DNA from: Salinibacter pepae
Lineage (GTDB): Bacteria > Bacteroidota > Rhodothermia > Rhodothermales > Salinibacteraceae
Length of the DNA: 64,000 nt
Direction of reading: 5' to 3'
NCBI RefSeq assembly: GCF_947077775.1
Contig: NZ_CAMTTE010000001.1
Span: 1,302,001 to 1,366,000, forward strand
Notes under the pieces: generated by a model
Seen by the model: the letters and a program-made list of their open reading frames with translations, nothing else
What the model was told of the DNA's origin: nothing
Database searches by the model: none
Translations under genes and position numbers: made by a program
In this document: positions 1 through 64,000 of the stretch, piece after piece
Layout of the letters: the number at the start of each line of letters is the position of its first letter
How positions within the stretch are numbered: the stretch's first letter is position 1

Positions 1-1116
1 CTCAGGGGGCCGGGGCTGGAAGTTGTCGTGCGCCCGAAGTTGGTCGAGGAGCTCCTCTTCCTCCACAGTAAGCTCCTGCGGCGTCCAGACGTGCACGCGG
101 ATCATCTGGTCGCCCTGCCCACTTCCTTCCAGGTCCGGCAGGCCGCGGTCCCGCATGCGAAGAATCTTGCCGGCCTGCACGCCGGGATCGACCTCCAGGC
201 GGGCCTCGCCCTCCAGGGTGGGAACGTCCACCTCGGTGCCGAGCGCGGCCTCCGGGAAGGACAGGTGGAGATCGTAGTAGATGTCGAGCCCGTCCCGCTC
301 GAAGTGCTCGTGGGGCTCCTCCTCAATCTCAATCCGGAGGTCGCCGCTCGGCCCGCCGCGGAGCCCCGCGTTGCCGGCGTCGCCCAGGGTGAGGTAGTTG
401 CCCTCCATTACGCCCGGCGGCACGTTGATCGAAATCGACTCTTCGCCCTGCACGCGGCCCTCGCCGCCGCAGTCGTCACACAGGTTGTCGATGATGCGCC
501 CCTCCCCTTCGCACCGGGGGCACGGCTGTACGTTGACCACCTGCCCAAACACGGAGCGGGAGACCTGCCGGATCTCGCCGGTGCCGTCGCACTTCGGGCA
601 CATCGAGAAGTTCTGCCCGCCCATGCCCCCCTCGGCGCCGGTGCCGTCACACGACTCGCACTCCAGGTATTTTTGAAGCCGGAGGTTCTTTTCGGTGCCC
701 TCCGCAATTTCCTCGAGGGTCAGCGAGAGCGACACGCGGAGGTCGCTGCCCGGGCGTCCCCGCCCCCGCTCCGACCGACCGCGCCCGCGGCCGCCGCCCC
801 GGGCGCCGCCGAAGATGTCGCTGAAGGCGTCGAAGATGTCTTCGATGTCGTGGAAGCCGCGCCCACGGCCCCGCCGGCCGCCGCCGGCCCCACTGTCGAC
901 CCCGTCGTGGCCGAACTGGTCGTAGCGCTGGCGCTTCTCGGGGTCCGACAGGACCTCGTACGCCTCCGATGCCTCCTTGAACTTCTGCTCGGCCTCCGGG
1001 TCGTCCGGGTTCCGATCCGGATGGTACTCCATGGCCTTCTTCCGGTAGGCCTTCTTGAGTTCCTTGTCGGAGGCGTCTTCGTCGACCCCAAGGATGTCGT
1101 AGTAGTCGCGCGGCAT
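1..1116 (-). CDS. dnaJ: Chaperone protein DnaJ (C-terminal end cut by window edge)
   Basis: Hsp40 co-chaperone that delivers unfolded proteins to DnaK and stimulates its ATPase, in the cytoplasm. The protein opens with a J domain ([14 protein letters not shown] motif in YHPDRNP near residue 33), then a Gly/Arg-rich linker, then four CxxCxGxG zinc repeats ([32 protein letters not shown]) and the C-terminal substrate-binding beta domains. 372 codons are present and no stop is reached, so only a short tail should be missing compared with the usual 375-390 residues. The start is the ATG whose complement is 1114-1116. It is third in the order hrcA-grpE-dnaJ, 100 bp after grpE. Confidence 0.97.
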
Positions 1117-1144
1117 GTGACAGGAGCAGTTCGTTCGGAAAAGT

Positions 1145-1206
1145 GCGGCCTCAGGCCGCTGCGGCGGCGTGCAATGACCAATGAGAGCCAGCTACAGGGA
1201 GCTGGC
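1145..1206 (-). promoter_or_regulatory. Two stem-loops between grpE and dnaJ
   Basis: The 100-bp grpE-dnaJ gap holds two inverted repeats. One is GCCAGCT at 1187-1193 paired with AGCTGGC at 1200-1206 (6-nt loop); the other is GCGGCCT at 1145-1151 paired with AGGCCGC at 1153-1159 (1-nt centre, so it may act as a DNA palindrome rather than a hairpin). Neither is followed by a T run in the direction of transcription, so I read them as RNA processing/attenuation or mRNA-stability elements rather than a strong terminator. Function is inferred. Confidence 0.4.
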
Positions 1207-1216
1207 AGGACCCTCG

Positions 1217-1888
1217 CTAGGCAGAGCCGGCCGCGCCGCCGCTCTCTGACGGCTCGGCGGCCACGACAACTCGGCTGTGACGGAGCACGCGGTCCCCCAT
1301 CGTGTAGCCCTTCTGGACCTCTTGCAGGACGTTGCCCGGCTCTACGTCGTCGGACGGCTGCCGCATCATCGCTTCGTGCAGCTGCTCGTCGAACGGCTGC
1401 CCCTCGGCCTCGATCGGTTCCACGCCGAGGGACTGGAGCTGGTCTTGAAACTTGCGGTATACCATTTCCACCCCGCCCTTGAGCGTCTCGTAGGCCGACT
1501 CCGGATCCTCCGACACGTCGAGGTTCTGGGCCGCGTCGAGGGAGCGCTCGAAGTCGTCGAGCACCTCGAGCATCGATTCGAGCACCGTCTCCTTCCCGGC
1601 CACGTGGCGGCGCTTCTTCTCCCGGTCCATGCGGCGGCGCACGTTTTCGAGCTCCGCCGCCTTGCGGAGCAGGCGCTCGTTCAGCTCCTCCCGCTCCGCC
1701 TTCAGTCCGTCCACCTCTTCGCGGAGGGCCTCGACCTCGTCCGTCAGTGCCTCGACGTCATCGGGGAGGCCGGAGGCGGTGCCCTCCTCGTCGGCAGGGT
1801 CGGCACTGTTGGAAGAGTCGTCGGCGGTTGGGGACGCGTCGTTCGTCGTCGGACGACCGTCGTCGGGGGCTTCACTCACAGTCGGCAA
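1217..1888 (-). CDS. grpE: Nucleotide exchange factor GrpE
   Basis: Exchange factor that releases ADP from DnaK, completing the DnaK-DnaJ cycle. 223 residues: an acidic, low-complexity N-terminus (about 45 residues rich in D, E, S and T), a long coiled coil (DDVEALTDEVEALREEVDGL onward, about residues 44-90) and the conserved core with ENVRRRMDREKKR, LEVLDDFERSLD and the C-terminal beta domain ending near VVVAAEPSE. The length is normal for the family. It lies between hrcA (110 bp upstream) and dnaJ, the order expected for a HrcA-controlled class I heat-shock operon. Confidence 0.96.
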   Translation of the reverse strand: MPTVSEAPDDGRPTTNDASPTADDSSNSADPADEEGTASGLPDDVEALTDEVEALREEVDGLKAEREELNERLLRKAAELENVRRRMDREKKRRHVAGKETVLESMLEVLDDFERSLDAAQNLDVSEDPESAYETLKGGVEMVYRKFQDQLQSLGVEPIEAEGQPFDEQLHEAMMRQPSDDVEPGNVLQEVQKGYTMGDRVLRHSRVVVAAEPSESGGAAGSA

Positions 1889-1997
1889 GAGGGTTCGTGG
1901 GACAAGACACGGGTACAGACAACGCGAGCGGCCGCCGGCACTCGCCAGCGACCGCTGATGGCGTTCGGGGCGCGCCCCCGGGCCTGGGGACAGTGGA

Positions 1998-3089
1998 TCA
2001 GGACGGAACGGACGGGTCCGTCGTCTCGTCGTCCGCGGGCCGGTTCACGACGGCGGCCATGTTCTCGACGAGGGCCACGGCGCGTCCGTAGTCCATTCGC
2101 TTCGGCCCGATGACGCCGAGGGAGCCCACCGTATCGCCGAGCTGGTACGGGGACAAGACGATGGAGTAGGCGTCCATCTCCTCCTGATCGGTCTCGCTCC
2201 CGATGCGGACGACGGCCTGTCCCACGGCGTCGGGGTTGGCCTCGAACAAATTCTCAATCACTTGCACAATGCGGTCCTCATCTTCGATGGTTTCGATGAG
2301 GTGCCGCATGTCGTCAGGCTCCTGGAATTCGGGCTGAGACAGAATGTTCTGCGTGCCGTCAAACTGCAGGCGACCTTCATCTGGCTCGCTGAAGAGGATC
2401 GAGGCCTCGTCGAGCACGAGCGCGAGGAGCCCCGTCTCGTCGGGCAGGTCGCCGAGGCGTTCCTCGTAGGTGTCCCGGATCTCGTGCAGGGTGAGGCCGG
2501 CGAGGCGCTCGTTCAGGGTCGACACGATGCGGTCCATCTTCGACCGCTTCAGGTCCGGCTCGAAGCTGAGGACGACCGTCTTCACGAGCCCCCCCCGCAC
2601 GCTGAGCACAAACATGAGGCGCGACCCGGACAGCGGCACGATGTCGAGCCGGTCGAGCATCGCGGTGGAGAGGCGGGGCGTGAGGGCGATGCCGAGCAGG
2701 TTGGTGAGCTTGCTCAGCAGACGGGTGCTCTCGCTCAGCAGCTCGTCGGTATCGCTGACGAGGCGGGCGAGTTTGACCTTGAGCACCTCCTGCTCCACCT
2801 CCGAGAGCTCCGGCGTGTCCATGAGCTCGTCGACGAACGTGCGGTACCCGAGTCGGGTGGGCACGCGGCCGGCAGAGGTGTACGGGTGGTCGAGGTAGCC
2901 CATGTCCTCCAGGTCCGCCATGGTGTTGCGGATGGAGGCCGGGCTCAGGTCCACGTTCGCGTCCTTGGCCAGCGACCGCGACCCCACGGGCCCCGCCGTG
3001 TCGACGAATTGTTCGATGACGAGGCGAAGGATGTCGCGCTCACGCTCGCTGAGGGACGGCCGGTCGTCGTTCGCATCAACAGGGCTCAC
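1998..3089 (-). CDS. hrcA: Heat-inducible transcription repressor HrcA
   Basis: Repressor of class I heat-shock genes; normally binds CIRCE operators with help from GroEL. The N-terminal winged helix is clear (LSERERDILRLVIEQFVDT, then GPVGSRSLAKDANVDLSPAS and the IRNTMADLEDMGYL recognition region), followed by the GAF-like and inserted dimerisation domains, ending in IGPKRMDYGRAVALVENMA. I place the start at the GTG at 3087-3089, giving 363 residues beginning VSPVDANDDR, near the family norm of about 340-360. The same frame stays open to an ATG at 3257, but those extra 56 residues look like untranslated leader. First gene of the hrcA-grpE-dnaJ unit. I did not find a recognisable CIRCE sequence upstream. 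Confidence 0.94.
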   Translation of the reverse strand: MSPVDANDDRPSLSERERDILRLVIEQFVDTAGPVGSRSLAKDANVDLSPASIRNTMADLEDMGYLDHPYTSAGRVPTRLGYRTFVDELMDTPELSEVEQEVLKVKLARLVSDTDELLSESTRLLSKLTNLLGIALTPRLSTAMLDRLDIVPLSGSRLMFVLSVRGGLVKTVVLSFEPDLKRSKMDRIVSTLNERLAGLTLHEIRDTYEERLGDLPDETGLLALVLDEASILFSEPDEGRLQFDGTQNILSQPEFQEPDDMRHLIETIEDEDRIVQVIENLFEANPDAVGQAVVRIGSETDQEEMDAYSIVLSPYQLGDTVGSLGVIGPKRMDYGRAVALVENMAAVVNRPADDETTDPSVPS

Positions 3090-3691
3090 AGGGGCGTGAA
3101 GGGGTTTCTCAAACGGGTGTCCAGGCCGTTGTGCAGAGTGGTCTGTCCCCCAACCCGACTTTGCTGGGCACTTTCCCCAGTGGGACCCGCCCGTCAACAC
3201 CGACGGATCCATAGGAGGGACGTAGCCCCGGGTAAAGAGACAGGGTGAATCATCCAATGTACTTCACACCGGGGCGCGAGTTTCCCTTGCGCGCGGCTGC
3301 CCCACGGCAGTCGCCCCAACCACGACACGCCCTACACCGTCGCTCTGAGCTAGACTCAGTGCGCATGCCCCCCTCCGAAGCGGCCACACCGGCCGGATGG
3401 ATGGGCCCACGAGGGCGAAGCGGGGGCCGACGGCCATGCCCTTGGGGGCTAACGAAGTCAATCAAGGTTGGAAGCGACGACGGGAAGTGCATTGGGGCCC
3501 CAAATGCCCGAAAAACGGGCGATCTGAGGTTCGTTCGAACCGCACAGCCGTTTGGTGCGATTGCCCTGGCGGCTGCTCGTGGGCCGCGGGCCGCATTGAA
3601 ACGGCAGCCCCGCCACCGAATACACGTGCACTGGTCGTGTGTCCGCTTTGCCCGACCGTCACCGACCTCCCACTCCACCCCGCCGTTCTTC
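3090..3691. other. Intergenic region between divergent hrcA and sppA
   Basis: About 600 bp without a convincing gene. It must hold the promoters of the leftward hrcA operon and rightward sppA. A small hairpin GCCCG-AAAAA-CGGGC lies near 3506-3520, and a short imperfect dyad (CTGGG...CCCAG) lies near 3174-3190. I see no CIRCE box (TTAGCACTC-N9-GAGTGCTAA) and no RNA gene. Open frames crossing this stretch on either strand lack conserved sequence and read as extensions or shadows of the flanking genes. Confidence 0.5.
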
Positions 3692-5497
3692 ATGCGCTTC
3701 CTGTCGACCCTCGCCGCCAGCGTGATCGGGACCCTCGTTGCGCTGGGGCTTATCGTCTTCTTCTTCGTCTTCTTCTTTTTTGCCGTCTCCCTCTCGGCCG
3801 ACCAGACGCCGACCGTCCAGTCCGGGTCGGTCCTTACGGTGCCCCTGTCCGGCGACATTCCGGAGCGCGTGACCAACGATCCCTTTCAGAAGGCGTTTGG
3901 GGGCGGGCCGAGCGCTGACCTTCGGGGCCTTCAGACTGCCCTCCGGAAAGCGAGCAGCGACTCTCGGATCGAGGCCGTCTGGCTGCGGACGAAGGGGGTG
4001 AGTGCCGACTGGGCCACGCTCGAAGAGGTACGGCAGGCCGTTGTGCAGGCCCGCGAGAGCGGCCTCCCGGTCCTCGCGTCCAGCGACGAGTTTGGCATGA
4101 CGGAGAAGGACTACTTTCTGGCCAGCGCCGCCGACAGCGTCTTTACGGCCCCACAATCCGCGTTCGAGTACAACGGCTTCGGGACGACGGTCACCTTCTT
4201 CGACGGCGCCCTGCAGCGCCTCGAGGTGGAGCCGCAGCTCATCCGGGCCGGAAAGTACAAGAGCGCCGGGGAGCCGTTCGTGCGCTCGGACCTGTCGGAG
4301 CCGAACCGCGAGCAGCTTACCGCCCTCCTGGAAACGACGAACGAGCAGTTTATGACGGCCGTCTCGGAGGCACGGGGGCTCTCGACGGACGCCCTCAACC
4401 GCCTCGCCGAGGAGGACGCCCTTCTCAGCTCCGCGGCCGCCCTGGAGAAGAACCTCGTCGATGGGCTTCGCTACGAGGACGAAGTGCGGGACCGGCTCCG
4501 CAACCTCGTGGACACTTCGTTGTCGGGCGACCTGCCCACCGTATCCGTTGACGACTACCAGCGGGTGTCGGCCGAGAGTGCCGGCCAGTCGTACACCGGG
4601 AGCGGGCAGGTCGACATCGTCTACGCGGAGGGCCGCATCGTCGTCGGCGACCCGAACGGCCAGTCCCCCATCGGGGGCTCTCAGGCGCTGGGCTCGACGC
4701 CCCTGACGGAGGCGCTGGAGACCGCGCGGACCGATTCGCGCACGGAGGCCGTCGTGCTCCGCGTGAACTCGCCGGGCGGCAGCGCCGCGGCGTCGGAGGC
4801 GATGTGGCGCGCCGTGAAGCGCACCGCCAACGAGAAGCCGGTCATCGTGTCGATGGGTGACGTGGCCGCCTCGGGCGGGTATTACCTCGCCGCGGGCGCG
4901 GACTCCATCATGGCGGCCCCCACGACCACGACTGGATCCATCGGGGTGTTTGGCATACTCTTCAACGCGGAGGGGCTCTTTGAGGAAAAGCTCGGGGTCA
5001 CCTTCGACGGCGTGCGCACCGGCCCCTACGCCGACCTCTACTCCACCACGAAGCCCCTAAGCCCGGACGAGCGGCGGCTCGTGGGCGGCTCCATCGACCA
5101 GACGTACGACACCTTCCTCCGGCGCGTGGCCGACGCCCGCAACATGGACGTGGCGGCGGTCGATGAGGTGGCGCAGGGCCGCGTGTGGTCGGGCCGGGAC
5201 GCCAAGGAGGTTGGCCTCGTCGATACGACCGGCACGCTCGCGGACGCCGTGGCCATGGCGGGGACGGCCGCGGGCCTCGGGGACGGGCCCTACCGGACGC
5301 GCACCCTCCCCCAGCCGAAAACCATCGTGGAGCGCTTCAGCGAGCAGTTCGCGGCCCAGGCGCAGCAGGTGTGGCGGTCCGCCACGACGAATGCGCTTGA
5401 GCGCAAGTTCTGGCGCCAGAAGCAGATGTTTGACCGCATGATGGGCACGCACGGCTCCATCCAGGCCCGGCTGCCCTTCGAACCCACGATCGAGTAG
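3692..5497 (+). CDS. sppA: Signal peptide peptidase SppA, long (67K) type
   Basis: Membrane-anchored serine protease of family S49 that degrades cleaved signal peptides. 601 residues, the size of the long, two-domain SppA rather than the short form. The N-terminus is a single membrane anchor (about residues 5-30, very Phe/Leu/Val rich), followed by two tandem S49 domains. The Ser/Lys dyad is visible: general-base Lys190 in KYKSAGEPF in the first domain, nucleophile Ser394 in VAASGGYY in the second. The ATG at 3692 was chosen because the anchor starts there; the frame is open further upstream but codes nothing signal-like. Convergent with gpmI, with only 46 bp between their stops. Confidence 0.95.
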   Translation: MRFLSTLAASVIGTLVALGLIVFFFVFFFFAVSLSADQTPTVQSGSVLTVPLSGDIPERVTNDPFQKAFGGGPSADLRGLQTALRKASSDSRIEAVWLRTKGVSADWATLEEVRQAVVQARESGLPVLASSDEFGMTEKDYFLASAADSVFTAPQSAFEYNGFGTTVTFFDGALQRLEVEPQLIRAGKYKSAGEPFVRSDLSEPNREQLTALLETTNEQFMTAVSEARGLSTDALNRLAEEDALLSSAAALEKNLVDGLRYEDEVRDRLRNLVDTSLSGDLPTVSVDDYQRVSAESAGQSYTGSGQVDIVYAEGRIVVGDPNGQSPIGGSQALGSTPLTEALETARTDSRTEAVVLRVNSPGGSAAASEAMWRAVKRTANEKPVIVSMGDVAASGGYYLAAGADSIMAAPTTTTGSIGVFGILFNAEGLFEEKLGVTFDGVRTGPYADLYSTTKPLSPDERRLVGGSIDQTYDTFLRRVADARNMDVAAVDEVAQGRVWSGRDAKEVGLVDTTGTLADAVAMAGTAAGLGDGPYRTRTLPQPKTIVERFSEQFAAQAQQVWRSATTNALERKFWRQKQMFDRMMGTHGSIQARLPFEPTIE

Positions 5498-5500
5498 ACC

Positions 5501-5520
5501 GGGAGGCGACGCGGCCTCCT
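5501..5520. terminator. Short hairpin between convergent sppA and gpmI
   Basis: GGAGGC (5502-5507) can pair with GCCTCC (5514-5519) across a 6-nt loop in the 46-bp gap between two convergent stop codons. There is no T run on either side, so this is a weak, position-based terminator call. Confidence 0.3.
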
Positions 5521-5543
5521 CGGGCCGAACGGCGGCCGTCCTG

Positions 5544-7115
5544 TTACGGGGCGGCGGCCCGCTCGGAGGGCACGAGGACCTCCCCGTCCATGGCGTCGGG
5601 CACGTCTTCGCCGAGCAGCGTTAGGATGGTGGGCGCGACGTCGCCGAGCTTCCCGTCCCGCACCGGCCCCTCGAATCCGTCTTTGAGAATGATGTGGGGC
5701 ACGAGCGCGGTGGTGTGCGCCGTGTGGGGCGACCCGTCCGGGTTCTGTAGCCTGTCGGCGTTGCCGTGGTCCGCGATGATGCTCACCGAGTAGCCCTGAT
5801 CGCGGGCGGCCTCCACCACCTGCCGGGCGCCGCGGTCCACGGCCTCGCAGGCCGCCACGGCCGCCTCGAAGTCCCCGGTGTGGCCCACCATGTCGGGATT
5901 GGCAAAGTTCAGGACGGCGAGGGTGTAGTCCGCCTCGCTGAGGGACTGCGAGACGCGATCGGCCAGCTCCGGCGCGCTCATTTCGGGCTGTTGGTCGTAG
6001 GTGTCCACCTTCGGCGACGACACGAGGACACGGTCCTCTCCCTCAAACGGCTCCTCGCGCCCGCCGCTGAAGAAGTACGTGACGTGGGCGTACTTCTCGG
6101 TCTCGGCGGCCCGGAGCTGCCGCCCGCCCCGCGCACTGAGGACCTCACCGAGCGTCCCCTCCAGGTTGAGCTTCTCGAAGGCCACCGGCAGGTCGAACGC
6201 GTCGTCGTAGGGCGACATCGTCACGAACAGGAGATCGTCGGGGCGCTCGCGCTTGAAGCCGTCAAAGTCGGCCCCGGTGAAGGCCCGCGTGAGCTGCCGG
6301 GCGCGGTCCGAGCGGAAGTTGTAGTAGACCACCGCGTCGCCGTCCTCGATGCGGGTGCCGTGGTCCCCGAACGCGTCCTCGTCGTCGGCCCGAATGCGAC
6401 GGGGCTCCACAAACTCGTCGGTCACCGCGTCGTCGTAGCTCGCCGTCAGGGCCGCGACGGGGTCGTCGAAGGCCGCCCCCGTTCCGTCCGTGAGAAGCCG
6501 GTAGGCCCGCTCGGTGCGGGCCCACCGCTCGTCGCGGTCCATTGCGTAGTAGCGCCCCACGATGGAGGCGAGGCGCCCCACCCCGATCTCGTCGGCCTTC
6601 TTCTGGAACTGCTCCACGTAGTCGACGCCGCCGTGCGGATCGGTGTCGCGCCCGTCGGTAAACGCGTGCACGTTCACCTGCGCCGGGGCGAGCCCTTCGC
6701 GCCGGGCCAGCTCCAGCAGCCCGTACAGGTGCTGGAGGTGGCTGTGCACCCCCCCGTCGGAGAAGCAGCCCATCAGGTGGAGCTTCTGGTCGTTGGCCTT
6801 CGCGTGCCGGGCGGCCCGGACCAGCGCGTCGTTCTCAAAGAAGGACCCGTCCTCAATGGCCTTCGAGATGCGCAAGATCTCCTGGTACACGACCCGTCCC
6901 GCCCCCAGATTGGTGTGCCCAACCTCCGAGTTGCCCATCTGCCCGTCGGGCAGTCCCACCTCCAGCCCGGACGCCTTCAGGACGCCATGGGGGTATTCGT
7001 CGTAGAGGCGATCCACGAAGGGCGTATCCGCCTGCTCGACGGCACTGACCGAGGGGTCGTCGGCCAGGCCCCAGCCGTCGAGAATGAGGAGGAGGTGGCG
7101 TTTCGAGCTGTCCAT
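5544..7115 (-). CDS. gpmI: 2,3-bisphosphoglycerate-independent phosphoglycerate mutase
   Basis: Glycolytic/gluconeogenic enzyme interconverting 3- and 2-phosphoglycerate through a phosphoserine intermediate with two Mn ions; alkaline-phosphatase superfamily. The metal-binding start HLLLILDGWG and the catalytic serine Ser63 in GQMGNSEVGHTNLG are present, as are the DGRDTDPHGG loop, the IVGRYYAMDRDERW segment, and the second metal cluster NFANPDMVGHTG...ADHGNAD. 523 residues when started at the ATG at 7115 (an in-frame ATG at 7145 would add ten residues); the family is about 510. An acidic, halophile-type sequence. It follows nth on the same strand. Confidence 0.96.
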   Translation of the reverse strand: MDSSKRHLLLILDGWGLADDPSVSAVEQADTPFVDRLYDEYPHGVLKASGLEVGLPDGQMGNSEVGHTNLGAGRVVYQEILRISKAIEDGSFFENDALVRAARHAKANDQKLHLMGCFSDGGVHSHLQHLYGLLELARREGLAPAQVNVHAFTDGRDTDPHGGVDYVEQFQKKADEIGVGRLASIVGRYYAMDRDERWARTERAYRLLTDGTGAAFDDPVAALTASYDDAVTDEFVEPRRIRADDEDAFGDHGTRIEDGDAVVYYNFRSDRARQLTRAFTGADFDGFKRERPDDLLFVTMSPYDDAFDLPVAFEKLNLEGTLGEVLSARGGRQLRAAETEKYAHVTYFFSGGREEPFEGEDRVLVSSPKVDTYDQQPEMSAPELADRVSQSLSEADYTLAVLNFANPDMVGHTGDFEAAVAACEAVDRGARQVVEAARDQGYSVSIIADHGNADRLQNPDGSPHTAHTTALVPHIILKDGFEGPVRDGKLGDVAPTILTLLGEDVPDAMDGEVLVPSERAAAP

Positions 7116-7224
7116 CGAAAGGGGTGTTGACGGGTCGGGTGTCATTGCGAAATGTCGGGCGGGGAAATGAGCGTTTGCTCGCGTTCGGACTCGGGCCCTA
7201 TGCCGGTCTGCTCCTCAACGGCCA

Positions 7225-8073
7225 TCACCCATTTACCCGATAGTCCTTGACCTGCTTGGTCGGCTCGCCCGTCGAGGTGCGGACGACCTGCATAGAGCCG
7301 CAGCGGGGGCACGCGACCTGTTCGAGGTCGTAGCGGTCCACGTGCGTCTCGGGGGCGTCGAAGTAGTGGTCGCTGGTGGTGCAGTAGTAGGTCCCCGCCG
7401 ACGGATCCAGCCCGTCGATGGGGTCCGGCAGGCGCTGGAGACGATCGTAGTGTTTGCACGCCTCGTGGATCGGACAGTCGTGGCAGTCCGGCGAGCGGGC
7501 CGTGCAGGTGTACCGGCCGTGCAGGATGAGCAGATGGTGCGCTTCGCCCCAGTCTTCTTTCGGAATGACGCGCTTGAGCTGTTGCTCCACCTTTTTGGGC
7601 GTCGTGGCGTCCTCCTTGACGAGGCCGATCCGGTTGGCAACGCGGAAGACGTGGGTGTCCACCGGCAGCGCGTCGGCGTCGTGGGCCACCTGCGCCACGA
7701 CACGGGCCGTCTTGCGGCCCACGCCCGTCAGGGTCTCCAGGTCGTCGATGGTCTCGGGCACCTGCCCGTCGAAATTGTCGACGACCTGCCGGGCCATCCG
7801 GGCCAGGTAGCCGGCCTTGTTGTTGGGGAAGGTGATGGACTGGATGTAGGGGTGGATGTCGTCGGGCGTGGCCTCCGCGAGGGCCTCTACCGTCGGGTAC
7901 GCGTCGAAGAGGTCCGGGGTGGCCTTGTTGACGCGCTCGTCGGTGCACTGGGCTGACAGGATGACCGCGACGAGAAGCTGGTATGGGGTGTCGTACTGAA
8001 GTTCGGTCGTCGGGCGGTCGATGCGCTCGCGGAGCGCCTCGAGAACAACGTCGGCACGGTCGGATCGTCCCAC
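7225..8073 (-). CDS. nth: Endonuclease III with a C-terminal extension
   Basis: Base-excision-repair DNA glycosylase/AP lyase acting on oxidised pyrimidines. The helix-hairpin-helix with catalytic Lys121 (GVGRKTARVV), catalytic Asp139 (PVDTHVFRVANRIG) and the 4Fe-4S cluster cysteines C190-X6-C197-X2-C200-X5-C206 are all intact. The start is taken as the GTG at 8071-8073, giving 282 residues; upstream ATG options would overlap the divergent membrane-protein gene. Most endonuclease III proteins end soon after the iron-sulphur loop, near 210-230 residues; here about 70 further residues follow, with C231 and a CPRC pair (255-258) that look like a small metal-binding module. Confidence 0.92.
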   Translation of the reverse strand: MGRSDRADVVLEALRERIDRPTTELQYDTPYQLLVAVILSAQCTDERVNKATPDLFDAYPTVEALAEATPDDIHPYIQSITFPNNKAGYLARMARQVVDNFDGQVPETIDDLETLTGVGRKTARVVAQVAHDADALPVDTHVFRVANRIGLVKEDATTPKKVEQQLKRVIPKEDWGEAHHLLILHGRYTCTARSPDCHDCPIHEACKHYDRLQRLPDPIDGLDPSAGTYYCTTSDHYFDAPETHVDRYDLEQVACPRCGSMQVVRTSTGEPTKQVKDYRVNG

Positions 8074-8179
8074 GGGGGAAGGGTGCGCTGGTTCAAAAAT
8101 GACATCCGCGCGTTGAACCCACGGGGCGGGGGAACGTTCGAGGCGCGACCAATTTGCCCAGTGCTTCACGTCGTGCCCC

Positions 8180-9625
8180 ATGGCCCTCTCCGTCTCCGCC
8201 CGATCCCTCCTGTGCGTGCTCGGGGTCACGCTGCTACTCGGAAGCGGGGCCGCTCCGCTCTCGGCCCAGCCCCCCCGGCTTTCGGCAGACTCGGAGGTGT
8301 CGATGGTGACCATTCTGCCCGGCGATCCGGTGTACTCTATGTTCGGGCACAGCGCCCTCCGCGTCCACGACCCGGCCCAGAACATCGACCGGCTCTACAA
8401 CTACGGCACCTTCGACTTCAGCGACCCGCTGTTTATCCCCAAGTTTGCGTACGGCCACCTCCGCTACTTTCTGAGCGTGGTGCCCTATCAGCGGGCGCTG
8501 CGGGCCTACGAGCAGCAGCGGCGGCCGGTCCTCGAACAGACGCTCAACCTGACCCGCACGCAGCGGACGGCGCTTTTTCGGGTGCTGCAGGTGAACGCCC
8601 GCCCCGAGAACCGCTACTACCAGTATGTCTTCTTCTTTGACAACTGCTCCACCCGCGTGCGGGACGCCCTTGAGCAGGCCCTCGGCGACGCCGTGCAGTT
8701 TGGGGGGCGGCCCCGCCCGGACGCAACCTTCCGGCACATGCTTGACCCCTACGCGGCCAACCTGCCGCTCGTCGACCTGAGCTTCGACCTCGCCCTGGGC
8801 ACCCCGGCCGACCGTCGCGTGACGCCGCGGGAGGCGCACTTCCTGCCCGACTACCTGTTCGAGGCGTTCGCCCACGCCACCGTGCAGTCGGGCGACACGA
8901 CCCGTGCACTGGTGGCGCGGACCGACACGACGCAGTGGATCGACGGCTACGAGGCAACCCCCACGGCCTTCCCCTGGCCCCTCGCGGCGGGGTGGACGAT
9001 TCTCGTCCTCACGCTGGGCTGGACCGGCTGGCAGGCCACGACCGGACGCCGGCCCGGCGGGGCCGGCGACGCCCTCCTGCTCGCGGCGGTCGGCGTGACG
9101 GGACTGCTCGCGTGCTTTCTCTGGTTCGTGTCGACCTACGCGGTGACCGAACACAATTGGAACCTGCTCTGGGCGTGGCCCACGCACCTCATTGCGGCCC
9201 CGGTGCTGCTGTGGCGCCCCTCGGCACCGGGGCTCCGGACGTACCTGGCGGCGACGGCCGTCGGCGCGGCGGTCGTCGCCCTCGGCTGGACGTGGTGGCC
9301 GCAAGACCTGCACGCGGCGGTCTTCCCCCTCGTGCTGACGGTGGGGGTTCGAACGGGGTGGCGGGCCCTCGGCGGGGCGGGGCCGCGCGGTGCCGGGGGC
9401 TTGAGGGATGAGGTGTTTCCTGCTTCGACGCGGGACGTAGGCGTCCCCCCGTGCACGACCGCCCACGGGCACCCCTCGTCTTCAGGGAGAGCAGGACTAA
9501 TTTTGCCGGGCCTGCACCAGCTCGTAGCTCCGAGGCGGGGCCGGCGTGCCCTCCACGGCGTAGACGCGGAGCGAGCCGTCGTCGTCGGACATGATGACGA
9601 CCGCCGACTCGTTCGGGTTGTATGA
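8180..9625 (+). CDS. DUF4105 / Lnb-type membrane protein (probable lipoprotein N-acyltransferase)
   Basis: The N-terminus is a signal sequence (residues 1-30), followed by a periplasmic DUF4105 domain and then five membrane segments (roughly residues 262-395). His57 in SMFGHSAL and Cys156 in FFFDNCSTR match the conserved His/Cys pair of the Lnb family, which in Bacteroides acylates the amino terminus of lipoproteins in place of the absent Lnt; activity here is inferred from that family. The last 70 or so codons, after about 9410, have no family character, and 129 bp overlap the opposing gene that ends at 9497, so the real protein may stop earlier (frameshift or local error). Divergent from nth, 106 bp apart. 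Confidence 0.8.
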   Translation: MALSVSARSLLCVLGVTLLLGSGAAPLSAQPPRLSADSEVSMVTILPGDPVYSMFGHSALRVHDPAQNIDRLYNYGTFDFSDPLFIPKFAYGHLRYFLSVVPYQRALRAYEQQRRPVLEQTLNLTRTQRTALFRVLQVNARPENRYYQYVFFFDNCSTRVRDALEQALGDAVQFGGRPRPDATFRHMLDPYAANLPLVDLSFDLALGTPADRRVTPREAHFLPDYLFEAFAHATVQSGDTTRALVARTDTTQWIDGYEATPTAFPWPLAAGWTILVLTLGWTGWQATTGRRPGGAGDALLLAAVGVTGLLACFLWFVSTYAVTEHNWNLLWAWPTHLIAAPVLLWRPSAPGLRTYLAATAVGAAVVALGWTWWPQDLHAAVFPLVLTVGVRTGWRALGGAGPRGAGGLRDEVFPASTRDVGVPPCTTAHGHPSSSGRAGLILPGLHQLVAPRRGRRALHGVDAERAVVVGHDDDRRLVRVV

Positions 9626-9946
9626 CTGGAAGCGCGTGTCGAGCCACTCCGTCGGGAGTCGCTCCTCGTGGTGCTTCAGCCAGCCGCCGCTTGCAGGACT
9701 GTAGAGCAGCTTGTGGGTCCCGATGCTCTCGTGGATGGGGCTGGAGGCCGGGTCGCGCTGCGTCACCACGACGGTGCCGATGCCGTGGCGCTTGAAGCCC
9801 AGGTACGACGCCGCGGCCACGTCCATCCAGTGGTCCGTCAGGAAGTCGTGGTGGGCGTCCTCCTTCGGATCGTTGGTCGGCTGCTCGTCCGGCGCCTTTA
9901 CCGTCACGAGATGCCCGTTCTCGTCGATGAGCGTGGTGCGTCGCAT
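9497..9946 (-). CDS. Conserved hypothetical protein, 149 aa
   Basis: Not recognised. A soluble, acidic protein starting MRRTTLIDENGHLVTV at the ATG complement 9944-9946. Features visible: a mixed alpha/beta pattern, a HDFLTDHWMDVAAASYLGF stretch, and a Trp/Tyr-rich second half (GGWLKHHEERLP, SYNPNESAVVIMSDDDGSLRVY). There is no signal peptide, membrane segment or catalytic motif I can name. It converges with the Lnb-like gene and overlaps its predicted tail by 129 bp. Codon use and amino-acid composition match the surrounding genes, which supports it as real. Confidence 0.65.
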   Translation of the reverse strand: MRRTTLIDENGHLVTVKAPDEQPTNDPKEDAHHDFLTDHWMDVAAASYLGFKRHGIGTVVVTQRDPASSPIHESIGTHKLLYSPASGGWLKHHEERLPTEWLDTRFQSYNPNESAVVIMSDDDGSLRVYAVEGTPAPPRSYELVQARQN

Positions 9947-10208
9947 CGGAAGACGGCGTCGGTGTGAAGGGGCGGAAACTACCGACTCCAAGGATTCCCC
10001 GCCGGTGGAGGTTTCCCCGCCACCGCCCACAATCGTGAAACTCGTTGCAGATCCCTCGGGCCGCCCCGCCCCCTTTACGTTCCAACAAAGCCCTCCAACG
10101 AAAAAAGGCCCCTGCCCGGAGCATCCGAACAGGGGCCTGCATGGACGCCCCCTCCCTCCCGACAGGACACTGAGGGAGACGACTTTCGGGGCGTTCGGGA
10201 CGGTGGCC
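9947..10208. other. Intergenic region between the 149-aa gene and hsp20
   Basis: About 260 bp. It holds the hsp20 terminator (10101-10138) and, closer to 9950-10050, sequence that should contain the promoter of the 149-residue gene. No open frame of its own is convincing. Confidence 0.5.
10101..10138 (-). terminator. Rho-independent terminator of hsp20
   Basis: Perfect 9-bp stem AGGCCCCTG (10106-10114) / CAGGGGCCT (10130-10138). On the minus strand it is followed at once by a run of six T (complement of 10101-10106). It sits about 70 bp past the hsp20 stop, in the correct orientation. Confidence 0.88.
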
Positions 10209-10655
10209 CTACTGAATCTCAATCTGGCGCGGCTTCACCGCCTCCGTCTTCGGCACGCGGATGGTCAGCACGCCGTTGTCGTAGGTCGCCTCAATGTTGT
10301 CGGCGTCCACGGTCTGGGGCAGGGTAAAGGCGCGGCGGAAGTGCCCGAAGGAGCGCTCCACGCGCACAAACTCTTCGTTCTCGTCGGTGCGGCTGCTCTC
10401 GCGCTCGCCACTGATGACCAGCTCATCGTTCTTGTAGCTGATCGTCAGGTCGTCCGTGCTCATGCCGGGCATGTCGAGGCGAAGACGATAGGCGTCCTCC
10501 GCCTCCGTGAGGTCCATGCGCGGGCGCCACACGGCCTGCGGGGACGTGTCCTCTTCGTTCTCGTCCCGGGATGGGAAGAATCGGTCGAACACGCGGTCGA
10601 TCTCGTTCTGGAGGCCGTTCAGGTTGCGGTTTCGGGTGCGGGTCAATCGAGTCAT
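10209..10655 (-). CDS. Small heat-shock protein, Hsp20/alpha-crystallin family
   Basis: ATP-independent holdase chaperone. 148 residues with a short N-terminal arm (NRNLNGLQNEIDRVFDRFF), an alpha-crystallin domain from about residue 43 (WRPRMDLTEAEDAYRLRLDM, MSTDDLTISYKNDELVISGE) and the conserved ending EATYDNGVLTIRVPK before a short C-terminal tail whose IEI resembles the IxI anchoring motif. The start is the ATG complement 10653-10655; upstream in-frame sequence is unrelated leader. The gene has its own strong terminator and about 300 bp of upstream intergenic DNA, so it is probably transcribed alone. Confidence 0.95.
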   Translation of the reverse strand: MTRLTRTRNRNLNGLQNEIDRVFDRFFPSRDENEEDTSPQAVWRPRMDLTEAEDAYRLRLDMPGMSTDDLTISYKNDELVISGERESSRTDENEEFVRVERSFGHFRRAFTLPQTVDADNIEATYDNGVLTIRVPKTEAVKPRQIEIQ

Positions 10656-10956
10656 AATGGGGAAAAGGAGTTCGGTTGCAAAGTCTGTGAGGACGCTCGG
10701 AGGCCGTCCCGTGGACTGACCTCTCGCGTCAAGTTCCACCCACCTACAAGAGCAACTCGTGTACCACCCCAAACACATCCCAAAATAGCCTGCCACTTCG
10801 ACGGAGCGCACGGACGAGGTGGCAGCCCAGACGCAGGGGCCCGCAATTGTGACAACGGCTGCGGCGGCGGCTCTGCCACGGCGGCAACCGTCCCGGCTCC
10901 GGCCCTGCCAATTCGTCTGCGTGCCAGCCCCCTCGCCGCCGTGCACCGCCCTCGGA
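10656..10956. other. Intergenic region upstream of hsp20
   Basis: About 300 bp between the hsp20 start and the fahA stop. It should contain the hsp20 promoter, and the part near 10740-10800 is less G+C rich than its surroundings, as expected for a promoter, but I cannot assign -33/-7 boxes with confidence. No CIRCE-like dyad seen. Confidence 0.4.
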
Positions 10957-12246
10957 TCACGCACAGGACGCCGGGAGCACCCGACCGTCCGCCGTTCCGA
11001 ATCCGACGCGGTAGTCGTCCGCCTGCGCGTAGGCCCGCATGGTCACCCGATCGCCGTCTTCGAGGAACGAGCGCGTCTCGTCCCCCGGCAGAGACACCGG
11101 CTCCTCCCCGCGCCACGACAGCTCCAGCATGCTGCCGTAGCTGTCCTCCGTGGGCCCGCTGATGGTGCCCGACGCCAGGAGATCCCCCGGACGGGCATTG
11201 CAGCCGTTGACGGTGTGGTGGGCGAGCTGCTGGCGCATCGTCCAGTACAGGTGCTTGGTGTTGCTGCGGCACACGGTGTGCGGGCTCGTCATCGACGGCG
11301 TTTCGAGGTCCACCTCCAGGGTCACGTCGTAGGCCGCGTCCCCGTCGGCCTGCAGGTAGTCGAGCGGCTCCGGGTCCTGCGTGGGCCCGGCCACCCGGAA
11401 CGGCTCCAGGGCCGCCATGGGCACGACCCACGGCGAGATGGTGGTGGCGAAGCTCTTGCCCAGGAAGGGACCGAGGGGCTCGTACTCCCACCCCTGAATG
11501 TCCCGGGCGCTCCAGTCGTTGACCAGCACCATGCCGAAGATCTGGTCGTCCGCCTCGTCGATCGAGAGGGGGGTGCCGAGCTCGTTGCCCTCCCCCACGA
11601 AAAAGCCCGTTTCGAGCTCGAAGTCGAGCAGCTGGGTCGGGCCGTAGACCGGCGGCGCGTCCGCGTCGGGCCGGGTCTGGCCGCAGGGCCGCCGCACGTC
11701 TTGGCCGCTCAGGAGGACGGAGCTGGCCCGCCCGTGGTAGCCCACCGGCAGGTGGACCCAGTTGTCTTTCAACGCATTCTCGGCGCCCCGAAACATCGTC
11801 CCAACATTGGTGGCGTGCTGCTTCGAGGAGTAGAAGTCCGTATAATCCCCGATGTCGACCGGCAGTCGAAGCGATACGTCGGCCCGGGGGTGAAGCACCC
11901 GGTTGCGGAGGGACGCGGCGTCGCGCAGCTCAGCCGTGTCGGCCCGGAGGAGCGCCTGCAGGCGGCTCCGGACGGCCGACCAGGCCGCGGGGCCGAGGGC
12001 CATGAAGTCGTTCAGCGTGGGCTGCGCGAAGGGGCGTTCGTTCTGCAGCTCGGGGACGTCAAAGACGCCTTCGTTGTTGAGGGTGGCGAGGTCGAGCACC
12101 TGGTCCCCAATGGCCACGCCCACCCGGGGCACGGTCGTCTCGGGGGGCGTGAACACGCCGTACGGAAGGTTCTGGATGGGAAATGGATGGTCGGATGCCA
12201 CCTCAAGAAAGGAGGTGAGGGACGAAGTGGGGGGGGAGTCGGTCAT
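10957..12246 (-). CDS. fahA: Fumarylacetoacetase
   Basis: Last enzyme of tyrosine/homogentisate degradation: cleaves fumarylacetoacetate to fumarate and acetoacetate. 429 residues, typical of the full-length enzyme with its N-terminal SH3-like domain ([19 protein letters not shown]). Metal and active-site elements are visible: [20 protein letters not shown], the [12 protein letters not shown] acidic pair and [15 protein letters not shown], plus the substrate-loop [17 protein letters not shown]. It lies 93 bp downstream of a conserved gene of unknown function on the same strand, probably cotranscribed. No homogentisate dioxygenase gene is present in the window. Confidence 0.96.
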
Positions 12247-12339
12247 TCGACGAAGGCGTTGAGTTGGGAGAGGAGAAACGGAAGAAGGGCATGAGAGGCG
12301 CGCGGGCTCGGTCCCCGATCGCGGCGGCGAGCGGCCGGG

Positions 12340-13344
12340 TTAGAGCCATTCCAGGTCGCGCAGGTGATCGACGGGTTCTTCAAAGCTACAGCTGCCAAAC
12401 GAGAGGGCCAGGTGTTCTCGGGCGTACTGAATGTCGTCGAGGGAGACGGTCAGGTCGCGCCACGCGAAGGCGTCCTTGAGGAACCGAAAGTTGTCCGCGT
12501 TTTTCTCGACGAGAATGGCCTGCACCTCAGGCGGGTCGAGATCGTGCTCGGCGGCCAGAACCGCGGCGGCAAAGACGTTGAGGAAGCCGTGCATCTCCGT
12601 GTCCAATCCGTCGTCGTAGTGGCGCACCGGGTGGTGCAGCCCCGCGGTCGCCTTGAACGGGACCCCGGCGTCGCGGCAGGCCACAATGAGGGCCGCCACG
12701 TCCTCGACCTCGGGCACGTCGGTCGGCTCTGCGCCTCCGCAGCGCATTTTCAGCCCAACGGTGGTGCGGGCCGGCACGGCCTGCTGGCTGTTGTGTTCGG
12801 CCGCCGCGGCGCACAGTGCCGAGAGGTTCGGGACGGTGTCGTTCCGCAGGGGCACCTCGAAGAAGAGGTCGAGCTTGGCCGTGCCGGTCGCGACGAGGGT
12901 ACGGGTGATGGACTCCAGAAACTCAATGCCCTCCGCCTGCGAGCCCCCCACCAGGGCGTCGGGGAGGGGCACTTCCATCACGTCGACCTGGGCCTGCTCC
13001 GCGAGGCCGTCGCCGAAGTCTTCGATGGCCTGCAGGTCCCGCTCGAACGCCTGCAGGAACGTGTCGGCCGTGCTGCCGCCCGTTCCCAACACCGAGAGGT
13101 CGTACCGCGTCCCCTCTTTCAGCAAGGGACGATGGGCCTTCAAGTCGGGGAGGCGCCCCACCGGAAGCACGAAGCGCGACAACATCCAGGCCTCCTCCTC
13201 GCGCCGGTACTCCGCATGGCTCTGGAACGCGCGGTGGAGGGACAGGTCCGCCGGCGGGAACAGGCCGGCGTAGTCGATCACATCGTGGAGAAAGGCCCGG
13301 AGGCTCGGCGTAATGAGGGAGTCGGACGGGTCGGAGGCTTCCAT
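12340..13344 (-). CDS. Conserved protein of unknown function upstream of fahA
   Basis: 334 residues starting MEASDPSDSLITPSL at the ATG complement 13342-13344. Near the N-terminus is a striking DYAGLFPPADLSL segment; later come DVMEVPLPDALVG, TVGLKMRCGG, PFKATAGLHHPVRHYDDG and MHGFLNVFAAAVLAA. The regular strand-helix alternation and the isolated conserved Lys/Arg/His residues look like a TIM-barrel-type enzyme, but I cannot name a family with certainty and no reaction should be assumed. It precedes fahA by 93 bp on the same strand, which suggests a role linked to aromatic amino-acid breakdown. An upstream extension to 13533 in the same frame is open but low-quality. Confidence 0.75.
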   Translation of the reverse strand: MEASDPSDSLITPSLRAFLHDVIDYAGLFPPADLSLHRAFQSHAEYRREEEAWMLSRFVLPVGRLPDLKAHRPLLKEGTRYDLSVLGTGGSTADTFLQAFERDLQAIEDFGDGLAEQAQVDVMEVPLPDALVGGSQAEGIEFLESITRTLVATGTAKLDLFFEVPLRNDTVPNLSALCAAAAEHNSQQAVPARTTVGLKMRCGGAEPTDVPEVEDVAALIVACRDAGVPFKATAGLHHPVRHYDDGLDTEMHGFLNVFAAAVLAAEHDLDPPEVQAILVEKNADNFRFLKDAFAWRDLTVSLDDIQYAREHLALSFGSCSFEEPVDHLRDLEWL

Positions 13345-13711
13345 GGGAACCGAAACGGACTGGGAAAGACGGCGAGAACCAGCATCGACGGGCAACCGCA
13401 CAGCGCCGTGCCGGTGCGCCCCCGCCCCGACGACCGCCCCGCGAGGAACCGTCGCCGCAAACGCACCCCTAAGAAAGGAAAGCAGGCGAGCAGTTACAAC
13501 GCGCCCGCCCTGCTCGATGAATCGGAAGTTCACGGCTCCGGGACCGAAACGTATTGAAAGGGCTCCACATTCCTGCTATCATAGAAAAGCATATGGATTC
13601 CGTCCCGGCACTCTGTTAGCTCGGCATCGGTCTGCCAGAACACCTCGTTCGATCGTCGGAATTCGAACGCCGCATCCTCACCCGAATCCCACTGACCACG
13701 ACTTTGCCACC
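13345..13711. other. Divergent promoter region between the fahA-linked unknown and the TPR lipoprotein
   Basis: About 370 bp with no gene. The stretch 13550-13610 is clearly A+T richer than its surroundings (around GAAACGTATTGAAAGG and TGCTATCATAGAAAAG) and is the best place for promoters, probably the one reading right into the lipoprotein gene. No clear operator or terminator. Confidence 0.45.
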
Positions 13712-15262
13712 ATGACGATCCGACAATCAGCGCTCTTTGCACTCGCCCTGGGGACCCTCGGCCTTCTGGCCCTTTCGGGGTGCTCGGCCGGAAACCCGAA
13801 CATGAGCGCCGCCGAGGACGCCATGGAGCAGGAACGCTACGAGCGGGCCCTCGCCAATGTCGACTCGGCCATTGCCCAGGACTCGGCCAACGCTCAGGCC
13901 TACGCAATGAAGGCCCGGATCCTGCGCCAGATGGCCGACAGCACGGCGCCGCCCGAGGCGTACAAGCAACGCTACCGGCAGGCCCGCCAGGCGGAGGAGA
14001 AGGCCATCGAGTTCGACCCGGGACGACGAAGCGACATCAAAAACCAGCGCGAACTCGCGTTTATCCAGGAGTTTCAGAAGGGCGCCGATGCCTTCAACCG
14101 GGCCCAGCAGTCAAGCCAGAAGTCCGATTACCTGCGCGCAGCGGCGTACTTCGGGGCCGCGGGCGCGATCCGTCCGGACTCGACAGGGCCCATCCGGAAC
14201 GAGGCCTTTGCCCGCCTGCAGGCCGCCCGCCTCGAAGGGGGCGACCAGGGCATGCAGGAGATGTCCAACGTGATCCCCATTCTGGAGCGCTACCTCGAGA
14301 AGGAGGACGAGCCCGAAAGGGACGTGTACAGCATTCTTTCCCAGCTGTACCGCCAGGGGGACCAGCCGGAACAGGCACTTGAGGTGACCGAACGGGCCCT
14401 CGACGATCTCTCGAGCCGTCCCACCCACTTCCGCATCCAGGGGACGCGTGGCCTGAGCTACACCGGGACCATCGAGGCCGGCGGCACCTCCCGACAGGTG
14501 AAGGGCACCACGCCGGACCGGATTGAGTTGTCGACCAGCGACGGCACGGTCACCGGCGCCTTCCGGAAGCAGGACGGCGGCAAGAAGCAGACGAAGGGGC
14601 GCCTGCAGGTCGGCCTGTACACCCAAGGCACCCAGGTGGCCAACAGCCGGACCACCGCGCTCGAAGAGATCACGATCTCGGAAGACCTATCCAGCGTGAC
14701 GCCCCTCGCGGAACTTCAAAACCAGCGCCTGAGTGCCCTCAACAGCACCGGAAACACCGAAAAGGCCATGCAGGCCTACCGGGAGCAAATTGAGAAGAAC
14801 CCGGAGAATGCACGCTACCGGTACAACTACGGCTCCCTCCTGCTGAACTCCGACCGGTACGACGAGGCAATCGAGCAGCTTAGCGAGGCCGTGAAGCTGG
14901 ACGGCGACGACCCCAAGAAGCAGTACAACCTCGGTGCGGCCTATCTGAACAAGGGCGTCGTTTTGCAGGACAGCCTAGTGTCCGCCCGCGACTCCGTGAT
15001 GGACCAGAACCGCAAGCCAACCCAGGAGGAGGCGCAGATGATTAAGGACCTGGACGAACAGCGCCTCCAATTTTTCCAAAACGCCATTCCGCCCCTGGAG
15101 CGGGCCCGGCAGCTGGCCGGCCCGAACGGGCAGTACCGACAGAACGCGTGCTCGGCCCTCCTCCAGGCCTACGTGCAGACCGAGCAGACGGACAAGGCTG
15201 AAGACGTAAAACAGTGTGCCGGTGCGGGCGGCAACACGAGCGGCGGAAGCGGGGGACGATAG
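13712..15262 (+). CDS. TPR-repeat lipoprotein
   Basis: 516 residues. The N-terminus is a lipoprotein signal with lipobox LALSGC (Cys24), so the mature protein should be lipid-anchored in the envelope. Tetratricopeptide repeats are visible at about residues 30-70 (AEDAMEQERYERALANVDSA), 200-235 and 350-410 (NPENARYRYNYGSLLLNSD, YDEAIEQLSEAVKLDG). Between them sits a beta-rich segment of about 100 residues (THFRIQGTRGLSYTGTIEAG onward) that interrupts the repeats. The role is probably protein-protein scaffolding in the outer membrane or periplasm; no partner is indicated. The start is the ATG at 13712, required for the signal peptide. A hairpin terminator follows. Confidence 0.85.
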   Translation: MTIRQSALFALALGTLGLLALSGCSAGNPNMSAAEDAMEQERYERALANVDSAIAQDSANAQAYAMKARILRQMADSTAPPEAYKQRYRQARQAEEKAIEFDPGRRSDIKNQRELAFIQEFQKGADAFNRAQQSSQKSDYLRAAAYFGAAGAIRPDSTGPIRNEAFARLQAARLEGGDQGMQEMSNVIPILERYLEKEDEPERDVYSILSQLYRQGDQPEQALEVTERALDDLSSRPTHFRIQGTRGLSYTGTIEAGGTSRQVKGTTPDRIELSTSDGTVTGAFRKQDGGKKQTKGRLQVGLYTQGTQVANSRTTALEEITISEDLSSVTPLAELQNQRLSALNSTGNTEKAMQAYREQIEKNPENARYRYNYGSLLLNSDRYDEAIEQLSEAVKLDGDDPKKQYNLGAAYLNKGVVLQDSLVSARDSVMDQNRKPTQEEAQMIKDLDEQRLQFFQNAIPPLERARQLAGPNGQYRQNACSALLQAYVQTEQTDKAEDVKQCAGAGGNTSGGSGGR

Positions 15263-15301
15263 CCCCCCTGCCTGCACGAACCTCGTCTTGGTTCAACGCT
15301 C

Positions 15302-15340
15302 GCCCCGGGCCTCTCACGAGAGGCCTGGGGCTTGCTGTTT
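15302..15340 (+). terminator. Hairpin terminator after the TPR lipoprotein gene
   Basis: GCCCCGGGCCTCTC (15302-15315) pairs with GAGAGGCCTGGGGC (15318-15331) over 14 positions with one G-T wobble and a very tight turn (outer pairs of the loop must open). It is followed by TTGCTGTTT, a weak T-rich tract. About 40 bp after the stop codon. Confidence 0.7.
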
Positions 15341-15427
15341 GCGGGCCCCTCTCCGGGAGCCGCGCCTGAGATGCCGCCCCGCCGAGTGCCGCACGTCTCT
15401 TTCTCTTTCGAACGTACCGTTCCCCTC

Positions 15428-16624
15428 ATGCCCGACTCTTCCCCCCACGATGATGCTGCCCTTGAGGCCCCCGAGGCCGATGGATTCGGAACCCGGGCCG
15501 TGCACGCCGGGCAACAGCCCGACCCCTCCACCGGCGCGGTCATGACGCCCATCTACCAGACCTCCACGTACGCCCAGGCCGCCCCGGGCGAGCACAAGGG
15601 GCACGAGTACTCGCGGGTCTCGAACCCCACCCGCACGGCCCTGGAGGGCAATCTGGCCTCCCTGGAGGGGGCCGAGCACGGCATCGCGTTCAGCTCCGGC
15701 GTGGCCGGCATCGACGCCATCGTCAAGAGCCTCCGCCCCGGCGACCACGTCGTGGCGACGGACGACCTGTACGGCGGCACCTACCGGCTGCTCCGGGAGG
15801 TCTTCGAGCCGCTCAACATTCAGACCTCCTTCGTGGACATGAGCGACCCGGACGCGGTGACGGACGCGTTCACCGAGGACACGGCACTGCTCTGGGTCGA
15901 GACGCCCACCAACCCGCTCATGCGGCTGGTCGACATTGAAGCACTCGCCGAGCGGGCCCACGCCCATGACATCACGGTGGCCGTGGACAACACCTTCGCC
16001 ACCCCCTACCTGCAACAGCCCCTCGCCCACGGCGCCGACCTCGTCCTCCACTCCGCCACGAAGTACCTGGGCGGCCACTCCGACCTCATCCTCGGGGCCG
16101 TGTGTACGAACTCGGACGAGTGGGCGGAGAAGCTGCGCTTTCAGATCAAGAGCACCGGCGCCGCCCCCGGGCCCATGGACTGCTTCCTGACGCTGCGCGG
16201 GACCAAAACCCTTCACCTGCGCATGGAGCAGCACTGCTCCAGCGCCCGGCGGCTGGCCCAGATGCTCAACGCCCACGACAAGGTGGGGCACGTGCGGTAC
16301 CCTGGCCTTCCCTCCCACCCCGGCCACGCCCTGGCGCAGAAGCAAATGTCGGACTACGGCGGCATGATCTCGTTCGAGCTGGCCGACGACGAGATGGACA
16401 AGGCCCTCGCCGTTCTGGACGCCGCCGAGGTCTTTACCCTCGCCGAGAGCCTCGGCGGGGTGGAGAGCCTCATCGAACACCCGGCCTCGATGACCCACGC
16501 CTCCATCCCCGCCGAGGAGCGCGAAAAGATCGGGCTTACGGACTCGCTGATTCGCCTGAGCGTCGGGGTGGAGTCGTTCGGGGACCTGCGCGACGACCTC
16601 GATCGCGCACTGTCCCGCGTCTAG
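15428..16624 (+). CDS. PLP-dependent trans-sulfuration enzyme (cystathionine gamma-synthase/lyase family)
   Basis: 398 residues, Cys/Met-metabolism PLP-enzyme family (fold type I). Clear hallmarks: GFGTRAVHAGQQPDPSTGAV, YSRVSNPTRTALE, the PLP-binding segments FSSGVAGIDAI and VDNTFATPYLQQPL, and the Schiff-base lysine Lys212 in HSATKYLGGHSD. The C-terminal AESLGGVESLIEHPASMTHA and the IRLSVGVES motif are intact. Family members split between cystathionine gamma-synthase (methionine synthesis), gamma-lyase and O-acetylhomoserine sulfhydrylase; sequence by eye does not settle which, though the overall similarity favours gamma-synthase/lyase (MetB/MetC-like). The start is the ATG at 15428; a longer frame from 15332 overlaps the upstream hairpin. 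Confidence 0.92.
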   Translation: MPDSSPHDDAALEAPEADGFGTRAVHAGQQPDPSTGAVMTPIYQTSTYAQAAPGEHKGHEYSRVSNPTRTALEGNLASLEGAEHGIAFSSGVAGIDAIVKSLRPGDHVVATDDLYGGTYRLLREVFEPLNIQTSFVDMSDPDAVTDAFTEDTALLWVETPTNPLMRLVDIEALAERAHAHDITVAVDNTFATPYLQQPLAHGADLVLHSATKYLGGHSDLILGAVCTNSDEWAEKLRFQIKSTGAAPGPMDCFLTLRGTKTLHLRMEQHCSSARRLAQMLNAHDKVGHVRYPGLPSHPGHALAQKQMSDYGGMISFELADDEMDKALAVLDAAEVFTLAESLGGVESLIEHPASMTHASIPAEEREKIGLTDSLIRLSVGVESFGDLRDDLDRALSRV

Positions 16625-16640
16625 CCTCTGTACAGGGGGA

Positions 16641-17132
16641 CTACCACCCCATCGTGCCGGGCCCGCCCTTAAAGGGCCCCACGACGTCGTCGGTAATCCA
16701 CCCGCCGTAAAAGTCGCCCTCCTGCGCGCGGGCCTCCTCCTCGCCCACGTAGCACGCGTCGACCTTGCTGGCGTAAAACGTAACGTAGTCCTGCAGCTCG
16801 GCAAACCGGGCCGTCGGGTCCGGATAGCCCCAGGCCGCGCTCCGCGCGGAGCGGCCGCCCACCGTGAGGGTGTAGTACACGGCCCGCCCCTTGAACTCGC
16901 ACATCGTGGTCTGCTGCTCGCGCTCCAGGTGCTCGGTGGCGATGTCGTCCGGGGGCAGGTAGTACACCGGCGGATGGCTCGTCTCGAGAACCCGCAGCGC
17001 CCCGGTCGTGTCGGCGATGGTCACCTCGTTGAAGAGGACCCGGATGCGCCGATCTTCCGGTTCGAGGGCTGGCGGGCGGGGATAGTCCCAGACGGATTCT
17101 TGATCGGGCTCGGGTGTGGTGGGGGTTGGCAT
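16641..17132 (-). CDS. DUF427 domain protein
   Basis: 163 residues starting MPTPTTPEPDQES at the ATG complement 17130-17132. The DUF427 signature is clear: VLFNEVTIADTTGALRVLE, HPPVYYLPPDDI, CEFKGRAVYYTL, AWGYPDPTARF and YVTFYASKVDACYVGEE. This small beta-barrel-like family is widespread in bacteria and fungi; its biochemical role is not established. Cytoplasmic, no signal peptide. It converges with the trans-sulfuration gene (16 bp between stops) and lies 61 bp past the end of the adenylating-enzyme gene on the same strand. Confidence 0.88.
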   Translation of the reverse strand: MPTPTTPEPDQESVWDYPRPPALEPEDRRIRVLFNEVTIADTTGALRVLETSHPPVYYLPPDDIATEHLEREQQTTMCEFKGRAVYYTLTVGGRSARSAAWGYPDPTARFAELQDYVTFYASKVDACYVGEEEARAQEGDFYGGWITDDVVGPFKGGPGTMGW

Positions 17133-17193
17133 GACGAGAGCGTACAATGGAGGAAAATGAGAGGCGAGAAGGTCCGTGGCCTCGGGGGCCGTC

Positions 17194-18726
17194 CTAGTCT
17201 GAGGAAGGGGTCGCCCGAAGTCGACGGATCATCTCGTCCCGATCGACCGTCCCCTTGCCCTCCTGGGCCCAGTCCTCAGGGGCAACCCGGACACACCCGG
17301 AGAGTCGTGTTCCCAACCTTCCGAGTACGTCCCGGAGTGCCGCCTCAGAGGGCCCCTCCGAGGCCGACGGATCGACGCAGAGGGCGACCGACAGGTCCTC
17401 CCCGGCCGGCGTAAACAACAGGGCGTCGTGGAGACTCGGAAACTGGCCCTTGAGGCGTGCCTCCCACGCCCCGGCCCGGACGAAACGTCCGTTCGACAGC
17501 TTGAATGCCGTGTCTTTGCGTCCTTCGAAGTAGAGGGCATCGCCCTCCCGACGGACGAGGTCGCCCGTGCGGACGGTCCGATTCGGGGCCCGTCGATCGA
17601 GGCCCTCGTGCCGCCGCCACACGCCCACGCAGGCGTTCGGCCCCTCAAACAACAGTTCGCCGTCTTCTGCCACCCGCACCTGGCATCCGAGGGGGCGCCC
17701 CAGGTAGTGTGCGGCCCACTCGCCCGGCGCCCCCAGCGCAATGCCGGGCGCAGCCTCGGTCTGCCCGTACCCCGCACGGAGCCGCGTCTCCGACAGGCGA
17801 TCCGCGAGCGGCCCTGCCACCGGGGCGCCCCCCACGATGCCCCCATGCAGGCGGCGAAGCAGCGCGGGGCCGCGGTCGGTCGCCCACAGGCGCCGAATCG
17901 TGAGCGGCACGGCCGAAAGGTGGGTGGCCCCCCACGCCTCGCCCAGGGCCACCAGGGACTTGGGATCGCGCCCTCCGGCCGGATCCCGGATGATTTCGGC
18001 ACCGGCCAGGAGCGCCGGCAGCAGGTCCAGCACCAGCCCGAAGACGTGCGACCAGGGAAGCACGGACAGCACGCGCGCCCGGCGCAAGGTCAGGTGCGGG
18101 AGGTGACTCGCCAGCACCGACAACACGTTGCGGTCCGAGAGCGCAATCCATCGGGCCCGCTCCGTGGTGCCCGAGGTGCGCAGGAGAAAGCGAACGGCAG
18201 GGGTCGGGGGCGTCTCCACTGGCCGGAGCGCATCCGGCACGGAGGCCGGCCCCGCGTACGGATCCGCAGTCCAGCGGCACGGTCCGAACTCGGGGGCGAC
18301 CGCGGCCCGGGCGTCCAGGGCCGCGCACACGCCATCGATGTCGTCGTCCGGCCGCGCCACCGCAACGGTGACGCCCTCCCACAACGCAGCGATGAGGACC
18401 TGCACGAAGGCCGTTGACGGCGGCAGGGCCACGACGAGCCGGTCTCCGGCCCGGAGCGACGCCTCGCGGAACGAGTCCGTCCACCGCCGGGCCCCCGTCC
18501 ACAGCGATCCTGCCGGGGTTGCGGCACCGTTCTTCACGAGGGCGGGCAGCCCCTCGTCCCGCAGGTGCTCGTAAAACAGCCCCCGCCACGGGTTCTCGCC
18601 GGCGGTCGCCCCATCGAACGAGCACTGTGAGCGCGCAGCGCGCAGGTCCGCAACAACCTCGGTGGGGGCCGCCGGCGCGGGCCGCGCAGCGCTGCCCGAT
18701 CGAGATGGGGGAGTCGTCGTCTCCAT
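17194..18726 (-). CDS. AMP-binding (ANL superfamily) synthetase-like protein with altered phosphate loop
   Basis: 510 residues; belongs to the acyl/aryl-CoA synthetase and ligase superfamily that activates carboxylates as acyl-AMP. Visible core motifs: the A3 loop at 184-193 reads TSGTTERARW instead of the usual TSGTTGxPKG (the second Gly and the Lys are missing); A5 GYGQTEAAPG; A7/A8 RTGDLVRREG and FEGRKDTAFKLSNGRFV; and the C-terminal A10 lysine in GKGTVDR. With A8 and A10 intact it may still be an active ligase, possibly with unusual nucleotide handling. Substrate unknown. The start is taken as METTTPP (18726); an ATG 30 bp upstream is possible. Cotranscribed downstream of a small coiled-coil gene. 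Confidence 0.82.
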   Translation of the reverse strand: METTTPPSRSGSAARPAPAAPTEVVADLRAARSQCSFDGATAGENPWRGLFYEHLRDEGLPALVKNGAATPAGSLWTGARRWTDSFREASLRAGDRLVVALPPSTAFVQVLIAALWEGVTVAVARPDDDIDGVCAALDARAAVAPEFGPCRWTADPYAGPASVPDALRPVETPPTPAVRFLLRTSGTTERARWIALSDRNVLSVLASHLPHLTLRRARVLSVLPWSHVFGLVLDLLPALLAGAEIIRDPAGGRDPKSLVALGEAWGATHLSAVPLTIRRLWATDRGPALLRRLHGGIVGGAPVAGPLADRLSETRLRAGYGQTEAAPGIALGAPGEWAAHYLGRPLGCQVRVAEDGELLFEGPNACVGVWRRHEGLDRRAPNRTVRTGDLVRREGDALYFEGRKDTAFKLSNGRFVRAGAWEARLKGQFPSLHDALLFTPAGEDLSVALCVDPSASEGPSEAALRDVLGRLGTRLSGCVRVAPEDWAQEGKGTVDRDEMIRRLRATPSSD

Positions 18727-18785
18727 GGAAGGTCGGGCAGGGGGGGCGTAGAACACGACGAAACCGACGAACGAGGACCGGGCCG

Positions 18786-19079
18786 TCAGCCGGACGTTCC
18801 GTTCGTCTCTTCCTCCGGCTTGACGGGCAGCTCGGGGTGATCACGCTCCGCGTACAACTCTTCGAGCTGATCCGCCATGTTTTCAATCATCCGAAGCGCC
18901 TTTTCGGGGTTTTCCACCCCGGCCTCCACGAGGGCCTCGCGCTGGACCGATAGGGCCTCCGCCTGCTTCCGCAGACGCCGTACTTCGGACACGACGGCGT
19001 CGGAATCCTCCACGGCGAGCACATCGACCAGTTCGCTCCATTGTGCTCGGTACCAGTCGAGGTCGTGGTCGTCGTTCAT
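18786..19079 (-). CDS. Small acidic coiled-coil protein, 97 aa
   Basis: Not assignable to a named family. A soluble, very acidic protein: N-terminal LDWYRAQWSELVDVL with two tryptophans, then a long helical/coiled-coil stretch (residues 28-78, with SEVRRLRKQAEALSVQREAL and ENMADQLEELYAER) and a short charged tail. The size and composition are consistent with a small regulator or a structural partner. It lies 59 bp upstream of the ANL gene on the same strand, so is probably in one transcript with it. Upstream is a 185-bp gap to the phosphohexomutase gene. Confidence 0.7.
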   Translation of the reverse strand: MNDDHDLDWYRAQWSELVDVLAVEDSDAVVSEVRRLRKQAEALSVQREALVEAGVENPEKALRMIENMADQLEELYAERDHPELPVKPEEETNGTSG

Positions 19080-19264
19080 TGAACTGACGGTCTTGGACGC
19101 AAGGTTGAAACGAGTCCTCCCCCACTCGCGGCCGGAGGCAGGCGCTCTTGGGTTAACAACGAGTGGGGTCGCATCGTGGGTTTTCTGTGTGGGAAGCTTG
19201 AATTTGGGCCTTCAACGGGCGGTTCCTGTTCACAGAACAACGATCCCGAAAAAGATGCCTCGCC

Positions 19265-20674
19265 CTACGTCGCCTCCAGTGCATCGATCTGCTCCCGCAG
19301 TTCTCCACAAAAGCGGTCCGCGAGGGCCTGCGCGTCGTCCTGGGTCGGGGCTTCCGTGTACACCCGGAGAATGGGTTCGGTATTGGAGGGCCGCATGTGC
19401 ACCCAGGACTCGTCGAAGTTGATTTTGAGCCCATCGAGGGTCGACTGGTTCGTGCCACTGTATTTCTCCGCCAGCGCTGCGAGGAGCCGGTCGGGGGCCA
19501 CGTCGGGGAGCGGCAGGTTGTCCTTCGCCATGGCGTAGTGGGGCAGGTCGTCGTGGAGCGTTCCCAGGGACCGCCCCGAGTCGGCCAGGTGTTGAAGAAC
19601 GAGGGCCGTTCCGGCGAGGGCATCCCGGCCGTAGTGCAGGCCCGGTAGAATGACGCCGCCGTTCCCCTCCCCGCCCAGCACAGCGTCGACCTCCTTCATG
19701 CGCTGCACCACGTTGATCTCGCCGACGGCGGAGCGGTAGACCGGCTGGCCGTGGCGGGCGGCCACGTCGTCGATGGCCCGGGACGAGGACAGGTTGGTCA
19801 CGAAGGGCCCCTCGCGGTGCCGCCACAGGAAGTCCGCCGCCAGCACCTGAGTAAGCTCTTCCAGCACGAAGCGCCCCTGGTCGTCGACCAGGGCGAGGCG
19901 GTCGGCGTCGGGGTCCACCGCCAGCCCGAGGTCGGCCTCGTGCTCGGGCACCGCCGCCGTGAGCTCAGTGAGGTGATCGGGGCGCGGCTCGGCGGGATGG
20001 GCAAAGGCGCCGGTGGGATCGCAGTGGAGGCAGTGGACGTTCTCTTCGGCCACGCCCAGGCGGTGCAGGAGGCGCGGCAGGGCAACCCCGCCCACGGAGT
20101 TGATGCCGTCCACAACCACGCTCAGGTTCTGCGCGGCGATCCGCCCCGGATCAATGAGGTCGAGGGCCAAGATCTCGTCGATGTGCTCGGGAAGGGCGTT
20201 GCGGGAGCGGTACCCGCCGAGGGCGGCGTGCGGTACAGGGGCGGCCTCTCCGGCCTCGGCACGTTCAATGACGGCCTCCCCTTGTGCCGGCGTCAGAAAC
20301 TCTCCCGCCTCGTTGAGCAGCTTGAGGGCGTTCCACTCTTCCGGGTTGTGCGAGGCGCTCATCACGATGCCGCCGGCGGCTTCTTCCTGCAGCACGGCCA
20401 TCTCGACGGTGGGCGTGGTGGCCATTCCGAGGTCCACCACGTCGCACCCCATCCCGCGCAGCGTCCCAATGACGATCTGGGCGCAGGCGTCTCCGGATGG
20501 GCGGGCGTCGCGCCCCACGACGACACGGGATGGGCGGTCCACGGCATTGGCCCGTTCACGACACCACGTGCCGAAGGCCCCGGCATACCGCACGAGGACG
20601 GAAGGATCCAGGCCCTGCCCGACGATGCCACGGATGCCGGAGATGGACGCAATCAGGGTGTCGTTCGTAGCCAT
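19265..20674 (-). CDS. glmM: Phosphoglucosamine mutase / phosphohexomutase
   Basis: 469 residues of the alpha-D-phosphohexomutase family. Catalytic phosphoserine Ser108 in MSASHNPEEW, metal-binding loop DPDADRLALVD, sugar-binding loop GGEGNGGVILP and the C-terminal phosphate-binding RPSNTEPILRVYTEA are all present. The opening SISGIRGIVGQGLDP and the TTPTVEMAV segment favour the GlmM-like group (glucosamine-6-P to glucosamine-1-P, for peptidoglycan and LPS precursors), but phosphomannomutase activity cannot be excluded by eye. An acidic, halophile-type protein. Divergent from ctaA with 224 bp between them. Confidence 0.9.
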   Translation of the reverse strand: MATNDTLIASISGIRGIVGQGLDPSVLVRYAGAFGTWCRERANAVDRPSRVVVGRDARPSGDACAQIVIGTLRGMGCDVVDLGMATTPTVEMAVLQEEAAGGIVMSASHNPEEWNALKLLNEAGEFLTPAQGEAVIERAEAGEAAPVPHAALGGYRSRNALPEHIDEILALDLIDPGRIAAQNLSVVVDGINSVGGVALPRLLHRLGVAEENVHCLHCDPTGAFAHPAEPRPDHLTELTAAVPEHEADLGLAVDPDADRLALVDDQGRFVLEELTQVLAADFLWRHREGPFVTNLSSSRAIDDVAARHGQPVYRSAVGEINVVQRMKEVDAVLGGEGNGGVILPGLHYGRDALAGTALVLQHLADSGRSLGTLHDDLPHYAMAKDNLPLPDVAPDRLLAALAEKYSGTNQSTLDGLKINFDESWVHMRPSNTEPILRVYTEAPTQDDAQALADRFCGELREQIDALEAT

Positions 20675-20769
20675 GAGTCAGGGAGGGGATGGAAACAGAG
20701 TTGACCGTGCAGGCGAAACAGGTGCGCGGCGGAGGAGATGGGAAAAGGCCGAAAAGGCGTAGGAAAGCC

Positions 20770-20830
20770 CCCACCAATGGTTCCCGTTTGCGGCCTCTTT
20801 ACGGAACCGGAATGCCCCCCTCTTGGTGGG
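20770..20830. promoter_or_regulatory. Nested inverted repeat in the glmM-ctaA divergent region
   Basis: An outer stem CCCACCAA (20770-20777) / TTGGTGGG (20823-20830) encloses an inner stem GGTTCC (20779-20784) / GGAACC (20803-20808). In the rightward direction this would fold as a two-tier hairpin about 70 bp before the ctaA start; an A+T-rich stretch with a near-palindrome (CTAAAGATCTTAG) follows it and probably holds a promoter. It could be an RNA leader structure or a regulator site; neither is shown. Confidence 0.4.
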
Positions 20831-20898
20831 ATCGTTAAGCCTAAAGATCTTAGAAAGACGTTTGGTTTTGCTACGGTATTAACGGCTTCTCCACCGCC

Positions 20899-21891
20899 AT
20901 GTCTCCCTCACGTTCTCGTGCTTCCGACTGGACCTGGCGCCGCCGGTTCTCGGCGTGTACGGTCCTCCTGACCGTCTTTCTCCTCTCCTGGGGTGGGGTG
21001 GTGACCAGTATCGGCGCCGGCATGGCGTTTCCGGACTGGCCCACCTCGCTCGGCTCCTACAACCTCATCAATCCGGTTGAGGAGTGGTGGCTGGTGCCGG
21101 CCTATCTCGCCGAGCACGGGCACCGCCTCATCGCGAGCCTCGTCGGCGCGTTCACGGTGGCGTTGGCCGCCTGGACCTGGTGGGAGGACCCACGGGCCTG
21201 GATGCGGAAGCTGGGCCTCGCGGCCGTCGCGCTGGTCGTCCTTCAGGGCCTCCTTGGGGGCCTGCGCGTCCTTTGGGTCTCGCTGGACCTCGCGATGGTG
21301 CATGCCTGCGTCGCGCAGCTCTTCTTCGCCGTCCTGGTGGCCATGACGCTATTCGTCACCGACACGTGGCGCCGCCGGGACGGCGTGTTGCCCCAGACCG
21401 ACTCCGCCCGTCACCTGCGCCGCTGGGCGTACGCCGCGGCCGTGTTCATCTACCTGCAGATTGTCCTGGGGGCCCTGCTGCGGCACCCGGGGGCGGGCAT
21501 GTCGGGGGGCTACACGACGCTGCACGTCGCCGGGGCCTTTGCGGTGGTTGGGGTCGTCCTCGGGGCCTTCGTGGTCGCGGAAAAGCACTTTGACTCGGTG
21601 CCGGCGGTGCGCCGCACCGCCTGGGTCCTGCTTGGCACCATGGGGCTTCAGTTTGCCCTCGGCCTCGCATCCCTGCTTCTCACCCTGTACGAGCCGGGCG
21701 GTCAGGCCGGCGTCATTGCGTACGTGGTGCTCACGGTGGCTCACCTCGTGGTCGGCGCCGTGCTGCTCGGGGCGTCGGTCGTGATGAGCCTGTTGACGTC
21801 GCGTCGCCCCCAACACGCATCCCCCTCTGCCCCCACCAGTGGCGCGACGCGGGACGTCCCCGAGCGGTCGCTCGCAAGGGCCGAGCCGTAG
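20899..21891 (+). CDS. ctaA: Heme A synthase, CtaA/Cox15 family
   Basis: Integral membrane enzyme converting heme O to heme A for aa3-type cytochrome oxidase. 330 residues with about eight membrane segments. Expected heme-ligand histidines are seen in AEHGHRLIAS, MVHACVAQLFF, TTLHVAGAF and TVAHLVVGA, and the family's WGGVVTSIGAGMAFPDWP opening is present. The C-terminal 30 residues are Ser/Pro/Arg rich and cytoplasmic. It is followed 52 bp later by heme O synthase, which supplies its substrate. Confidence 0.95.
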   Translation: MSPSRSRASDWTWRRRFSACTVLLTVFLLSWGGVVTSIGAGMAFPDWPTSLGSYNLINPVEEWWLVPAYLAEHGHRLIASLVGAFTVALAAWTWWEDPRAWMRKLGLAAVALVVLQGLLGGLRVLWVSLDLAMVHACVAQLFFAVLVAMTLFVTDTWRRRDGVLPQTDSARHLRRWAYAAAVFIYLQIVLGALLRHPGAGMSGGYTTLHVAGAFAVVGVVLGAFVVAEKHFDSVPAVRRTAWVLLGTMGLQFALGLASLLLTLYEPGGQAGVIAYVVLTVAHLVVGAVLLGASVVMSLLTSRRPQHASPSAPTSGATRDVPERSLARAEP

Positions 21892-21943
21892 CCCCCACAG
21901 CGCTTGCCCCTTCGCCGCTCTTCCTGCCTGATCATTCTCGTTC

Positions 21944-22894
21944 ATGGAGTCCCCACCCAACGGGTCGTCCGACTCCCCTGTGGCCGTTACGACGGCCCCC
22001 TCTACGACCGACGCGCAGGCCTCCGGGCGCACCCTCGGGGCCGTGCTCTGGGACTACCTCATCCTGGCCAAGCCCGAAATTTCGTCGGTGGTCACCCTGT
22101 CGGCGTTCGCGGGCTTTTTGATCGGGTCCCCGACCGGGCTGGACGGCGGCACGTTGCTCTGGACCATGCTCGGTACGGCCCTCTGTGCCGGAGGCGTGGG
22201 CACGCTCAACCACGTGCTGGAGCGACGGTACGACGCGCAAATGAAGCGGACGGCACAGCGCCCCCTTCCCGCCGGACGGGCCGACCCCAAGATGGCCCGG
22301 CGCGTGGGCATCCTCCTGATCTGCCTTGCCGTTGGCCTCCTGTGCCCACTCGTCAATGTCCTCACGGCCGTGCTGGCGGCCCTCACGGCCGTGCTGTACC
22401 TGTTCGTCTACACGCCCCTGAAGCGGACGACGAAATGGAACACGCTGGTCGGGACGGTGCCGGGGGCGCTTCCGGCCCTGGGCGGCTACACGGCCGCAAC
22501 CGGCCACCTTGGAGCGGGCGGATGGGCGACCTTTGGGATCCTCGCGACGTGGCAGATGCCCCACTTTCTGTCCCTGGCCTGGATGTACCGGAAGGACTAC
22601 GCGCGCGGCGACTACGCCATGCTGCCGGTCGTGGAGCCGGACGGCAACTCCACCGCGGCTCAGATGATCGGCTTCGCCGCGCTGCTCGTGCCCGTGAGCG
22701 TTCTGCCGGTCCTGACCGAGGCCGCCGGGTGGATCTACGGCGCCGGCGTGGTGCCGCTCGGCCTGTGGTTCCTGTGGACGACGATCGTCTTCCACGGGGA
22801 GCGGACGGGGCAAAAGGCCAAGCGTGTTCTGAAAGCATCAGTGCTTTACATCCCGGGCCTCGTGGCCCTCCTGCTCGTGGACTGGTTTCTCTGA
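21944..22894 (+). CDS. ctaB: Heme O synthase (protoheme IX farnesyltransferase)
   Basis: UbiA-superfamily prenyltransferase that attaches farnesyl to heme B. 316 residues with a 30-residue polar N-terminus and about nine membrane helices. Both allylic-diphosphate motifs are visible: NHVLERRYDAQMKRTAQRPL and the second loop YTPLKRTTKWNTLVG, along with AKPEISSVVTLSAF near the start and MPHFLSLAWMYRKDYARGDY. It is directly downstream of ctaA (52 bp) and 70 bp upstream of an ABC-type ATPase, in one apparent operon. Confidence 0.96.
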   Translation: MESPPNGSSDSPVAVTTAPSTTDAQASGRTLGAVLWDYLILAKPEISSVVTLSAFAGFLIGSPTGLDGGTLLWTMLGTALCAGGVGTLNHVLERRYDAQMKRTAQRPLPAGRADPKMARRVGILLICLAVGLLCPLVNVLTAVLAALTAVLYLFVYTPLKRTTKWNTLVGTVPGALPALGGYTAATGHLGAGGWATFGILATWQMPHFLSLAWMYRKDYARGDYAMLPVVEPDGNSTAAQMIGFAALLVPVSVLPVLTEAAGWIYGAGVVPLGLWFLWTTIVFHGERTGQKAKRVLKASVLYIPGLVALLLVDWFL

Positions 22895-22964
22895 GTCCCG
22901 ACGGGCGGCATTCCGCCGCCGCCCCCAGTGCTTCCCTGTTTGAACGCCCACACGCAACCCATCC

Positions 22965-23930
22965 ATGCCCGCCCCTGCCGTCGACATTCAAAAGGTGCAC
23001 CACAGCTACGGGGCCCACCCGGCCCTGCGGGACGTCACCCTCCAGGTGGACCCGGGCGCGCTGTACGGCCTGCTCGGCCCCAACGGCAGCGGCAAGACAA
23101 CGCTTTTCCGAATCCTGTCGACACTGATGCCCCCCTCGGAGGGCCGGGCGCGCGTCTTTGGGCTCGATACGGCTCGGGAGTCCGGGGCCGTGCGGCAACG
23201 CATCGGGACGGTCTTCCAGGAGGCGGCCCTCGACGAGGCGTTGACCGTCCGCGAGAACCTGCGGTTTCAGGGCGCCCTTTATGGCCTGCACGGCGCGGAG
23301 CGTCGCGAGCGCACCGAAGACCTGCTCCGGCGCCTCGACGTGGCCGACCGGGCGGCCGATCCGGTCGCCGACCTGTCGGGGGGGCTCCGGCGCCGCGTGG
23401 ACCTCGCCCGCGGCCTGCTGCACCGCCCGGACCTGCTGCTGCTCGACGAGCCGACCTCGGGCCTCGACCCCGCCGCCCGACGCACGTTCTGGGCGGCCGT
23501 GCAGCAATTGCGGGCGGACGAGGGGACCACGCTCCTGCTGGCGACCCACCTCATGGACGAGGCGGAGCGCTGCGACCGGGTCGGCATTCTCTCGGACGGG
23601 GCCCTGGTGGCCGACGGCCGGCCGAGCACCCTGAAGGCCGACCTGGGGGACGAAACCATCTGGCTGGAGGCCGACGCCCCCCCCGCCCTGCGCGACCGCA
23701 TCGAGGCCCAGTTCGGCGTGCCGACCCGCATCGTGGGCGCGACCGTGCAGGTCGCTCCGCCCGATCCGCCCGCGTTCCTGTCGTCGCTCTACGAGGCCCT
23801 GAGCGACCACATCCGGAGCGCCACGATCCGGACGCCAACCCTGGAGGACGTGTTCATGGTCCATGCCGGCGTCTCCCCCACGGAGTCCCGCGAGCGCGTT
23901 CTCGCCCGCGGGGACGACTCGAACGACTAA
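22965..23930 (+). CDS. ABC transporter ATP-binding protein (partner of the downstream ABC-2 permease)
   Basis: 321 residues. Walker A GPNGSGKTT (38-46), signature LSGGLRRRVDLARGLL, Walker B DLLLLDEPTSGLDP and the H-loop LLATHLMDEAE are intact. The C-terminal 90 residues are the extension typical of drug/CcmA/NosF-type ATPases. Placed between ctaB and an ABC-2 permease, it probably drives export of something needed for oxidase assembly; the substrate is unknown. The TAA stop (23928-23930) is made partly by the left end of an inserted miniature element; before insertion the stop would have been TAG in the same place, so the protein is unchanged. Confidence 0.92.
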   Translation: MPAPAVDIQKVHHSYGAHPALRDVTLQVDPGALYGLLGPNGSGKTTLFRILSTLMPPSEGRARVFGLDTARESGAVRQRIGTVFQEAALDEALTVRENLRFQGALYGLHGAERRERTEDLLRRLDVADRAADPVADLSGGLRRRVDLARGLLHRPDLLLLDEPTSGLDPAARRTFWAAVQQLRADEGTTLLLATHLMDEAERCDRVGILSDGALVADGRPSTLKADLGDETIWLEADAPPALRDRIEAQFGVPTRIVGATVQVAPPDPPAFLSSLYEALSDHIRSATIRTPTLEDVFMVHAGVSPTESRERVLARGDDSND

Positions 23931-24196
23931 GTAGACACGCAAAAGAACCTTCCGGGTGCGTCATTCCGGGCGTAGCGAAGCGGAGCCGAGACACGAGCGA
24001 AGCGACTGATGAACTAAATCTCTTCGCAGGCCGGCAGAAGCGCCCGTCCGACCGATGAGTCCTGAAATCAACATCCTCGCCGAGTCGGGGCAATTTCCAG
24101 CGGATGACCCTGCGGGCCCCTTCGACGCCCGCCTCCCTTCGATCGTCGGTCGCTCAGAATAAGCTCGAATAAATGTATTTCCTCGTGTCTACTTAG
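23927..24196. mobile_element. IS630/Tc1-type miniature inverted-repeat element (MITE-like)
   Basis: Perfect 13-bp inverted ends CTAAGTAGACACG (23927-23939) and CGTGTCTACTTAG (24184-24196). Read as an insertion with TA duplication, the ends are AGTAGACACG and the target was CTAG, the preferred IS630 target: left flank C-TA, right flank TA-G. The element is about 268 bp, has no open frame able to code a transposase, and so would need one in trans. It sits between the ABC ATPase and permease genes; removing it restores a TAG stop and a 44-bp gap. The interior contains two GCGAAGCG copies (around 23970 and 23998). Confidence 0.72.
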
Positions 24197-24240
24197 GCGT
24201 CCGCCACTGCCCTCTCCCCTTGCCTTTCCCCTCCCGCAGA

Positions 24241-25023
24241 ATGAGTGCACTGCGCACCATTGGGGCCCTCACGGCCCGCGAAATGCTCAAGTTTGTCCGC
24301 GACCGAAGCCGCGTGCTGGGCGCCCTCGCACAGCCGCTGGCCCTCTGGCTCCTGTTGGGGCTGGGGTTTCAGAACACCTTTCAGCCCCCGCAGGGCAGCG
24401 TCGGGGGGAGCTACGGGGCGTTTCTCCTACCGGGCATCCTCGCCCTGGTGCTCCTCTTCACCGCCATCTTCTCCACCATCTCCATCGTCGAGGAGCGCAC
24501 GTCGGGCTTCCTTCAGGCCGTTCTGGTCGCCCCCACCCCGCGCACGGCGCTCGTCTTCGGCACCACCCTGGGGGGCACCCTGCTGGCCACGGTTCAGGCC
24601 CTGCTGTTTCTGGGCGCCCTGCCGCTCATCGATCTCTCGCCCGGCGTGGCGGGGGTGGGCATGATCGTAGCCGTGTGCCTCCTCACGGGCCTGGCCTTCA
24701 CCGCCCTCGGCTTCGCCATCGCGTGGCGCATGGAGACCACGCGCGGTTTCCACGCGGTCATGAACCTGTTTCTGCTGCCGCTCTGGTTTCTGTCGGGGGC
24801 CATGTTTCCGGTGGACGGGGCGGCGCCGGTGCTGCAGGTCGTGATGTGGGGCAACCCGGTCTCCTACGCCGTCAGTGGCCTCCGGCACGGCTTCCACGGG
24901 TTTGCCGGCACGCCCGCCGCCCTGGCAGGGCCGGGCGTGTGCCTGGCCGTGACCGGTGCCTTCGCGGTGCTCATGACGGGGCTGGCGGTGTGGCAGGTGC
25001 GTCGGCCTTTCTTCCAAACGTGA
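24241..25023 (+). CDS. ABC-2 type transporter permease
   Basis: 260 residues starting MSALRTIGALTAREML at 24241 (an upstream in-frame ATG at 24220 is less likely). Six predicted membrane segments and the ABC-2 pattern: LAQPLALWLLLGLGF, FLLPGILALVLLFTAIFSTI, SIVEERTSGFLQAVLVAP, and AMFPVDGAAPVLQVVMWGNPVSY. It pairs with the upstream ATPase. The two were probably 44 bp apart until the miniature element was inserted. Convergent with rnhB (37 bp between stops). Confidence 0.92.
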   Translation: MSALRTIGALTAREMLKFVRDRSRVLGALAQPLALWLLLGLGFQNTFQPPQGSVGGSYGAFLLPGILALVLLFTAIFSTISIVEERTSGFLQAVLVAPTPRTALVFGTTLGGTLLATVQALLFLGALPLIDLSPGVAGVGMIVAVCLLTGLAFTALGFAIAWRMETTRGFHAVMNLFLLPLWFLSGAMFPVDGAAPVLQVVMWGNPVSYAVSGLRHGFHGFAGTPAALAGPGVCLAVTGAFAVLMTGLAVWQVRRPFFQT

Positions 25024-25060
25024 CGAGGGCGGCGCCGCCCGCCGTGGCTTCCCGTGCGCC

Positions 25061-25663
25061 TCAGTCCCGAAAAAGCGTGAACGACTGGCGGTGATGGGGC
25101 GTCGCGCCGTGCTCGCGGAGCGCGTCGTAGTGCTGCTGGGTGGGGTAGCCGACGTTCGACGCCCAGTCGTACTCGGGATGTGCCTCGTGCAGGTCGCGCA
25201 TGAGGGCGTCCCGCTCGGTCTTTGCGAGGATGGACGCGGCGGCGATGGACTGGCTCTTTGCGTCCCCCTTCACGACCGTCTCATGGGGCCACGGCGCGTC
25301 GACGAGGTTTCGGTCCCACTGGTTGCCGTCCACGAGCACAAAGTCGGGAGGGGGCCGGCAACCGGACGCGGCGCGGCGCATGGCTTCGAGGGCCGCCTGG
25401 AGAATGTTGCGGTCGTCAATCTCCCTCGGAGAGCAGCGGGCAATGGACGCGGCCACGGCTTCGTCTTCGATCGTGGCCCGGGCGTCGAGGCGCTGCCCTT
25501 CGGAGAGCGCCTTGCTGTCCTGAATGGCCGTGATCTCGACCTGTGGCGGCATGATGACGGCGGCGGCGACAACCGGACCGGCCAGGCACCCTCGCCCGGC
25601 CTCGTCGAGCCCGGCCACACGTTCGTAGCCGTCGGCCCAGAGCCGACGTTCGTGGGAAAGCAT
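25061..25663 (-). CDS. rnhB: Ribonuclease HII
   Basis: Removes ribonucleotides from DNA and RNA of RNA-DNA hybrids. 200 residues starting MLSHERRLWADG at the ATG complement 25661-25663. The catalytic acidic residues are Asp20-Glu21 in GLDEAGRGCLAGPVVAAAV, the Asp of FVLVDGNQ and the Asp of KGDAKSQSIAAASILAK; the DWASNVGYPTQQHYDAL tail is typical. The frame continues upstream to 25879, but that part overlaps the pckA promoter and is not family-like. Convergent with the ABC permease, divergent from pckA. Confidence 0.96.
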   Translation of the reverse strand: MLSHERRLWADGYERVAGLDEAGRGCLAGPVVAAAVIMPPQVEITAIQDSKALSEGQRLDARATIEDEAVAASIARCSPREIDDRNILQAALEAMRRAASGCRPPPDFVLVDGNQWDRNLVDAPWPHETVVKGDAKSQSIAAASILAKTERDALMRDLHEAHPEYDWASNVGYPTQQHYDALREHGATPHHRQSFTLFRD

Positions 25664-25884
25664 GCGGGGATCCTCCGAAAAGCAAACAGAATGCGTAACA
25701 ACGAGCGGGCAGGCCCCGTCCCCACCCTGCGGACGCGCAGAGTCGTTGCGGGGCCATGCCCGACACCGGATACAGGACGGCGCCCCACATCGATCCGGCC
25801 GGTCCACTACACATTCGGACGCATCTTTTTGTACATTGAGGATCACTCCACGCACCTCACGCCGCACACATTTCCCCAATTGTC
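25664..25884. other. Divergent rnhB/pckA promoter region
   Basis: 221 bp with no gene. An A+T-richer segment near 25810-25860 (ATCTTTTTGTACATTGAGG) directly before pckA is the best candidate for the pckA promoter in a Bacteroidota-type layout, but box assignment is uncertain. Confidence 0.4.
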
Positions 25885-27477
<1,593 letters not shown>

Positions 27478-27517
27478 GTCGCCAGGGATGGGCTCGCCCG
27501 GCCCGTCTCGGCGGGGG

Positions 27518-28963
27518 CTACACGTCCTGCCCCGCGTCCGCGAGCACGGTGTGGGCGGCGTGGCGGCCCGCCATGCCGTGCACGCCCCCGCCGGGCGGGG
27601 TCGAGGCGGAGGCCATGTAGAGCTGCGCCCCGCGGGCCGTACGGGCCGGAATGCGGTACGGGCTCCACCGAAGGGCCGGCCGTGCGATGAGCTGCCCGAG
27701 GTCCAGGGCGCCCCCGTTGATGTCCCCGCCCACGAGGTTCGGGTTCCAGGCCTCCAGCGCCTGCGGGCCCATGACGTGCCGCTCCAAGATGGTGTCCCGG
27801 AAGCCGGGCGCAAACCGCTCGATCTGCCGTTCAATCTGGGCCGTCGCGTCCGCGGTCGCCCCGTTGGGGACGTGGCAGTAGGCCCACGCGGTGTGCTGGT
27901 CGCCGGGGGCGCGGCTCGCGTCGAAGCGGCTGTGCTGGGCCAGCAGCACGTACGGGCGCTCCGGCACCCGCCCCTGCGCCACGGCCCGCTCCGAGGCGGC
28001 AATCTCGTTCAGCGTGCCGCCCACGTGCACGGTTCCGGCCCGCCCACAGGCCTCGGCGGCCCACGGGATCGGGTCGCTGAGGGCGTAGTCGACCTTGAAG
28101 GCCGCCGCGCCGTAGCGGTACTGCGTCAGCTTCGTTTCGTAGCGGGCGGGCAGCCGCGGCCGGGCGACGCGCAGGACCTGCCGGGGCGTCAGGTTGAGCA
28201 CCACCGTCCGGGACGGGGGCAGGTCGTCGACGGAATGCACGCGGCGGCCCGTCTCGATGGTGCCGCCCAGGTCACGCAGGTAGTCCGCCAGTGCCTGCGT
28301 GATGGCCCCGGCGCCCCCCTTCGGAAACGGCCACCCCACCGCGTGCCCGGCCATTCCGAGGACGAGGCCGAAGGCCGTCGACCCGAGTGCTGAGAGCGGC
28401 AGGTTGGCGTGGGCGGCCAATCCCGCGAGCAAGGCCCGCGCCTCCTCCGTCCGAAAGAGGCCTTGCCCCAGCAGCTGCGCGGGCCAGATCGCCCGCAGGC
28501 CGAACCGCGCCAGGAGCAGCGGGGCACGCGGCAGGTGGAGCACCGGCTGGAGCACCTCGTCGAGGACGGCCCGCCACCGGTCCGCGAGCGGCCCGTTGAG
28601 CCACCGGTAGCGCCCCGCGTCGCCCCCGAGCCCGAGGGCGGTCTCCTCCAGGGACTGGTGCATCGCCACGGCCCGCCCCCCGTCCAACGGATGGGCGAGC
28701 GGCAGGTCCGGCTGCACCCACGACAGGCCGTACTCGTCGAGGGGGAGCCGCCGAAACAAGGGCGACGCCGCGGCGAGCGGGTGGATGGCGGAGCCGAGGT
28801 CGTGGACGAAGCCCGGACGCGTCACCTCTTCCGAACGCGCCGCGCCGCCGACGGCGTCGGCCTGCTCGATCACGTGTACGTCCCACCCGGCCCGGGCGAG
28901 CACGACGGCGGCCCCGAGCCCGTTCGGGCCCGAGCCCACGACAATGGCGTCAGCGTTGGCCAT
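27518..28963 (-). CDS. FAD-dependent phytoene dehydrogenase-like oxidoreductase
   Basis: 481 residues starting MANADAIVVGSGPNGLG at the ATG complement 28961-28963. The N-terminal dinucleotide-binding fold (VVGSGPNGLGAAVVLARAGWDVHVIE) and the C-terminal FAD motif (YMASASTPPGGGVHGMAGRHAA) place it in the CrtI/phytoene-desaturase-like amine-oxidase superfamily (COG1233). Substrate unknown: no carotenoid genes are adjacent, and many COG1233 members act on other isoprenoids or retinoid-like compounds. It lies 50 bp downstream of adenine deaminase on the same strand; convergent with pckA. Confidence 0.88.
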   Translation of the reverse strand: MANADAIVVGSGPNGLGAAVVLARAGWDVHVIEQADAVGGAARSEEVTRPGFVHDLGSAIHPLAAASPLFRRLPLDEYGLSWVQPDLPLAHPLDGGRAVAMHQSLEETALGLGGDAGRYRWLNGPLADRWRAVLDEVLQPVLHLPRAPLLLARFGLRAIWPAQLLGQGLFRTEEARALLAGLAAHANLPLSALGSTAFGLVLGMAGHAVGWPFPKGGAGAITQALADYLRDLGGTIETGRRVHSVDDLPPSRTVVLNLTPRQVLRVARPRLPARYETKLTQYRYGAAAFKVDYALSDPIPWAAEACGRAGTVHVGGTLNEIAASERAVAQGRVPERPYVLLAQHSRFDASRAPGDQHTAWAYCHVPNGATADATAQIERQIERFAPGFRDTILERHVMGPQALEAWNPNLVGGDINGGALDLGQLIARPALRWSPYRIPARTARGAQLYMASASTPPGGGVHGMAGRHAAHTVLADAGQDV

Positions 28964-29013
28964 AAGAAGCGGTAATTGCAAGAAACAGCACGTGCTTCCC
29001 CCTCCCCTGTCGA

Positions 29014-30669
29014 TCAATCGACGAACCGGTCCACGAACTCGAACGCCGCCCCGTCGAAGAGGCCCCGGTCGCTGAGCTTGAGCTGCGGAATGACAAGCAG
29101 CGACAGGAACGAGAGCGTCATGAACGGCGCGTCCATCGCGCTGCCCAGTTCCGCCCGAACGTAGTCGGTAAGGCGCGTGTAGCGCCGGGCCACTGCCTCG
29201 TACGGCTCGTCGCTCATGAGGCCGGCGATGGGGAGCGGCAGGACCTGCGTGCCCTCCGCCGCCGCACTGATGCCGCCCTCCGCCCGCACCACCGCGTTCA
29301 CGGCCCGGGCCAGGGCGTCATCACGAGCCCCCACGGCCACCACGTTGTGGGAGTCGTGGGCCACGCTGGAGGCAAGGGCGCCCCCGTCGAGCCCAAAGCC
29401 CCGGACGAAGGCCACGGCCGGCGTACTCTCTTCCGTATACCGGTTCACCACGACAAGCTTGAGCACGTCGCGGTCCGGGTCCGCCACGGCGTACCCGTCG
29501 TCGGTCGGCGTCGTCACGATCTCTTCCTCGGTCCCCAACTGATTGTCGACGGCAGTGATCACGCGGAGGCGATCGCCGCCCGCCGGCACCCGAAAATCCG
29601 CCGGTGCGACCGGTTCCGCGTCGAAGCGATTGACGACGTCGGACGCGACGCGCTCGATGTGGGTTGCCCCTTCCGCGGCGACGCGTGTGCCCTCGACGTA
29701 CGTCTCTTGTACATTCAGCGCGTCCAGGTCGTCCACCACGATAAAGTCCGCCGGGTCCCCCTCGCGCAGCAGCCCCACGTCCAGCCCGTAGTGCTCGACC
29801 GGATGCACGCAGGCGGCACGGAGCACGTCAAAGCGGTCGTATCCGCGATTGAGGGCGCGGCGCACGAGGGCGTCGATGTGGCCCTCCGCGAGGGCGTCCG
29901 GGTGCCGGTCGTCACTGCAAAACATGAGGCGGTCCGGCGCCTCGTCCATCAGGGGAATGAGTTCGTCGAAGTTCCGGGCGGCCGAGCCCTCCCGGATTGC
30001 GATTTTCATCCCCACCTCCAGCTTCTCGCGCGCCTCCTCAATCGAGACGCACTCGTGGTCGGTCTCGATGCCGGCGGCCGCGTACTGTGCCACGTCGTCC
30101 CCCCGCAGGCCGGGCGCATGGCCGTCCACCGGCTTGTCGCGCACCTGCGCGGCCCGGATTTTTGCCAGTACGCTCGGGGCCCCATCGATGGCGCCGGGGT
30201 AGTCCATCATCTCACTGAGGTAGGGCACGTCGTCACGGTCCAGCAATGCCGATACCGCGTCCGGCCCGAGTTCCGCCCCGCTCGTCTCGAAGGGCGTGGC
30301 CGGCACGCACGACGGCGCGCCGAACGCGAAGTGGAACGGCACCGGGCGGCCGTCCGCAATCATGTACTCGACCCCTTCCACGCCGAGCACGTTGGCGATC
30401 TCGTGCGGGTCGCTTACCGTGCCCACGGTCCCGTGCCGCACCGCCGCCCGCGCAAATTCCGACGGCGGCAGCATCGCGCTCTCGACGTGAACGTGGGCGT
30501 CGATAAACCCAGGCAGCAGATGCCGCTCCGGCACCGTCCCGGCCGGCTCGATGCGCTCAATCACGCCGCCCCGGACGTGCACGGTGGCCGGCCGGATTGC
30601 GCGGGCGTGCAGGTCGACCAGGCGGCCGGCAATCGAAAAAGACGAAGGCATGGAATCAGAGGAATCCAC
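29014..30669 (-). CDS. ade: Adenine deaminase
   Basis: Amidohydrolase converting adenine to hypoxanthine and ammonia (purine salvage). 551 residues, typical of the bacterial Ade family with its extra C-terminal domain. Metal-site pieces: LPGFIDAHVHVESAMLPPSE, GTVGTVSDPHEIANVLG, DGHAPGLRGDDVAQYAAAG with ETDHECVS, and MFCSDDRHPDAL. The C-terminal DSHNVVAVGARDDALARAVN and GTQVLPLPIAGLMSDEP are Ade-specific. Start either the ATG at 30669 or the one at 30651 (MPSSFSIAGRL); the longer form is listed. Confidence 0.95.
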   Translation of the reverse strand: MDSSDSMPSSFSIAGRLVDLHARAIRPATVHVRGGVIERIEPAGTVPERHLLPGFIDAHVHVESAMLPPSEFARAAVRHGTVGTVSDPHEIANVLGVEGVEYMIADGRPVPFHFAFGAPSCVPATPFETSGAELGPDAVSALLDRDDVPYLSEMMDYPGAIDGAPSVLAKIRAAQVRDKPVDGHAPGLRGDDVAQYAAAGIETDHECVSIEEAREKLEVGMKIAIREGSAARNFDELIPLMDEAPDRLMFCSDDRHPDALAEGHIDALVRRALNRGYDRFDVLRAACVHPVEHYGLDVGLLREGDPADFIVVDDLDALNVQETYVEGTRVAAEGATHIERVASDVVNRFDAEPVAPADFRVPAGGDRLRVITAVDNQLGTEEEIVTTPTDDGYAVADPDRDVLKLVVVNRYTEESTPAVAFVRGFGLDGGALASSVAHDSHNVVAVGARDDALARAVNAVVRAEGGISAAAEGTQVLPLPIAGLMSDEPYEAVARRYTRLTDYVRAELGSAMDAPFMTLSFLSLLVIPQLKLSDRGLFDGAAFEFVDRFVD

Positions 30670-30801
30670 CCGGGCAGTACGTCGAGGACATTAATGTACG
30701 AATCGGCCGGTAGAGGATCGAAGTGCCTCCCCCAGCGAGCACCCGGCCCGTTCCGCCGCGCAGGAAGAAGGCGCCTGCGGGCCGTAGACGCCAATGCCGG
30801 A

Positions 30802-31518
30802 CTACCGCGTCGGGGCTCCGCAGCCGGTGTGCACATCGGCGGCAAGCGTGACGGTGACCGTATGGCTAAACAGCCGCCCGTTCATCGGATCCGTGCAGTA
30901 CTGGGGCCGGGCCACGACACGCAGGGGGCCACGATCCGTGTCGGCCCTGTAGAGCATGCGCTCGGCGTCCGTGTCCGTGGCGAACTGGGAGACAGTGACC
31001 TCACGCCGCCCGTAGGCCCAGGCAAACCGGAGGCTGTCGTCGGTCACCTCCACGATCCATCCGGGTTCCTGCCCCACCGCCCGAAACTGCAGGTTGGGAG
31101 GATGTTCGTCCTGTGGCTCCGTCTGAGGCGCGATGGTGCAGTTCTCGAGGCGCTGGCCATCGATTTCGACGGTGGCCGTGCCGCCCTTGCTCCAGACCGT
31201 GGCGGCACCGCCTTTGTACTTGGCCCCGCTGGCGGCCCGGGTCCGTGCAAGGTGACGCGTGTCGCCCCCAAACGCTGCGGGCACCCGTAGCGCGAGCGAA
31301 TCGGGACGGACGAGTGCCCGAAACGTCACCACGCCCCCCTCCGGCCCCCTGCACTGCACGGCACGCCGCCGCGCTGTGGAATCTTCTTCGCTCGACAGGG
31401 CCCCCTCCGGGTTGTCTTGAGGAGCTCGCGCCTCTCCACACCCGCCACCGAGCAGCACGGCCGCCCCCAGCAGCACGCCCCCCACGATGTACCAAAGACC
31501 TGCCTGTCTGCCGTTCAT
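30802..31518 (-). CDS. Lipoprotein with MliC-like and COG3650-like domains
   Basis: 238 residues starting MNGRQAGLWYIVG at the ATG complement 31516-31518. Lipoprotein signal with lipobox LLGGGC (Cys27). The middle (about residues 55-130) has the MliC pattern of C-type-lysozyme inhibitors, including SGAKYKGGAATVWSKGGTAT followed by a cysteine. The last 110 residues resemble the lipoprotein domain seen in COG3650 proteins (FRAVGQEPGWIVEVTDDSL, YCTDPMNGRLFSHTVTV). An envelope protein, possibly shielding peptidoglycan from lysozyme or sensing stress; function is inferred from the domains. Transcribed toward ade, 132 bp away. Confidence 0.75.
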   Translation of the reverse strand: MNGRQAGLWYIVGGVLLGAAVLLGGGCGEARAPQDNPEGALSSEEDSTARRRAVQCRGPEGGVVTFRALVRPDSLALRVPAAFGGDTRHLARTRAASGAKYKGGAATVWSKGGTATVEIDGQRLENCTIAPQTEPQDEHPPNLQFRAVGQEPGWIVEVTDDSLRFAWAYGRREVTVSQFATDTDAERMLYRADTDRGPLRVVARPQYCTDPMNGRLFSHTVTVTLAADVHTGCGAPTR

Positions 31519-31596
31519 GTTTTTCCCTTCAGAGATGCAACGAAGACGGTGCATCGAGCGCGCGACCGGAGACCGACCAAACGGCGGAGCCCTCCT

Positions 31597-32922
31597 CTAC
31601 GCGCGCTCCGTCGCGTCGGGCCTGCGGTCCCCAAACACCACGTCCGCCACCGCCGGGAGCGTCGGGTCCACCTCAGGGACGGGATGCGACCGCGCCATCA
31701 CCTCGGCCAGTGGTTCGGGCACGTCGACCGCATGCCCCACGAGCGGCTCCACCACCTCCGGAAATTTGGCCGGGTGCGCGGTGGCCACCAGGATCCACTC
31801 GTGCTCGTCGTCGGGGTCGAGGTGCTCGCGGGCCTCGACCGCGGTGGCCGTGTGGGGGTCCCACACCGTATCCCAGGCCTCGGGCCCCTGGCGGACGTGC
31901 CGTTCGATCTGCTCGTCGGTGACGCGCTCGGCGCCGATGGCATCGTGCAGTGCCTCCTCTCCCCCGCTGCCGGAATAGTGGTGGCGCAGGCGCTCCATGT
32001 TGCTGGGATTGCCCACGTCCATCGCCGTCGCCAGGGTTTCCTGCGTCTCAAACGCCTCGTACGCGCCGGTCTCCAGGTAGTGCGTGACGGGGCGGTTCTC
32101 ATTCGTCGCGAAGACGACTTCCCCGATCGGCAGTCCGCACTCGCGGGCGTACAGGCAGGCGAGCCCGTTGCCCAGGTTGCCGGACGGCACGATTACGTTG
32201 GGGCGGGTGCCGTGGGCGCGCCAGTGCCGGAGGCTGGCGTAGGCGTAGTACGTCATCTGCGGCAGCAGACGCCCGATGTTGATGCTGTTGGCCGAGGAGA
32301 GGCGCAGGCGCTCCTGCCACGCCTCGTCCTGAAAGGCCTCCTTCACGAGCGTCTGGCAGTCGTCAAACACGCCGCGGACGGCCACGGTCTGCACGTTGTC
32401 GCTCCACCCGGTGAGCTGCTGCTCCTGCCGGTCGGACACCTTGCCCTTCGGGTAGAGGACGACGACCTCCACGTTGGGCTTCTTCCAGAAGGCCGCCGCC
32501 ACGGCCGCGCCGGTGTCGCCGGAGGTGGCCACGAGGATGGTAAGCGGCTGCTCGGCCCCTTCATTGAGACGGGCAAGGCTGTCGGCCAGGAAGCGCGCCC
32601 CCACGTCCTTAAACGCCGCCGTGGGGCCGTGGAAGAGCTCGAGGACGCTCGTTCCGCGTCCGATCTCGCGCAGCGGCACCGGAAAGCCAAACATCGCCTC
32701 GCAGATCTCCGGCAGCACGTCCGCCAGGTCGTCCCCCTCCGCAAACGGGCGCAAAAGCCGCTCCGCCACCGCCTCGATCGTGGTGCGGCCCTCGAACGCC
32801 TCGGGCCCGAGATCCGGAAACCGCTCGGGCACGTACAGCCCCCCGTCCGGCGCCAGGCCGTCCTGCAGCGCCGTGGAGAGGGAAACGCGATGGGCGGGCG
32901 TGCGGGTGCTCAAATACTGCAC
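31597..32922 (-). CDS. thrC: Threonine synthase
   Basis: PLP enzyme making threonine from O-phosphohomoserine. 441 residues if started at the GTG at 32920-32922 (protein VQYLSTRTPAHR...); a TTG at 32937 in the same frame is the alternative. The N-terminus STRTPAHRVSLSTALQDGLA and DGGLYVPE are typical; the PLP lysine is Lys105 in GPTAAFKDVGARF; the phosphate loop VATSGDTGAAVAAAF and the NSINIGRLLPQMTYYA, VPSGNLGNGLA and NENRPV segments are intact. No other threonine-pathway genes (hom, thrB) lie nearby. Confidence 0.95.
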   Translation of the reverse strand: MQYLSTRTPAHRVSLSTALQDGLAPDGGLYVPERFPDLGPEAFEGRTTIEAVAERLLRPFAEGDDLADVLPEICEAMFGFPVPLREIGRGTSVLELFHGPTAAFKDVGARFLADSLARLNEGAEQPLTILVATSGDTGAAVAAAFWKKPNVEVVVLYPKGKVSDRQEQQLTGWSDNVQTVAVRGVFDDCQTLVKEAFQDEAWQERLRLSSANSINIGRLLPQMTYYAYASLRHWRAHGTRPNVIVPSGNLGNGLACLYARECGLPIGEVVFATNENRPVTHYLETGAYEAFETQETLATAMDVGNPSNMERLRHHYSGSGGEEALHDAIGAERVTDEQIERHVRQGPEAWDTVWDPHTATAVEAREHLDPDDEHEWILVATAHPAKFPEVVEPLVGHAVDVPEPLAEVMARSHPVPEVDPTLPAVADVVFGDRRPDATERA

Positions 32923-33059
32923 GGCAGGCAAGCGCAAAGGAAATATGCGGGCGACGAGTCGGGGCTCTGCATCTTCGAGGATGGGTCCCTTTTAACAACG
33001 GACAGCGCCTCGTCAGGTCCCGCCCGGCGCGCCGGTGCCCCCGGATGGGTCCCAACAAG

Positions 33060-33094
33060 AAAGCGGCCGTTGCCACAGGGGCAAGGGCCGCTTT
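33060..33094 (-). terminator. Terminator after the Met-rich periplasmic protein gene
   Basis: Stem AAAGCGGCC (33060-33068) / GGCCGCTTT (33086-33094); the inside of the loop can pair further (TTGCC with GGCAA). On the minus strand, which ends the 163-residue gene at 33156, the hairpin runs into TTTCTTG. It may also act on the other strand. Confidence 0.7.
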
Positions 33095-33155
33095 CCCAGC
33101 GCGTGCAATGTGCAGGAACGCTCGCCCCTGTCGGCGAGCCTCCCGACCGTCGCAG

Positions 33156-33647
33156 CTAGTTCTGCGAGTTCGGGTTTTGCTGCATCTGCGACTGCTGCTT
33201 CTTCATTTCTGCCTTCATGGCCTGCTGAATCTGCTTCTTCAGCGTGGAGTCCTGCTGCGCCGACCGCATGATGCGCCGGAACATCTGAGGGTCCATGTTT
33301 TCGTTCTGCGATTCCTGCTGCATCATCTTCATCTGCTGCTTCCGCATCCGCATCTGCTGGCGCTTCATCTCCCGCCGTGCATTGGCTTTTTGCGTGGAGT
33401 CCATCTCCTGCGGATTGCCGTATTTCTCCTTCATCTGCTTCCGCATCTTCATCTGCTGCGCCCGCATGGAGGACTGCACGGCCGCGGCGATGCGGGCCGC
33501 CTTGTCAATCTGCTCCTGGCTTACCTCGGAGGCCGAGAGGGTGGTCGTGTCCGGCTGCTGGGGCATCTGGCCGAACGCGGGGGCGGTGAAGGCGAAGGCG
33601 AGGGCAATCAGGCCGACGCAGGATGATTTAAACAAACGTTGTAGCAT
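33156..33647 (-). CDS. Secreted Met/Gln/Lys-rich protein, DUF4168-like
   Basis: 163 residues with a clear signal peptide (residues 1-26, cleavage after AFGQ or nearby). The mature part is helical and extraordinarily rich in Met, Gln, Lys and Arg (for example MRAQQMKMRKQMKEK and QQMRMRKQQMKMMQQES). The flanks of the repeat-like centre, SQEQIDKAARIAAAVQSS and DPQMFRRIMRSAQQDSTLKKQ, fit the DUF4168 pattern seen in other secreted bacterial proteins. The Met-rich array could bind copper or act as a periplasmic chaperone, but no experiment supports either here. It stands alone, with its own terminator. Confidence 0.72.
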   Translation of the reverse strand: MLQRLFKSSCVGLIALAFAFTAPAFGQMPQQPDTTTLSASEVSQEQIDKAARIAAAVQSSMRAQQMKMRKQMKEKYGNPQEMDSTQKANARREMKRQQMRMRKQQMKMMQQESQNENMDPQMFRRIMRSAQQDSTLKKQIQQAMKAEMKKQQSQMQQNPNSQN

Positions 33648-33934
33648 AAGAGTGGGTCGTAGTGAGAAAAACGTGGAGGAAAGAGATCACACCGGGGACG
33701 CCCCCGACGAGCAAGGCCCGCGAATATGCTTCTGAAAATACGAATATCGATCAGAGTGTTTCGGGGGCCGGAACGGGTTCCGGCCCTTTTCCTGACCACA
33801 TCCACGTGCTGCGAACGGTCCCACGGGCAGGATTATTCTTGAAGCCCCCGAAAAGTCCCCGTTGGGGGGCGGGGATGGGGGGCTCAGCAACGCAAAAGCG
33901 GCCTCCACCAACCGTGAAGGCCGCTTTCGGAGGG
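33648..33934. other. Intergenic region between the Met-rich gene and tRNA-Pro
   Basis: About 290 bp. Apart from the tRNA terminator at 33895-33927 and a moderately A+T-rich part near 33720-33770 that should include the promoter of the Met-rich gene, I see nothing here. Confidence 0.45.
33895..33927 (-). terminator. Rho-independent terminator of tRNA-Pro
   Basis: Perfect 10-bp stem AAAGCGGCCT (33895-33904) / AGGCCGCTTT (33918-33927), followed on the minus strand by TTTTGCG. It starts 8 bp past the tRNA 3' end. The stem sequence is nearly the same as that of the terminator at 33060-33094. Confidence 0.85.
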
Positions 33935-34008
33935 TCGGGGCAGCCGGATTTGAACCGGCGACCTCGTCGTCCCGAACGACGCGCGCTACCGGACTGCGCC
34001 ATGCCCCG
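33935..34008 (-). tRNA. tRNA-Pro, anticodon CGG
   Basis: 74-nt cloverleaf on the minus strand: acceptor stem CGGGGCA/TGCCCCG with discriminator A, D arm GCGC-AGTCCGGTA-GCGC, anticodon arm CGTCG-TTCGGGA-CGACG with anticodon CGG at 33974-33972, and T arm GCCGG-TTCAAAT-CCGGC. CCA is not encoded. Reads proline codon CCG. Followed by its own terminator. Confidence 0.96.
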
Positions 34009-34075
34009 AGAGAAATGTTCAAGCGTCTTATAGGGCCGATGCGGAGTCGAGATCCGGGAGGGCCCTCTCAACCAT

Positions 34076-34092
34076 GGGGGCTGGCGGCCCCC
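34076..34092 (-). terminator. Possible hairpin after the acyl-CoA synthetase gene
   Basis: GGGGGC / GCCCCC stem with a 5-nt loop (34076-34092), about 130 bp beyond the acyl-CoA synthetase stop, with no T run. Weak call. Confidence 0.3.
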
Positions 34093-34220
34093 TCAAGGAG
34101 AGTTCAACGGTTATCCACACGGGTTCGCTGACGTTCGGATTCGGGGGCGATGTGAGGCAGCGACCACAGGACGGATCGCGACGGTCTCTTCGCAGGGGGC
34201 CACAAGCAAGGCGCGATTCG

Positions 34221-36119
34221 TCACCGGCCGAACTCCTCGTACATCTCGTCGATGAGGTCCGCGTGGCGCTCCCGAATGACGCTGCGACGGAGCTTGAGCG
34301 TGGGGGTGAGCGTCCCCTCCTCAACGGTGAACGGCTCGCCGAGGAGGCGGAAGTTGCGAATTTTCTCGTGGGCCGCCGCGTCGCGGTTGTAGGCCGTAAA
34401 GACATCCTGGAACAGGGCCTGCGCCGCGTCGTGATGCAGCAATTCCGCATCGTCACAGGTAGACTCGTCAATCCCCTCGTCTCGTGCCCGCATGCGGAGG
34501 GCGTCGAAGTCGGGCACCACCAGGGCCGCAAGAAACGGACGCCCCTCCCCTACCACGACGATCTGGTTGATCCAATTCCTGGTCTTAAACGTCTCCTCGA
34601 TCGGGCCGGGATAGACGTTCTTTCCGCCCTCCGTGACGATCATGTGCTTGATCCGGTCCGTAATCTTGAGGTAGCCCTCCTCGAAGCGTCCGACGTCGCC
34701 GGTGTGATACCACCCGTCCGGGCCGAAGGCCGCCCGTGTCTCTTCGGGTTGGTTCCAGTACTCCTTCATCACGTTGGGGCCCTTCACCAGAATCTCCCCT
34801 TCCGGCGTGGAGAGGGATGTGGGGTAGTCGCTGCCACTGACCGCCCCGGCCGGCTCGTTCTCCCCCAGCGGCTGAATGGCGACCGTCACGCCGGGCATGA
34901 CGTGGCCGACGGTGCCGTAGCGGGGGGCGTCCAGGGGATTGATCGTAAGGACGGGGGCCGTCTCCGTAAGGCCGTAGCCCTCGATGATGGTCACGCCCGC
35001 GGCCTGGAAGAAGGTGCCAATCTCTTCGGGCAGCGCCGCCCCGCCGGAGGCGGCAAACCGGAGGTTTCCGCCGAGTTTCTCGTGCAGTTTGGAAAAGACC
35101 AGACGGTGGGCCACCGCCCGTTGCCCACGCAACAGCAGGTTCGGCCCCGAGCCGGTCTTCTGCTGGGCCTCAGCGTGCCGTTCGCCCACCCCCACCGCCC
35201 AGTCGAAGAGGGCCTGCTTGAGGGCCCCTCCCTCCTTGGCCTGCTTCGTCACGCGTTTGTACACCTTCTCGAACATGCGCGGCACCGAGATCATGAGGGT
35301 CGGCTGCACCTCCTGGAGGTTTTGGCTGACCGCCTCGATGCTCTCCGCGTAGCTAATGGTGGCCCCGGCGGCGAGCACGGCCGTGTGGCCCGCCGTCCGC
35401 TCGAAGGCGTGCGAGAGGGGCAGGAACGAAAGGTGGTGATCGTCCTCCCCGATGGGGATGCGCCGCAGGGCGCCCTTTACGTTCGAGCAGAAGTTGCGAT
35501 GGGTCAGCACCACTCCCTTCGGCTGGCCGGTGGTGCCGCTCGTGTAGATGAGGGCACTGGTGTCCCCCGGCGCGATCGACTCCGCAGTGCCGGTAAGCTC
35601 CGCCTCGTGCTCGCTCCAGTGCTCCCGGCCCGCCGCCAGGGCGTCGTCCCAGTGCGTCATGGGGACGGGCGGGTCGTCCGCCGTCTCGCTCATCACGATC
35701 ACCTCTTCGAGCTCGGGGCACGTGTCCGCAATCTCCTCGATCTTCTTGCGCTGGACCGGCACGGACACGATGCACACTTTGGCCCCGGAGTCCCGGAGGA
35801 TGTGGGCTACTTTCGAGGGCGGAAGGGACGTGTAGATCGAGACGTTCGCCGCCCCAATGAGCTGCGTCCCCAGGTCGCTGACGGCCCACTCCGGACGGTT
35901 TTCCGAGAGCAGGGCGACCCGATCGCCCGTGCGCACACTCTGCCGATGCAGGTAGCCGGCCAGGGCCTGCACCCGATCCTGGAAGCCCTCCCAGGTGATT
36001 TCCTGCCACCCTTCGCCCCGGTCCTTGTGCCGCAGCACCGGCCGCTCCCGCCCTCGGTACCGATCACAAAGGCGGAGAACCATCTCGGGAATGGTGTCGA
36101 ATTCGACCTGTGCGGGCAT
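34221..36119 (-). CDS. Long-chain acyl-CoA synthetase (AMP-forming)
   Basis: 632 residues, FadD/ACSL-like branch that activates long-chain fatty acids as CoA thioesters. Motifs: LIYTSGTTGQPKGVVLTHRN (P-loop, complete with Gly and Lys, unlike the ANL protein at 17.2 kb), FLPLSHAFERTAG, GYGLTETAPVLTINP, the YHTGDVGRFEEGYLKITDR motif and ITDRIKHMIVTEGGKNVYP, typical of bacterial ACSL proteins of Bacteroidota. The C-terminal LTPTLKLRRSVI carries the catalytic Lys region. Cytoplasmic or peripheral membrane. On the same strand as pyrD, 86 bp downstream. Confidence 0.93.
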   Translation of the reverse strand: MPAQVEFDTIPEMVLRLCDRYRGRERPVLRHKDRGEGWQEITWEGFQDRVQALAGYLHRQSVRTGDRVALLSENRPEWAVSDLGTQLIGAANVSIYTSLPPSKVAHILRDSGAKVCIVSVPVQRKKIEEIADTCPELEEVIVMSETADDPPVPMTHWDDALAAGREHWSEHEAELTGTAESIAPGDTSALIYTSGTTGQPKGVVLTHRNFCSNVKGALRRIPIGEDDHHLSFLPLSHAFERTAGHTAVLAAGATISYAESIEAVSQNLQEVQPTLMISVPRMFEKVYKRVTKQAKEGGALKQALFDWAVGVGERHAEAQQKTGSGPNLLLRGQRAVAHRLVFSKLHEKLGGNLRFAASGGAALPEEIGTFFQAAGVTIIEGYGLTETAPVLTINPLDAPRYGTVGHVMPGVTVAIQPLGENEPAGAVSGSDYPTSLSTPEGEILVKGPNVMKEYWNQPEETRAAFGPDGWYHTGDVGRFEEGYLKITDRIKHMIVTEGGKNVYPGPIEETFKTRNWINQIVVVGEGRPFLAALVVPDFDALRMRARDEGIDESTCDDAELLHHDAAQALFQDVFTAYNRDAAAHEKIRNFRLLGEPFTVEEGTLTPTLKLRRSVIRERHADLIDEMYEEFGR

Positions 36120-36205
36120 GGACGGGCGAAGACCAGTGTGAAGAATGCGAGCACGCAGGCCCTACCTGTGAGCCTGAGCGCTGTTTCTGAGGGGGCTGTG
36201 TTCGG

Positions 36206-37306
36206 TCACGCGTCTGCCCCCACGGCGTTCTCAAGAGACGCGTACCCGTCGTCACTGAGCCGCGCCACGAGGCCCTCTTTGATGCGCCGCACCAGCCCGG
36301 GCCCCTCGTAGACGAGCGCCGTGTAGAGCTGCACCAGCGAGGCCCCCGCGCGGATCTTGGCGTAGGCCGACGCCGCGTCGTGCACCCCCCCAACCCCGAT
36401 GATCGGAATTTCGCCGTCGGTCGCCCGGTAGAGGTACTGCACGAGGCGCGTGGCCCGTGCCTCCAGGGGCGGCCCACTGAGCCCGCCCGCCCCGATCTCG
36501 TCGAGCCGGTCCGCAGACGTCTCAACCCCCTTCCGGTCCGAGGCCGTGTTGGTCGCGATAAAGCCGTCTATGTCGTGGTCCGCCGCCACCGCAAGGATCT
36601 CTTCCAGCCGCGTGTCGAACAGGACGCGGTCGCTGAGGGGGGGACTCAGCTTGACCAGCACGGGCACCGCCAGCCCCGGCGCCTTTTGCTCCGCCGTGAT
36701 GGCGCCGAGCAGCGCATCGAGGGCCGCCGGGTCCTCAAAGGTCCCGCCGTCCGGCGTGTTCGGGCACGACACGTTGAGCGTCACGTAGTCCGCCTGCCCG
36801 ACCAGCTGCCGAAAGCTCGTCCGAAAGTCCTCCAGGGCCGCCGCGCCCATGATGTCGGGGTCGTGGGTCTTGGCCAGGTTGATGCCCAGCGGGCGCGCCC
36901 GGTCCGACCGGCTGTGCTCCAGCCGGTCCGCGACGGCCTCCGCCCCGTCGTTGTTGAGGCCCAGACGGTTGATCAGGGCCTGGTCCTTCGGCAGTCGGAA
37001 GGCGCGCGGCGTCGGGTTGCCCGGGGCCGGCTGGGCACTCACGGACCCGACCTCCACAAACCCGAACCCGACCGCCTCCCAGAACGGCACCGCCCGGGCA
37101 TTCTTGTCGGCGCCCGCGGCCAGCCCCACGGGATTGGGAAAGGTGTCGCCCCAGAGGCGCTGCTTGAGCCGCTCGTCCTCAAACTGATACCGCGAGGCCA
37201 CGAGTGGCAGGACCGTGCGCTGTGCCACCCGCGCCCCCCACAGGCTTGCCGTGTGCGCCCACTCGGGATTCAACCGGAACAACAACGGCCGGAGAAGACG
37301 GTACAT
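36206..37306 (-). CDS. pyrD: Dihydroorotate dehydrogenase (quinone), class 2
   Basis: Fourth step of pyrimidine synthesis: oxidises dihydroorotate and passes electrons to the quinone pool at the membrane. 366 residues starting MYRLLRPLLFRLNPEWAH at the ATG complement 37304-37306; this amphipathic N-terminus is the membrane-binding domain of class 2 enzymes. FMN-barrel motifs: NPVGLAAGADKNARAV, VEVGSVSAQPAPGNPTPRAF, the catalytic-Ser loop VTLNVSCPNTPDGG, LVKLSPPLSD, and IGVGGVHDAASAYAKI. The longer frame upstream to 37423 was rejected because it overlaps the divergent gene's start. Confidence 0.96.
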   Translation of the reverse strand: MYRLLRPLLFRLNPEWAHTASLWGARVAQRTVLPLVASRYQFEDERLKQRLWGDTFPNPVGLAAGADKNARAVPFWEAVGFGFVEVGSVSAQPAPGNPTPRAFRLPKDQALINRLGLNNDGAEAVADRLEHSRSDRARPLGINLAKTHDPDIMGAAALEDFRTSFRQLVGQADYVTLNVSCPNTPDGGTFEDPAALDALLGAITAEQKAPGLAVPVLVKLSPPLSDRVLFDTRLEEILAVAADHDIDGFIATNTASDRKGVETSADRLDEIGAGGLSGPPLEARATRLVQYLYRATDGEIPIIGVGGVHDAASAYAKIRAGASLVQLYTALVYEGPGLVRRIKEGLVARLSDDGYASLENAVGADA

Positions 37307-37421
37307 GCGGGCTCGGTGTCGTCGGGTAGAGGGTGAGGGTTCATGAGTCGCTCCTCCCATTGGACCTGTACCCGGGACGCTTCGTTTCCCCACGATCTGC
37401 AACGTTCCAATCCCCCCTCCC

Positions 37422-38234
37422 ATGCCTACCCCCCTCTACCAGGTTGACGCCTTCGCCACCGTCCCGTTCGCCGGGAATCCCGCCGCCGTGTGCCTCCCCC
37501 GGGATGACCGCGACGCCGACTGGATGCAACAGGTGGCCGCCGAAATGAACGTATCGGAAACAGCTTTTCTGCGTCCTCGGGGCGAGGCGGGCACCTACCA
37601 GTTGCGCTGGTTCACCCCCACCGACGAGGTGGCCCTCTGCGGACACGCGACGCTCGCCAGCGCACACGTCCTCTGGGCGACCGACCACGAGGCGGCCCGC
37701 CCCGCCCTTCATTTCGAGACGGCGAGCGGGCGCCTCACGGCCCGGCGCGACGACGGATGGATCTGGATGGACTTTCCCGCCGATCCGGTGGCCCCGGCCG
37801 CCCCACCCGCCCCACTTCTCAATGCCCTCGACGGAGCAACGCCGGAGGAGGTTGGATGGAGCGGGCGCGACTATCTCGTTCGCCTGCCGGACGCGGGCGC
37901 CGTGCGGGCCCTGCAGCCGACCCTCTCGCCCCTACACACCCTCGATGAGGCACGGGGGGTCATTGCAACCGCCCCGGCCGAGGCCGACGACGTCGACTTT
38001 GTGTCCCGGTTCTTCGCGCCCCGCGTGGGGGTCCCCGAGGATCCCGTGACGGGGTCCGCCCACTGCGCCCTCGGCCCGTACTGGGCCGCCCGGATGGGAC
38101 GCACCGAGCTCACCGGCCGGCAGGTGTCCGCGCGGGGCGGCACCGTTCGCGTGCACCTCGATACGCCCGACGCGGAACGGGTCGCGCTGGGCGGGCGGGC
38201 CGTCACCGTCGTCGACGGCCGCCTCGACGCGTAG
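37422..38234 (+). CDS. PhzF-family isomerase/epimerase-like protein
   Basis: 270 residues, diaminopimelate-epimerase fold. PhzF hallmarks: YQVDAFATVPFAGNPAAVCL near the N-terminus, catalytic-type Glu in NVSETAFLRP, FTPTDEVALCGHATLASAHV, and the mirror-image half with SRFFAPRVGVPEDPVTGSAHCALGPYW and GTVRVHLDT. The protein class includes phenazine isomerase, but most members have no known substrate, and none of the phenazine genes are nearby, so no pathway is assigned. Divergent from pyrD (115 bp) and convergent with the large barrel protein (13 bp between stops). Confidence 0.9.
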   Translation: MPTPLYQVDAFATVPFAGNPAAVCLPRDDRDADWMQQVAAEMNVSETAFLRPRGEAGTYQLRWFTPTDEVALCGHATLASAHVLWATDHEAARPALHFETASGRLTARRDDGWIWMDFPADPVAPAAPPAPLLNALDGATPEEVGWSGRDYLVRLPDAGAVRALQPTLSPLHTLDEARGVIATAPAEADDVDFVSRFFAPRVGVPEDPVTGSAHCALGPYWAARMGRTELTGRQVSARGGTVRVHLDTPDAERVALGGRAVTVVDGRLDA

Positions 38235-38247
38235 TCCTCATTCTGTC

Positions 38248-41200
38248 CTACCACCCAGGCCGCAGGATGACCCCGAAGTCCCAGTTTTTGGTGCGCTGGA
38301 ACGTGCGGGCGTAAAACGCCTCCATGACGATTGCGCCCAGGACGTTCACGCGCGCCGACAGGCCGGCGCTCGTCACCGGCTGCGCGGCCACGGTGCGCTC
38401 CGTACTGCCGGTGCCCAGGCGCCCGGTTGCGCCGGTCCCAATCGTGCTCGAGGAGAAGGACAGGTCCGTCAGGTCCTCGTTGGTCCACGTCACCCCGGCA
38501 TCGGCGAAGGCCACCAGGTCGGTCGGCAGGTACTCGAAGGTCGCGAGGCTCAGCACCTCCGGCCCGAGGAGCGGGAGGCGCAGCTCGACGCTCCCGAGCG
38601 CCATGCGCGTGCCGTACAATCGCCCAACTCTGCAGGATTCGAGATTGGCTCGACAATTCGGCTCCTCAAAAAGCGAATTGAAGCTGTACCCCCGCACAAA
38701 GCCCGCCTGGTAGGGATTCCCGAGCGTTTCGCGGACGAAGTTGTCCGTTAGCTGGCCGTCAAACTCGCCCGCCCCGTAGTTCCCGCGGTGGAGGCCCCGC
38801 ACCGCAAGCGTGACGGGCTCGCGGTAGAAGTACCGCCGGTAGTCGGCCAGCACCGACACGAAGTTCCGGGACCCAAACTGCGGCGTCACCTGGAAGCGGT
38901 AGCGCCCGCCCTGCAGGGGCGAGGTCAAGCCCGACCGCGAGAAGTCCCCGACGTACGCGAGGCTCGTGCGCGCGAAGTAGATGGGATCGCGCACTGTCCC
39001 GGCGTCAATCTCTTGGGACTGCCCGAACCGGTTGAACGCGCGGACGGTCTGGCTGAATCCGTAGCGCGTGCCCCCTACGCCAAGTTCGAGTCGGTTCGTC
39101 TGGGAGAAGGGATAGCTCGTCTGCGCGCCCACCTGCGTCCGGAAGATCCGATTGACGATTTGCACGAATCGTCCATCTCTCGTCCGTCCCACTCGCCCGT
39201 AGGCCGACGGCTGGTGCGAGATGCCGACCCCGTAGTTGAATCGGTTCTCCTGATTGGAGTAGAAGACGCCCCCGCCGATGTCCTTGATCGTTCCGTTGGC
39301 CTGTACGAAGACGCTCAGGTTCCGATGGCCGAGAATGTCACTGAACATGAACCCGACCCCCCCCGCCACCTGCGTGCCCACCGGTCCTCCCACCGAGGCC
39401 CCCACCGAAGGGGGCACGATGCGGTCGAGGCGCAGCCGATTGCTGGCCTTCGTCGTCTGGGATGAGTCCACGTCCGTTAGCCCCGTCGTCGGATCCTCCA
39501 GGTAACTGCCCACGAGGCCGTCCCCCTTCGGCTGCACCGGGGGAAGCAACGCGGCGGTGTTGGGGGCCTCCGCCCTCGGCGTCATCCGCTCCCCCTTCGT
39601 TTCCTCCGGCGAGAGCCCCACGATGGAGTACCCGCCGTTCGAGAAGACCGAGAACATCATCCGCCCGCTCCGCCGCGCCACCGACAGGGCCGGAGAGAGG
39701 GCCGTAATGCCACTCACGCCGGTCTTCAGCTCCGTCACGCGGTAGGTCGCCTCCTCGTCCAGGTCGTAGCGGTACACGTCCTTGAAGCCGTCCTGATCGG
39801 CAACGAAGTAGATGCTGCGGCCGTCCGGACTGAACTGTGGGTTGTGCTGCATGCCCGTGGAGAAGGGCCGGATCGTGCGAATCTCGCCGGACGCGACGTC
39901 GATCAGGCCGATGCGCTCCTCGCCGTACTCCAGCGTCTCAAAGTTTGTCCCGTCCCGCCCGCGGTCCGTCGTAAACGCGAGGGTTTCCCCGTCGGGCGAC
40001 CACGTCGGCTGCAGGGCCGCATACCGGTCGTTGGTGAGCTGGCGCACGCTCTTCTGGTCCAGGTCGTAGACGTACAGGTCGCTCAGGCCGCCCTCCAGCC
40101 CCGAAAACGCAATGGACTGCCCGTCCGGCGACCAGGCCAGGTTGTGAATGGCCCCCACGTTCTCCACCGCCGTCCGCGTCCGGATCTCGCCCGTCTGGAC
40201 GTTGAACGTGTTGATTTCGTTGCGGCCGTCCGCGAACGTGATGAACGCAAACCGCCGCCCGTCCGGCGACCACGCCCCCGCCGAGTTGATAAACCGGAGC
40301 GCGTCGAAGTGCGGGTTTGAGCGGGTTCCCTCCAGTTCCTGGACGATCTCGCCCGTCTCCGCGTCCGCGACGAAGAGGTTCGTGTTGAAGAGGTTGCGGC
40401 GCGAGATAAAGGCCACGTAGCGCCCGTCCGGGCTCACCGCCGGGGAGATGTTGAGCTGGTTGTCGCCCCCGGGGTCCCCAATCACCGCCGTGCCCACCGA
40501 GTCCACCGGCGTCCGCCCCTCGGTGGCCGGCAGGAGGGCATCGCGGGTGGACTGCTTCCACTCCTCCGACAGCGAATCGGCCGTGATGCCGAGCGTGTAC
40601 ACGAAGGCGGAGTCAAGCCCCACCCGCCCACTCATTTTGTAAAGGTCCGTGACGGTGGCGTCGCCGTACTTGCCGCCGATGTAGGCCATGTAGGCCTGGC
40701 CGTAGCGGTAGGGAAAGTAGGACTGCTGGTCGCGCGTGAGCTGCCGAATTGTGGGCAGGTCCCCGCGCACGGCCGCGTCCCGCATCCACATCGCGGTGTG
40801 GGAGTCCTTCCGCCCGATCGACAGGTATTCGGCCATTCCTTCAATGAACCACAGCGGCATGTTGCGCAGCGAGAACCCCTCGTTGTTCTTGCGCAGGGCA
40901 ATGTCGTACTGAAACGAGTGAACCAGCTCGTGGCCGAGCACATGGTCGGTCTCCCCGTAGCTTCCCGTAAGCGGCATGATGACGCGCTCCTTGATGCTCT
41001 CCGTCACGCCGCCGGTGCCCTGTCCCAGCTGCCCACGCACGGCGTTGGTCTGCTGAAAATCGGGGCTGTTGGCGTAAAAGATCAGCGGCTTCCTCTTCTG
41101 AAACTCTCGGAGGAAGGTCCGGGAGTGGCGATCGTACCACCGCTCCGCCATCCGGGCCGCGTCCTCAACGGCCTGCTGCTCCTCCGGGTAGAAGTAAATC

Positions 41201-41358
41201 TCAAACTGATCCGTCTCGAAGGAGCGAAAGTCAAACTGTTCGTACTGGACCTTATTCTGCCCAAAGTACTGGGCCGACGCCGGTCCGACGGCCCCAATCA
41301 TCGAGGCGACCGAAAGCGCAAGGAGAGCGAGAGCAAAACGCACAGGAGATCGTTGCAT
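38248..41358 (-). CDS. Secreted protein: HExxH peptidase domain, PD40 propeller, outer-membrane beta-barrel
   Basis: 1036 residues, start chosen at the ATG at 41358 to give a good signal peptide ending near PASAQYFG (in-frame ATGs at 41373-41376 are alternatives). Three parts: a gluzincin-like peptidase domain with GHELVHSF (His143, Glu144, His147) and the downstream acid in WFIEGMAEYLS (Glu178); five or six WD40-like TolB/PD40 blades (ISPAVSPDGRYVAFISRR, AWSPDGRRFAF, LAWSPDGQSIAF, TWSPDGETLAFTTDRG, QFSPDGRSIYF) from about 300 to 560; and a C-terminal region of about 400 residues with alternating aromatic strands ending in FGVILRPGW, the terminal aromatic signature of outer-membrane barrels (surface-antigen/BamA-like). 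Probably exported to and anchored in the outer membrane. Convergent with phzF-like. Confidence 0.82.
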   Translation of the reverse strand: MQRSPVRFALALLALSVASMIGAVGPASAQYFGQNKVQYEQFDFRSFETDQFEIYFYPEEQQAVEDAARMAERWYDRHSRTFLREFQKRKPLIFYANSPDFQQTNAVRGQLGQGTGGVTESIKERVIMPLTGSYGETDHVLGHELVHSFQYDIALRKNNEGFSLRNMPLWFIEGMAEYLSIGRKDSHTAMWMRDAAVRGDLPTIRQLTRDQQSYFPYRYGQAYMAYIGGKYGDATVTDLYKMSGRVGLDSAFVYTLGITADSLSEEWKQSTRDALLPATEGRTPVDSVGTAVIGDPGGDNQLNISPAVSPDGRYVAFISRRNLFNTNLFVADAETGEIVQELEGTRSNPHFDALRFINSAGAWSPDGRRFAFITFADGRNEINTFNVQTGEIRTRTAVENVGAIHNLAWSPDGQSIAFSGLEGGLSDLYVYDLDQKSVRQLTNDRYAALQPTWSPDGETLAFTTDRGRDGTNFETLEYGEERIGLIDVASGEIRTIRPFSTGMQHNPQFSPDGRSIYFVADQDGFKDVYRYDLDEEATYRVTELKTGVSGITALSPALSVARRSGRMMFSVFSNGGYSIVGLSPEETKGERMTPRAEAPNTAALLPPVQPKGDGLVGSYLEDPTTGLTDVDSSQTTKASNRLRLDRIVPPSVGASVGGPVGTQVAGGVGFMFSDILGHRNLSVFVQANGTIKDIGGGVFYSNQENRFNYGVGISHQPSAYGRVGRTRDGRFVQIVNRIFRTQVGAQTSYPFSQTNRLELGVGGTRYGFSQTVRAFNRFGQSQEIDAGTVRDPIYFARTSLAYVGDFSRSGLTSPLQGGRYRFQVTPQFGSRNFVSVLADYRRYFYREPVTLAVRGLHRGNYGAGEFDGQLTDNFVRETLGNPYQAGFVRGYSFNSLFEEPNCRANLESCRVGRLYGTRMALGSVELRLPLLGPEVLSLATFEYLPTDLVAFADAGVTWTNEDLTDLSFSSSTIGTGATGRLGTGSTERTVAAQPVTSAGLSARVNVLGAIVMEAFYARTFQRTKNWDFGVILRPGW

Positions 41359-41376
41359 AACAGCCAGGGACATCAA

Positions 41377-41775
41377 CGAGGCTTTACGAAATTTACACCC
41401 GACGTACGGCCCTAGGTGTATTGGTTGGGGTACGGGAGGGTTCAGTCGTTACGCTCCCCCAAACGGGAGCGTGCCCGGAACGGAACTTGCACCGTTACGA
41501 CACGCATCCCGTCGACAATGCCCAGGGGAATGCCCAGGGCAGTGCCCAAGATTCGGTTGAAATGCGCGTCCAGACGGTGCGGAGGGTTGGAATCCGCCTT
41601 CTTCAAGAACTAAAACTTTTGGGCAGAATTGAGGGTCCGCCACGGATGGAACGAGACTGTTTGCTCTCGCGACGGCTCAGGACCCATTTCGCGCCTTCCG
41701 CCGTTCGGACTCAGGTGGAAGGCCATCCCCCATTGTCATCCTCCGACGCACACTCGCCGCCCCGACCGCGCCTGC
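41377..41775. other. Intergenic region between the barrel protein and mrdA
   Basis: About 400 bp with no convincing gene. It contains an imperfect triple direct repeat built on ATGCCCAGGG near 41518-41551 and an A+T-rich stretch AACTAAAACTTTTGGGCAG near 41609, a plausible promoter zone for mrdA-rodA. Short open frames here show no conserved character. Confidence 0.45.
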
Positions 41776-43716
41776 ATGGATGAGTATCGCACCCGCGTCC
41801 GGATCTACGCCGGGGTCGTCGTCTTTCTCTTTTTCCTGCTCGGCCTTCGTCTGGTGCAGCTCCAGGGCTTCAACGGCGCGTCCGAGGACGGCACGCCGCC
41901 CGGAAGCGCCGTGCGGGAGCAATCGGTAGAGCCGGCACGGGGGGCCCTGTACGCCCGGGACAGCACGCTCCTGGTGGACAACCGGCCCACCTACACGATC
42001 CGGATCACGCCCCGGTACTTTGACGCGTCGAAGGCCCCGCTGCTGGCCAATCTACTGGGCGTGGCCGACTCGACGGTGCGCCGCCGACTGCGAGCGGCGC
42101 GCGAGCGGAATGCCTTCCGCCCGACGCCCTCGTTTCGGGAGGTCTCGTTCGACACGTTCAGTCGCGTGCAGGAGCACCTCTACGAGCTGCCCGGCGTGTC
42201 GTACGACGTGGAGTTGAGGCGGCGCTACCACACGGCCGCCCGGGCGGCACATGCCCTCGGCTACGTTCACGAGATTGACGAGCAGGCCTTGTCCCGCATG
42301 CCGGCGGCCTACCGGGCCGGCGACCGCATCGGCCGCACGGGCCTGGAGCACGCCTACGAATCAATCCTTCGGGGCGACCGGGGGCGCGAGATGGTGCTCG
42401 TGAACGTGCACGGGACGGAGGTGCGGGAGTACCAGAACGGCGCCATGGACATCCCTCCGGTCGGCGGGCACGATCTCCACCTCACCCTCGACCACGAGGT
42501 GCAGGCCCTCGCCGAGTCCCTCTTCGTGGGGAAGCGCGGCGCGGCCGTTGCCCTCGACCCCGACACCGGCGGCATCCTTTCCCTCGTCAGCACGCCGGAC
42601 TTCGCCCCCTCCCTGTTTGCCCGGTCGGTCAGCACATCGGCGTGGGACAGCCTCCGCTCGGCCCCGAGCGATCCGCTCTACAACCGCGCCACGCAGAGCG
42701 GCTACCCCCCAGGCTCCACCTGGAAGCCGTTCATGTCCCTCGTCGCCCTCGAAACCGGAATGCTCACTGCCTCGGAGCGCATGGATTGCCCGCCAAGCTA
42801 CCAGATCGGGCGCCGGGCCTTCAAAAATCACGACGGGCAGGACGAGGGTCGCATCACGGTGGCAAAGGCCCTGGAGGTGTCGTGCAATACCTTCTTCTAC
42901 CAGGTGATGGACAACATGACCCTGGCCACCTGGCGCAACTGGGCCCTGGAATTCGGGTTCGGCCAGGAGGTGCCGCTCGAAGGATTTCGGCAGGAGCCGG
43001 GGTTGATTCCCGATTCCTCCTACTTCGACCGGATGTACGGCCGCTGGACGGACGGCTACACCATCAACCTCGGCATCGGACAGGGCGACATGTCCGTCAC
43101 CCCCCTCCAGATGGCCCGGTACGCAGCGGCCCTCGGCAACGGCGGCCGCCTCCCCACGCCCCACCTCGTCCGCAAGGCCGTCCACCCCGAGACGGGGGCG
43201 GCCCGGCGTCCCGAACTGCCTCCCCCGGACCCAATTCCGGTCGACCCCTCTCACTTCGACGTCGTGCAGGAGGGCATGCACCGCGTCATGACCGACGGCA
43301 CCGGCCGGTGGGTCCAGATCCCCGACATCCCCAGCGCCGGCAAGACGGGCACGGCCCAGAACCCGCACGGCGAAGACCACTCGCTGTTCATCATGTTTGC
43401 GCCGTACGACGACCCCGAGATCGCCCTCGCGGTAGTCGTCGAGAATGCGGGCTACGGGGCCACCGCCGCGGCCCCCATTGCGAGCCTGATGGCCGAACAA
43501 TACCTGACGGGCTCAATCGCGGACACGTGGGAGCGGCGCTACTGGAAGCGACGCCTGCGGGAGGAGGTGCGCAGCGCCCCGGAGGACGGCGCGCCCTCCC
43601 CCTCCACGTCTCCTCCGGAGACAACGCCCGCCGTCCAGGCCACCACGCAACCCGCCGCCCCGACGCCCGCTGACTCGTCCCGCCCCAACGCCCCATCGCC
43701 GACCGATCGCCCATGA
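41776..43716 (+). CDS. mrdA: Penicillin-binding protein 2 (cell-elongation transpeptidase)
   Basis: Class B PBP that cross-links peptidoglycan in the rod complex with RodA. 646 residues starting MDEYRTRVRIYAGVVVFLFF at 41776 (membrane anchor, residues 10-30). After the dimerisation domain come the transpeptidase motifs: SxxK at Ser314-Lys317 (PPGSTWKPF), SxN in EVSCNTFFYQ, and KTG at 523-525 (SAGKTGTAQNP). The C-terminal 50 residues are a Pro/Thr/Ser-rich tail. The longer frame from 41629 was not used. The TGA stop overlaps the ATG of rodA (ATGA), showing translational coupling. mreB/mreC/mreD are not adjacent. Confidence 0.95.
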   Translation: MDEYRTRVRIYAGVVVFLFFLLGLRLVQLQGFNGASEDGTPPGSAVREQSVEPARGALYARDSTLLVDNRPTYTIRITPRYFDASKAPLLANLLGVADSTVRRRLRAARERNAFRPTPSFREVSFDTFSRVQEHLYELPGVSYDVELRRRYHTAARAAHALGYVHEIDEQALSRMPAAYRAGDRIGRTGLEHAYESILRGDRGREMVLVNVHGTEVREYQNGAMDIPPVGGHDLHLTLDHEVQALAESLFVGKRGAAVALDPDTGGILSLVSTPDFAPSLFARSVSTSAWDSLRSAPSDPLYNRATQSGYPPGSTWKPFMSLVALETGMLTASERMDCPPSYQIGRRAFKNHDGQDEGRITVAKALEVSCNTFFYQVMDNMTLATWRNWALEFGFGQEVPLEGFRQEPGLIPDSSYFDRMYGRWTDGYTINLGIGQGDMSVTPLQMARYAAALGNGGRLPTPHLVRKAVHPETGAARRPELPPPDPIPVDPSHFDVVQEGMHRVMTDGTGRWVQIPDIPSAGKTGTAQNPHGEDHSLFIMFAPYDDPEIALAVVVENAGYGATAAAPIASLMAEQYLTGSIADTWERRYWKRRLREEVRSAPEDGAPSPSTSPPETTPAVQATTQPAAPTPADSSRPNAPSPTDRP

Positions 43717-44975
43717 GTCCCCCAGCCCGGAAACTGGATCCCTGGACGCTGCTGCTCTGGTTGGGGCTCGCGGCCGTGGGCCTCGTGGCCCTGTACAGCA
43801 CCACCCACGGCCCCGCGGCCGAATACATCGGCCCGGGCGTCCAGGATAATTTCGCCCGTCAGTTTCTCTGGATCGGCGTATCGATCGCCGGCATTGCGGC
43901 CACCCTCCTGGTGCCCGTTCGGTTTCTGCGGTACGCGGCCTATCCGGCCTACGCCGCGACGCTCGTCCTCCTCGTGTTGTGCCTCGTGATGGGGGTAGAG
44001 GTGCACGGCACCCGCGCATGGCTCGCCCTCGGGCCGCTGCGGCTGCAGGTGTCGGAGCTGGCCAAGGTGGGAACGGTCCTCGCCGTGGCGCAGCTGCTGT
44101 CCGAGCGCCACACCCGAGCCGGGCAGGACTTGAGTTTTGCCCTGAAGGCCGCGGGCCTCATCGTCGCGCCGGCCCTCCTCGTCATCCTCCAGAACGACCT
44201 GGGCACCGCCCTCGTCTTCTTCGGCCTCGTGCCCATCATGCTCTTCTGGAGCGGGCTGTCCCTCTCGGTCCTCCTGCTCATGGTCTCCCCCGCCATCGCA
44301 GGCTACTTTGCGCTGGTGTCCACTCCGGCCGCCCTCGGGTTCGCCGTCCTGTTCACCGGCGGGCTCTGGGCCTACTCCGGCCGGCGCTCCATCGCCGCCC
44401 TGGCGGCCACCTTCACCGCCGGCGTGACGGCCCTCATCTCGTTCGTGCTCCGCAAGATCCTCCAGCCCTACCAGGTCGACCGTCTGCTGTCGTTTACGAA
44501 CCCCGGGGCCGAGCAATTTCGGCAGGGCGTGGGGTTCCACCTGGTGCAGTCGAAGGCGGCCCTCCATTCCGGGGGAATCTGGGGCACGGGCTTCATGCAG
44601 GGGCCCCAGACCCAGGGCGCCTACGTGCCGGAGCAGACGACCGACTTCATCTTCAGCGTCGTGGCCGAAGAGTTCGGCCTCGTGGGGTCGCTGGTGGTCC
44701 TGGGCCTGCTGGCCGCCCTCCTCCTGCGGCTCATCAAGCTGGGGGCCGACGTCAAGCACCCGTTCGGCAGCATCGTCGCCGCGGGGGCCGTGGGCGTCTA
44801 CCTGATCCACATCTTCATCAACATCGGCATGGTCACCGGCATGCTGCCCGTGATCGGGCTTCCACTGCCGTTCCTGTCGTACGGCGGCTCGGCCATGCTC
44901 GCCAACACGGCCCTGCTGGCAATCGTCCTCAACACCCACATGCGTCGGGAGGACCTCTCGATCTACGGATATTGA
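43713..44975 (+). CDS. rodA: Rod-shape protein RodA (SEDS glycosyltransferase)
   Basis: SEDS-family peptidoglycan glycosyltransferase that partners PBP2. 420 residues with about ten membrane helices; SEDS hallmarks include LRLQVSELAKVGTVLAVAQL with the conserved ELAK, VILQNDLGTALVF, the periplasmic loop with the catalytic Asp in QTTDFIFSVVAEEFGLVGS, and GMLPVIGLPLPFLSYGGSA near the C-terminus. The start overlaps the mrdA stop by four bases. An intergenic hairpin region follows. Confidence 0.95.
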   Translation: MSPPARKLDPWTLLLWLGLAAVGLVALYSTTHGPAAEYIGPGVQDNFARQFLWIGVSIAGIAATLLVPVRFLRYAAYPAYAATLVLLVLCLVMGVEVHGTRAWLALGPLRLQVSELAKVGTVLAVAQLLSERHTRAGQDLSFALKAAGLIVAPALLVILQNDLGTALVFFGLVPIMLFWSGLSLSVLLLMVSPAIAGYFALVSTPAALGFAVLFTGGLWAYSGRRSIAALAATFTAGVTALISFVLRKILQPYQVDRLLSFTNPGAEQFRQGVGFHLVQSKAALHSGGIWGTGFMQGPQTQGAYVPEQTTDFIFSVVAEEFGLVGSLVVLGLLAALLLRLIKLGADVKHPFGSIVAAGAVGVYLIHIFINIGMVTGMLPVIGLPLPFLSYGGSAMLANTALLAIVLNTHMRREDLSIYGY

Positions 44976-45379
44976 GGTTGGGGGGTCAGCGTTAGGGGGC
45001 TAGGGGTCGAGCGCTGGGCTGCACCTCAACAGCATGAGTGCACTGCAGAAGCGCTGGTGTGGCGTGCGACGACCGTGGCCCGACTGCTCTCGGCTGACAG
45101 ACCGCCGAAGCACCCCGAGACGCCGCCGCCTGCGGTCCGTCATCGGCCGTCTTCGCAAGGGGGGCACCAGCTCACGGACTTGGAATGCGACCGTAGTTGT
45201 ATATCGGCCCCACACACGAACGGCCGCAGGGGCCAGGCTCCCACCGGGCCCGTCCCTGCGGCCGTCGCGTTTGCCGTAATGATGAGCGCCTGTCCCCGCA
45301 TTGCGAAACGCACTCCCCCCCGGAGGCGAACATCGCTCGTTCTCCCCCGGCACAGGGAAGTGGTTGAGGGGCCGCGCCG
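44976..45379. other. Intergenic region between rodA and amt
   Basis: About 400 bp between two convergent genes. It contains a 7-bp inverted repeat TTGAGGT (44974-44980) / ACCTCAA (45022-45028), the perfect 12-bp inverted repeat listed separately, and an 81-codon open frame (45034-45279) whose Arg-rich translation looks random. No gene is called. Confidence 0.45.
45220..45265. terminator. Perfect 12-bp inverted repeat between rodA and amt
   Basis: ACGGCCGCAGGG (45220-45231) pairs exactly with CCCTGCGGCCGT (45254-45265), with a 22-nt loop that can pair further (GGCC...GGGCCC). It lies about 115 bp past the amt stop in the gap between convergent genes. No T run on either side, so termination is inferred from position and stem strength only. 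Confidence 0.55.
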
Positions 45380-46753
45380 CTACCGGGCAACAACCTCGTC
45401 CGTCTCGGGCGCCGGGGCCTGACGGTCCCCGTCCGTCGTGAACTCCGGGTACGCCTCGACGTCGTGCTCCATGCGGTCGAGCCCGACCGTCTCTTTCTTG
45501 CCGTTGAGGCGAATCCCAATCGCGGCGTCGACGATCGAGAAGACGAGGTAGCTGACGGGGAAGGTCCACAGGAACGCCGCCGCCACGCCCACGACCTGCA
45601 CGCCCACCTGCGACAGGCTGAAGCCGGCGGAGTTGAACAGGCCCGCGGCGATGGTGCCCCAGGCGCCGGCCAGCCCGTGCACGGCGATGGCCCCCACCGG
45701 GTCGTCGACGTACCACTCCAGCGCGCGGGTGCCATAGACCACGACGGCGCCCGCGATGGCCCCCGTAAGGATGGCGTACGGCGGCGTGAGGGCCGCGCAC
45801 CCCGCGGTAATGCCCACCAGGCCGCCCAGCACACCGTTCAGCGTCATCGTGGCGTCCGGCGTGCCGCCGTCGATCCAGGTGATGGCCATGGCAACCACCC
45901 CCCCGGCCCCCGCCGCGACGAACGTGTTCATGGCAATCTTGGCGATCGCGGTGGACCCGGCCGTCGTGGAGCCCGCGTTAAAGCCGAACCACCCGAGCCA
46001 CAGGATAAACACCCCCAGCGCCGCCAGGGGAAGGCTGTGCCCCGGAATGCTGCGCGGCGTGCCGTCGTCCGCGTACTTGCCCACCCGGGGCCCCACGACC
46101 AACGCCCCGGCCAGCGCCGCCCAGCCGCCGACGCTGTGCACGACCGTCGACCCGGCAAAGTCGATGAAACCAAGCGCCTCCAGCCAGCCGCTGCCGTTGA
46201 AGAGGCCGCCCCACGCCCACGCCCCAAACACCGGATAGATGAGCCCCGTGATGGTGACGGAGAAGATCAGGTAGCCGCTGAACTTGATGCGCTCCGCGAC
46301 CGCGCCGGAGACGATGGTGGCCGCCGTGGCCGCAAAGACCGCCTGGAAGAAGTAGAAGGCGTAAACCCAGGTCTGCGGCTGGTCGCCCGTGCCGGTGAGG
46401 AAGAAGCCGTCGGTCCCGATCAGGCCGCCCCAGGAGGTGCCGAACATCAGCCCGAAGCCGACCGCGAAGAAGACCAGCGCCCCGGCCGAGGCGTCCATCA
46501 CGTTCTTCATGATGATGTTGACCGCGTTCTTCGCCCGCGAGAAGCCGGACTCCAGCAGCGCAAAGCCCGCCTGCATAAAGAAGACCAGCGCCGCGGCGAG
46601 GATTGTCCAGACGTAATCCAGATTCGTCTGTGTTTGCTCGGCCGATTGCAGCGCCTCAGCAACGTTTGCGGGGTCCGACAGCGGCATGGCCGCAGCCCCA
46701 ATGGGAACCAGCAGAAGACCGACGACGGAAAGAAGGAGGGTGCGTATCCGCAT
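45380..46753 (-). CDS. amt: Ammonium transporter, Amt family
   Basis: Trimeric membrane channel taking up ammonium. 457 residues with a cleavable signal peptide (MRIRTLLLSVVGLLLVPIGAAA) and eleven membrane helices; start at the ATG complement 46751-46753. Family motifs: MQAGFALLESGFSRAKNAVN, DFAGSTVVHSVGGWAALAGA with the first pore histidine, NAGSTTAGSTAIAKIAMNTF, and AVHGLAGAWGTIAAGLF with the second. No P-II (glnK) gene flanks it, unlike many amt loci. The 188 bp upstream of it, including ACTCTACCAATACTCCC near 46800, should contain the promoter. Confidence 0.95.
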   Translation of the reverse strand: MRIRTLLLSVVGLLLVPIGAAAMPLSDPANVAEALQSAEQTQTNLDYVWTILAAALVFFMQAGFALLESGFSRAKNAVNIIMKNVMDASAGALVFFAVGFGLMFGTSWGGLIGTDGFFLTGTGDQPQTWVYAFYFFQAVFAATAATIVSGAVAERIKFSGYLIFSVTITGLIYPVFGAWAWGGLFNGSGWLEALGFIDFAGSTVVHSVGGWAALAGALVVGPRVGKYADDGTPRSIPGHSLPLAALGVFILWLGWFGFNAGSTTAGSTAIAKIAMNTFVAAGAGGVVAMAITWIDGGTPDATMTLNGVLGGLVGITAGCAALTPPYAILTGAIAGAVVVYGTRALEWYVDDPVGAIAVHGLAGAWGTIAAGLFNSAGFSLSQVGVQVVGVAAAFLWTFPVSYLVFSIVDAAIGIRLNGKKETVGLDRMEHDVEAYPEFTTDGDRQAPAPETDEVVAR

Positions 46754-46941
46754 TCCGAAGGCGAGTATTTTTTGTGGTGGGAGCGATACTGACGCCACTT
46801 ACTCTACCAATACTCCCTTAAAACCACAAAAATTCGACCTTCATAAAAGCGCTCCCAGCGACCACGGAACCGCTTCCGGACGTTCTTTTAACAGGATCAC
46901 CACATTTCGGGACGCCTCGTGCGGACGCTCTCCCCACCTTG

Positions 46942-49900
46942 TCACTCCGCCGCCGGCTCGGGCTGTCCCGACGCGAGGCCGTCGCCCGATTCGCCGACGG
47001 GGGCCGTCTTCTCCGCGTCGGTCTGCGCGGTTCGGGTGCGCTCCAACTCCTCCCGCAGGTAGGCCGACGTGTGCGTGTCGGCCTCCGCCAGGGCCTCGGG
47101 CCGGCCCTCGAACAGGATCTCGCCGCCCTCGCGCCCGCCCTCCGGGCCGAGGTCGATCACGTGGTCGGCCTGCTTGATGACGTCCATGTTGTGCTCAATG
47201 ACCATCACCGTGTTGCCCTCGTCGACGAGCCCGTGCAGGACGTTGAGGAGATGACGCACGTCCTCGAAGTGCATGCCGGTGGTCGGCTCGTCGAGAATGT
47301 AGAGCGTATCGCCGGTGCCGGGGCGGGAGAGCTCCTTCGAGAGCTTCACGCGCTGCGCCTCCCCGCCGCTGAGCGTGGTGGACGACTGGCCGAGGGTGAG
47401 GTAGCCGAGCCCCACCGCGTCGAGCGTCTTGAGGGTGCGGACGAGGCGCGGCTGGTTCTCGAAGAAATCGACCGCCTCCGCCACGGTCATGGCCAGCACC
47501 TCGGCGATGTTCTTGCCCTTGTACTCCACCTCCAGCGTCTCGGGCCCGTAGCGCCGGCCGTCGCACGCGTCGCAGGTGACGTCCACGTCCGGCAGGAAGT
47601 TCATCTCCAGCGTGACCGTGCCGGTGCCGCCGCACTTGTCGCAGCGGCCCGGGTCGGTGTTAAAACTGAAGCGGCTCTTGGTGTAGCCACGGATCTCCGC
47701 CTCCGGCAGCTGGGCGAAGAGGTCGCGCAGGTAGTCCATCAGCTTCGTGTAGGTGGCCGCGTTGGAGCGCGGCGTGCGGCCGATGGGCTGCTGGTCGATC
47801 TCGATGACCTTGTCGACGTGGTCGATGCCCTCGACGCGGTCGTAGGGCAGCGGCACCGTCTTGGCGTTGTGGTGGTGCCGGTGTAGAATCGGAAACAGCG
47901 TCTGGTTGACGAGGGTCGACTTGCCGGAGCCGCTGACGCCGGTCACGCAGATGAGCTTGCCGAGCGGAATCCCGACGTCCTCGCCCTTCAGGTTGTGGCC
48001 CGTGGCCCCCTTCAGCGTGATCGACTCGCCGGTGCCGTCGCGGCGCTCGTCGGGCAGCGGGATGACGCGCTCGCCCTGCAGGTAGGCGGCGGTAAAGCTC
48101 TCGAAGTCGTAGTGGTCGCTGTCGTAGTCCGCGGCGCGCTCGGCCACCTGCTGCCGCGCCACGCCGTTGTCCTCGATCTCGTGCTCGGCCGCGCCGTTGG
48201 CCGCCGTGCCGCTGGTCTGCTCCACCGGATCGACCGTCAGGACAGAGGGCGGGCCCGTGGTGATGACGTGTCCCCCGTGGAGGCCCGCCCCGGGACCGAG
48301 GTCGACCACGTGGTCGGCAGCCTCGATCATGTCGCGGTCGTGCTCCACCACGACGACCGAGTTGCCGAGGTCGCGCAGGCTTTCGAGGCTCTCGATGAGG
48401 CGGTCGTTGTCGCGCGGGTGCAGGCCGATGGTCGGCTCGTCGAGGACGTAGAGGACGCCGGTCAGCTGCGTGCCCACCTGCGTGGCGAGGCGGATGCGCT
48501 GGCTCTCGCCCCCGCTGAGGGTACGGGCCGAGCGGTCGAGCGTGAGGTAGCCCACGCCCACCCCGATGAGGAAGTCGAGCCGCTCCCGCACCTCCTTCAC
48601 GATGGGCGCGCCGATGCGCTCCTGCCGCTCGGTATCGAACGGCACGTCGTCTACGAACTCGCGGAGCTGGGTCAGGTCCATCCGCGCGAGGTCCGCAATT
48701 GACTGCCCACCGATGCGGTAGTGGAGGCTCTCGGTCTTCAGGCGCCCGCCGTCGCACGCGGGACAGTCCATCTCGCGCATGAACGACTCCGCGCGGCGCC
48801 GCTTCTTCGACGAGCTGGTCTCCTCGTAGGTGTGCCAGATGTGGTCGTAGAGGCCGTCGAAGCGGTGCTTGTACTGCACCTCGCGACCCTTGTAGCCGTA
48901 TTCGATCTCGAACTGCTCCTCGCCGGCCCCCTCCAGAATCACCGCCAGCTGCTCGTCGCTCAGGGCCTCGATCGGTGTGTCGAAGTCGAACCCGTACGCC
49001 TCCGCGACCGCCTCCAGCTGGTTGAAGATCCAGATGTCGCGCGGCTCCCCGAGCGGGGCCAGCGCGCCCTCGTTGATTGTTTTCTCCGGGTGCGGGACGA
49101 CGAGCTCCGGCGCAATTTGCTTGGCGGTCCCCAGCCCCTCGCACTCCGGACACGCGCCGTACGGCGTGTTGAACGAGAACATGTTGGGCGAGGGCTCCTC
49201 GTAGGAGAGGCCCGTCTCGGGGTCCACGAGGTCGCGGCTGAAGAGGTGGTCGCCGGTCTCCACGCCGTCGGGCCCGTCGACCACGTCCGCGATGAGGGTG
49301 CCGCCCCCCATCTCCAGCGCCGTCTCGACGGACTGGCCCACCCGCGAGCGGATGCCGTCCTTGATGGCGAGGCGGTCGATGACCACCTCCACGTCGTGGG
49401 TTTCGTAGCGCTCCAGCTTCATGTCCTCCTCGTAGGTCCGCATCTCCCCGTCCACGCGAAACCGCTCGAAGCCCTGCGCGGAGGTCTGCTCGAAGAGCTC
49501 GCGGTAGTGCCCCTTGCGCCCCCGCACCACCGGCGCCAGGATCTGCAGGCGCGTGCCCTCGGGGAAGTCGAGGAGGCCGTCCACGATCTCGTCGTCGCTC
49601 TGCTGCCGCATCTTGGTGCCCGTCTCGTAGGAGTAGGCCGTGGCGGCCCGGGCGTAGAGCAGGCGCAGGAAGTCGTACACCTCCGTGACGGTGCCGACCG
49701 TGGAGCGCGGGTTGCCGGAGACGGTCTTCTGCTCGATGGAGATGACCGGCGAGAGGCCGTCGACGTAGTCGATCTCGGGCCGCTCCATCATCTCCAGGAA
49801 CTGGCGGGCGTAGGCGCTCAGGCTCTCCATGTAGCGCCGCTGGCCCTCGGCGAAGATGGTGTCGAACGCGAGGCTCGACTTGCCGGACCCCGACACGCCG

Positions 49901-49992
49901 GTCACGACGACGAGCCGGTTGCGCGGAATGTCGAGGTCGATGGCCTGGAGGTTGTTCTCGCGCGCGCCGCGGAGGGTGATGTGCTCGGGCAT
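46942..49992 (-). CDS. uvrA: Excinuclease ABC subunit A (UvrA) with a central insertion
   Basis: DNA-damage recognition ATPase of nucleotide excision repair. 1016 residues from the ATG complement 49990-49992 ([20 protein letters not shown]); family about 940. Both ABC halves are present: Walker [19 protein letters not shown] and [18 protein letters not shown]; signatures [13 protein letters not shown] and [13 protein letters not shown]; Walker [14 protein letters not shown] and [13 protein letters not shown]; zinc-finger cysteines in [12 protein letters not shown] and the [10 protein letters not shown] / [11 protein letters not shown] pair. An extra acidic stretch of about 45 residues, near residues 585-635 after the first half's ATPase, makes the protein longer than usual. 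Confidence 0.96.
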
Positions 49993-50178
49993 GCGGGGGG
50001 GCGGCAGCTTCGTGGAGGGGGATGCTCGGAGCAAGCGCCCTGCCGGGCCCTCGTATTGCGTGATGCGCATTGCGTGAGGGCAAGGGCGCTTATATTCCTG
50101 TAGAGGCAGTTACACCGTCGGGCTGGGCACGCGTTTCTGGTCGGGACAGGGGTGTTACGGCAAGGATACGTTGGGCGC
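49993..50178. other. uvrA upstream region
   Basis: Upstream of the uvrA start; contains the presumed promoter, with the longer uvrA frame running through it to 50070. Apart from an A+T-richer patch near 50085-50105 (GCGCTTATATTCCTGTAGAG), nothing specific is seen. Confidence 0.4.
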
Positions 50179-50450
50179 TCAGCGCTGCAGGAACCGGCGT
50201 AGACGAACAGCGCGTTGCCATTCGGCCTCCTTGTGACGGTCGCCGAGACGAGTCTGCGTGGCGTTTTCCTCTCCCGAGAGCACGCCCGCAAATTGCTCAA
50301 AGTAGCGGGCGTCGAGGGGGCGAATCTTTACGCCGTGATCGGCTCTACGATCACCACCTTGGTCCCCGGCTCAAATCCACGCTTACGACGCAGCGGGGCG
50401 GGGAGGGCGATTTTTCAGTGTTCGGTGACAGTAATCGTGTACCTGGACAC
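50179..50450 (-). pseudogene. Decayed AbrB/MazE-type DNA-binding (antitoxin) gene
   Basis: Reading the minus strand from GTG at 50448-50450 gives VSRYTITVTEH, an in-frame TGA (50415-50417), then KIALPAPLRRKRGFEPGTKV and VIVEPITA, a stop, and, after a one-base frame change near 50330-50335, GVKIRPLDARYFEQFAGVLS, GEENATQTRLGDRHKEAEWQ and RAVRLRRFLQR. The first part is a typical looped-hinge-helix (SpoVT/AbrB) antitoxin domain and the second a typical C-terminal partner-binding tail. With one stop and one frameshift it cannot make a full protein. No toxin gene (for example PIN-domain) remains beside it. Confidence 0.75.
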
Positions 50451-50542
50451 AACCCAACAGAAAGATCTCGCTGAACGAAAAATTGCTTCGGGGGCGGATG
50501 GTGGGTGTACCCATGGATGTTGGCTACGATGAGTCAACAGCT

Positions 50543-51541
50543 CTACGTCGATGTTCCTCCTTCCTCGGGTTCCTCATCCCGCTCCGCCTGCAACTCACGA
50601 AGCGTTGAGTCGCTGCGATATAGCACTTTGCCTGTGGGTACTCGTTCGGAAGCCGATTCTACGTGAACATCCTGATCGTCGAAGAAGATGTGGGGATTGA
50701 ACGACTCCAGGACCGGTCCTTTGTCCACCCCGCCGAGGAAGAACGCCAGGTCCACGTACACCCCCCACTCCCGCAGCGTCTTGATGACCCGGAGCTCCGC
50801 AGGGCTGTCACGGGAGGTCACGAGGGCGAGGCGGACCGGCGAGTACTCGATGCGTGTGGGGAGCCGCTCTTGCATCTGCGCCAGCGCCTTGAGGAAGTCC
50901 TCGTAGGGCCCGCCGGGGAGCGGCTCGTCCTGCAGCGCATCTTCCCGTTCGTGGAATTCCTCCAGGCCCTCCTGTTTGTAGACGAGTTCGCTCTCGTCGG
51001 AAAAGAGCACCGCGTCGCCGTCGAGGGCGATGCGCACCTCACCATCCGTCGCGATGGGAGTGCGGTCCGGAGGAACCAAAAGCACCGCCGCTGCGCATTC
51101 GCCGCTGTCAATGACGGTCCGCGCGTCTTCCGAGTCCGTCGTGAGGAAAAGATCAACGTCGAAGGCGTCGAGATACTCCGTCACCGACGCCCCCGCGGTG
51201 AAGGCCGACCGCGAAATGTCGAGGTCCTGCTCGCGGATGCTTTTGAGCACCCGGACGCCGGTCTCGGGACTGTTCTGGGATAGGATGACAACCTCGGTGA
51301 TGGGCGGGCCGTCCTCGGGGGCGTACTCGTTGAGTTGGAGTAGAGCCTTCACGAGGGGGAGTCCGGTGCCTGGCTCCAGCGGCTCGTCCTCTCGCTTCTG
51401 CATGTACTCCCGATACCGCTCGATTGCCATGTCAGGATCTTCCTCCCGCCACTTTCGGAAGCGTCGATCGGCCTCTTTCAGGTCGAAGAGGGCCGTGGAC
51501 GAGATGCCAACGACAAGCGTACGGGAGAGATCAGTAGGCAT
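50543..51541 (-). CDS. 5'-nucleotidase, cytosolic type (PF06189-like)
   Basis: 332 residues starting MPTDLSRTLVVGISSTALFD; the ATG complement is at 51539-51541. It resembles the cN-I-type 5'-nucleotidase family: an N-terminal GISSTALFDL, LVKALLQLN, EVVILSQNSPETGVRVLKSI, and a C-terminal FFLGGVDKGPVLESFNPHIF followed by an acidic FFDDQDVH segment that matches the conserved Asp-rich end of PF06189. It would dephosphorylate nucleoside monophosphates; in a defence region, nucleotide-depleting enzymes are of interest, but this one is also common as a housekeeping gene. First gene downstream of the low-G+C block on the same strand. Confidence 0.82.
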   Translation of the reverse strand: MPTDLSRTLVVGISSTALFDLKEADRRFRKWREEDPDMAIERYREYMQKREDEPLEPGTGLPLVKALLQLNEYAPEDGPPITEVVILSQNSPETGVRVLKSIREQDLDISRSAFTAGASVTEYLDAFDVDLFLTTDSEDARTVIDSGECAAAVLLVPPDRTPIATDGEVRIALDGDAVLFSDESELVYKQEGLEEFHEREDALQDEPLPGGPYEDFLKALAQMQERLPTRIEYSPVRLALVTSRDSPAELRVIKTLREWGVYVDLAFFLGGVDKGPVLESFNPHIFFDDQDVHVESASERVPTGKVLYRSDSTLRELQAERDEEPEEGGTST

Positions 51542-51611
51542 CCTTTTTCTCTCGTCAGCGTCAAGATGAGAGCTTCAAGTGAGATGCCCCCGATTTCTGT
51601 GCCGAAGTAGT

Positions 51612-52202
51612 TCACTCAATTGACGGATAGGATGCTTTAGCACCATCTCCGGGACCCGTATTGTACACTTGATCATCTGGTAGATCGCTGTCTCTCTCGT
51701 CCTGCTTCTTGCGCTCACTGAGCAGAGTATAAAAGTTTTCGAGCACCAAAACGTAAAGTATTAAAGCCAGGACCAGAACAAGAGTCGTAACCGACAAAAC
51801 GGTAAATGACATACCTCTCAGGACATGCAAAACCTCCTGAGGTATCTCAAACTGAGAGGTAAGCGTGGAGAGTATACCCGTGATCTGCACTATCGCAATA
51901 GCCCCTGCGGCAACAGCGAACACGAAAGCGAGCCGCTTGATAATGTCTATCTGCCTATCTGAGAAATCACGCTTAGAGCGCTGGTCTCTAGGATAGAATA
52001 CAGCTTTTATTGCTTCCGGACTGATTAAAACAGTCCAGGCACCTGCGATCACTACAATTACCGAGGCGATACCTCTCAAGTCCTCATAGAGCGGCCACTG
52101 CTCGCTGAACGGAATTCCGCTGCCTAGCCAGAAAGACACCGCAAGGATCAGTAAACCGACTGTTAGAGCACCGATAACGTATCCACGCTTGAGGCCAGAC
52201 AT
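51612..52202 (-). CDS. Four-helix membrane protein of unknown function
   Basis: 196 residues, not recognised. Four predicted membrane helices (about residues 7-27, 46-66, 90-112 and 130-155): YVIGALTVGLLILAVSFWLG, IASVIVVIAGAWTVLI, LAFVFAVAAGAIAIVQITG and TVLSVTTLVLVLALILYVLV. The 40-residue cytoplasmic tail is charged. It lies in the lowest-G+C part of the window (23 G/C of 60 bases at 51721-51780, against about 65-70% elsewhere), so horizontal origin is likely. Gene order on the minus strand: unknown 359-aa gene, then this one 50 bp later. Confidence 0.72.
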   Translation of the reverse strand: MSGLKRGYVIGALTVGLLILAVSFWLGSGIPFSEQWPLYEDLRGIASVIVVIAGAWTVLISPEAIKAVFYPRDQRSKRDFSDRQIDIIKRLAFVFAVAAGAIAIVQITGILSTLTSQFEIPQEVLHVLRGMSFTVLSVTTLVLVLALILYVLVLENFYTLLSERKKQDERDSDLPDDQVYNTGPGDGAKASYPSIE

Positions 52203-52252
52203 CGGTCTGAGAGGATTATTCGAGTTTGCTTTTCCCTCTTCTGAGATGAGGG

Positions 52253-53332
52253 TTATTCGGTTACTTGTACATCTTCCTCGTACAATGCTCTTTCCATCAG
52301 CTCAGCTCGGTTCTCAAGAACTTGATTCTGCAGGGATTCGAGCCTCACAAAGCCATTCTCGTCGCGTTCAACATCCATTGTCACCGATGCTTTTGGAAGC
52401 GATCGACTAAAAGAGTGCTCTTTGTTCTCCCCCTTGAACACTACCGCATAATCTTCCCAGTTTGAAGATCCATTCTGGTGGCGCTGACGCCACCGCTGAA
52501 TCATTCCCTCAAGTTCTTCTTCGCCAGGGGTGATATCGAGTTCGTATTTTACACGCTTTGGCTCCTGACGGTCCGGTGCCGAATAGAGCCCTACATCATA
52601 CAGGGGACGCTTCCAGTCTTCCAGTGTCTCAACTCCTCCACGTTCTTCTCCTACCTCAAACTTTCTGATAACTTTTCTGATTTCAGGTCTGCGGCGGCGG
52701 ATCTCTTCAAGTGCCCCTGGTACGGGAGTGAGTGAAGAATTGAACCTCACGTAGTAGTTTTCCGGCTCCTGATCAGGATCTGTGTGGTTCTGACAGTGAC
52801 CTATTACTCGCTTGTGTCGTTCGGTATCTCCTTTAGTGACTGCCTCGTAGCCTGCGTAGAACTCTAAAAAGTCCTCCATATACCTCTCCATCTCAGAACG
52901 CCCGTTTCGTCTCCGCTTTTCTACGGCAACAGTAGCGAGCTTATCTTCCTCGGGCAAGAACCAGAAATAGACAGGAAATCCAGCTATATCCTGAGGGTCC
53001 TGAAGAGGATTGGCATGCACCTCAACCTGATTGACTTCGTCGTTCGGATTTACACTTCCGACTTGATTCTCGACGGTCGGAATTTCTATCCACATCGCGA
53101 CAAAGAATTCAGTCGCTGTTGCATCTCTGTGGACCTGGAGGCAGTAGGTTGGGTCAATCGTATCATCCTCCGGTGGAGACACTTCTGTCTCACCAAGCTC
53201 TTTCCCGTCAACCCAATCACTCAACCTTCTCAAAGCTTCTTCTATCTCTCCAAACCGTGCCTCGTCGTCTCCGCGTTTGTAGAAGCCACACTCTTCAATG
53301 TCATAGAACTTAACTTTTACTTCTTCGGGCAT
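52253..53332 (-). CDS. Unknown protein in the defence island, 359 aa
   Basis: Not recognised. 359 residues, soluble, starting MPEEVKVKFYDIEECGFYKR. It begins with a short beta strand and an EIEEALRRLSDWV helix, followed by aromatic strands (TEFFVAMWIEIPTVENQ, GFPVYFWFLPEEDK), a basic/helical region (EKRRRNGRSEMERYMEDFLE), a HCQNHTDPDQEPENYYVRF segment and a charged helical C-terminus. No enzyme motif or membrane helix. It lies 50 bp upstream of the membrane-protein gene and 95 bp downstream of the HEPN-like gene, in the same orientation, with the lower G+C of the block. A companion role in defence is inferred from position only. Confidence 0.7.
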   Translation of the reverse strand: MPEEVKVKFYDIEECGFYKRGDDEARFGEIEEALRRLSDWVDGKELGETEVSPPEDDTIDPTYCLQVHRDATATEFFVAMWIEIPTVENQVGSVNPNDEVNQVEVHANPLQDPQDIAGFPVYFWFLPEEDKLATVAVEKRRRNGRSEMERYMEDFLEFYAGYEAVTKGDTERHKRVIGHCQNHTDPDQEPENYYVRFNSSLTPVPGALEEIRRRRPEIRKVIRKFEVGEERGGVETLEDWKRPLYDVGLYSAPDRQEPKRVKYELDITPGEEELEGMIQRWRQRHQNGSSNWEDYAVVFKGENKEHSFSRSLPKASVTMDVERDENGFVRLESLQNQVLENRAELMERALYEEDVQVTE

Positions 53333-53427
53333 ATCAAAAACACCTACTTGACGCTAATTCAAAAATCGAGGTTTCTCCGACTTTGCTTGAGACGAATATC
53401 TGTCCCACAGCTTCAGACGCGGGATAT

Positions 53428-54078
53428 CTAACTGGAGAACGTTTCACCGTATTTATCCTCAATGTCGTGTAGAAGCAGTATCGGGTCCCCTAAACTCAAG
53501 TACCCCTCTCCCGAACCGTCGACGAAGATTTTCTCGCCGTGCATACCAGATTCAAGCTCAATTCCTCTCCATCTCGCTTCGCTCGTAGGTTCGTCTCCTC
53601 GAAAGCTGAATTCTCCACCGTGTGCAATCCCGTTGCGGCAATATCTGAGGAAGTCTAGAATTGGCCCCTCTGAAATGTCACCATTCTCATAGAAAGGTTT
53701 GATCCGCTCGGTCGCCATCACCAGTAGCGAGCCAGCAGATTTTGTGCTAACGCTGTATAAGTCGTCTTTGGTAATCTCGTAGAACGCCTTTCTTAAACTT
53801 TTGTGAGCGATATCTATGGATGTATTCTCGACCTCGATGAGTGGCTGCAACGGCTGGATTAGAGGCGTGGTATGCCCTGAATTGAATCGATCAATTTTCT
53901 TTTGACTCCATTGTACTCCTAATTCCATCATGAGGTGTTCAGCCGCGAAATCCCGGTCTTCAATGGCGTGCCTGGTAGAAAGCTCTAAATGGCCGTGGAG
54001 TTCAGCCAAGTACCCTGCAACCAATGGACGAAAAATACCATCTTCATCAAATTTGTTGATCGTATTGCCATCAAGCAT
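53428..54078 (-). CDS. HEPN-like protein (RX4H motif) downstream of the methyltransferase
   Basis: 216 residues, all helical except for a short beta C-terminus. Residues 148-153 (CRNGIAHGG) read R-N-x-x-x-H, the RX4-6H signature of HEPN-fold RNases often found in toxin and abortive-infection proteins; a preceding helix pair (AHKSLRKAFYEITKDDLYSV, AGSLLVMATERIKPFY) supports the fold. Not every HEPN protein is an active RNase, and the family cannot be named by eye. It starts 37 bp after the methyltransferase stop on the same strand, which suggests cotranscription and a role in the same defence unit. Confidence 0.68.
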   Translation of the reverse strand: MLDGNTINKFDEDGIFRPLVAGYLAELHGHLELSTRHAIEDRDFAAEHLMMELGVQWSQKKIDRFNSGHTTPLIQPLQPLIEVENTSIDIAHKSLRKAFYEITKDDLYSVSTKSAGSLLVMATERIKPFYENGDISEGPILDFLRYCRNGIAHGGEFSFRGDEPTSEARWRGIELESGMHGEKIFVDGSGEGYLSLGDPILLLHDIEDKYGETFSS

Positions 54079-54115
54079 GATAGGAGGATAGCCCCAAAAT
54101 GAGAGGGCCTATTAT

Positions 54116-57100
54116 TTACACTTCATCAATAGCAGGTACTCTCTGCTCTACCAACTGGATTTCGTCAGGAGTGAGCCCGTACAGCTCATAGACCGCTTCG
54201 TCGAGAGCGTTTTCTTCTCTTCGGATCTGGTCACCCCGTGACTCGACTACGCCTTCGGGGGCGTCGTGAAGATCAAGAAGCTTTTGTGCATGAGACTCAA
54301 TCTTTTCTCGGAGGTCTTGGGAGGCATCCTCCCGTGGGATGACAGGAAGTCGCTTCAACGTGTCCTTGAAGAAGCGGAGGTAGCTGCCGCGGTACGTGGC
54401 AAAGTGGTGGATGTAGTAGAATCCAGCGAGTCGGGAGTTGAGCAGGCCCAAGAGGTATAAGCCAGCATCTGCAATGATGTACAGGGTATTGGCCGGATAA
54501 ATTCCGCTCTCGTCAAGGGTAAAGCTACCACGAACTGAGAGGTCGGAGTAGATAATCTTTGTGCCTTCGAAGGCCTTGTAGTAGTCCACCGCATCCTGGA
54601 TTTCGTACCAGGCGTAGCTCCCGCTCTTCCGACCAGGCCACTTCGCATCCTCATGTCGTGGATTCCAGTCTTTCGGCTTCGGCTTCAGGCGTTCCTTATG
54701 CTGGGAGAGGTATTCCTTTACAGCCGGGTAGGCATCGATGTCAATGCCCCGACGGGTGAATATGACGTAGCTGTCATGCTCTGGAGGTGTGTACCGATAG
54801 GCATTTCGTCCCGTGAGGAAAGGCTTGATGATTTCACGGCTCGACTCGTGGGAATCGATAAGCTGTTGGCGCTTGGCCGAGCTGATCTTGAAGACAGCGT
54901 TGCAGCCGGTCTTAATTCCATAGTTAATTGAGTCGTTGACCACCTTATTCAGGGAACCACCAATCTCTCGGAGTGTGCTGAGTAGATCCCTTTCGTTGGG
55001 TGTTGCAAGAGACCAACATTCCTCTCTCAGTTGTGATCGTACTACTTCATACTGGTTCTCGGTGACATAGGCAGCCAGGTTATCATAATCGAGGTGCTCA
55101 ACCTCTACGGCCTGTAAACTTTCATCTGAGGAGGCATTAACCCCGCGGAAGATACACGGGTAAGCGATCACACCCTGGAAGACCGGAAGATCTTTGAAGT
55201 CGATGATTTCCGTAAGCTCTCGGCTTTTCAGCCATCTCCGCAGCTTATTCCCGTATCTTGCTCGCAGCCACTTGTTCTTGATGATGTACGCGAGTTGACC
55301 GTCGGGCCGGAGCAGATTCATCCCCCGCTCCACGAAATAGGTGCAGTAGTCTGCACTCTTTTTGTAAATCTCGTAGCCCTTGAGAGCATCTTTCTGCTGG
55401 TCCGTTAAGTTTCCGGCAGTCACATACGGTGGGTTCCCGATAACGACATCGAACCCATCCTGCTCTTTGAAGACGGTCCCAAAATACAGTCCGAAGTCAA
55501 ACTGGCCGTCTCCAAGAAGTTCACTCAGGTGTTCATCGATTTGCTCCTGGAGACGCTCCTTTTCAGACGGGTGAGCCGTACTCACGAACTCTTCCATCAG
55601 GGCATGGAGTTGTGCTTCCTGCTCGTTGTTGAAGAAACTCCGCTCAATCTTCTGTAGCGCATCCCCCTGCACAAACTTGTATCGCAGGTTGGGGAGCGGG
55701 CGGATGTCTTCAAAGTCCTCCTCGTCTACCACCAGCGAGAGCCAGAGGCGAAGCTGGGCAATGTCGATTGCACTTGGGTCGATGTCCACGCCATGAAGCG
55801 AGTGCTGGATGGCGTGGCGTTTGAGTGGATACGCTTCTCGTTCAATTTCGTCGTCGATGTAGGTGTCGAGCACCTGGCGGGCCTGCACGATTTCCTGCAT
55901 CATACCCACAGGGAAGGCGCCAGAACCTACAGCCGGATCGCAGATCCGCACGTCGCTGAGCACCGCGTCAATTTCCCGGGCATGCGTACGAATCGGACGG
56001 GGCGCCTTGTATTCCGAATACTTGCCGTTAGTGGACTCACTCTCCTGCGTTCGACTGTCGTGCTCGATCCATCCCGACCCATCACGCACAAGGGCCTCCA
56101 GATGGTGTCGCTCCACCTGAGGGTTGTAGTCCTCTCCGCTGAGCACACCTTGCTGTGTGGGTCCGTCCCCAAACGCGTTCTGCTGTCGTGGCTCAGGACG
56201 GGTCAGCGGCGCCTCGCGCACATTAAGCTCCGTGTCGAGGTGATCGACAAGGTTCTGCTGGCACATGTAGTGCACGATGTCGCGGGGTGTGTAGAAGGCG
56301 CCTAGCTCCTTCTGACGGTCATCCAACAGAAGCTTTTCGAACACTTTTCCCAACATCTCGGGATCGACGGCCACCTCCTTGTCCAGCGGCTCATCCTCGC
56401 GGACGGTGAAGTTGTAGCGGTCAAATGTGTCGAAAATGTCGCCGAACGTCTCGTCGGGCAGCGGCAGGTGCACCCGGCTCCGGTCAACGTTGTGGATGGG
56501 CTGAAAGAGGCCGCCGTTCAGAAACGGCACCCGGCAGCGAAGGGCACTGAAATAATTGTCGCCGCCGCGGTCCACCGCGAGGCCCTGATAAAAAAGCGGC
56601 TCCAAGACGTCCCGGTAGAAGTTGTCGTAGTCGACGTACTCGCCCTCGTAGAGCTGCCGCAAAAAGTTGCCGGGGCCCTCGCCCCAGTCGTCCCCACGCT
56701 GCACGCCGAGCCACCCTTTCTTCTGGAGGAAGTAGAGAAAGACGAGCTGTCCCGTCAGCTTCTCGGCGAAGGCTTCGGGCGTCACGTCTTTCTCGTCGAA
56801 CTCGTCCTGGGCCGTCTCGTCCTCCGCTAGGGCTGCCTCCACGTCCTCCGTCAGCGTCTTGTAGTGCCCCCGATACGCCTCGAAGAATTCGTCCGTAACG
56901 ACCTCAATGTCGAAGGCATCCTTCAGCTCGTGGAGCGGGGGCGGGAACCGGAGCTCTTCGCTCTGGAGGAGCGGCGCAAACTGCCGCTTCGGAGTGTGAC
57001 TGGGCTCATTTTCGCCCACGAGGAAGGTATACCGGACATGCGTAAGTTCTTCCTCTGCCTTCACGTCGCCGGTCTCTTCGTCGACCACCGTTCGGTATTC

Positions 57101-57490
57101 GAGCTGCACGAACGAAAGCCGCCAGTCGTCCGTGCCGTCGGCGTAGTAGGCCACCAGCGCCGCCTCCCGCCCCTGCCGGGCCGGTTGCTTCAAATATGTG
57201 GCCGCGAAGTTGCGCTGCATGGTGCGGGCCCGCTCCAGCTTGTGGGGCGTCTTCAGCTTCACCGCCAGCACGTCCATCTCTTCCCCGTTCGGGTCGGTGT
57301 ATTTGGCGAGCCGTTTGTAGGAGGCTACGTGCTCGCGGAACGACTCGTAGACCATTTGCCCCGACCGGTGCTCCTTGTCCTTCATGTCGGGCTCGACGAG
57401 CAGGTTCTGGATGAAGGTGCGGAGCCTTGTCTCGTCGTAGGCGCCGTCGAAGGTATCGCTAATGAGCGTCTTGGCGGCATCGGGGTGCAT
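54116..57490 (-). CDS. Eco57I-type adenine-specific DNA methyltransferase (large, with target-recognition domain)
   Basis: 1124 residues. SAM-binding motif I DPAVGSGAFPVG (residue 518 onward) and catalytic NPPY (686-689) mark an N6-adenine methyltransferase of the gamma type. The N-terminal 300 residues (TDPNGEEMDVLAVKLKTPHK, LERARTMQRNFAATYL, DDWRLSFVQLEY) carry a conserved module I cannot identify; a D-x8-K-type pattern there could be a degenerate PD-(D/E)XK nuclease. The C-terminal 350 residues are TaqI-like target-recognition sequence (PFLTGRNAYRY, LYLLGLLNSRL, ATYRGSYLRFFKDTLKRLPV). It lies 74 bp downstream of the PLD/SNF2 helicase gene; probably the modification half of a restriction/defence system. 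The second half of the gene is less G+C rich than the first. Confidence 0.9.
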   Translation of the reverse strand: MHPDAAKTLISDTFDGAYDETRLRTFIQNLLVEPDMKDKEHRSGQMVYESFREHVASYKRLAKYTDPNGEEMDVLAVKLKTPHKLERARTMQRNFAATYLKQPARQGREAALVAYYADGTDDWRLSFVQLEYRTVVDEETGDVKAEEELTHVRYTFLVGENEPSHTPKRQFAPLLQSEELRFPPPLHELKDAFDIEVVTDEFFEAYRGHYKTLTEDVEAALAEDETAQDEFDEKDVTPEAFAEKLTGQLVFLYFLQKKGWLGVQRGDDWGEGPGNFLRQLYEGEYVDYDNFYRDVLEPLFYQGLAVDRGGDNYFSALRCRVPFLNGGLFQPIHNVDRSRVHLPLPDETFGDIFDTFDRYNFTVREDEPLDKEVAVDPEMLGKVFEKLLLDDRQKELGAFYTPRDIVHYMCQQNLVDHLDTELNVREAPLTRPEPRQQNAFGDGPTQQGVLSGEDYNPQVERHHLEALVRDGSGWIEHDSRTQESESTNGKYSEYKAPRPIRTHAREIDAVLSDVRICDPAVGSGAFPVGMMQEIVQARQVLDTYIDDEIEREAYPLKRHAIQHSLHGVDIDPSAIDIAQLRLWLSLVVDEEDFEDIRPLPNLRYKFVQGDALQKIERSFFNNEQEAQLHALMEEFVSTAHPSEKERLQEQIDEHLSELLGDGQFDFGLYFGTVFKEQDGFDVVIGNPPYVTAGNLTDQQKDALKGYEIYKKSADYCTYFVERGMNLLRPDGQLAYIIKNKWLRARYGNKLRRWLKSRELTEIIDFKDLPVFQGVIAYPCIFRGVNASSDESLQAVEVEHLDYDNLAAYVTENQYEVVRSQLREECWSLATPNERDLLSTLREIGGSLNKVVNDSINYGIKTGCNAVFKISSAKRQQLIDSHESSREIIKPFLTGRNAYRYTPPEHDSYVIFTRRGIDIDAYPAVKEYLSQHKERLKPKPKDWNPRHEDAKWPGRKSGSYAWYEIQDAVDYYKAFEGTKIIYSDLSVRGSFTLDESGIYPANTLYIIADAGLYLLGLLNSRLAGFYYIHHFATYRGSYLRFFKDTLKRLPVIPREDASQDLREKIESHAQKLLDLHDAPEGVVESRGDQIRREENALDEAVYELYGLTPDEIQLVEQRVPAIDEV

Positions 57491-57564
57491 GAAGGTGGAT
57501 CGGCTTCAGAAGTGGATTCAGACAGCAAGTCTCGATCAGACACGGAAGGACGATTGACGAGCCC

Positions 57565-60500
57565 TCAATCGGACTGGAGGTATCCGGATAGAATGACCTC
57601 CCGGTGTTCGTCGCGCTCGTCCCGGCGTCGGCGCTGCACGTCGAGAATGGAGTCGGGAACGTACTCGCGGAAAATCTGGAGGGCCTTTAAGGGATCAGCC
57701 TCACTCTCCAGTTCATGTTTGATCCGCCGGATTGTCTTCTCCGGAATGACGGCGTCGTCGAAGGCCCGCAGGACCTCTTGCCGAAACTGATCGTCCCGGT
57801 CCGTGAATCGCTTGCAGTGCTTCATCTCTTTCGTGCGAAGGCGCTTCATGACGTACTCCTCGTTGGAGAGCCCGCCCGCTGCACTTGACCCGTCCGTCTC
57901 CTCCGAGGCGCTATGGTCGAAGGCCTCTTTGTTGCGGGCAAGGCGGTCATAAAAATCCTCGGGCAGTTCGATACGCGACGTGCCGGGCTCGCACTCAAAG
58001 GCCTGCGCGGCTTCGAAGAACGTAAGTTCCCGAGACACTTCCTCCTCCGCCAGAAAAAACTGCTTCAGATCCCCCCGTCGGAAGAAGGTGAGCAGGCCGG
58101 AGGGGTGCCGGGGCCCTTCGTCTACGGATCGAGCCGTCCGCGCCTTCTTCGGAAGGTTCTTGATGCGCTCGAACTGCTCGGAATCGTTGTCGCGGAGGTC
58201 GCGGAGGAGACGCAGGTACTTGAGCTCCGACGGCCCCTCGTCCGGCTCTCCGTCGTACGTGTCGGCGTCGTTGAGGCGCTCGTACAGCTCCTCTCCGAAC
58301 AGCCCGTGGGTTGTGACCTCTTCCTCGTCGGTTAGGTACTGCGCGTCCTCCCCCAGCGTGTCGTGAAAGGCCTGAATCTTGCTCGTGATGTTGGCCTCCA
58401 GATTGATCTCCTCGTCGGCCGCGGCGGTGGGAAAGAAGTTGTAGACGAAGATCTGGTCATGCGTCCCGCCCACCCGGTTAACCCGACCCACGCGCTGGAG
58501 CACCCGCGTCGGGTTCCAGGGCAGGTCGTAGTTCATGACCGTGTTCGAGCGGTGCAGGTTAATGCCCTCGGCCAGCACGTCCGTCGTGATGAGGATTCGG
58601 TACTCGTCCTCCGGGTCGTCCACCGTAGGATCGAACGTGTTCTTGATCCGCCGACGCGCCTGTTGCACGCTGATCGACCCGTCGCCGTCCCGTCCTCCGT
58701 CGCTGGAATAAAAGATCGCCTTCCCGGGCACGGCCTCTTCCAAGGCGTCGAGGAGATACCGGCCGGTTTCCGCCGCCTCCGTAAAGATCAGGAGCTTGCC
58801 GTCTCGGAGTGTGTCGTCGGACTGGAGGCGGTCGAGAAACGCGTCGAGCTTCGGATCCTCGTCGATGGGTGCCCAGTTCCTTTGAATTTCCCGGAGCAGA
58901 CGAAGGTCGGCCCGAAGCTCGTCCATCAATTCGTCGGAGAAGTCGTCGGCGTCGTATTTGCTGACCCGGCCTTCCTCGAGCAACTCGTGGAGGCGTTCCT
59001 CGCGGTCGTTGTCGAGCAGGTCGAACACATTCACGTCCCGTCCCAGATACACCGTGCCGTTCCGGTACATTTCAATGAACCGCTCATACGACTCGATGAA
59101 GCGGGCGAGCGTGCGCTTGAAGGCGTAGAAGCTGCTCTCCAGGCGCTTCACGAGGATGCTCTTCATGAAGCCCCCGATGTTGCGCTGCGACTGTTCGCGG
59201 AGCGGGTCGATCTCGCCCTCGTAGAAGAGCAACGGGGTGTAGCGGGCGTAGCTAAACTCCCCGATGCGGTCGATGGTGCGGGTGAAGACCGTATCGAGGC
59301 TCTCGTCGAACTCGTAGAGAATCCGGCGGGGCGCGGCCACGTCGGGGAAGGACAGGCCCTGCTTCTCCATGTCGTCCCCGTAGTACTGTTCAACCTCGCT
59401 CCGCGTCCGCCGAATCATGACGTGCTTGAGCACGCGGTCGCGGACCTCGTCGTAGATATTCTGCGCCACCTCCGTGTACGCAGGCGTGCCGCGCTCATGG
59501 CGGTTCAGTCGACGCTGGCGTTCGTCGAAGAAGCGCTTGAGATCCCGAACGCCGGGAATCGTGCTGCGGCGCGGCGTCTGGAAGAGCTTGAGGAGGCTAT
59601 AGATGTCGCTCACGTCGTTGTTGAGCGGCGTGGCCGACACGCAGATCACCTTCTTGCCAAAGGCAATCTGGTGGAGCTTCTCGTACCGCTGCGTCGTTTC
59701 ATTGCGGAACCGATGCGCCTCATCGAGCACCACGAAGTCGTATTTCTCGTGCCCGTCCCGGAGCACGTGGTCGAGCTTGCCGAGGGACTCGATCCGGTAG
59801 CCCCGCACGCCGAAGTCGACAAACGTCTCTCGCCAATAGTCCTCCAGCACGGGCGGACACACCACGAGCGTGCGGCCCTGAAGCTGCTGCATGAGCATGG
59901 CGGTGACGTAGGTCTTGCCCAGTCCCACCACGTCCGCGATGAACACGCCGTCGTGCGCGTCCAAAATCTTGCGGGCCGCCGTTACCGCCTGCTCCTGGTA
60001 CTCCAGTTCCAGGAAGTCGTCCGGACGGTATAGCTCGTCGGTCTCCCGCTGATCGAGATTGATGTCCTCTTCAAAGTACTCGTAGAGGAACTTGAGGTAG
60101 AGATCGTACGGGGTGATCTCGTCGTTTAGCCACGTGTCGTGACGAAGGGTCTCGACGAAATCCTCCGTCACCTCGACGCTCTGCTCCCACAACTCTTCGA
60201 ACTTTTCCAGCGCAAACTCCACGTCGGCCCGATCTTTCAGCTCCACGTTGAATTCGCGCTGTCCCCGCAGCCCAGATTCCGTGAAGTTGCTCGACCCGGT
60301 GATCACGTGACCGTAGTGGGCGTCGCTGTCGTAGCGACCGATGTAGACCTTCGCGTGAATGTTCTCGGTGGGAAACGCCCGAACTTCCATTTTTCCCTCT
60401 TCCAGGAACCGAAGAAACGCCCGAAGCCCCTTTTCAACATCCCGAGCCTCCTCCGCGGCCTCCATTTGCTCGACGATGTTGCCGCGAACGCGCTCATGGG

Positions 60501-60783
60501 CCTTCGCGTGGGACTCGAAACCGAACGAGGACTCTCCCCGATGCTCCTGGAGAAGACGGTGCGTGGTTCGTCCTACGTTGAGTCCCACCAGGATGCGAAT
60601 GTGCTCCACGTCCTCCAGCGCCTCGTACAGCTGATGAAATCCGCTGATACGAAAGTAGCCCACGAGCACGTCGAAGAACTGCACCTCCGTCAATGTACGC
60701 CGGAATCGCTCGTGGAGGGAGACGCCGGACTCGTCGTTCGTGAAGAAGGTGAGGTCGGTTGGAGCAACCGTGCGGTCGGGCAT
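57565..60783 (-). CDS. PLD-nuclease/SNF2 helicase fusion
   Basis: 1072 residues. The N-terminal domain is phospholipase-D-like: HAKVYIGRYD (His143, Lys145) with the trailing GSSNFTESGL, the HxK(x)4D/GSxN pattern of PLD-family nucleases (PLDc_2). This is fused to a superfamily-2 SNF2/HepA-type ATPase: Walker A VVGLGKTYVT (GLGKT 287-291), DEAH (354-357), SATPLNND, the C-terminal helicase lobe with KLLIFTEAAETGRYLL and the LHRSNTVMNYDLPWNPTRVL and QRVGRVNRVGGTHDQIF motif VI. It would couple DNA tracking with cleavage, as in helicase-nuclease defence proteins. Transcribed ahead of the methyltransferase (74 bp gap); its promoter and a small dyad lie at 60784-60906. Confidence 0.88.
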   Translation of the reverse strand: MPDRTVAPTDLTFFTNDESGVSLHERFRRTLTEVQFFDVLVGYFRISGFHQLYEALEDVEHIRILVGLNVGRTTHRLLQEHRGESSFGFESHAKAHERVRGNIVEQMEAAEEARDVEKGLRAFLRFLEEGKMEVRAFPTENIHAKVYIGRYDSDAHYGHVITGSSNFTESGLRGQREFNVELKDRADVEFALEKFEELWEQSVEVTEDFVETLRHDTWLNDEITPYDLYLKFLYEYFEEDINLDQRETDELYRPDDFLELEYQEQAVTAARKILDAHDGVFIADVVGLGKTYVTAMLMQQLQGRTLVVCPPVLEDYWRETFVDFGVRGYRIESLGKLDHVLRDGHEKYDFVVLDEAHRFRNETTQRYEKLHQIAFGKKVICVSATPLNNDVSDIYSLLKLFQTPRRSTIPGVRDLKRFFDERQRRLNRHERGTPAYTEVAQNIYDEVRDRVLKHVMIRRTRSEVEQYYGDDMEKQGLSFPDVAAPRRILYEFDESLDTVFTRTIDRIGEFSYARYTPLLFYEGEIDPLREQSQRNIGGFMKSILVKRLESSFYAFKRTLARFIESYERFIEMYRNGTVYLGRDVNVFDLLDNDREERLHELLEEGRVSKYDADDFSDELMDELRADLRLLREIQRNWAPIDEDPKLDAFLDRLQSDDTLRDGKLLIFTEAAETGRYLLDALEEAVPGKAIFYSSDGGRDGDGSISVQQARRRIKNTFDPTVDDPEDEYRILITTDVLAEGINLHRSNTVMNYDLPWNPTRVLQRVGRVNRVGGTHDQIFVYNFFPTAAADEEINLEANITSKIQAFHDTLGEDAQYLTDEEEVTTHGLFGEELYERLNDADTYDGEPDEGPSELKYLRLLRDLRDNDSEQFERIKNLPKKARTARSVDEGPRHPSGLLTFFRRGDLKQFFLAEEEVSRELTFFEAAQAFECEPGTSRIELPEDFYDRLARNKEAFDHSASEETDGSSAAGGLSNEEYVMKRLRTKEMKHCKRFTDRDDQFRQEVLRAFDDAVIPEKTIRRIKHELESEADPLKALQIFREYVPDSILDVQRRRRDERDEHREVILSGYLQSD

Positions 60784-60823
60784 GGCGCATACGCATCAGG
60801 GTGAGCACCCCAGGAGGAAATCC

Positions 60824-60839
60824 GAGACAAGATCGTCTC
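60824..60839. promoter_or_regulatory. Dyad upstream of the helicase-methyltransferase operon
   Basis: GAGAC (60824-60828) and GTCTC (60835-60839) form a perfect inverted repeat with a 6-base spacer, 41-56 bp upstream of the helicase start codon. Its position suits a repressor or regulator site controlling the restriction operon, but no regulator gene is identified, and the match is short. Confidence 0.35.
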
Positions 60840-60906
60840 TTCCGGGCTGTTTATCGCGTTTGCAAGGTAACGTAGCGACTGCGGGAAGTGAAAGGCCCAC
60901 GACTCA

Positions 60907-61365
60907 TCAGAGCAATCGGTCGTCAACCTCCGGATTGAACGGACCGTCGACCGTCACAGACTCGAAGTTCGGATGCCCGGGATTCACCAGCACGTTCGCC
61001 TCGGCCGGCACGACCGCACTGGGCACGCGGAGGGCCAACGAGCGCCCCGACTGAAGCCACTCGTCGCCGACGGCCTGCACGCCCCGTGGGACGGGATTTG
61101 CGCGCCAGTCATCGGGAAGCGCCTCTCGGTCCAGGGACTCGACGGATGTTTCCGGCAGGGACGCCCGAAACGCCACGTAGGTGTCCAGCAAGTGTGAAGT
61201 CGGCAGGTGCACCAGAATCTCCAGTTCGGCCAGGGCCAGCGACTCCGACGTATACACGACCGGCTGCCCCGGGCTATTAAACCGCCCGCCGGCTTGACGG
61301 GCGCCGTCGCCACTGAAGGCCGACTCCGCATATTTCTCTTTGACGAGGCGCCAGACCTGAACCAT
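60907..61365 (-). CDS. RES-domain toxin
   Basis: Toxin of the Xre-RES (MbcT/ParT) type II family, whose members degrade or ADP-ribosylate using NAD(+). 152 residues from the ATG complement 61363-61365 (a start at 61401 would add 12). RES landmarks: VWRLVKEKYAESAFSG, GGRFNSPGQPVVYTSESLAL, AELEILVHLPTSH, LRVPSAVVPAEANVLVNPGHPNF. The stop is 123 bp upstream of the helicase start, so the TA pair precedes the restriction operon on the same strand. The antitoxin stop is 49 bp upstream (or 13 bp, with the longer start). Confidence 0.9.
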   Translation of the reverse strand: MVQVWRLVKEKYAESAFSGDGARQAGGRFNSPGQPVVYTSESLALAELEILVHLPTSHLLDTYVAFRASLPETSVESLDREALPDDWRANPVPRGVQAVGDEWLQSGRSLALRVPSAVVPAEANVLVNPGHPNFESVTVDGPFNPEVDDRLL

Positions 61366-61414
61366 CAACCGAGGAAACGACGACGGGCAACGGAGAGACA
61401 CAAACTGAAGCGCC

Positions 61415-61849
61415 CTAGCTATAGACGCCGTGGTCGAGACGGATCAGCAGGCGCTCCACCTCCCGGGCCCCGGGCTCGGTGTCCGCAAAGTCAAGGGGCG
61501 GCTCGCCCCCCAGCGCACGGGCCGGTTCGGTGAGCCACTTCTGGGCATTGTTGCGACCGTCCAGCACATCGATCGCCCGGAGTGCGAGCCGGGCCACCCG
61601 AAGAATACGCTCCGACTCGTCCTTATTGAACGTGCCGTGTTTGCGACGGCGGCTCAATGTGGAGGGTGTGATGCCGACAATCTCGGCGAGCCGGCCGCTC
61701 GGCACGTCCAGAAGCGCGCGGAGGGCATCGAATCGCTCTGTCGGGAGGCCCTCGCGAACCGTCGCGACGAGCTCCGCCGGCTCCTCCGCCGCAAGCTCCG
61801 GAAAGGACGATGCCCCGGCATCGGTCGTGAGAGAGACTGGAGCACCCAT
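61415..61849 (-). CDS. Xre/MbcA-type antitoxin (DUF2384 family)
   Basis: 144 residues from the ATG complement 61847-61849 (MGAPVSLTTDAG). The middle is a helix-turn-helix: PSGRLAEIVGITPSTLSRRR. The C-terminal helical part carries the MbcA/ParS (DUF2384) pattern: RAIDVLDGRNNAQKWLTEPA, RALGGEPPLDFADTEPGARE and VERLLIRLDHGVY, which binds the RES toxin. The classical order antitoxin-then-toxin is kept. A near-perfect operator-type repeat lies directly upstream (61862-61886). An upstream start at 61936 would run through this repeat and was rejected. Confidence 0.92.
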   Translation of the reverse strand: MGAPVSLTTDAGASSFPELAAEEPAELVATVREGLPTERFDALRALLDVPSGRLAEIVGITPSTLSRRRKHGTFNKDESERILRVARLALRAIDVLDGRNNAQKWLTEPARALGGEPPLDFADTEPGAREVERLLIRLDHGVYS

Positions 61850-61861
61850 CGGGGTTGTTTG

Positions 61862-61886
61862 ATTTGAAAAGAGGCGTTTTTCAAAT
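61862..61886. promoter_or_regulatory. Perfect 9-bp inverted repeat: probable antitoxin operator
   Basis: ATTTGAAAA (61862-61870), 7-base spacer, TTTTCAAAT (61878-61886). It ends 13 bp upstream of the antitoxin start codon on the minus strand. Type II antitoxins of this class commonly bind such palindromes to autoregulate the operon; binding here is inferred. Confidence 0.65.
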
Positions 61887-62128
61887 GGGAACGCTTCTTC
61901 AATCCCTGTGATCCAGGGGGGAGGCCTCTCCGCCAAAACGTGCTTCAGAAACGCACCGTCCCCCCACCCGCCGCACCGAAAGAGTCGGGGCGCACCGGAG
62001 CAACGCGGACGCCGTCCCGGAAGCCGACGCGGCGTCCGGCATGAGACCGCTCGCTACGGACGGCCCCAGCGGCCTCTGTGGGGCTCTCTCGGAAACGAGT
62101 GCCTCCAAACGGTCGCCACAGCCTGCGG
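61887..62128. other. Intergenic region upstream of the toxin-antitoxin operon
   Basis: About 240 bp with no gene; a long opposite-strand frame across it reads as shadow. It should contain the promoter of the antitoxin-toxin operon. The stretch returns to the high G+C typical of the core chromosome. Confidence 0.4.
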
Positions 62129-62590
62129 TCATTCGAGAAGATCCTCCCCGACCTGCTCGACAGGCGCGTGGTCGGGGTACTGTTCGCGAAGACGCGCCCG
62201 GAACGACGAGAGGGACGGCACGGACTCGAAGCGAGTCAGGTGGGCCGGACAGGTACAATCCGACGCCCCAAAGCCGTCGACCGGCACCGTGGCCCCGGAT
62301 CGGTCCCGGAGCACCGCGGCCCACGTGCACTCGCGGCGCTCGGGGTCGTGGGTGTACCAGACCGCCTCCAGTGCCGTGGCCGCACGCAGGTAGTCGACGT
62401 GCCAGTGCTGCGCCCCGTCGCCCCGAGCATGCCGCCCCACTCGGGCACGGAGCCCGCCGGGGCCGAAGGCGCTCCCGACGTAGACGTACACGCCGGGCCA
62501 GACGATCATTTCGCCAAGAGCCCCCACCTCAATCTCCTGGTTCTCCTCGCCACGGAGCAGCAACGCGTAGGTGCCGGGCGCGTCGGTCAT
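62129..62590 (-). CDS. GIY-YIG nuclease family protein (DUF123)
   Basis: 153 residues starting MTDAPGTYALLLRGEENQ. DUF123-type GIY-YIG fold: GTYALLL, the WPGVYVYVGSAFGPGGLRAR segment (GIY-YIG-like VYVYVGSA), HARGDGAQHWHVDYLRAA, and the cysteines CTW and CTCPAH near the C-terminus. Related to small Uri-type nucleases; biological role not known. The ATG overlaps the TGA stop of the upstream propeller gene (ATGA at 62587-62590), so translation is coupled. Short, cytoplasmic. Confidence 0.86.
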   Translation of the reverse strand: MTDAPGTYALLLRGEENQEIEVGALGEMIVWPGVYVYVGSAFGPGGLRARVGRHARGDGAQHWHVDYLRAATALEAVWYTHDPERRECTWAAVLRDRSGATVPVDGFGASDCTCPAHLTRFESVPSLSSFRARLREQYPDHAPVEQVGEDLLE

Positions 62591-63654
62591 CGGGCCGAGG
62601 TGGCGGTCTCTTCCGTCTTCCAGAAGGCAATGCCGCCCGCCTGCGGCCCCACCTCGACGGAGGCGACGCGCTCGTTCGACTGCAGGTCGAATACGTCCAC
62701 GGCACCCGGGTCGTCGCCCCGCCCCTCCGCCGAGACGAACGCGTAGCGGCTGTCGGGCGAGATCACGACGCCGTGCGTGACGGCCTGTGTGTTCGACAGG
62801 CGGGCCGCCCGCTCCCCCGTCCCCAAATTCCAGATGCCCGTCTCGCCGGTCCCCTTGTAGGACACCACGAGCGTCGTGCCGTCCGGCGACACCTCCAGGT
62901 TGTACGGCGCGGTCCCCTCGCCCGTCGGCAGCCGCTGCGTCACCGCCCAGTCATCCCGGTCCACCACGACCACCTCGTCGGCCCCATTGTGGGCCACGTA
63001 CGCCAGCGGCCGCGAGGGGTGCGGATCCACCCATGTCGGCTTCGGCGTGCCCTCCCCGGTCGTGAGGGTGCGCGTGACCCGGCCCGTGAGCGCGTCAACT
63101 TCGTGGAGCGTCCCGTCCATCATGCTCACCGAGTAGTGCGTGCGCCCGTCCGGCGCGAAGCGGGAGCCGTGCGGCATGATGCCCGTCTCGATCCGGTCTA
63201 CCTCCGTCATGGCCTCCGGATCGACGACCGACACGGTGCTCGGCTCCATTTCGCCATGGAGGTTGAAGTTCGCAACGTAAAGCAGGCCCGTCACGGAAGA
63301 GACCTCCATCGTGGCCGGAAACATGCCGACGTGGGCGGTGTCGACCTTCGCGTTCGTCCCCGTCTCGTACTTCGCGACGCGGCCGTAGGGCTTGCCGTGG
63401 GCGATGGACACGAACCAGTGGTCCCCATCCGGCGCCACCGTCATGCCGTGCGCCCCCTCCGTCTCGGGCGCGATGTAGCCGACGGGAACGGTTTCCTCCA
63501 CGGTCGCCGATTCGGTGTCGGCATCAAACCGCACCAGGGCCACCTCGTCGGCCGACTCGGACGCGACGTAGGCGTAGTAATTCTGGGCGAGGGTGGGCGA
63601 TGCCGCCAGGCCGAGCAGGCAAACGGCGAGACACAGCGTCCGGAGCAGGTGCAT
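62587..63654 (-). CDS. Secreted YncE-like beta-propeller protein
   Basis: 355 residues starting MHLLRTLCLAVCLLGLAAS at the ATG complement 63652-63654, with a signal peptide (cleavage after SPTLAQ). The rest is a seven-bladed YVTN/YncE-type propeller: YYAYVASESADEVALVRFDA, GAHGMTVAPDGDHWFVSIAH, GLLYVANFNLHGE, HGSRFAPDGRTHYSV, PLAYVAHNGADEVVVVDRD, YNLEVSPDGTTLVVSYKG, GVVISPDSRYAFVSAEGRG. Exported, possibly binding a ligand or scaffold; function unassigned. It overlaps the DUF123 gene by four bases, and lies 126 bp downstream of an LVIVD-repeat gene on the same strand. Confidence 0.88.
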   Translation of the reverse strand: MHLLRTLCLAVCLLGLAASPTLAQNYYAYVASESADEVALVRFDADTESATVEETVPVGYIAPETEGAHGMTVAPDGDHWFVSIAHGKPYGRVAKYETGTNAKVDTAHVGMFPATMEVSSVTGLLYVANFNLHGEMEPSTVSVVDPEAMTEVDRIETGIMPHGSRFAPDGRTHYSVSMMDGTLHEVDALTGRVTRTLTTGEGTPKPTWVDPHPSRPLAYVAHNGADEVVVVDRDDWAVTQRLPTGEGTAPYNLEVSPDGTTLVVSYKGTGETGIWNLGTGERAARLSNTQAVTHGVVISPDSRYAFVSAEGRGDDPGAVDVFDLQSNERVASVEVGPQAGGIAFWKTEETATSAR

Positions 63655-63733
63655 GGGGGGTGGTTGATGGGTTGGTCGGCTAGTGGGTTGGTGAGCTGGG
63701 GCCATCGGCCCCTCCTCACTCGTCAGGCTTCAC

Positions 63734-63780
63734 GCATCACGTCCTCACACATCACGTCCTCACGCATCACTCATCACTCC
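63734..63780. repeat. Short tandem repeat, unit of about 15 bp
   Basis: GCATCACGTCCTCAC (63734-63748) is followed by ACATCACGTCCTCAC (63749-63763) and then a partial GCATCACTCATCACT. It lies in the spacer between the LVIVD-repeat gene and the propeller gene, near GTTGG-rich repeats at 63660-63695. A microsatellite-like feature, possibly polymorphic. Confidence 0.65.
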
Positions 63781-64000
63781 TTACTCTCCATTCGTCAGCT
63801 CCACCGCCCAGAGGCCGGAGTTCCAGTCGGAGAAGAAGACGTGTCCCTCATGCGGCTGCGGCCCCCAGGCCATCGCGGCGTTGGGAATGCGGCCCTCGGG
63901 ATCGTGGGATTTGAAGTGCGCAATCTCACGGCCCTGCTCGTAGAGGTTGCCCTTGAGGTCCCCGGACAGATCCACCACGCGCAGCCCGGCGTTGTAGTAG
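63781..64000 (-). CDS. LVIVD-repeat protein, C-terminal end (continues past the right edge)
   Basis: Only the last 72 residues are in the window: beginning YYNAGLRVVDLSGDLKGN, then the typical LVIVD-repeat pieces EQGREIAHFKSHDPEGR, AMAWGPQPHEGHVFFSDWN, SGLWAVELTNGE and a stop at 63781. The repeated sequence (LRVVDLS, GLWAVEL) is a feature of LVIVD/choice-of-anchor beta-propellers that are usually secreted. Gene order suggests cotranscription with the YncE-like propeller 126 bp downstream. The N-terminus and any signal are outside the window. Confidence 0.75.
   Translation of the reverse strand, partial: YYNAGLRVVDLSGDLKGNLYEQGREIAHFKSHDPEGRIPNAAMAWGPQPHEGHVFFSDWNSGLWAVELTNGE

Follow-up and report, generated by a model that had tools for sequence, protein, structure and literature searches.

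Omp85 proteins build the outer membrane, and those among them that bear an enzyme are, to our knowledge, almost unstudied. In the main text of Heinz & Lithgow 2014 (PMC4104836), WD40-Omp85 is one of ten Omp85 subfamilies and is compared with a BamA-BamB fusion; a 2024 paper still gives this subfamily as not well characterised. The word "peptidase" does not occur in the main text of PMC4104836 on WD40-Omp85, and WD40 proteins are likewise not mentioned in two papers, one on TAM evolution and one on TamL. The N-terminal domains of Omp85 barrels reside in the periplasm. In PlpD, the one enzyme-Omp85 fusion that has been studied, the enzyme domain stays there too (PMC11116518), which demonstrates that enzyme-bearing Omp85 proteins can be periplasmic enzymes. 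In E. coli, the zinc metallopeptidase BepA (M48) of the periplasm works at BAM in the assembly of outer-membrane proteins (PMC8423444). The literature searched contained neither a functional study of a peptidase-propeller-Omp85 architecture nor a characterised Peptidase MA member with both a propeller and an outer-membrane barrel.

Such an architecture is encoded in the window analysed here, a stretch of 64,000 nucleotides of Salinibacter pepae (contig 1, positions 1302001-1366000; the assembly totals 3.63 Mb). The open reading frame lies on the minus strand, with the ATG at 41358 and the stop codon at 38248-38250, exactly where the initial annotation had placed it; the plus-strand reading of the same interval contains four stops, which assigns the gene to the minus strand. 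The features of the gene, its divergent neighbour and a barrel-less paralogue are as follows:

38248..41358, minus strand: whole gene, metallopeptidase - PD40 propeller - Omp85-type barrel, 1036 amino acids
41272..41358, minus strand: predicted signal peptide, residues 1-29, read from the sequence, with cleavage between ASA and Q proposed by eye
40489..41271, minus strand: gluzincin-like peptidase domain, residues 30-290 (Pfam matches in relatives; AF2)
40918..40932, minus strand: HELVH, predicted zinc-binding motif, residues 143-147 (invariant in 87/87 homologues)
40828..40842, minus strand: EGMAE, residues 173-177 (Glu173 the proposed third zinc ligand, Glu177 near-invariant)
39559..40476, minus strand: TolB-like PD40 propeller, residues 295-600, about six blades (PF07676, 3.2e-32; TolB matches)
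38251..39441, minus strand: Omp85-type beta-barrel, residues 640-1036, about 16 predicted strands (AF2; Omp85 Pfam matches in relatives)
38686..38697, minus strand: VRGY, residues 888-891, Omp85 loop-6 type VRG(F/Y) motif, read from the sequence
38251..38253, minus strand: C-terminal aromatic Trp1036 (W or F ends almost all full-length homologues)
41776..43716, plus strand: penicillin-binding protein 2-like gene (mrdA), divergent neighbour (Pfam Transpeptidase 9.5e-64, PBP_dimer 1.8e-40)
5995-7896 of the extracted locus, S. ruber M1 plasmid pSR116: barrel-less paralogue

The N-terminus reads by eye as a signal peptide (MQRSPVRFALALLALSVASMIGAVGPASA, followed by Q), with no lipobox seen in the same reading, and the AF2 model has a helix at residues 4-22 followed by a low-confidence stretch. 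The S. altiplanensis homologue is about 90% identical across the full protein. Full-length homologues of like architecture occur in several phyla and the four active-site residues never vary, so that the single frame with three parts is real and a chance fusion or frame artefact is rejected. Profile and structure evidence backs the division into peptidase, propeller and barrel; the domain architecture is thus well supported, while the function is not settled.

The family search covered 297 genomes of the phylum and gave a match in 281, many of which are propeller-only matches (E above 1e-30) and not family members. Full-length or near-full-length matches split into two groups. Members of group I share approximately 35-98% identity with the window protein; those of group II share approximately 26-28% over the full length, with 31-36% in the best-matching N-terminal segment, and fall in a clade of their own (support 0.997) that also holds two leaves lacking the group II motif. 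Records named Gemmatimonadaceae, Acidobacteria and Aminicenantes, which are metagenome bins with provisional names, supplied further group I members. Judged by sequence, the family is thus widespread across the Bacteroidota/Rhodothermota group and extends to bins assigned to Gemmatimonadota, Acidobacteria and Aminicenantes. Besides the window gene, the Salinibacter genome itself has a paralogue with 53% identity and a distant relative, the latter (contig 1:2447716-2450955) having HELTH, PD40 repeats and a weak Omp85 match.

The peptidase had been proposed from HELVH and a downstream Glu178. The motif is present at residues 143-147, but residue 178 is a tyrosine, and Glu173 takes its place as the candidate ligand. 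His143, Glu144, His147, Glu173 and Gly174 are unvarying in all 87 distinct homologues, and Glu177 is retained in 86 of them. Glu173 sits within P-L-W-x-x-E-G. When the domain is aligned by profile with human glutamyl aminopeptidase (PDB 4kx7), a match that is weak as a whole (E=0.037), HELVH and the EG motif fall on the zinc site and Glu173 pairs with the zinc-ligand Glu of WLNEG in this M1 enzyme. The arrangement is that of a gluzincin, namely HExxH and a downstream Glu in an EG motif (H143, E144, H147, E173). In Pfam, the window protein yields sub-threshold matches to DUF6055, BSP and Peptidase_M9 across residues 136-263; its PF04450 score is 22.4 against a curated cut-off of 23.8. Among the relatives, BSP was matched by 24 and Peptidase_MA_2 by seven of 25 group I members, and Peptidase_MA_2 by all eight group II members scanned (best 2.5e-15), one of which reached 52 bits against the PF13485 cut-off of 32.4. 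Peptidase-only and barrel-only profiles gave weak matches or none against PDB sequences. In the AF2 model the domain is helical and mostly of high confidence, with helices at 61-82, 134-155 and 169-181, among others.

Within group I, mean identity to the window protein is 59% for the peptidase, 50% for the propeller and 44% for the barrel. The peptidase is the best-conserved part and neither HExxH nor Glu173 varies, so selection very likely acts on catalysis, and the lack of any inactive copy among the 87 homologues indicates that it matters. With the four zinc and catalytic residues kept in 87/87 sequences, the peptidase is very likely active, and an inactive pseudo-peptidase is rejected.

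The TolB-like PD40 propeller of the initial annotation was borne out by the PF07676 match and by TolB chains, which are the best PDB sequence matches of this segment; the best NCBIfam match is also TolB, below the NCBIfam cut-off, and the fold matches of the full AF2 model are TolB and other propellers. For the barrel, PF01103 (Omp85) was not matched by the window protein itself in Pfam and was matched by three of 25 group I members (best 3.2e-11) and three of eight group II members (best 9e-10); profile-profile comparison finds the barrels of the two groups homologous (99.9% probability). In the barrel alignment the G of VRG(F/Y) is invariant and the R nearly so, and both Omp85 features of the window protein, VRGY and Trp1036, are conserved among relatives, in agreement with the terminal aromatic noted at the outset. 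The full AF2 model (25 sequences; mean pLDDT 78.3, pTM 0.74) has about 16 long strands in a run from 643 to 1034. Because the propeller swamped the fold search of the whole model, a barrel-only model was made (pLDDT 69.2, pTM 0.66, about 16 strands), and the 50 PDB matches listed for it are all Omp85 proteins (BamA of several species, Toc75, TamA, Sam50), with E values of 1.9e-8 to 1.1e-6, probability 1.00 and query-length TM scores of 0.34-0.46. Given these TM scores and an rmsd of about 10 Å or more, the barrel model is approximate. The resemblance to TamL is weak. The BamA/surface-antigen-like barrel first proposed is therefore upheld as a predicted Omp85-type barrel of about 16 strands, which these models and profile matches support well. 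Structure prediction, named earlier as a check, was favourable in giving these strands and a helical peptidase fold; a model lacking peptidase active-site geometry or a closed barrel, the result that would speak against the architecture, was not obtained. No POTRA family is among the Pfam matches of the window protein, group I or group II, and the N-terminal part of the window protein is occupied by the peptidase and propeller instead.

Salinibacter is a heterotroph, and a barrel that exported the peptidase and propeller in a "type Vd"-like manner would let the protein digest external protein for nutrition or act on the surface, a possible form of the surface protease suggested in the initial annotation. 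Peptide scavenging of this kind fits the barrel-less form on S. ruber M1 plasmid pSR116, a 633-aa protein with peptidase, propeller and an intact HELVH, annotated in the record as "basic secretory protein-like protein"; a serine carboxypeptidase gene comes next, and a TonB-dependent receptor gene lies a few genes upstream. The gap to the serine carboxypeptidase gene is too short for a barrel, hence this relative is truly barrel-less, which suggests that the peptidase-propeller unit may be functional without a barrel; it could equally be a secreted enzyme with a digestive role, a point that weighs against a periplasmic reading of the family. However, the type Vd model is contradicted for its own prototype, PlpD (PMC11116518), a folded enzyme and propeller of some 570 residues would have to cross the narrow Omp85 barrel, and the forms with a barrel often neighbour envelope-biogenesis genes. 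Because Omp85 topology and PlpD (PMC11116518) both place such domains in the periplasm, a periplasmic orientation is the likelier topology for the window protein, which gives no sign of exposure, and a surface-exposed protease appears unlikely.

The gene neighbourhood offers further evidence. The window gene is divergent from the mrdA-like gene, after which comes a rodA-like gene, and divergence from a PBP2 gene is seen in 12 group I loci, the window included. In eight loci a PBP1A-type gene on the same strand directly precedes the group I gene, at a distance of 44-168 bp. These arrangements could indicate a peptidoglycan-linked regulator, placed in the outer membrane, by which cell-wall enzymes (PBPs) are processed or activated, but the PBP1A cases comprise six genomes of one family and two Solitalea, and the remaining group I loci have no PBP neighbour; we regard this function as highly improbable. 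The adjacency to PBP genes comes from one order, essentially one family, and may therefore be an inherited gene order with no functional meaning.

In 19 of the 27 group II loci, a large TamB/AsmA-like gene, an RNase R gene and the peptidase/PD40/Omp85 gene directly follow one another on the same strand, with distances from RNase R to the last gene of -67 to +214 bp, mostly below about 100 bp, so that the order is an apparent operon. The identity of RNase R is firm in one tested example (RNB 8.2e-115); the gene of an RNA exonuclease here lies between two envelope genes. Eight of the upstream TamB/AsmA-like proteins were scanned: one passes Pfam TamB (PF04357, 7e-23), two have weak DUF748/AsmA matches, and five have no Pfam match; one of the weak AsmA-type proteins matches NCBIfam TamB at 2.8e-14, below its cut-off. 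The remaining upstream genes were called TamB/AsmA-like by sequence clustering. Together with the PBP neighbourhoods, this gene order favours a role in envelope biogenesis, although such links may be inherited gene order.

The second function first proposed, that of an assembly factor, draws most of its strength from this operon of the sister branch. It would make the protein a TamA-like assembly or translocation factor that partners the TamB/AsmA-like bridge, with the peptidase and propeller in place of POTRA domains and proteolysis used for proofreading only. The homology of the two groups' barrels and the closeness of the barrel to BamA, TamA, Toc75 and Sam50 among the 50 matches listed, with TamL a weaker likeness, agree with such a role. 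Yet the window gene, a group I member, lies far from both tamB genes of its own genome, POTRA was not found by Pfam, and the peptidase is better conserved than the barrel. A TamA-like factor is decidedly unlikely. Also rather unlikely is a self-contained biogenesis checkpoint, in which an Omp85 barrel handling nascent outer-membrane proteins would carry its own proofreading protease and propeller, and group II would be a variant of TAM with a TamB-like bridge protein and a built-in protease.

We consider it moderately probable that the window protein is an outer-membrane-anchored, periplasm-facing zinc metallopeptidase in envelope homeostasis or quality control. The signal peptide would direct the chain through Sec, and the barrel would insert in the outer membrane, mainly as an anchor, although nascent outer-membrane proteins might dock on it as well. 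The six-bladed propeller, which would sit in the periplasm between barrel and peptidase, may select or gate substrates. His143, His147 and Glu173 would bind the zinc and Glu144 would be the general base, roles consistent with the invariance of these residues, and the gluzincin-type domain would cleave periplasmic or outer-membrane precursor proteins in envelope quality control or remodelling. All three domains being supported, with an invariant HExxH and Glu173, this function accords with the periplasmic enzyme of PlpD (PMC11116518), with the precedent of BepA, a metallopeptidase working at BAM (PMC8423444), with the barrel-less plasmid form, which keeps an intact motif, and with the PBP2 (12 loci), PBP1A (8 loci) and group II TamB/AsmA-like and RNase R neighbours. 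The sub-threshold Pfam scores of the window protein's own peptidase and the narrow taxonomic range of the PBP adjacency count against it.

PF00149 is, as we take it, the calcineurin-like phosphoesterase domain and not a protease, and for that reason the "metalloprotease" label given to an Omp85 subfamily founded on it seems to be a mistake, repeated in a later paper. That subfamily, separate from WD40-Omp85, rests on PF00149 in the main text of PMC4104836. The naming gap is thus double, since "WD40-Omp85" hides a metallopeptidase and "metalloprotease-Omp85" refers to a presumed phosphoesterase domain.

With a TolB-like propeller directly before an Omp85 barrel, the window protein has the defining arrangement of WD40-Omp85 and, like that subfamily as presented in the main text of PMC4104836, combines an N-terminal propeller with an uncharacterised function and no POTRA; the two match and probably overlap. 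That main text names no peptidase, whereas the window family has a conserved one. PlpD likewise carries its enzyme N-terminal to an Omp85 barrel, but is a phospholipase with one POTRA, whereas the window protein is a metallopeptidase with a propeller and none. BepA (PMC8423444) is a separate soluble protein of another peptidase family, in contrast to a peptidase that is predicted to be covalently anchored. TolB, the closest match to the propeller in sequence as well as in fold, is soluble and has neither peptidase nor barrel, and members of the Peptidase MA clan (BSP, Peptidase_MA_2, M1, M9) share HExxH followed by W-x-x-E-G-x-A. A single chain would thus unite roles that E. coli keeps separate, namely a BamA-type barrel, a BamB/TolB-type propeller and a BepA-type protease. 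What is known is WD40-Omp85; what is new is a conserved metallopeptidase and, in the sister branch, an apparent operon with TamB-like and RNase R genes. With a strictly conserved protease site fused to an Omp85-type barrel, this widespread family is a direct test case for barrel proteins that might bring a protease of their own to envelope quality control.

Follow-up and report, generated by a model that had tools for sequence, protein, structure and literature searches.

Do five closely packed genes on the minus strand of a Salinibacter pepae contig form a single defense system, or have separate systems come to lie side by side? The genes lie in a 64,000-nucleotide stretch of DNA, referred to here as the window (NCBI RefSeq contig NZ_CAMTTE010000001.1, positions 1,302,001 to 1,366,000). 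An earlier note on its sequence read them as a candidate restriction/defense operon, in which a PLD-SNF2 helicase and an Eco57I-type methyltransferase were joined by an HEPN-like protein and two further genes as new accessory parts. The candidate restriction/defense locus stands; the single operon with new accessory parts does not. All five open reading frames are present at the coordinates listed below, separated by small gaps (74, 37, 95, and 50 bp from the helicase to PDC-M18B). The run extends past 51612, where it had been taken to end: a 5'-nucleotidase gene continues it inside the same island after a 70-bp gap behind M18B. The features are as follows, in window positions and with activities predicted from sequence:

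~50174 to 62186, no strand: island acquired by horizontal transfer, with uvrA on one side and a DUF123/beta-propeller gene pair on the other (blastn, GC)
50543 to 51541, minus: 5'-nucleotidase, PADLOC candidate PDC-S08 (Pfam, PADLOC)
51612 to 52202, minus: PDC-M18B, 196 aa, four predicted transmembrane segments, putative membrane effector (PADLOC)
52253 to 53332, minus: PDC-M18A, 359-aa soluble alpha+beta protein, putative sensor (PADLOC, phrog_24371, AlphaFold)
53428 to 54078, minus: third gene, 216-aa orphan-family protein with RNxxxH (R148, N149, H153), putative HEPN-type RNase (motif)
54116 to 57490, minus: Eco57I-type N6-adenine methyltransferase with a C-terminal TaqI-like target-recognition domain, 1124 aa (Pfam, PADLOC)
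57565 to 60783, minus: PLD(HKD)-nuclease/SNF2 helicase, 1072 aa (Pfam, PADLOC, motifs)
60907 to 61401, minus: toxin with a RES domain, at the island's upstream edge (NCBIfam)
61415 to 61936, minus: Xre/MbcA/ParS-type antitoxin, partner of the RES toxin (Pfam)

In our judgment, this is probably a horizontally acquired defense island in which independent modules are stacked on one strand: a restriction pair, the M18A-M18B pair, and a lone HEPN-like third gene. The island holds at least three separable modules, and we infer that the locus likely has an anti-phage role.

Comparison with sister genomes by blastn delimits the island. The flanks lie just ~500 bp apart in G015 (L126) and G011 (L129), and in the window the flanks of this one insertion are positions 50173 and 62187; because they nearly meet in the sister genomes, the ~12 kb adjoining uvrA is recognized as an island. 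The variable presence within Salinibacter that the earlier note had proposed to look for is borne out by the same two genomes, which lack the island at this site, and G012 and G021 carry other, shorter content there. A repeat and boundary search found no integrase, convincing flanking repeat, or target-site duplication at the island ends. The helicase end of the five-gene run is abutted by the RES-Xre toxin-antitoxin pair, with the toxin matching NCBIfam Res_ParT_toxin at 165.9 bits (cut-off 110) and the antitoxin matching Pfam Xre_MbcA_ParS_C (E 1.6e-16) and Xre-like-HTH (E 5.9e-16). At the other end, the 5'-nucleotidase (Pfam 5-nucleotidase, E 1.2e-111; PADLOC PDC-S08, E 6.9e-122) is missing in the other 12 Salinibacter genomes.

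The GC content of the island is below that of its surroundings, and GC3 differs sharply between modules. The lower G+C reported earlier for the downstream end is reproduced, with GC3 at 0.82 in the helicase, 0.71 in the methyltransferase, and 0.49 to 0.51 in the other three genes, compared with 0.89 to 0.955 in the two flanking host genes (uvrA, 0.955). Along the methyltransferase, GC3 drops from 0.87 to values between 0.57 and 0.68, and GC is lower in the C-terminal half.

The helicase contains Pfam PLDc_2, SNF2-rel_dom, and Helicase_C domains, and its best PADLOC model is C3a139, "HKD+Snf2" (E 1.2e-58). As described before, the PLD nuclease motif is intact (His143/Lys145, with GSSNF at 163 to 167) and the SF2 motifs are present: an SNF2 Walker A at 284, DEAH at 354, SATP at 383, and QRVGR at 763. 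We aligned eight helicases from Bacteroidota, Deinococcota, Cyanobacteria, Halobacteria, and Salinibacteraceae, seven of them at 26 to 67% identity to the Salinibacter protein. The HxK...GSSN...E residues and the motor motifs are kept in all eight, indicating that they are more than chance matches. The conserved motifs suggest that the protein is probably a restriction motor-nuclease.

The methyltransferase has motif I (DPAVGSGAF at 518) and NPPY (at 686), in agreement with the earlier reading. It matches Pfam Eco57I (E 2.8e-38), with TaqI_C at residues 889 to 1050, and the PADLOC model REase_MTase_IIG matches it over its full length (E 7.5e-230). Its N terminus matches no nuclease family in Pfam and shows no evident conserved catalytic motif among five relatives, which makes the PLD domain the better candidate for the cutter than a Type IIG nuclease. 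Identity to the orthologue in G006, a member of another genus of the Salinibacteraceae, is lowest (37%) at residues 826 to 900; this stretch lies next to the recognition domain, as a change of specificity would predict.

That these two proteins are a real pair, as had been proposed, is supported by their recurrence in distant bacteria and archaea. They share a neighborhood in eight plasmid records from both groups, and the pair is found in Prevotella, Parabacteroides, Nostoc, Halorussus, Allomeiothermus, Thermus, and Thermococcus, with different accessory genes or none. In Prevotella nigrescens and Parabacteroides the homologous genes are directly adjacent. G006 has the same pair (67% identity for the helicase, 58% for the methyltransferase) in reversed gene order, with four different, unrelated genes embedded between the two. 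The methyltransferase with its TaqI-like recognition domain would mark a specific adenine motif in host DNA, and the PLD-SNF2 protein, as motor and nuclease, would use ATP to move along invader DNA that lacks the mark and would cut it; the predicted cutter is the PLD site (H143, K145, N166, and probably E177). In its mode of action the pair may resemble a Type ISP/Type I enzyme split in two, or else the effector of a Type-2 BREX-related system.

Searching each protein with HMMs, as the earlier note advised, gave Pfam or PADLOC matches for the helicase, the methyltransferase, M18A, and M18B; the third gene matched no family in Pfam, PADLOC, NCBIfam, or PHROGs. Relatives of the third gene occur in Gracilimonas, a deltaproteobacterium, a nitrospirote, and a planctomycete and, more distantly, on a Rhodococcus plasmid. 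They are orphans that stand alone, mostly amid housekeeping genes, which argues against the proposal that this gene is a dedicated accessory part. Scans of viral contigs for it returned nothing. R148-N149-xxx-H153 is invariant in five aligned sequences and agrees with the HEPN definition of Rx4-6H with a polar residue after R (PMC3710099). The AlphaFold model is unusable (pLDDT 37) and Pfam gives no HEPN match; since fold prediction failed, we call the protein putatively HEPN-like by its six-residue RNxxxH motif only. It would probably be an HEPN-like RNase acting alone.

The fourth and fifth genes match the PADLOC models PDC-M18A (E 1e-83) and PDC-M18B (E 5.5e-27) in the order of the candidate, and M18A also matches phrog_24371. 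PADLOC PDCs are candidates obtained from "guilt by embedding" and are mostly untested (PMC12988326); the name PDC-M18 appears in none of the papers that our literature search turned up. The AlphaFold model of M18A is of good confidence (pLDDT 85.9) but resembles no solved structure closely. Its PDB matches to CENP-N and RdgC are weak (E about 0.02 or worse, TM 0.2 to 0.3), its best viral fold matches are unnamed phage proteins except for one called exonuclease (TM 0.30), and a profile search of PDB sequences gave only marginal matches to colicins; we accept none of these as relatives. M18B has four hydrophobic segments, with a family motif around ASIIFAVVGAWxAIIYPERLK at the second. A natural guess is that M18A is a soluble sensor and M18B a membrane effector: most likely, M18A would sense infection and M18B would act at the membrane, in superinfection exclusion or abortive infection.

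M18B accompanies M18A in all 58 of the other loci found, mostly prophages, and none of these contains the helicase pair or the third gene. The two genes typically overlap or lie within about 13 bp of each other, in the same order. We judged phage context by annotation, from repressor and lysis-gene neighbors. M18A-M18B is present at at least 99% identity in 33 of 5,426 E. coli genomes, where the prophage copy is placed between an antiterminator and a holin. In Pseudomonas the pair precedes a holin in a Mu-like arrangement, and in P2-like phages it adjoins the repressor, in one of them with genes annotated as Septu and Type IV restriction alongside. The pair also occurs on plasmids and on one Rhodothermia chromosome, with no phage structural genes beside it. 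What is new for PDC-M18 is this independence from neighboring genes, together with how widely prophages carry it. The pair is self-contained and strongly associated with prophages, and an E. coli version is available, for example in a prophage of strain KKo009 (L134:9001-10551).

How the modules relate was assessed by cross-searching 94 loci with all five profiles. M18A and M18B were found together in 58, helicase and methyltransferase in 9, and the third gene in 7, with no mixture; the other 20 had the helicase only or the methyltransferase only, mostly with short flanks. Because the loci were fetched by query, some are overlapping or near-identical, and many have short flanks, the count speaks to separability and is not an estimate of frequency or from a random sample. 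A cooperating system of all five genes, in which three dedicated accessory proteins serve the helicase-methyltransferase pair, would account for their common strand and their gaps of 37 to 95 bp. Terminator-like sites between the genes are no commoner than in shuffled sequence, leaving no clear internal terminator; with gaps this short, one transcript may cover the genes, and they could act together in this genome even though they are separable elsewhere. We nevertheless regard such a system as very unlikely, since no other locus examined has more than one module, the nearest relative of the pair, in G006, has different inserted genes, and GC3 changes sharply from module to module. The earlier claim that the five genes co-occur as a unit therefore gives way in the neighborhood comparison: M18A-M18B is a separate module of phages, prophages, and plasmids that lack the pair, rather than two new accessory parts, the relatives of the third gene are orphans, and the G006 pair keeps other company, so that the accessory genes occur apart from the helicase and methyltransferase. 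The tempting reading as a new multi-gene system is thus corrected to an ordinary defense island, with M18A-M18B as its one useful lead.

For that lead, we put at about even chances that the two genes are a real system of immunity or superinfection exclusion, widespread and carried by prophages, in which a soluble sensor with a predicted fold unmatched among solved structures works with a membrane effector of four helices, and that bacteria collect the pair beside restriction pairs as a second layer of defense. The position just upstream of holin/endolysin genes in several phages would also suit a pair that serves the phage lifestyle or controls lysis, was captured with the island, and has no part in defense. 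We hold this explanation to be rather doubtful, given the placement by the repressor in P2-like phages (in one case next to the Septu and Type IV restriction genes), the copies on plasmids and a chromosome away from phage structural genes, and the listing of the pair by PADLOC as a defense candidate.

For the helicase and methyltransferase, the closest described system is Type-2 BREX-related, an RM-like system of an HKD-SNF2 helicase, an N6-methyltransferase, DUF499, and DUF3780 (Rakesh & Krishnan 2026, PMC12839542). The Salinibacter locus likewise has an HKD nuclease at the N terminus of an SNF2 helicase, paired with an N6-adenine methyltransferase. These two components are identical in kind to those of PMC12839542, as would be seen if the pair were a reduced form of that system that had lost the ATPase and DUF3780. 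However, the DUF499 ATPase has no match in the whole Salinibacter genome, so membership in the Type-2 system fails, and the five proteins have no Pfam match to DUF3780. Further, neither DUF499 nor DUF3780 is annotated beside the Prevotella nigrescens and Parabacteroides pairs, suggesting that the stand-alone pair is recurrent rather than a local loss; reduction is in our view improbable. The working principle may still be the same, and the locus shows an HKD-SNF2 helicase paired with an adenine methyltransferase in the absence of DUF499, the ATPase by which the nearest described system is defined.

The absence of the DISARM hallmark DrmB, reported in the earlier note, holds genome-wide, with no DUF1998/MZB match in Salinibacter and matches in the control genomes. 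Class 1 DISARM was rejected as an assignment: the PADLOC matches to DrmD (130.6 bits) and DrmMI (99.4 bits) are partial and weaker than those to C3a139 and REase_MTase_IIG, and the NCBIfam DrmD score is 160 bits against a cut-off of 610. Similarly, the BREX hallmarks, with type 3 in view, were rightly called absent, with no BrxC-type ATPase among the genes of the locus and no PglZ in it. PglZ is matched just once in the genome, about 38 kb beyond the island, in a PorX-type receiver-PglZ response regulator, and BREX membership therefore fails. As in Type IIG enzymes, the methyltransferase carries its own target-recognition domain (Eco57I plus TaqI_C, with the full-length REase_MTase_IIG match), but no nuclease motif is recognized in its N terminus and the likely nuclease is the neighboring PLD-SNF2 protein. 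Type ISP enzymes (LlaGI/LlaBIII) combine motor, nuclease, methyltransferase, and target recognition in one restriction machine with an Mrr-type nuclease, whereas in the Salinibacter locus these functions would be split over two proteins and the likely nuclease is of the PLD type. SauUSI is a restriction enzyme with PLD fused to an SF2 helicase, a fusion that it shares with the Salinibacter helicase; it is not known to have a partner methyltransferase. The last two genes agree fully with PDC-M18 of PADLOC, matching both models, M18A and then M18B.

The interval between uvrA and the DUF123 gene (window 50174-50540; L126:13609-14128 in the locus of a sister genome) differs in content from one sister genome to the next. 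Because each sister genome carries something different there, the site looks like a spot of recurrent insertion. The island in the window includes, besides the restriction-like helicase-methyltransferase pair, the following features:

window 50543-51541, 5'-nucleotidase inside the island, matching PADLOC candidate PDC-S08
window 60907-61936, RES-Xre pair, a type II toxin-antitoxin system on the island's upstream edge

Among the 12 other genomes in the genus, none has a counterpart of the 5'-nucleotidase, and the identity of E. coli plasmid proteins to it reaches about 64%. Apart from the RES-Xre pair at the island edge, at least two RES-like matches are found elsewhere in the genome.

In G006, a genome from another genus of the same family, other genes stand between the counterparts of this methyltransferase and helicase:

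L123:4944-8176 (comparison locus), four genes with products of 304, 449, 109, and 191 aa

None of these received an above-cut-off assignment in PADLOC or Pfam; they are possibly further embedded candidates. On a plasmid of Nostoc sp. UHCC 0926, genes annotated as viperin and an EVE-domain protein lie close behind the helicase-methyltransferase locus (L070:16395-18358).

M18AB, the candidate pair PDC-M18A and PDC-M18B, also occurs in an E. coli prophage:

L134:9001-10551, M18AB, both annotated as hypothetical proteins

Among 5,426 complete genomes of E. coli, 33 carry this version at a DNA identity of at least 99%; it is a handy object for testing. In Vibrio phage 10N.222.45.E8_PE002, M18AB (L012:6573-9897) adjoins genes whose annotations read Septu and Type IV restriction enzyme, and together these genes form a putative phage-borne defence cluster.
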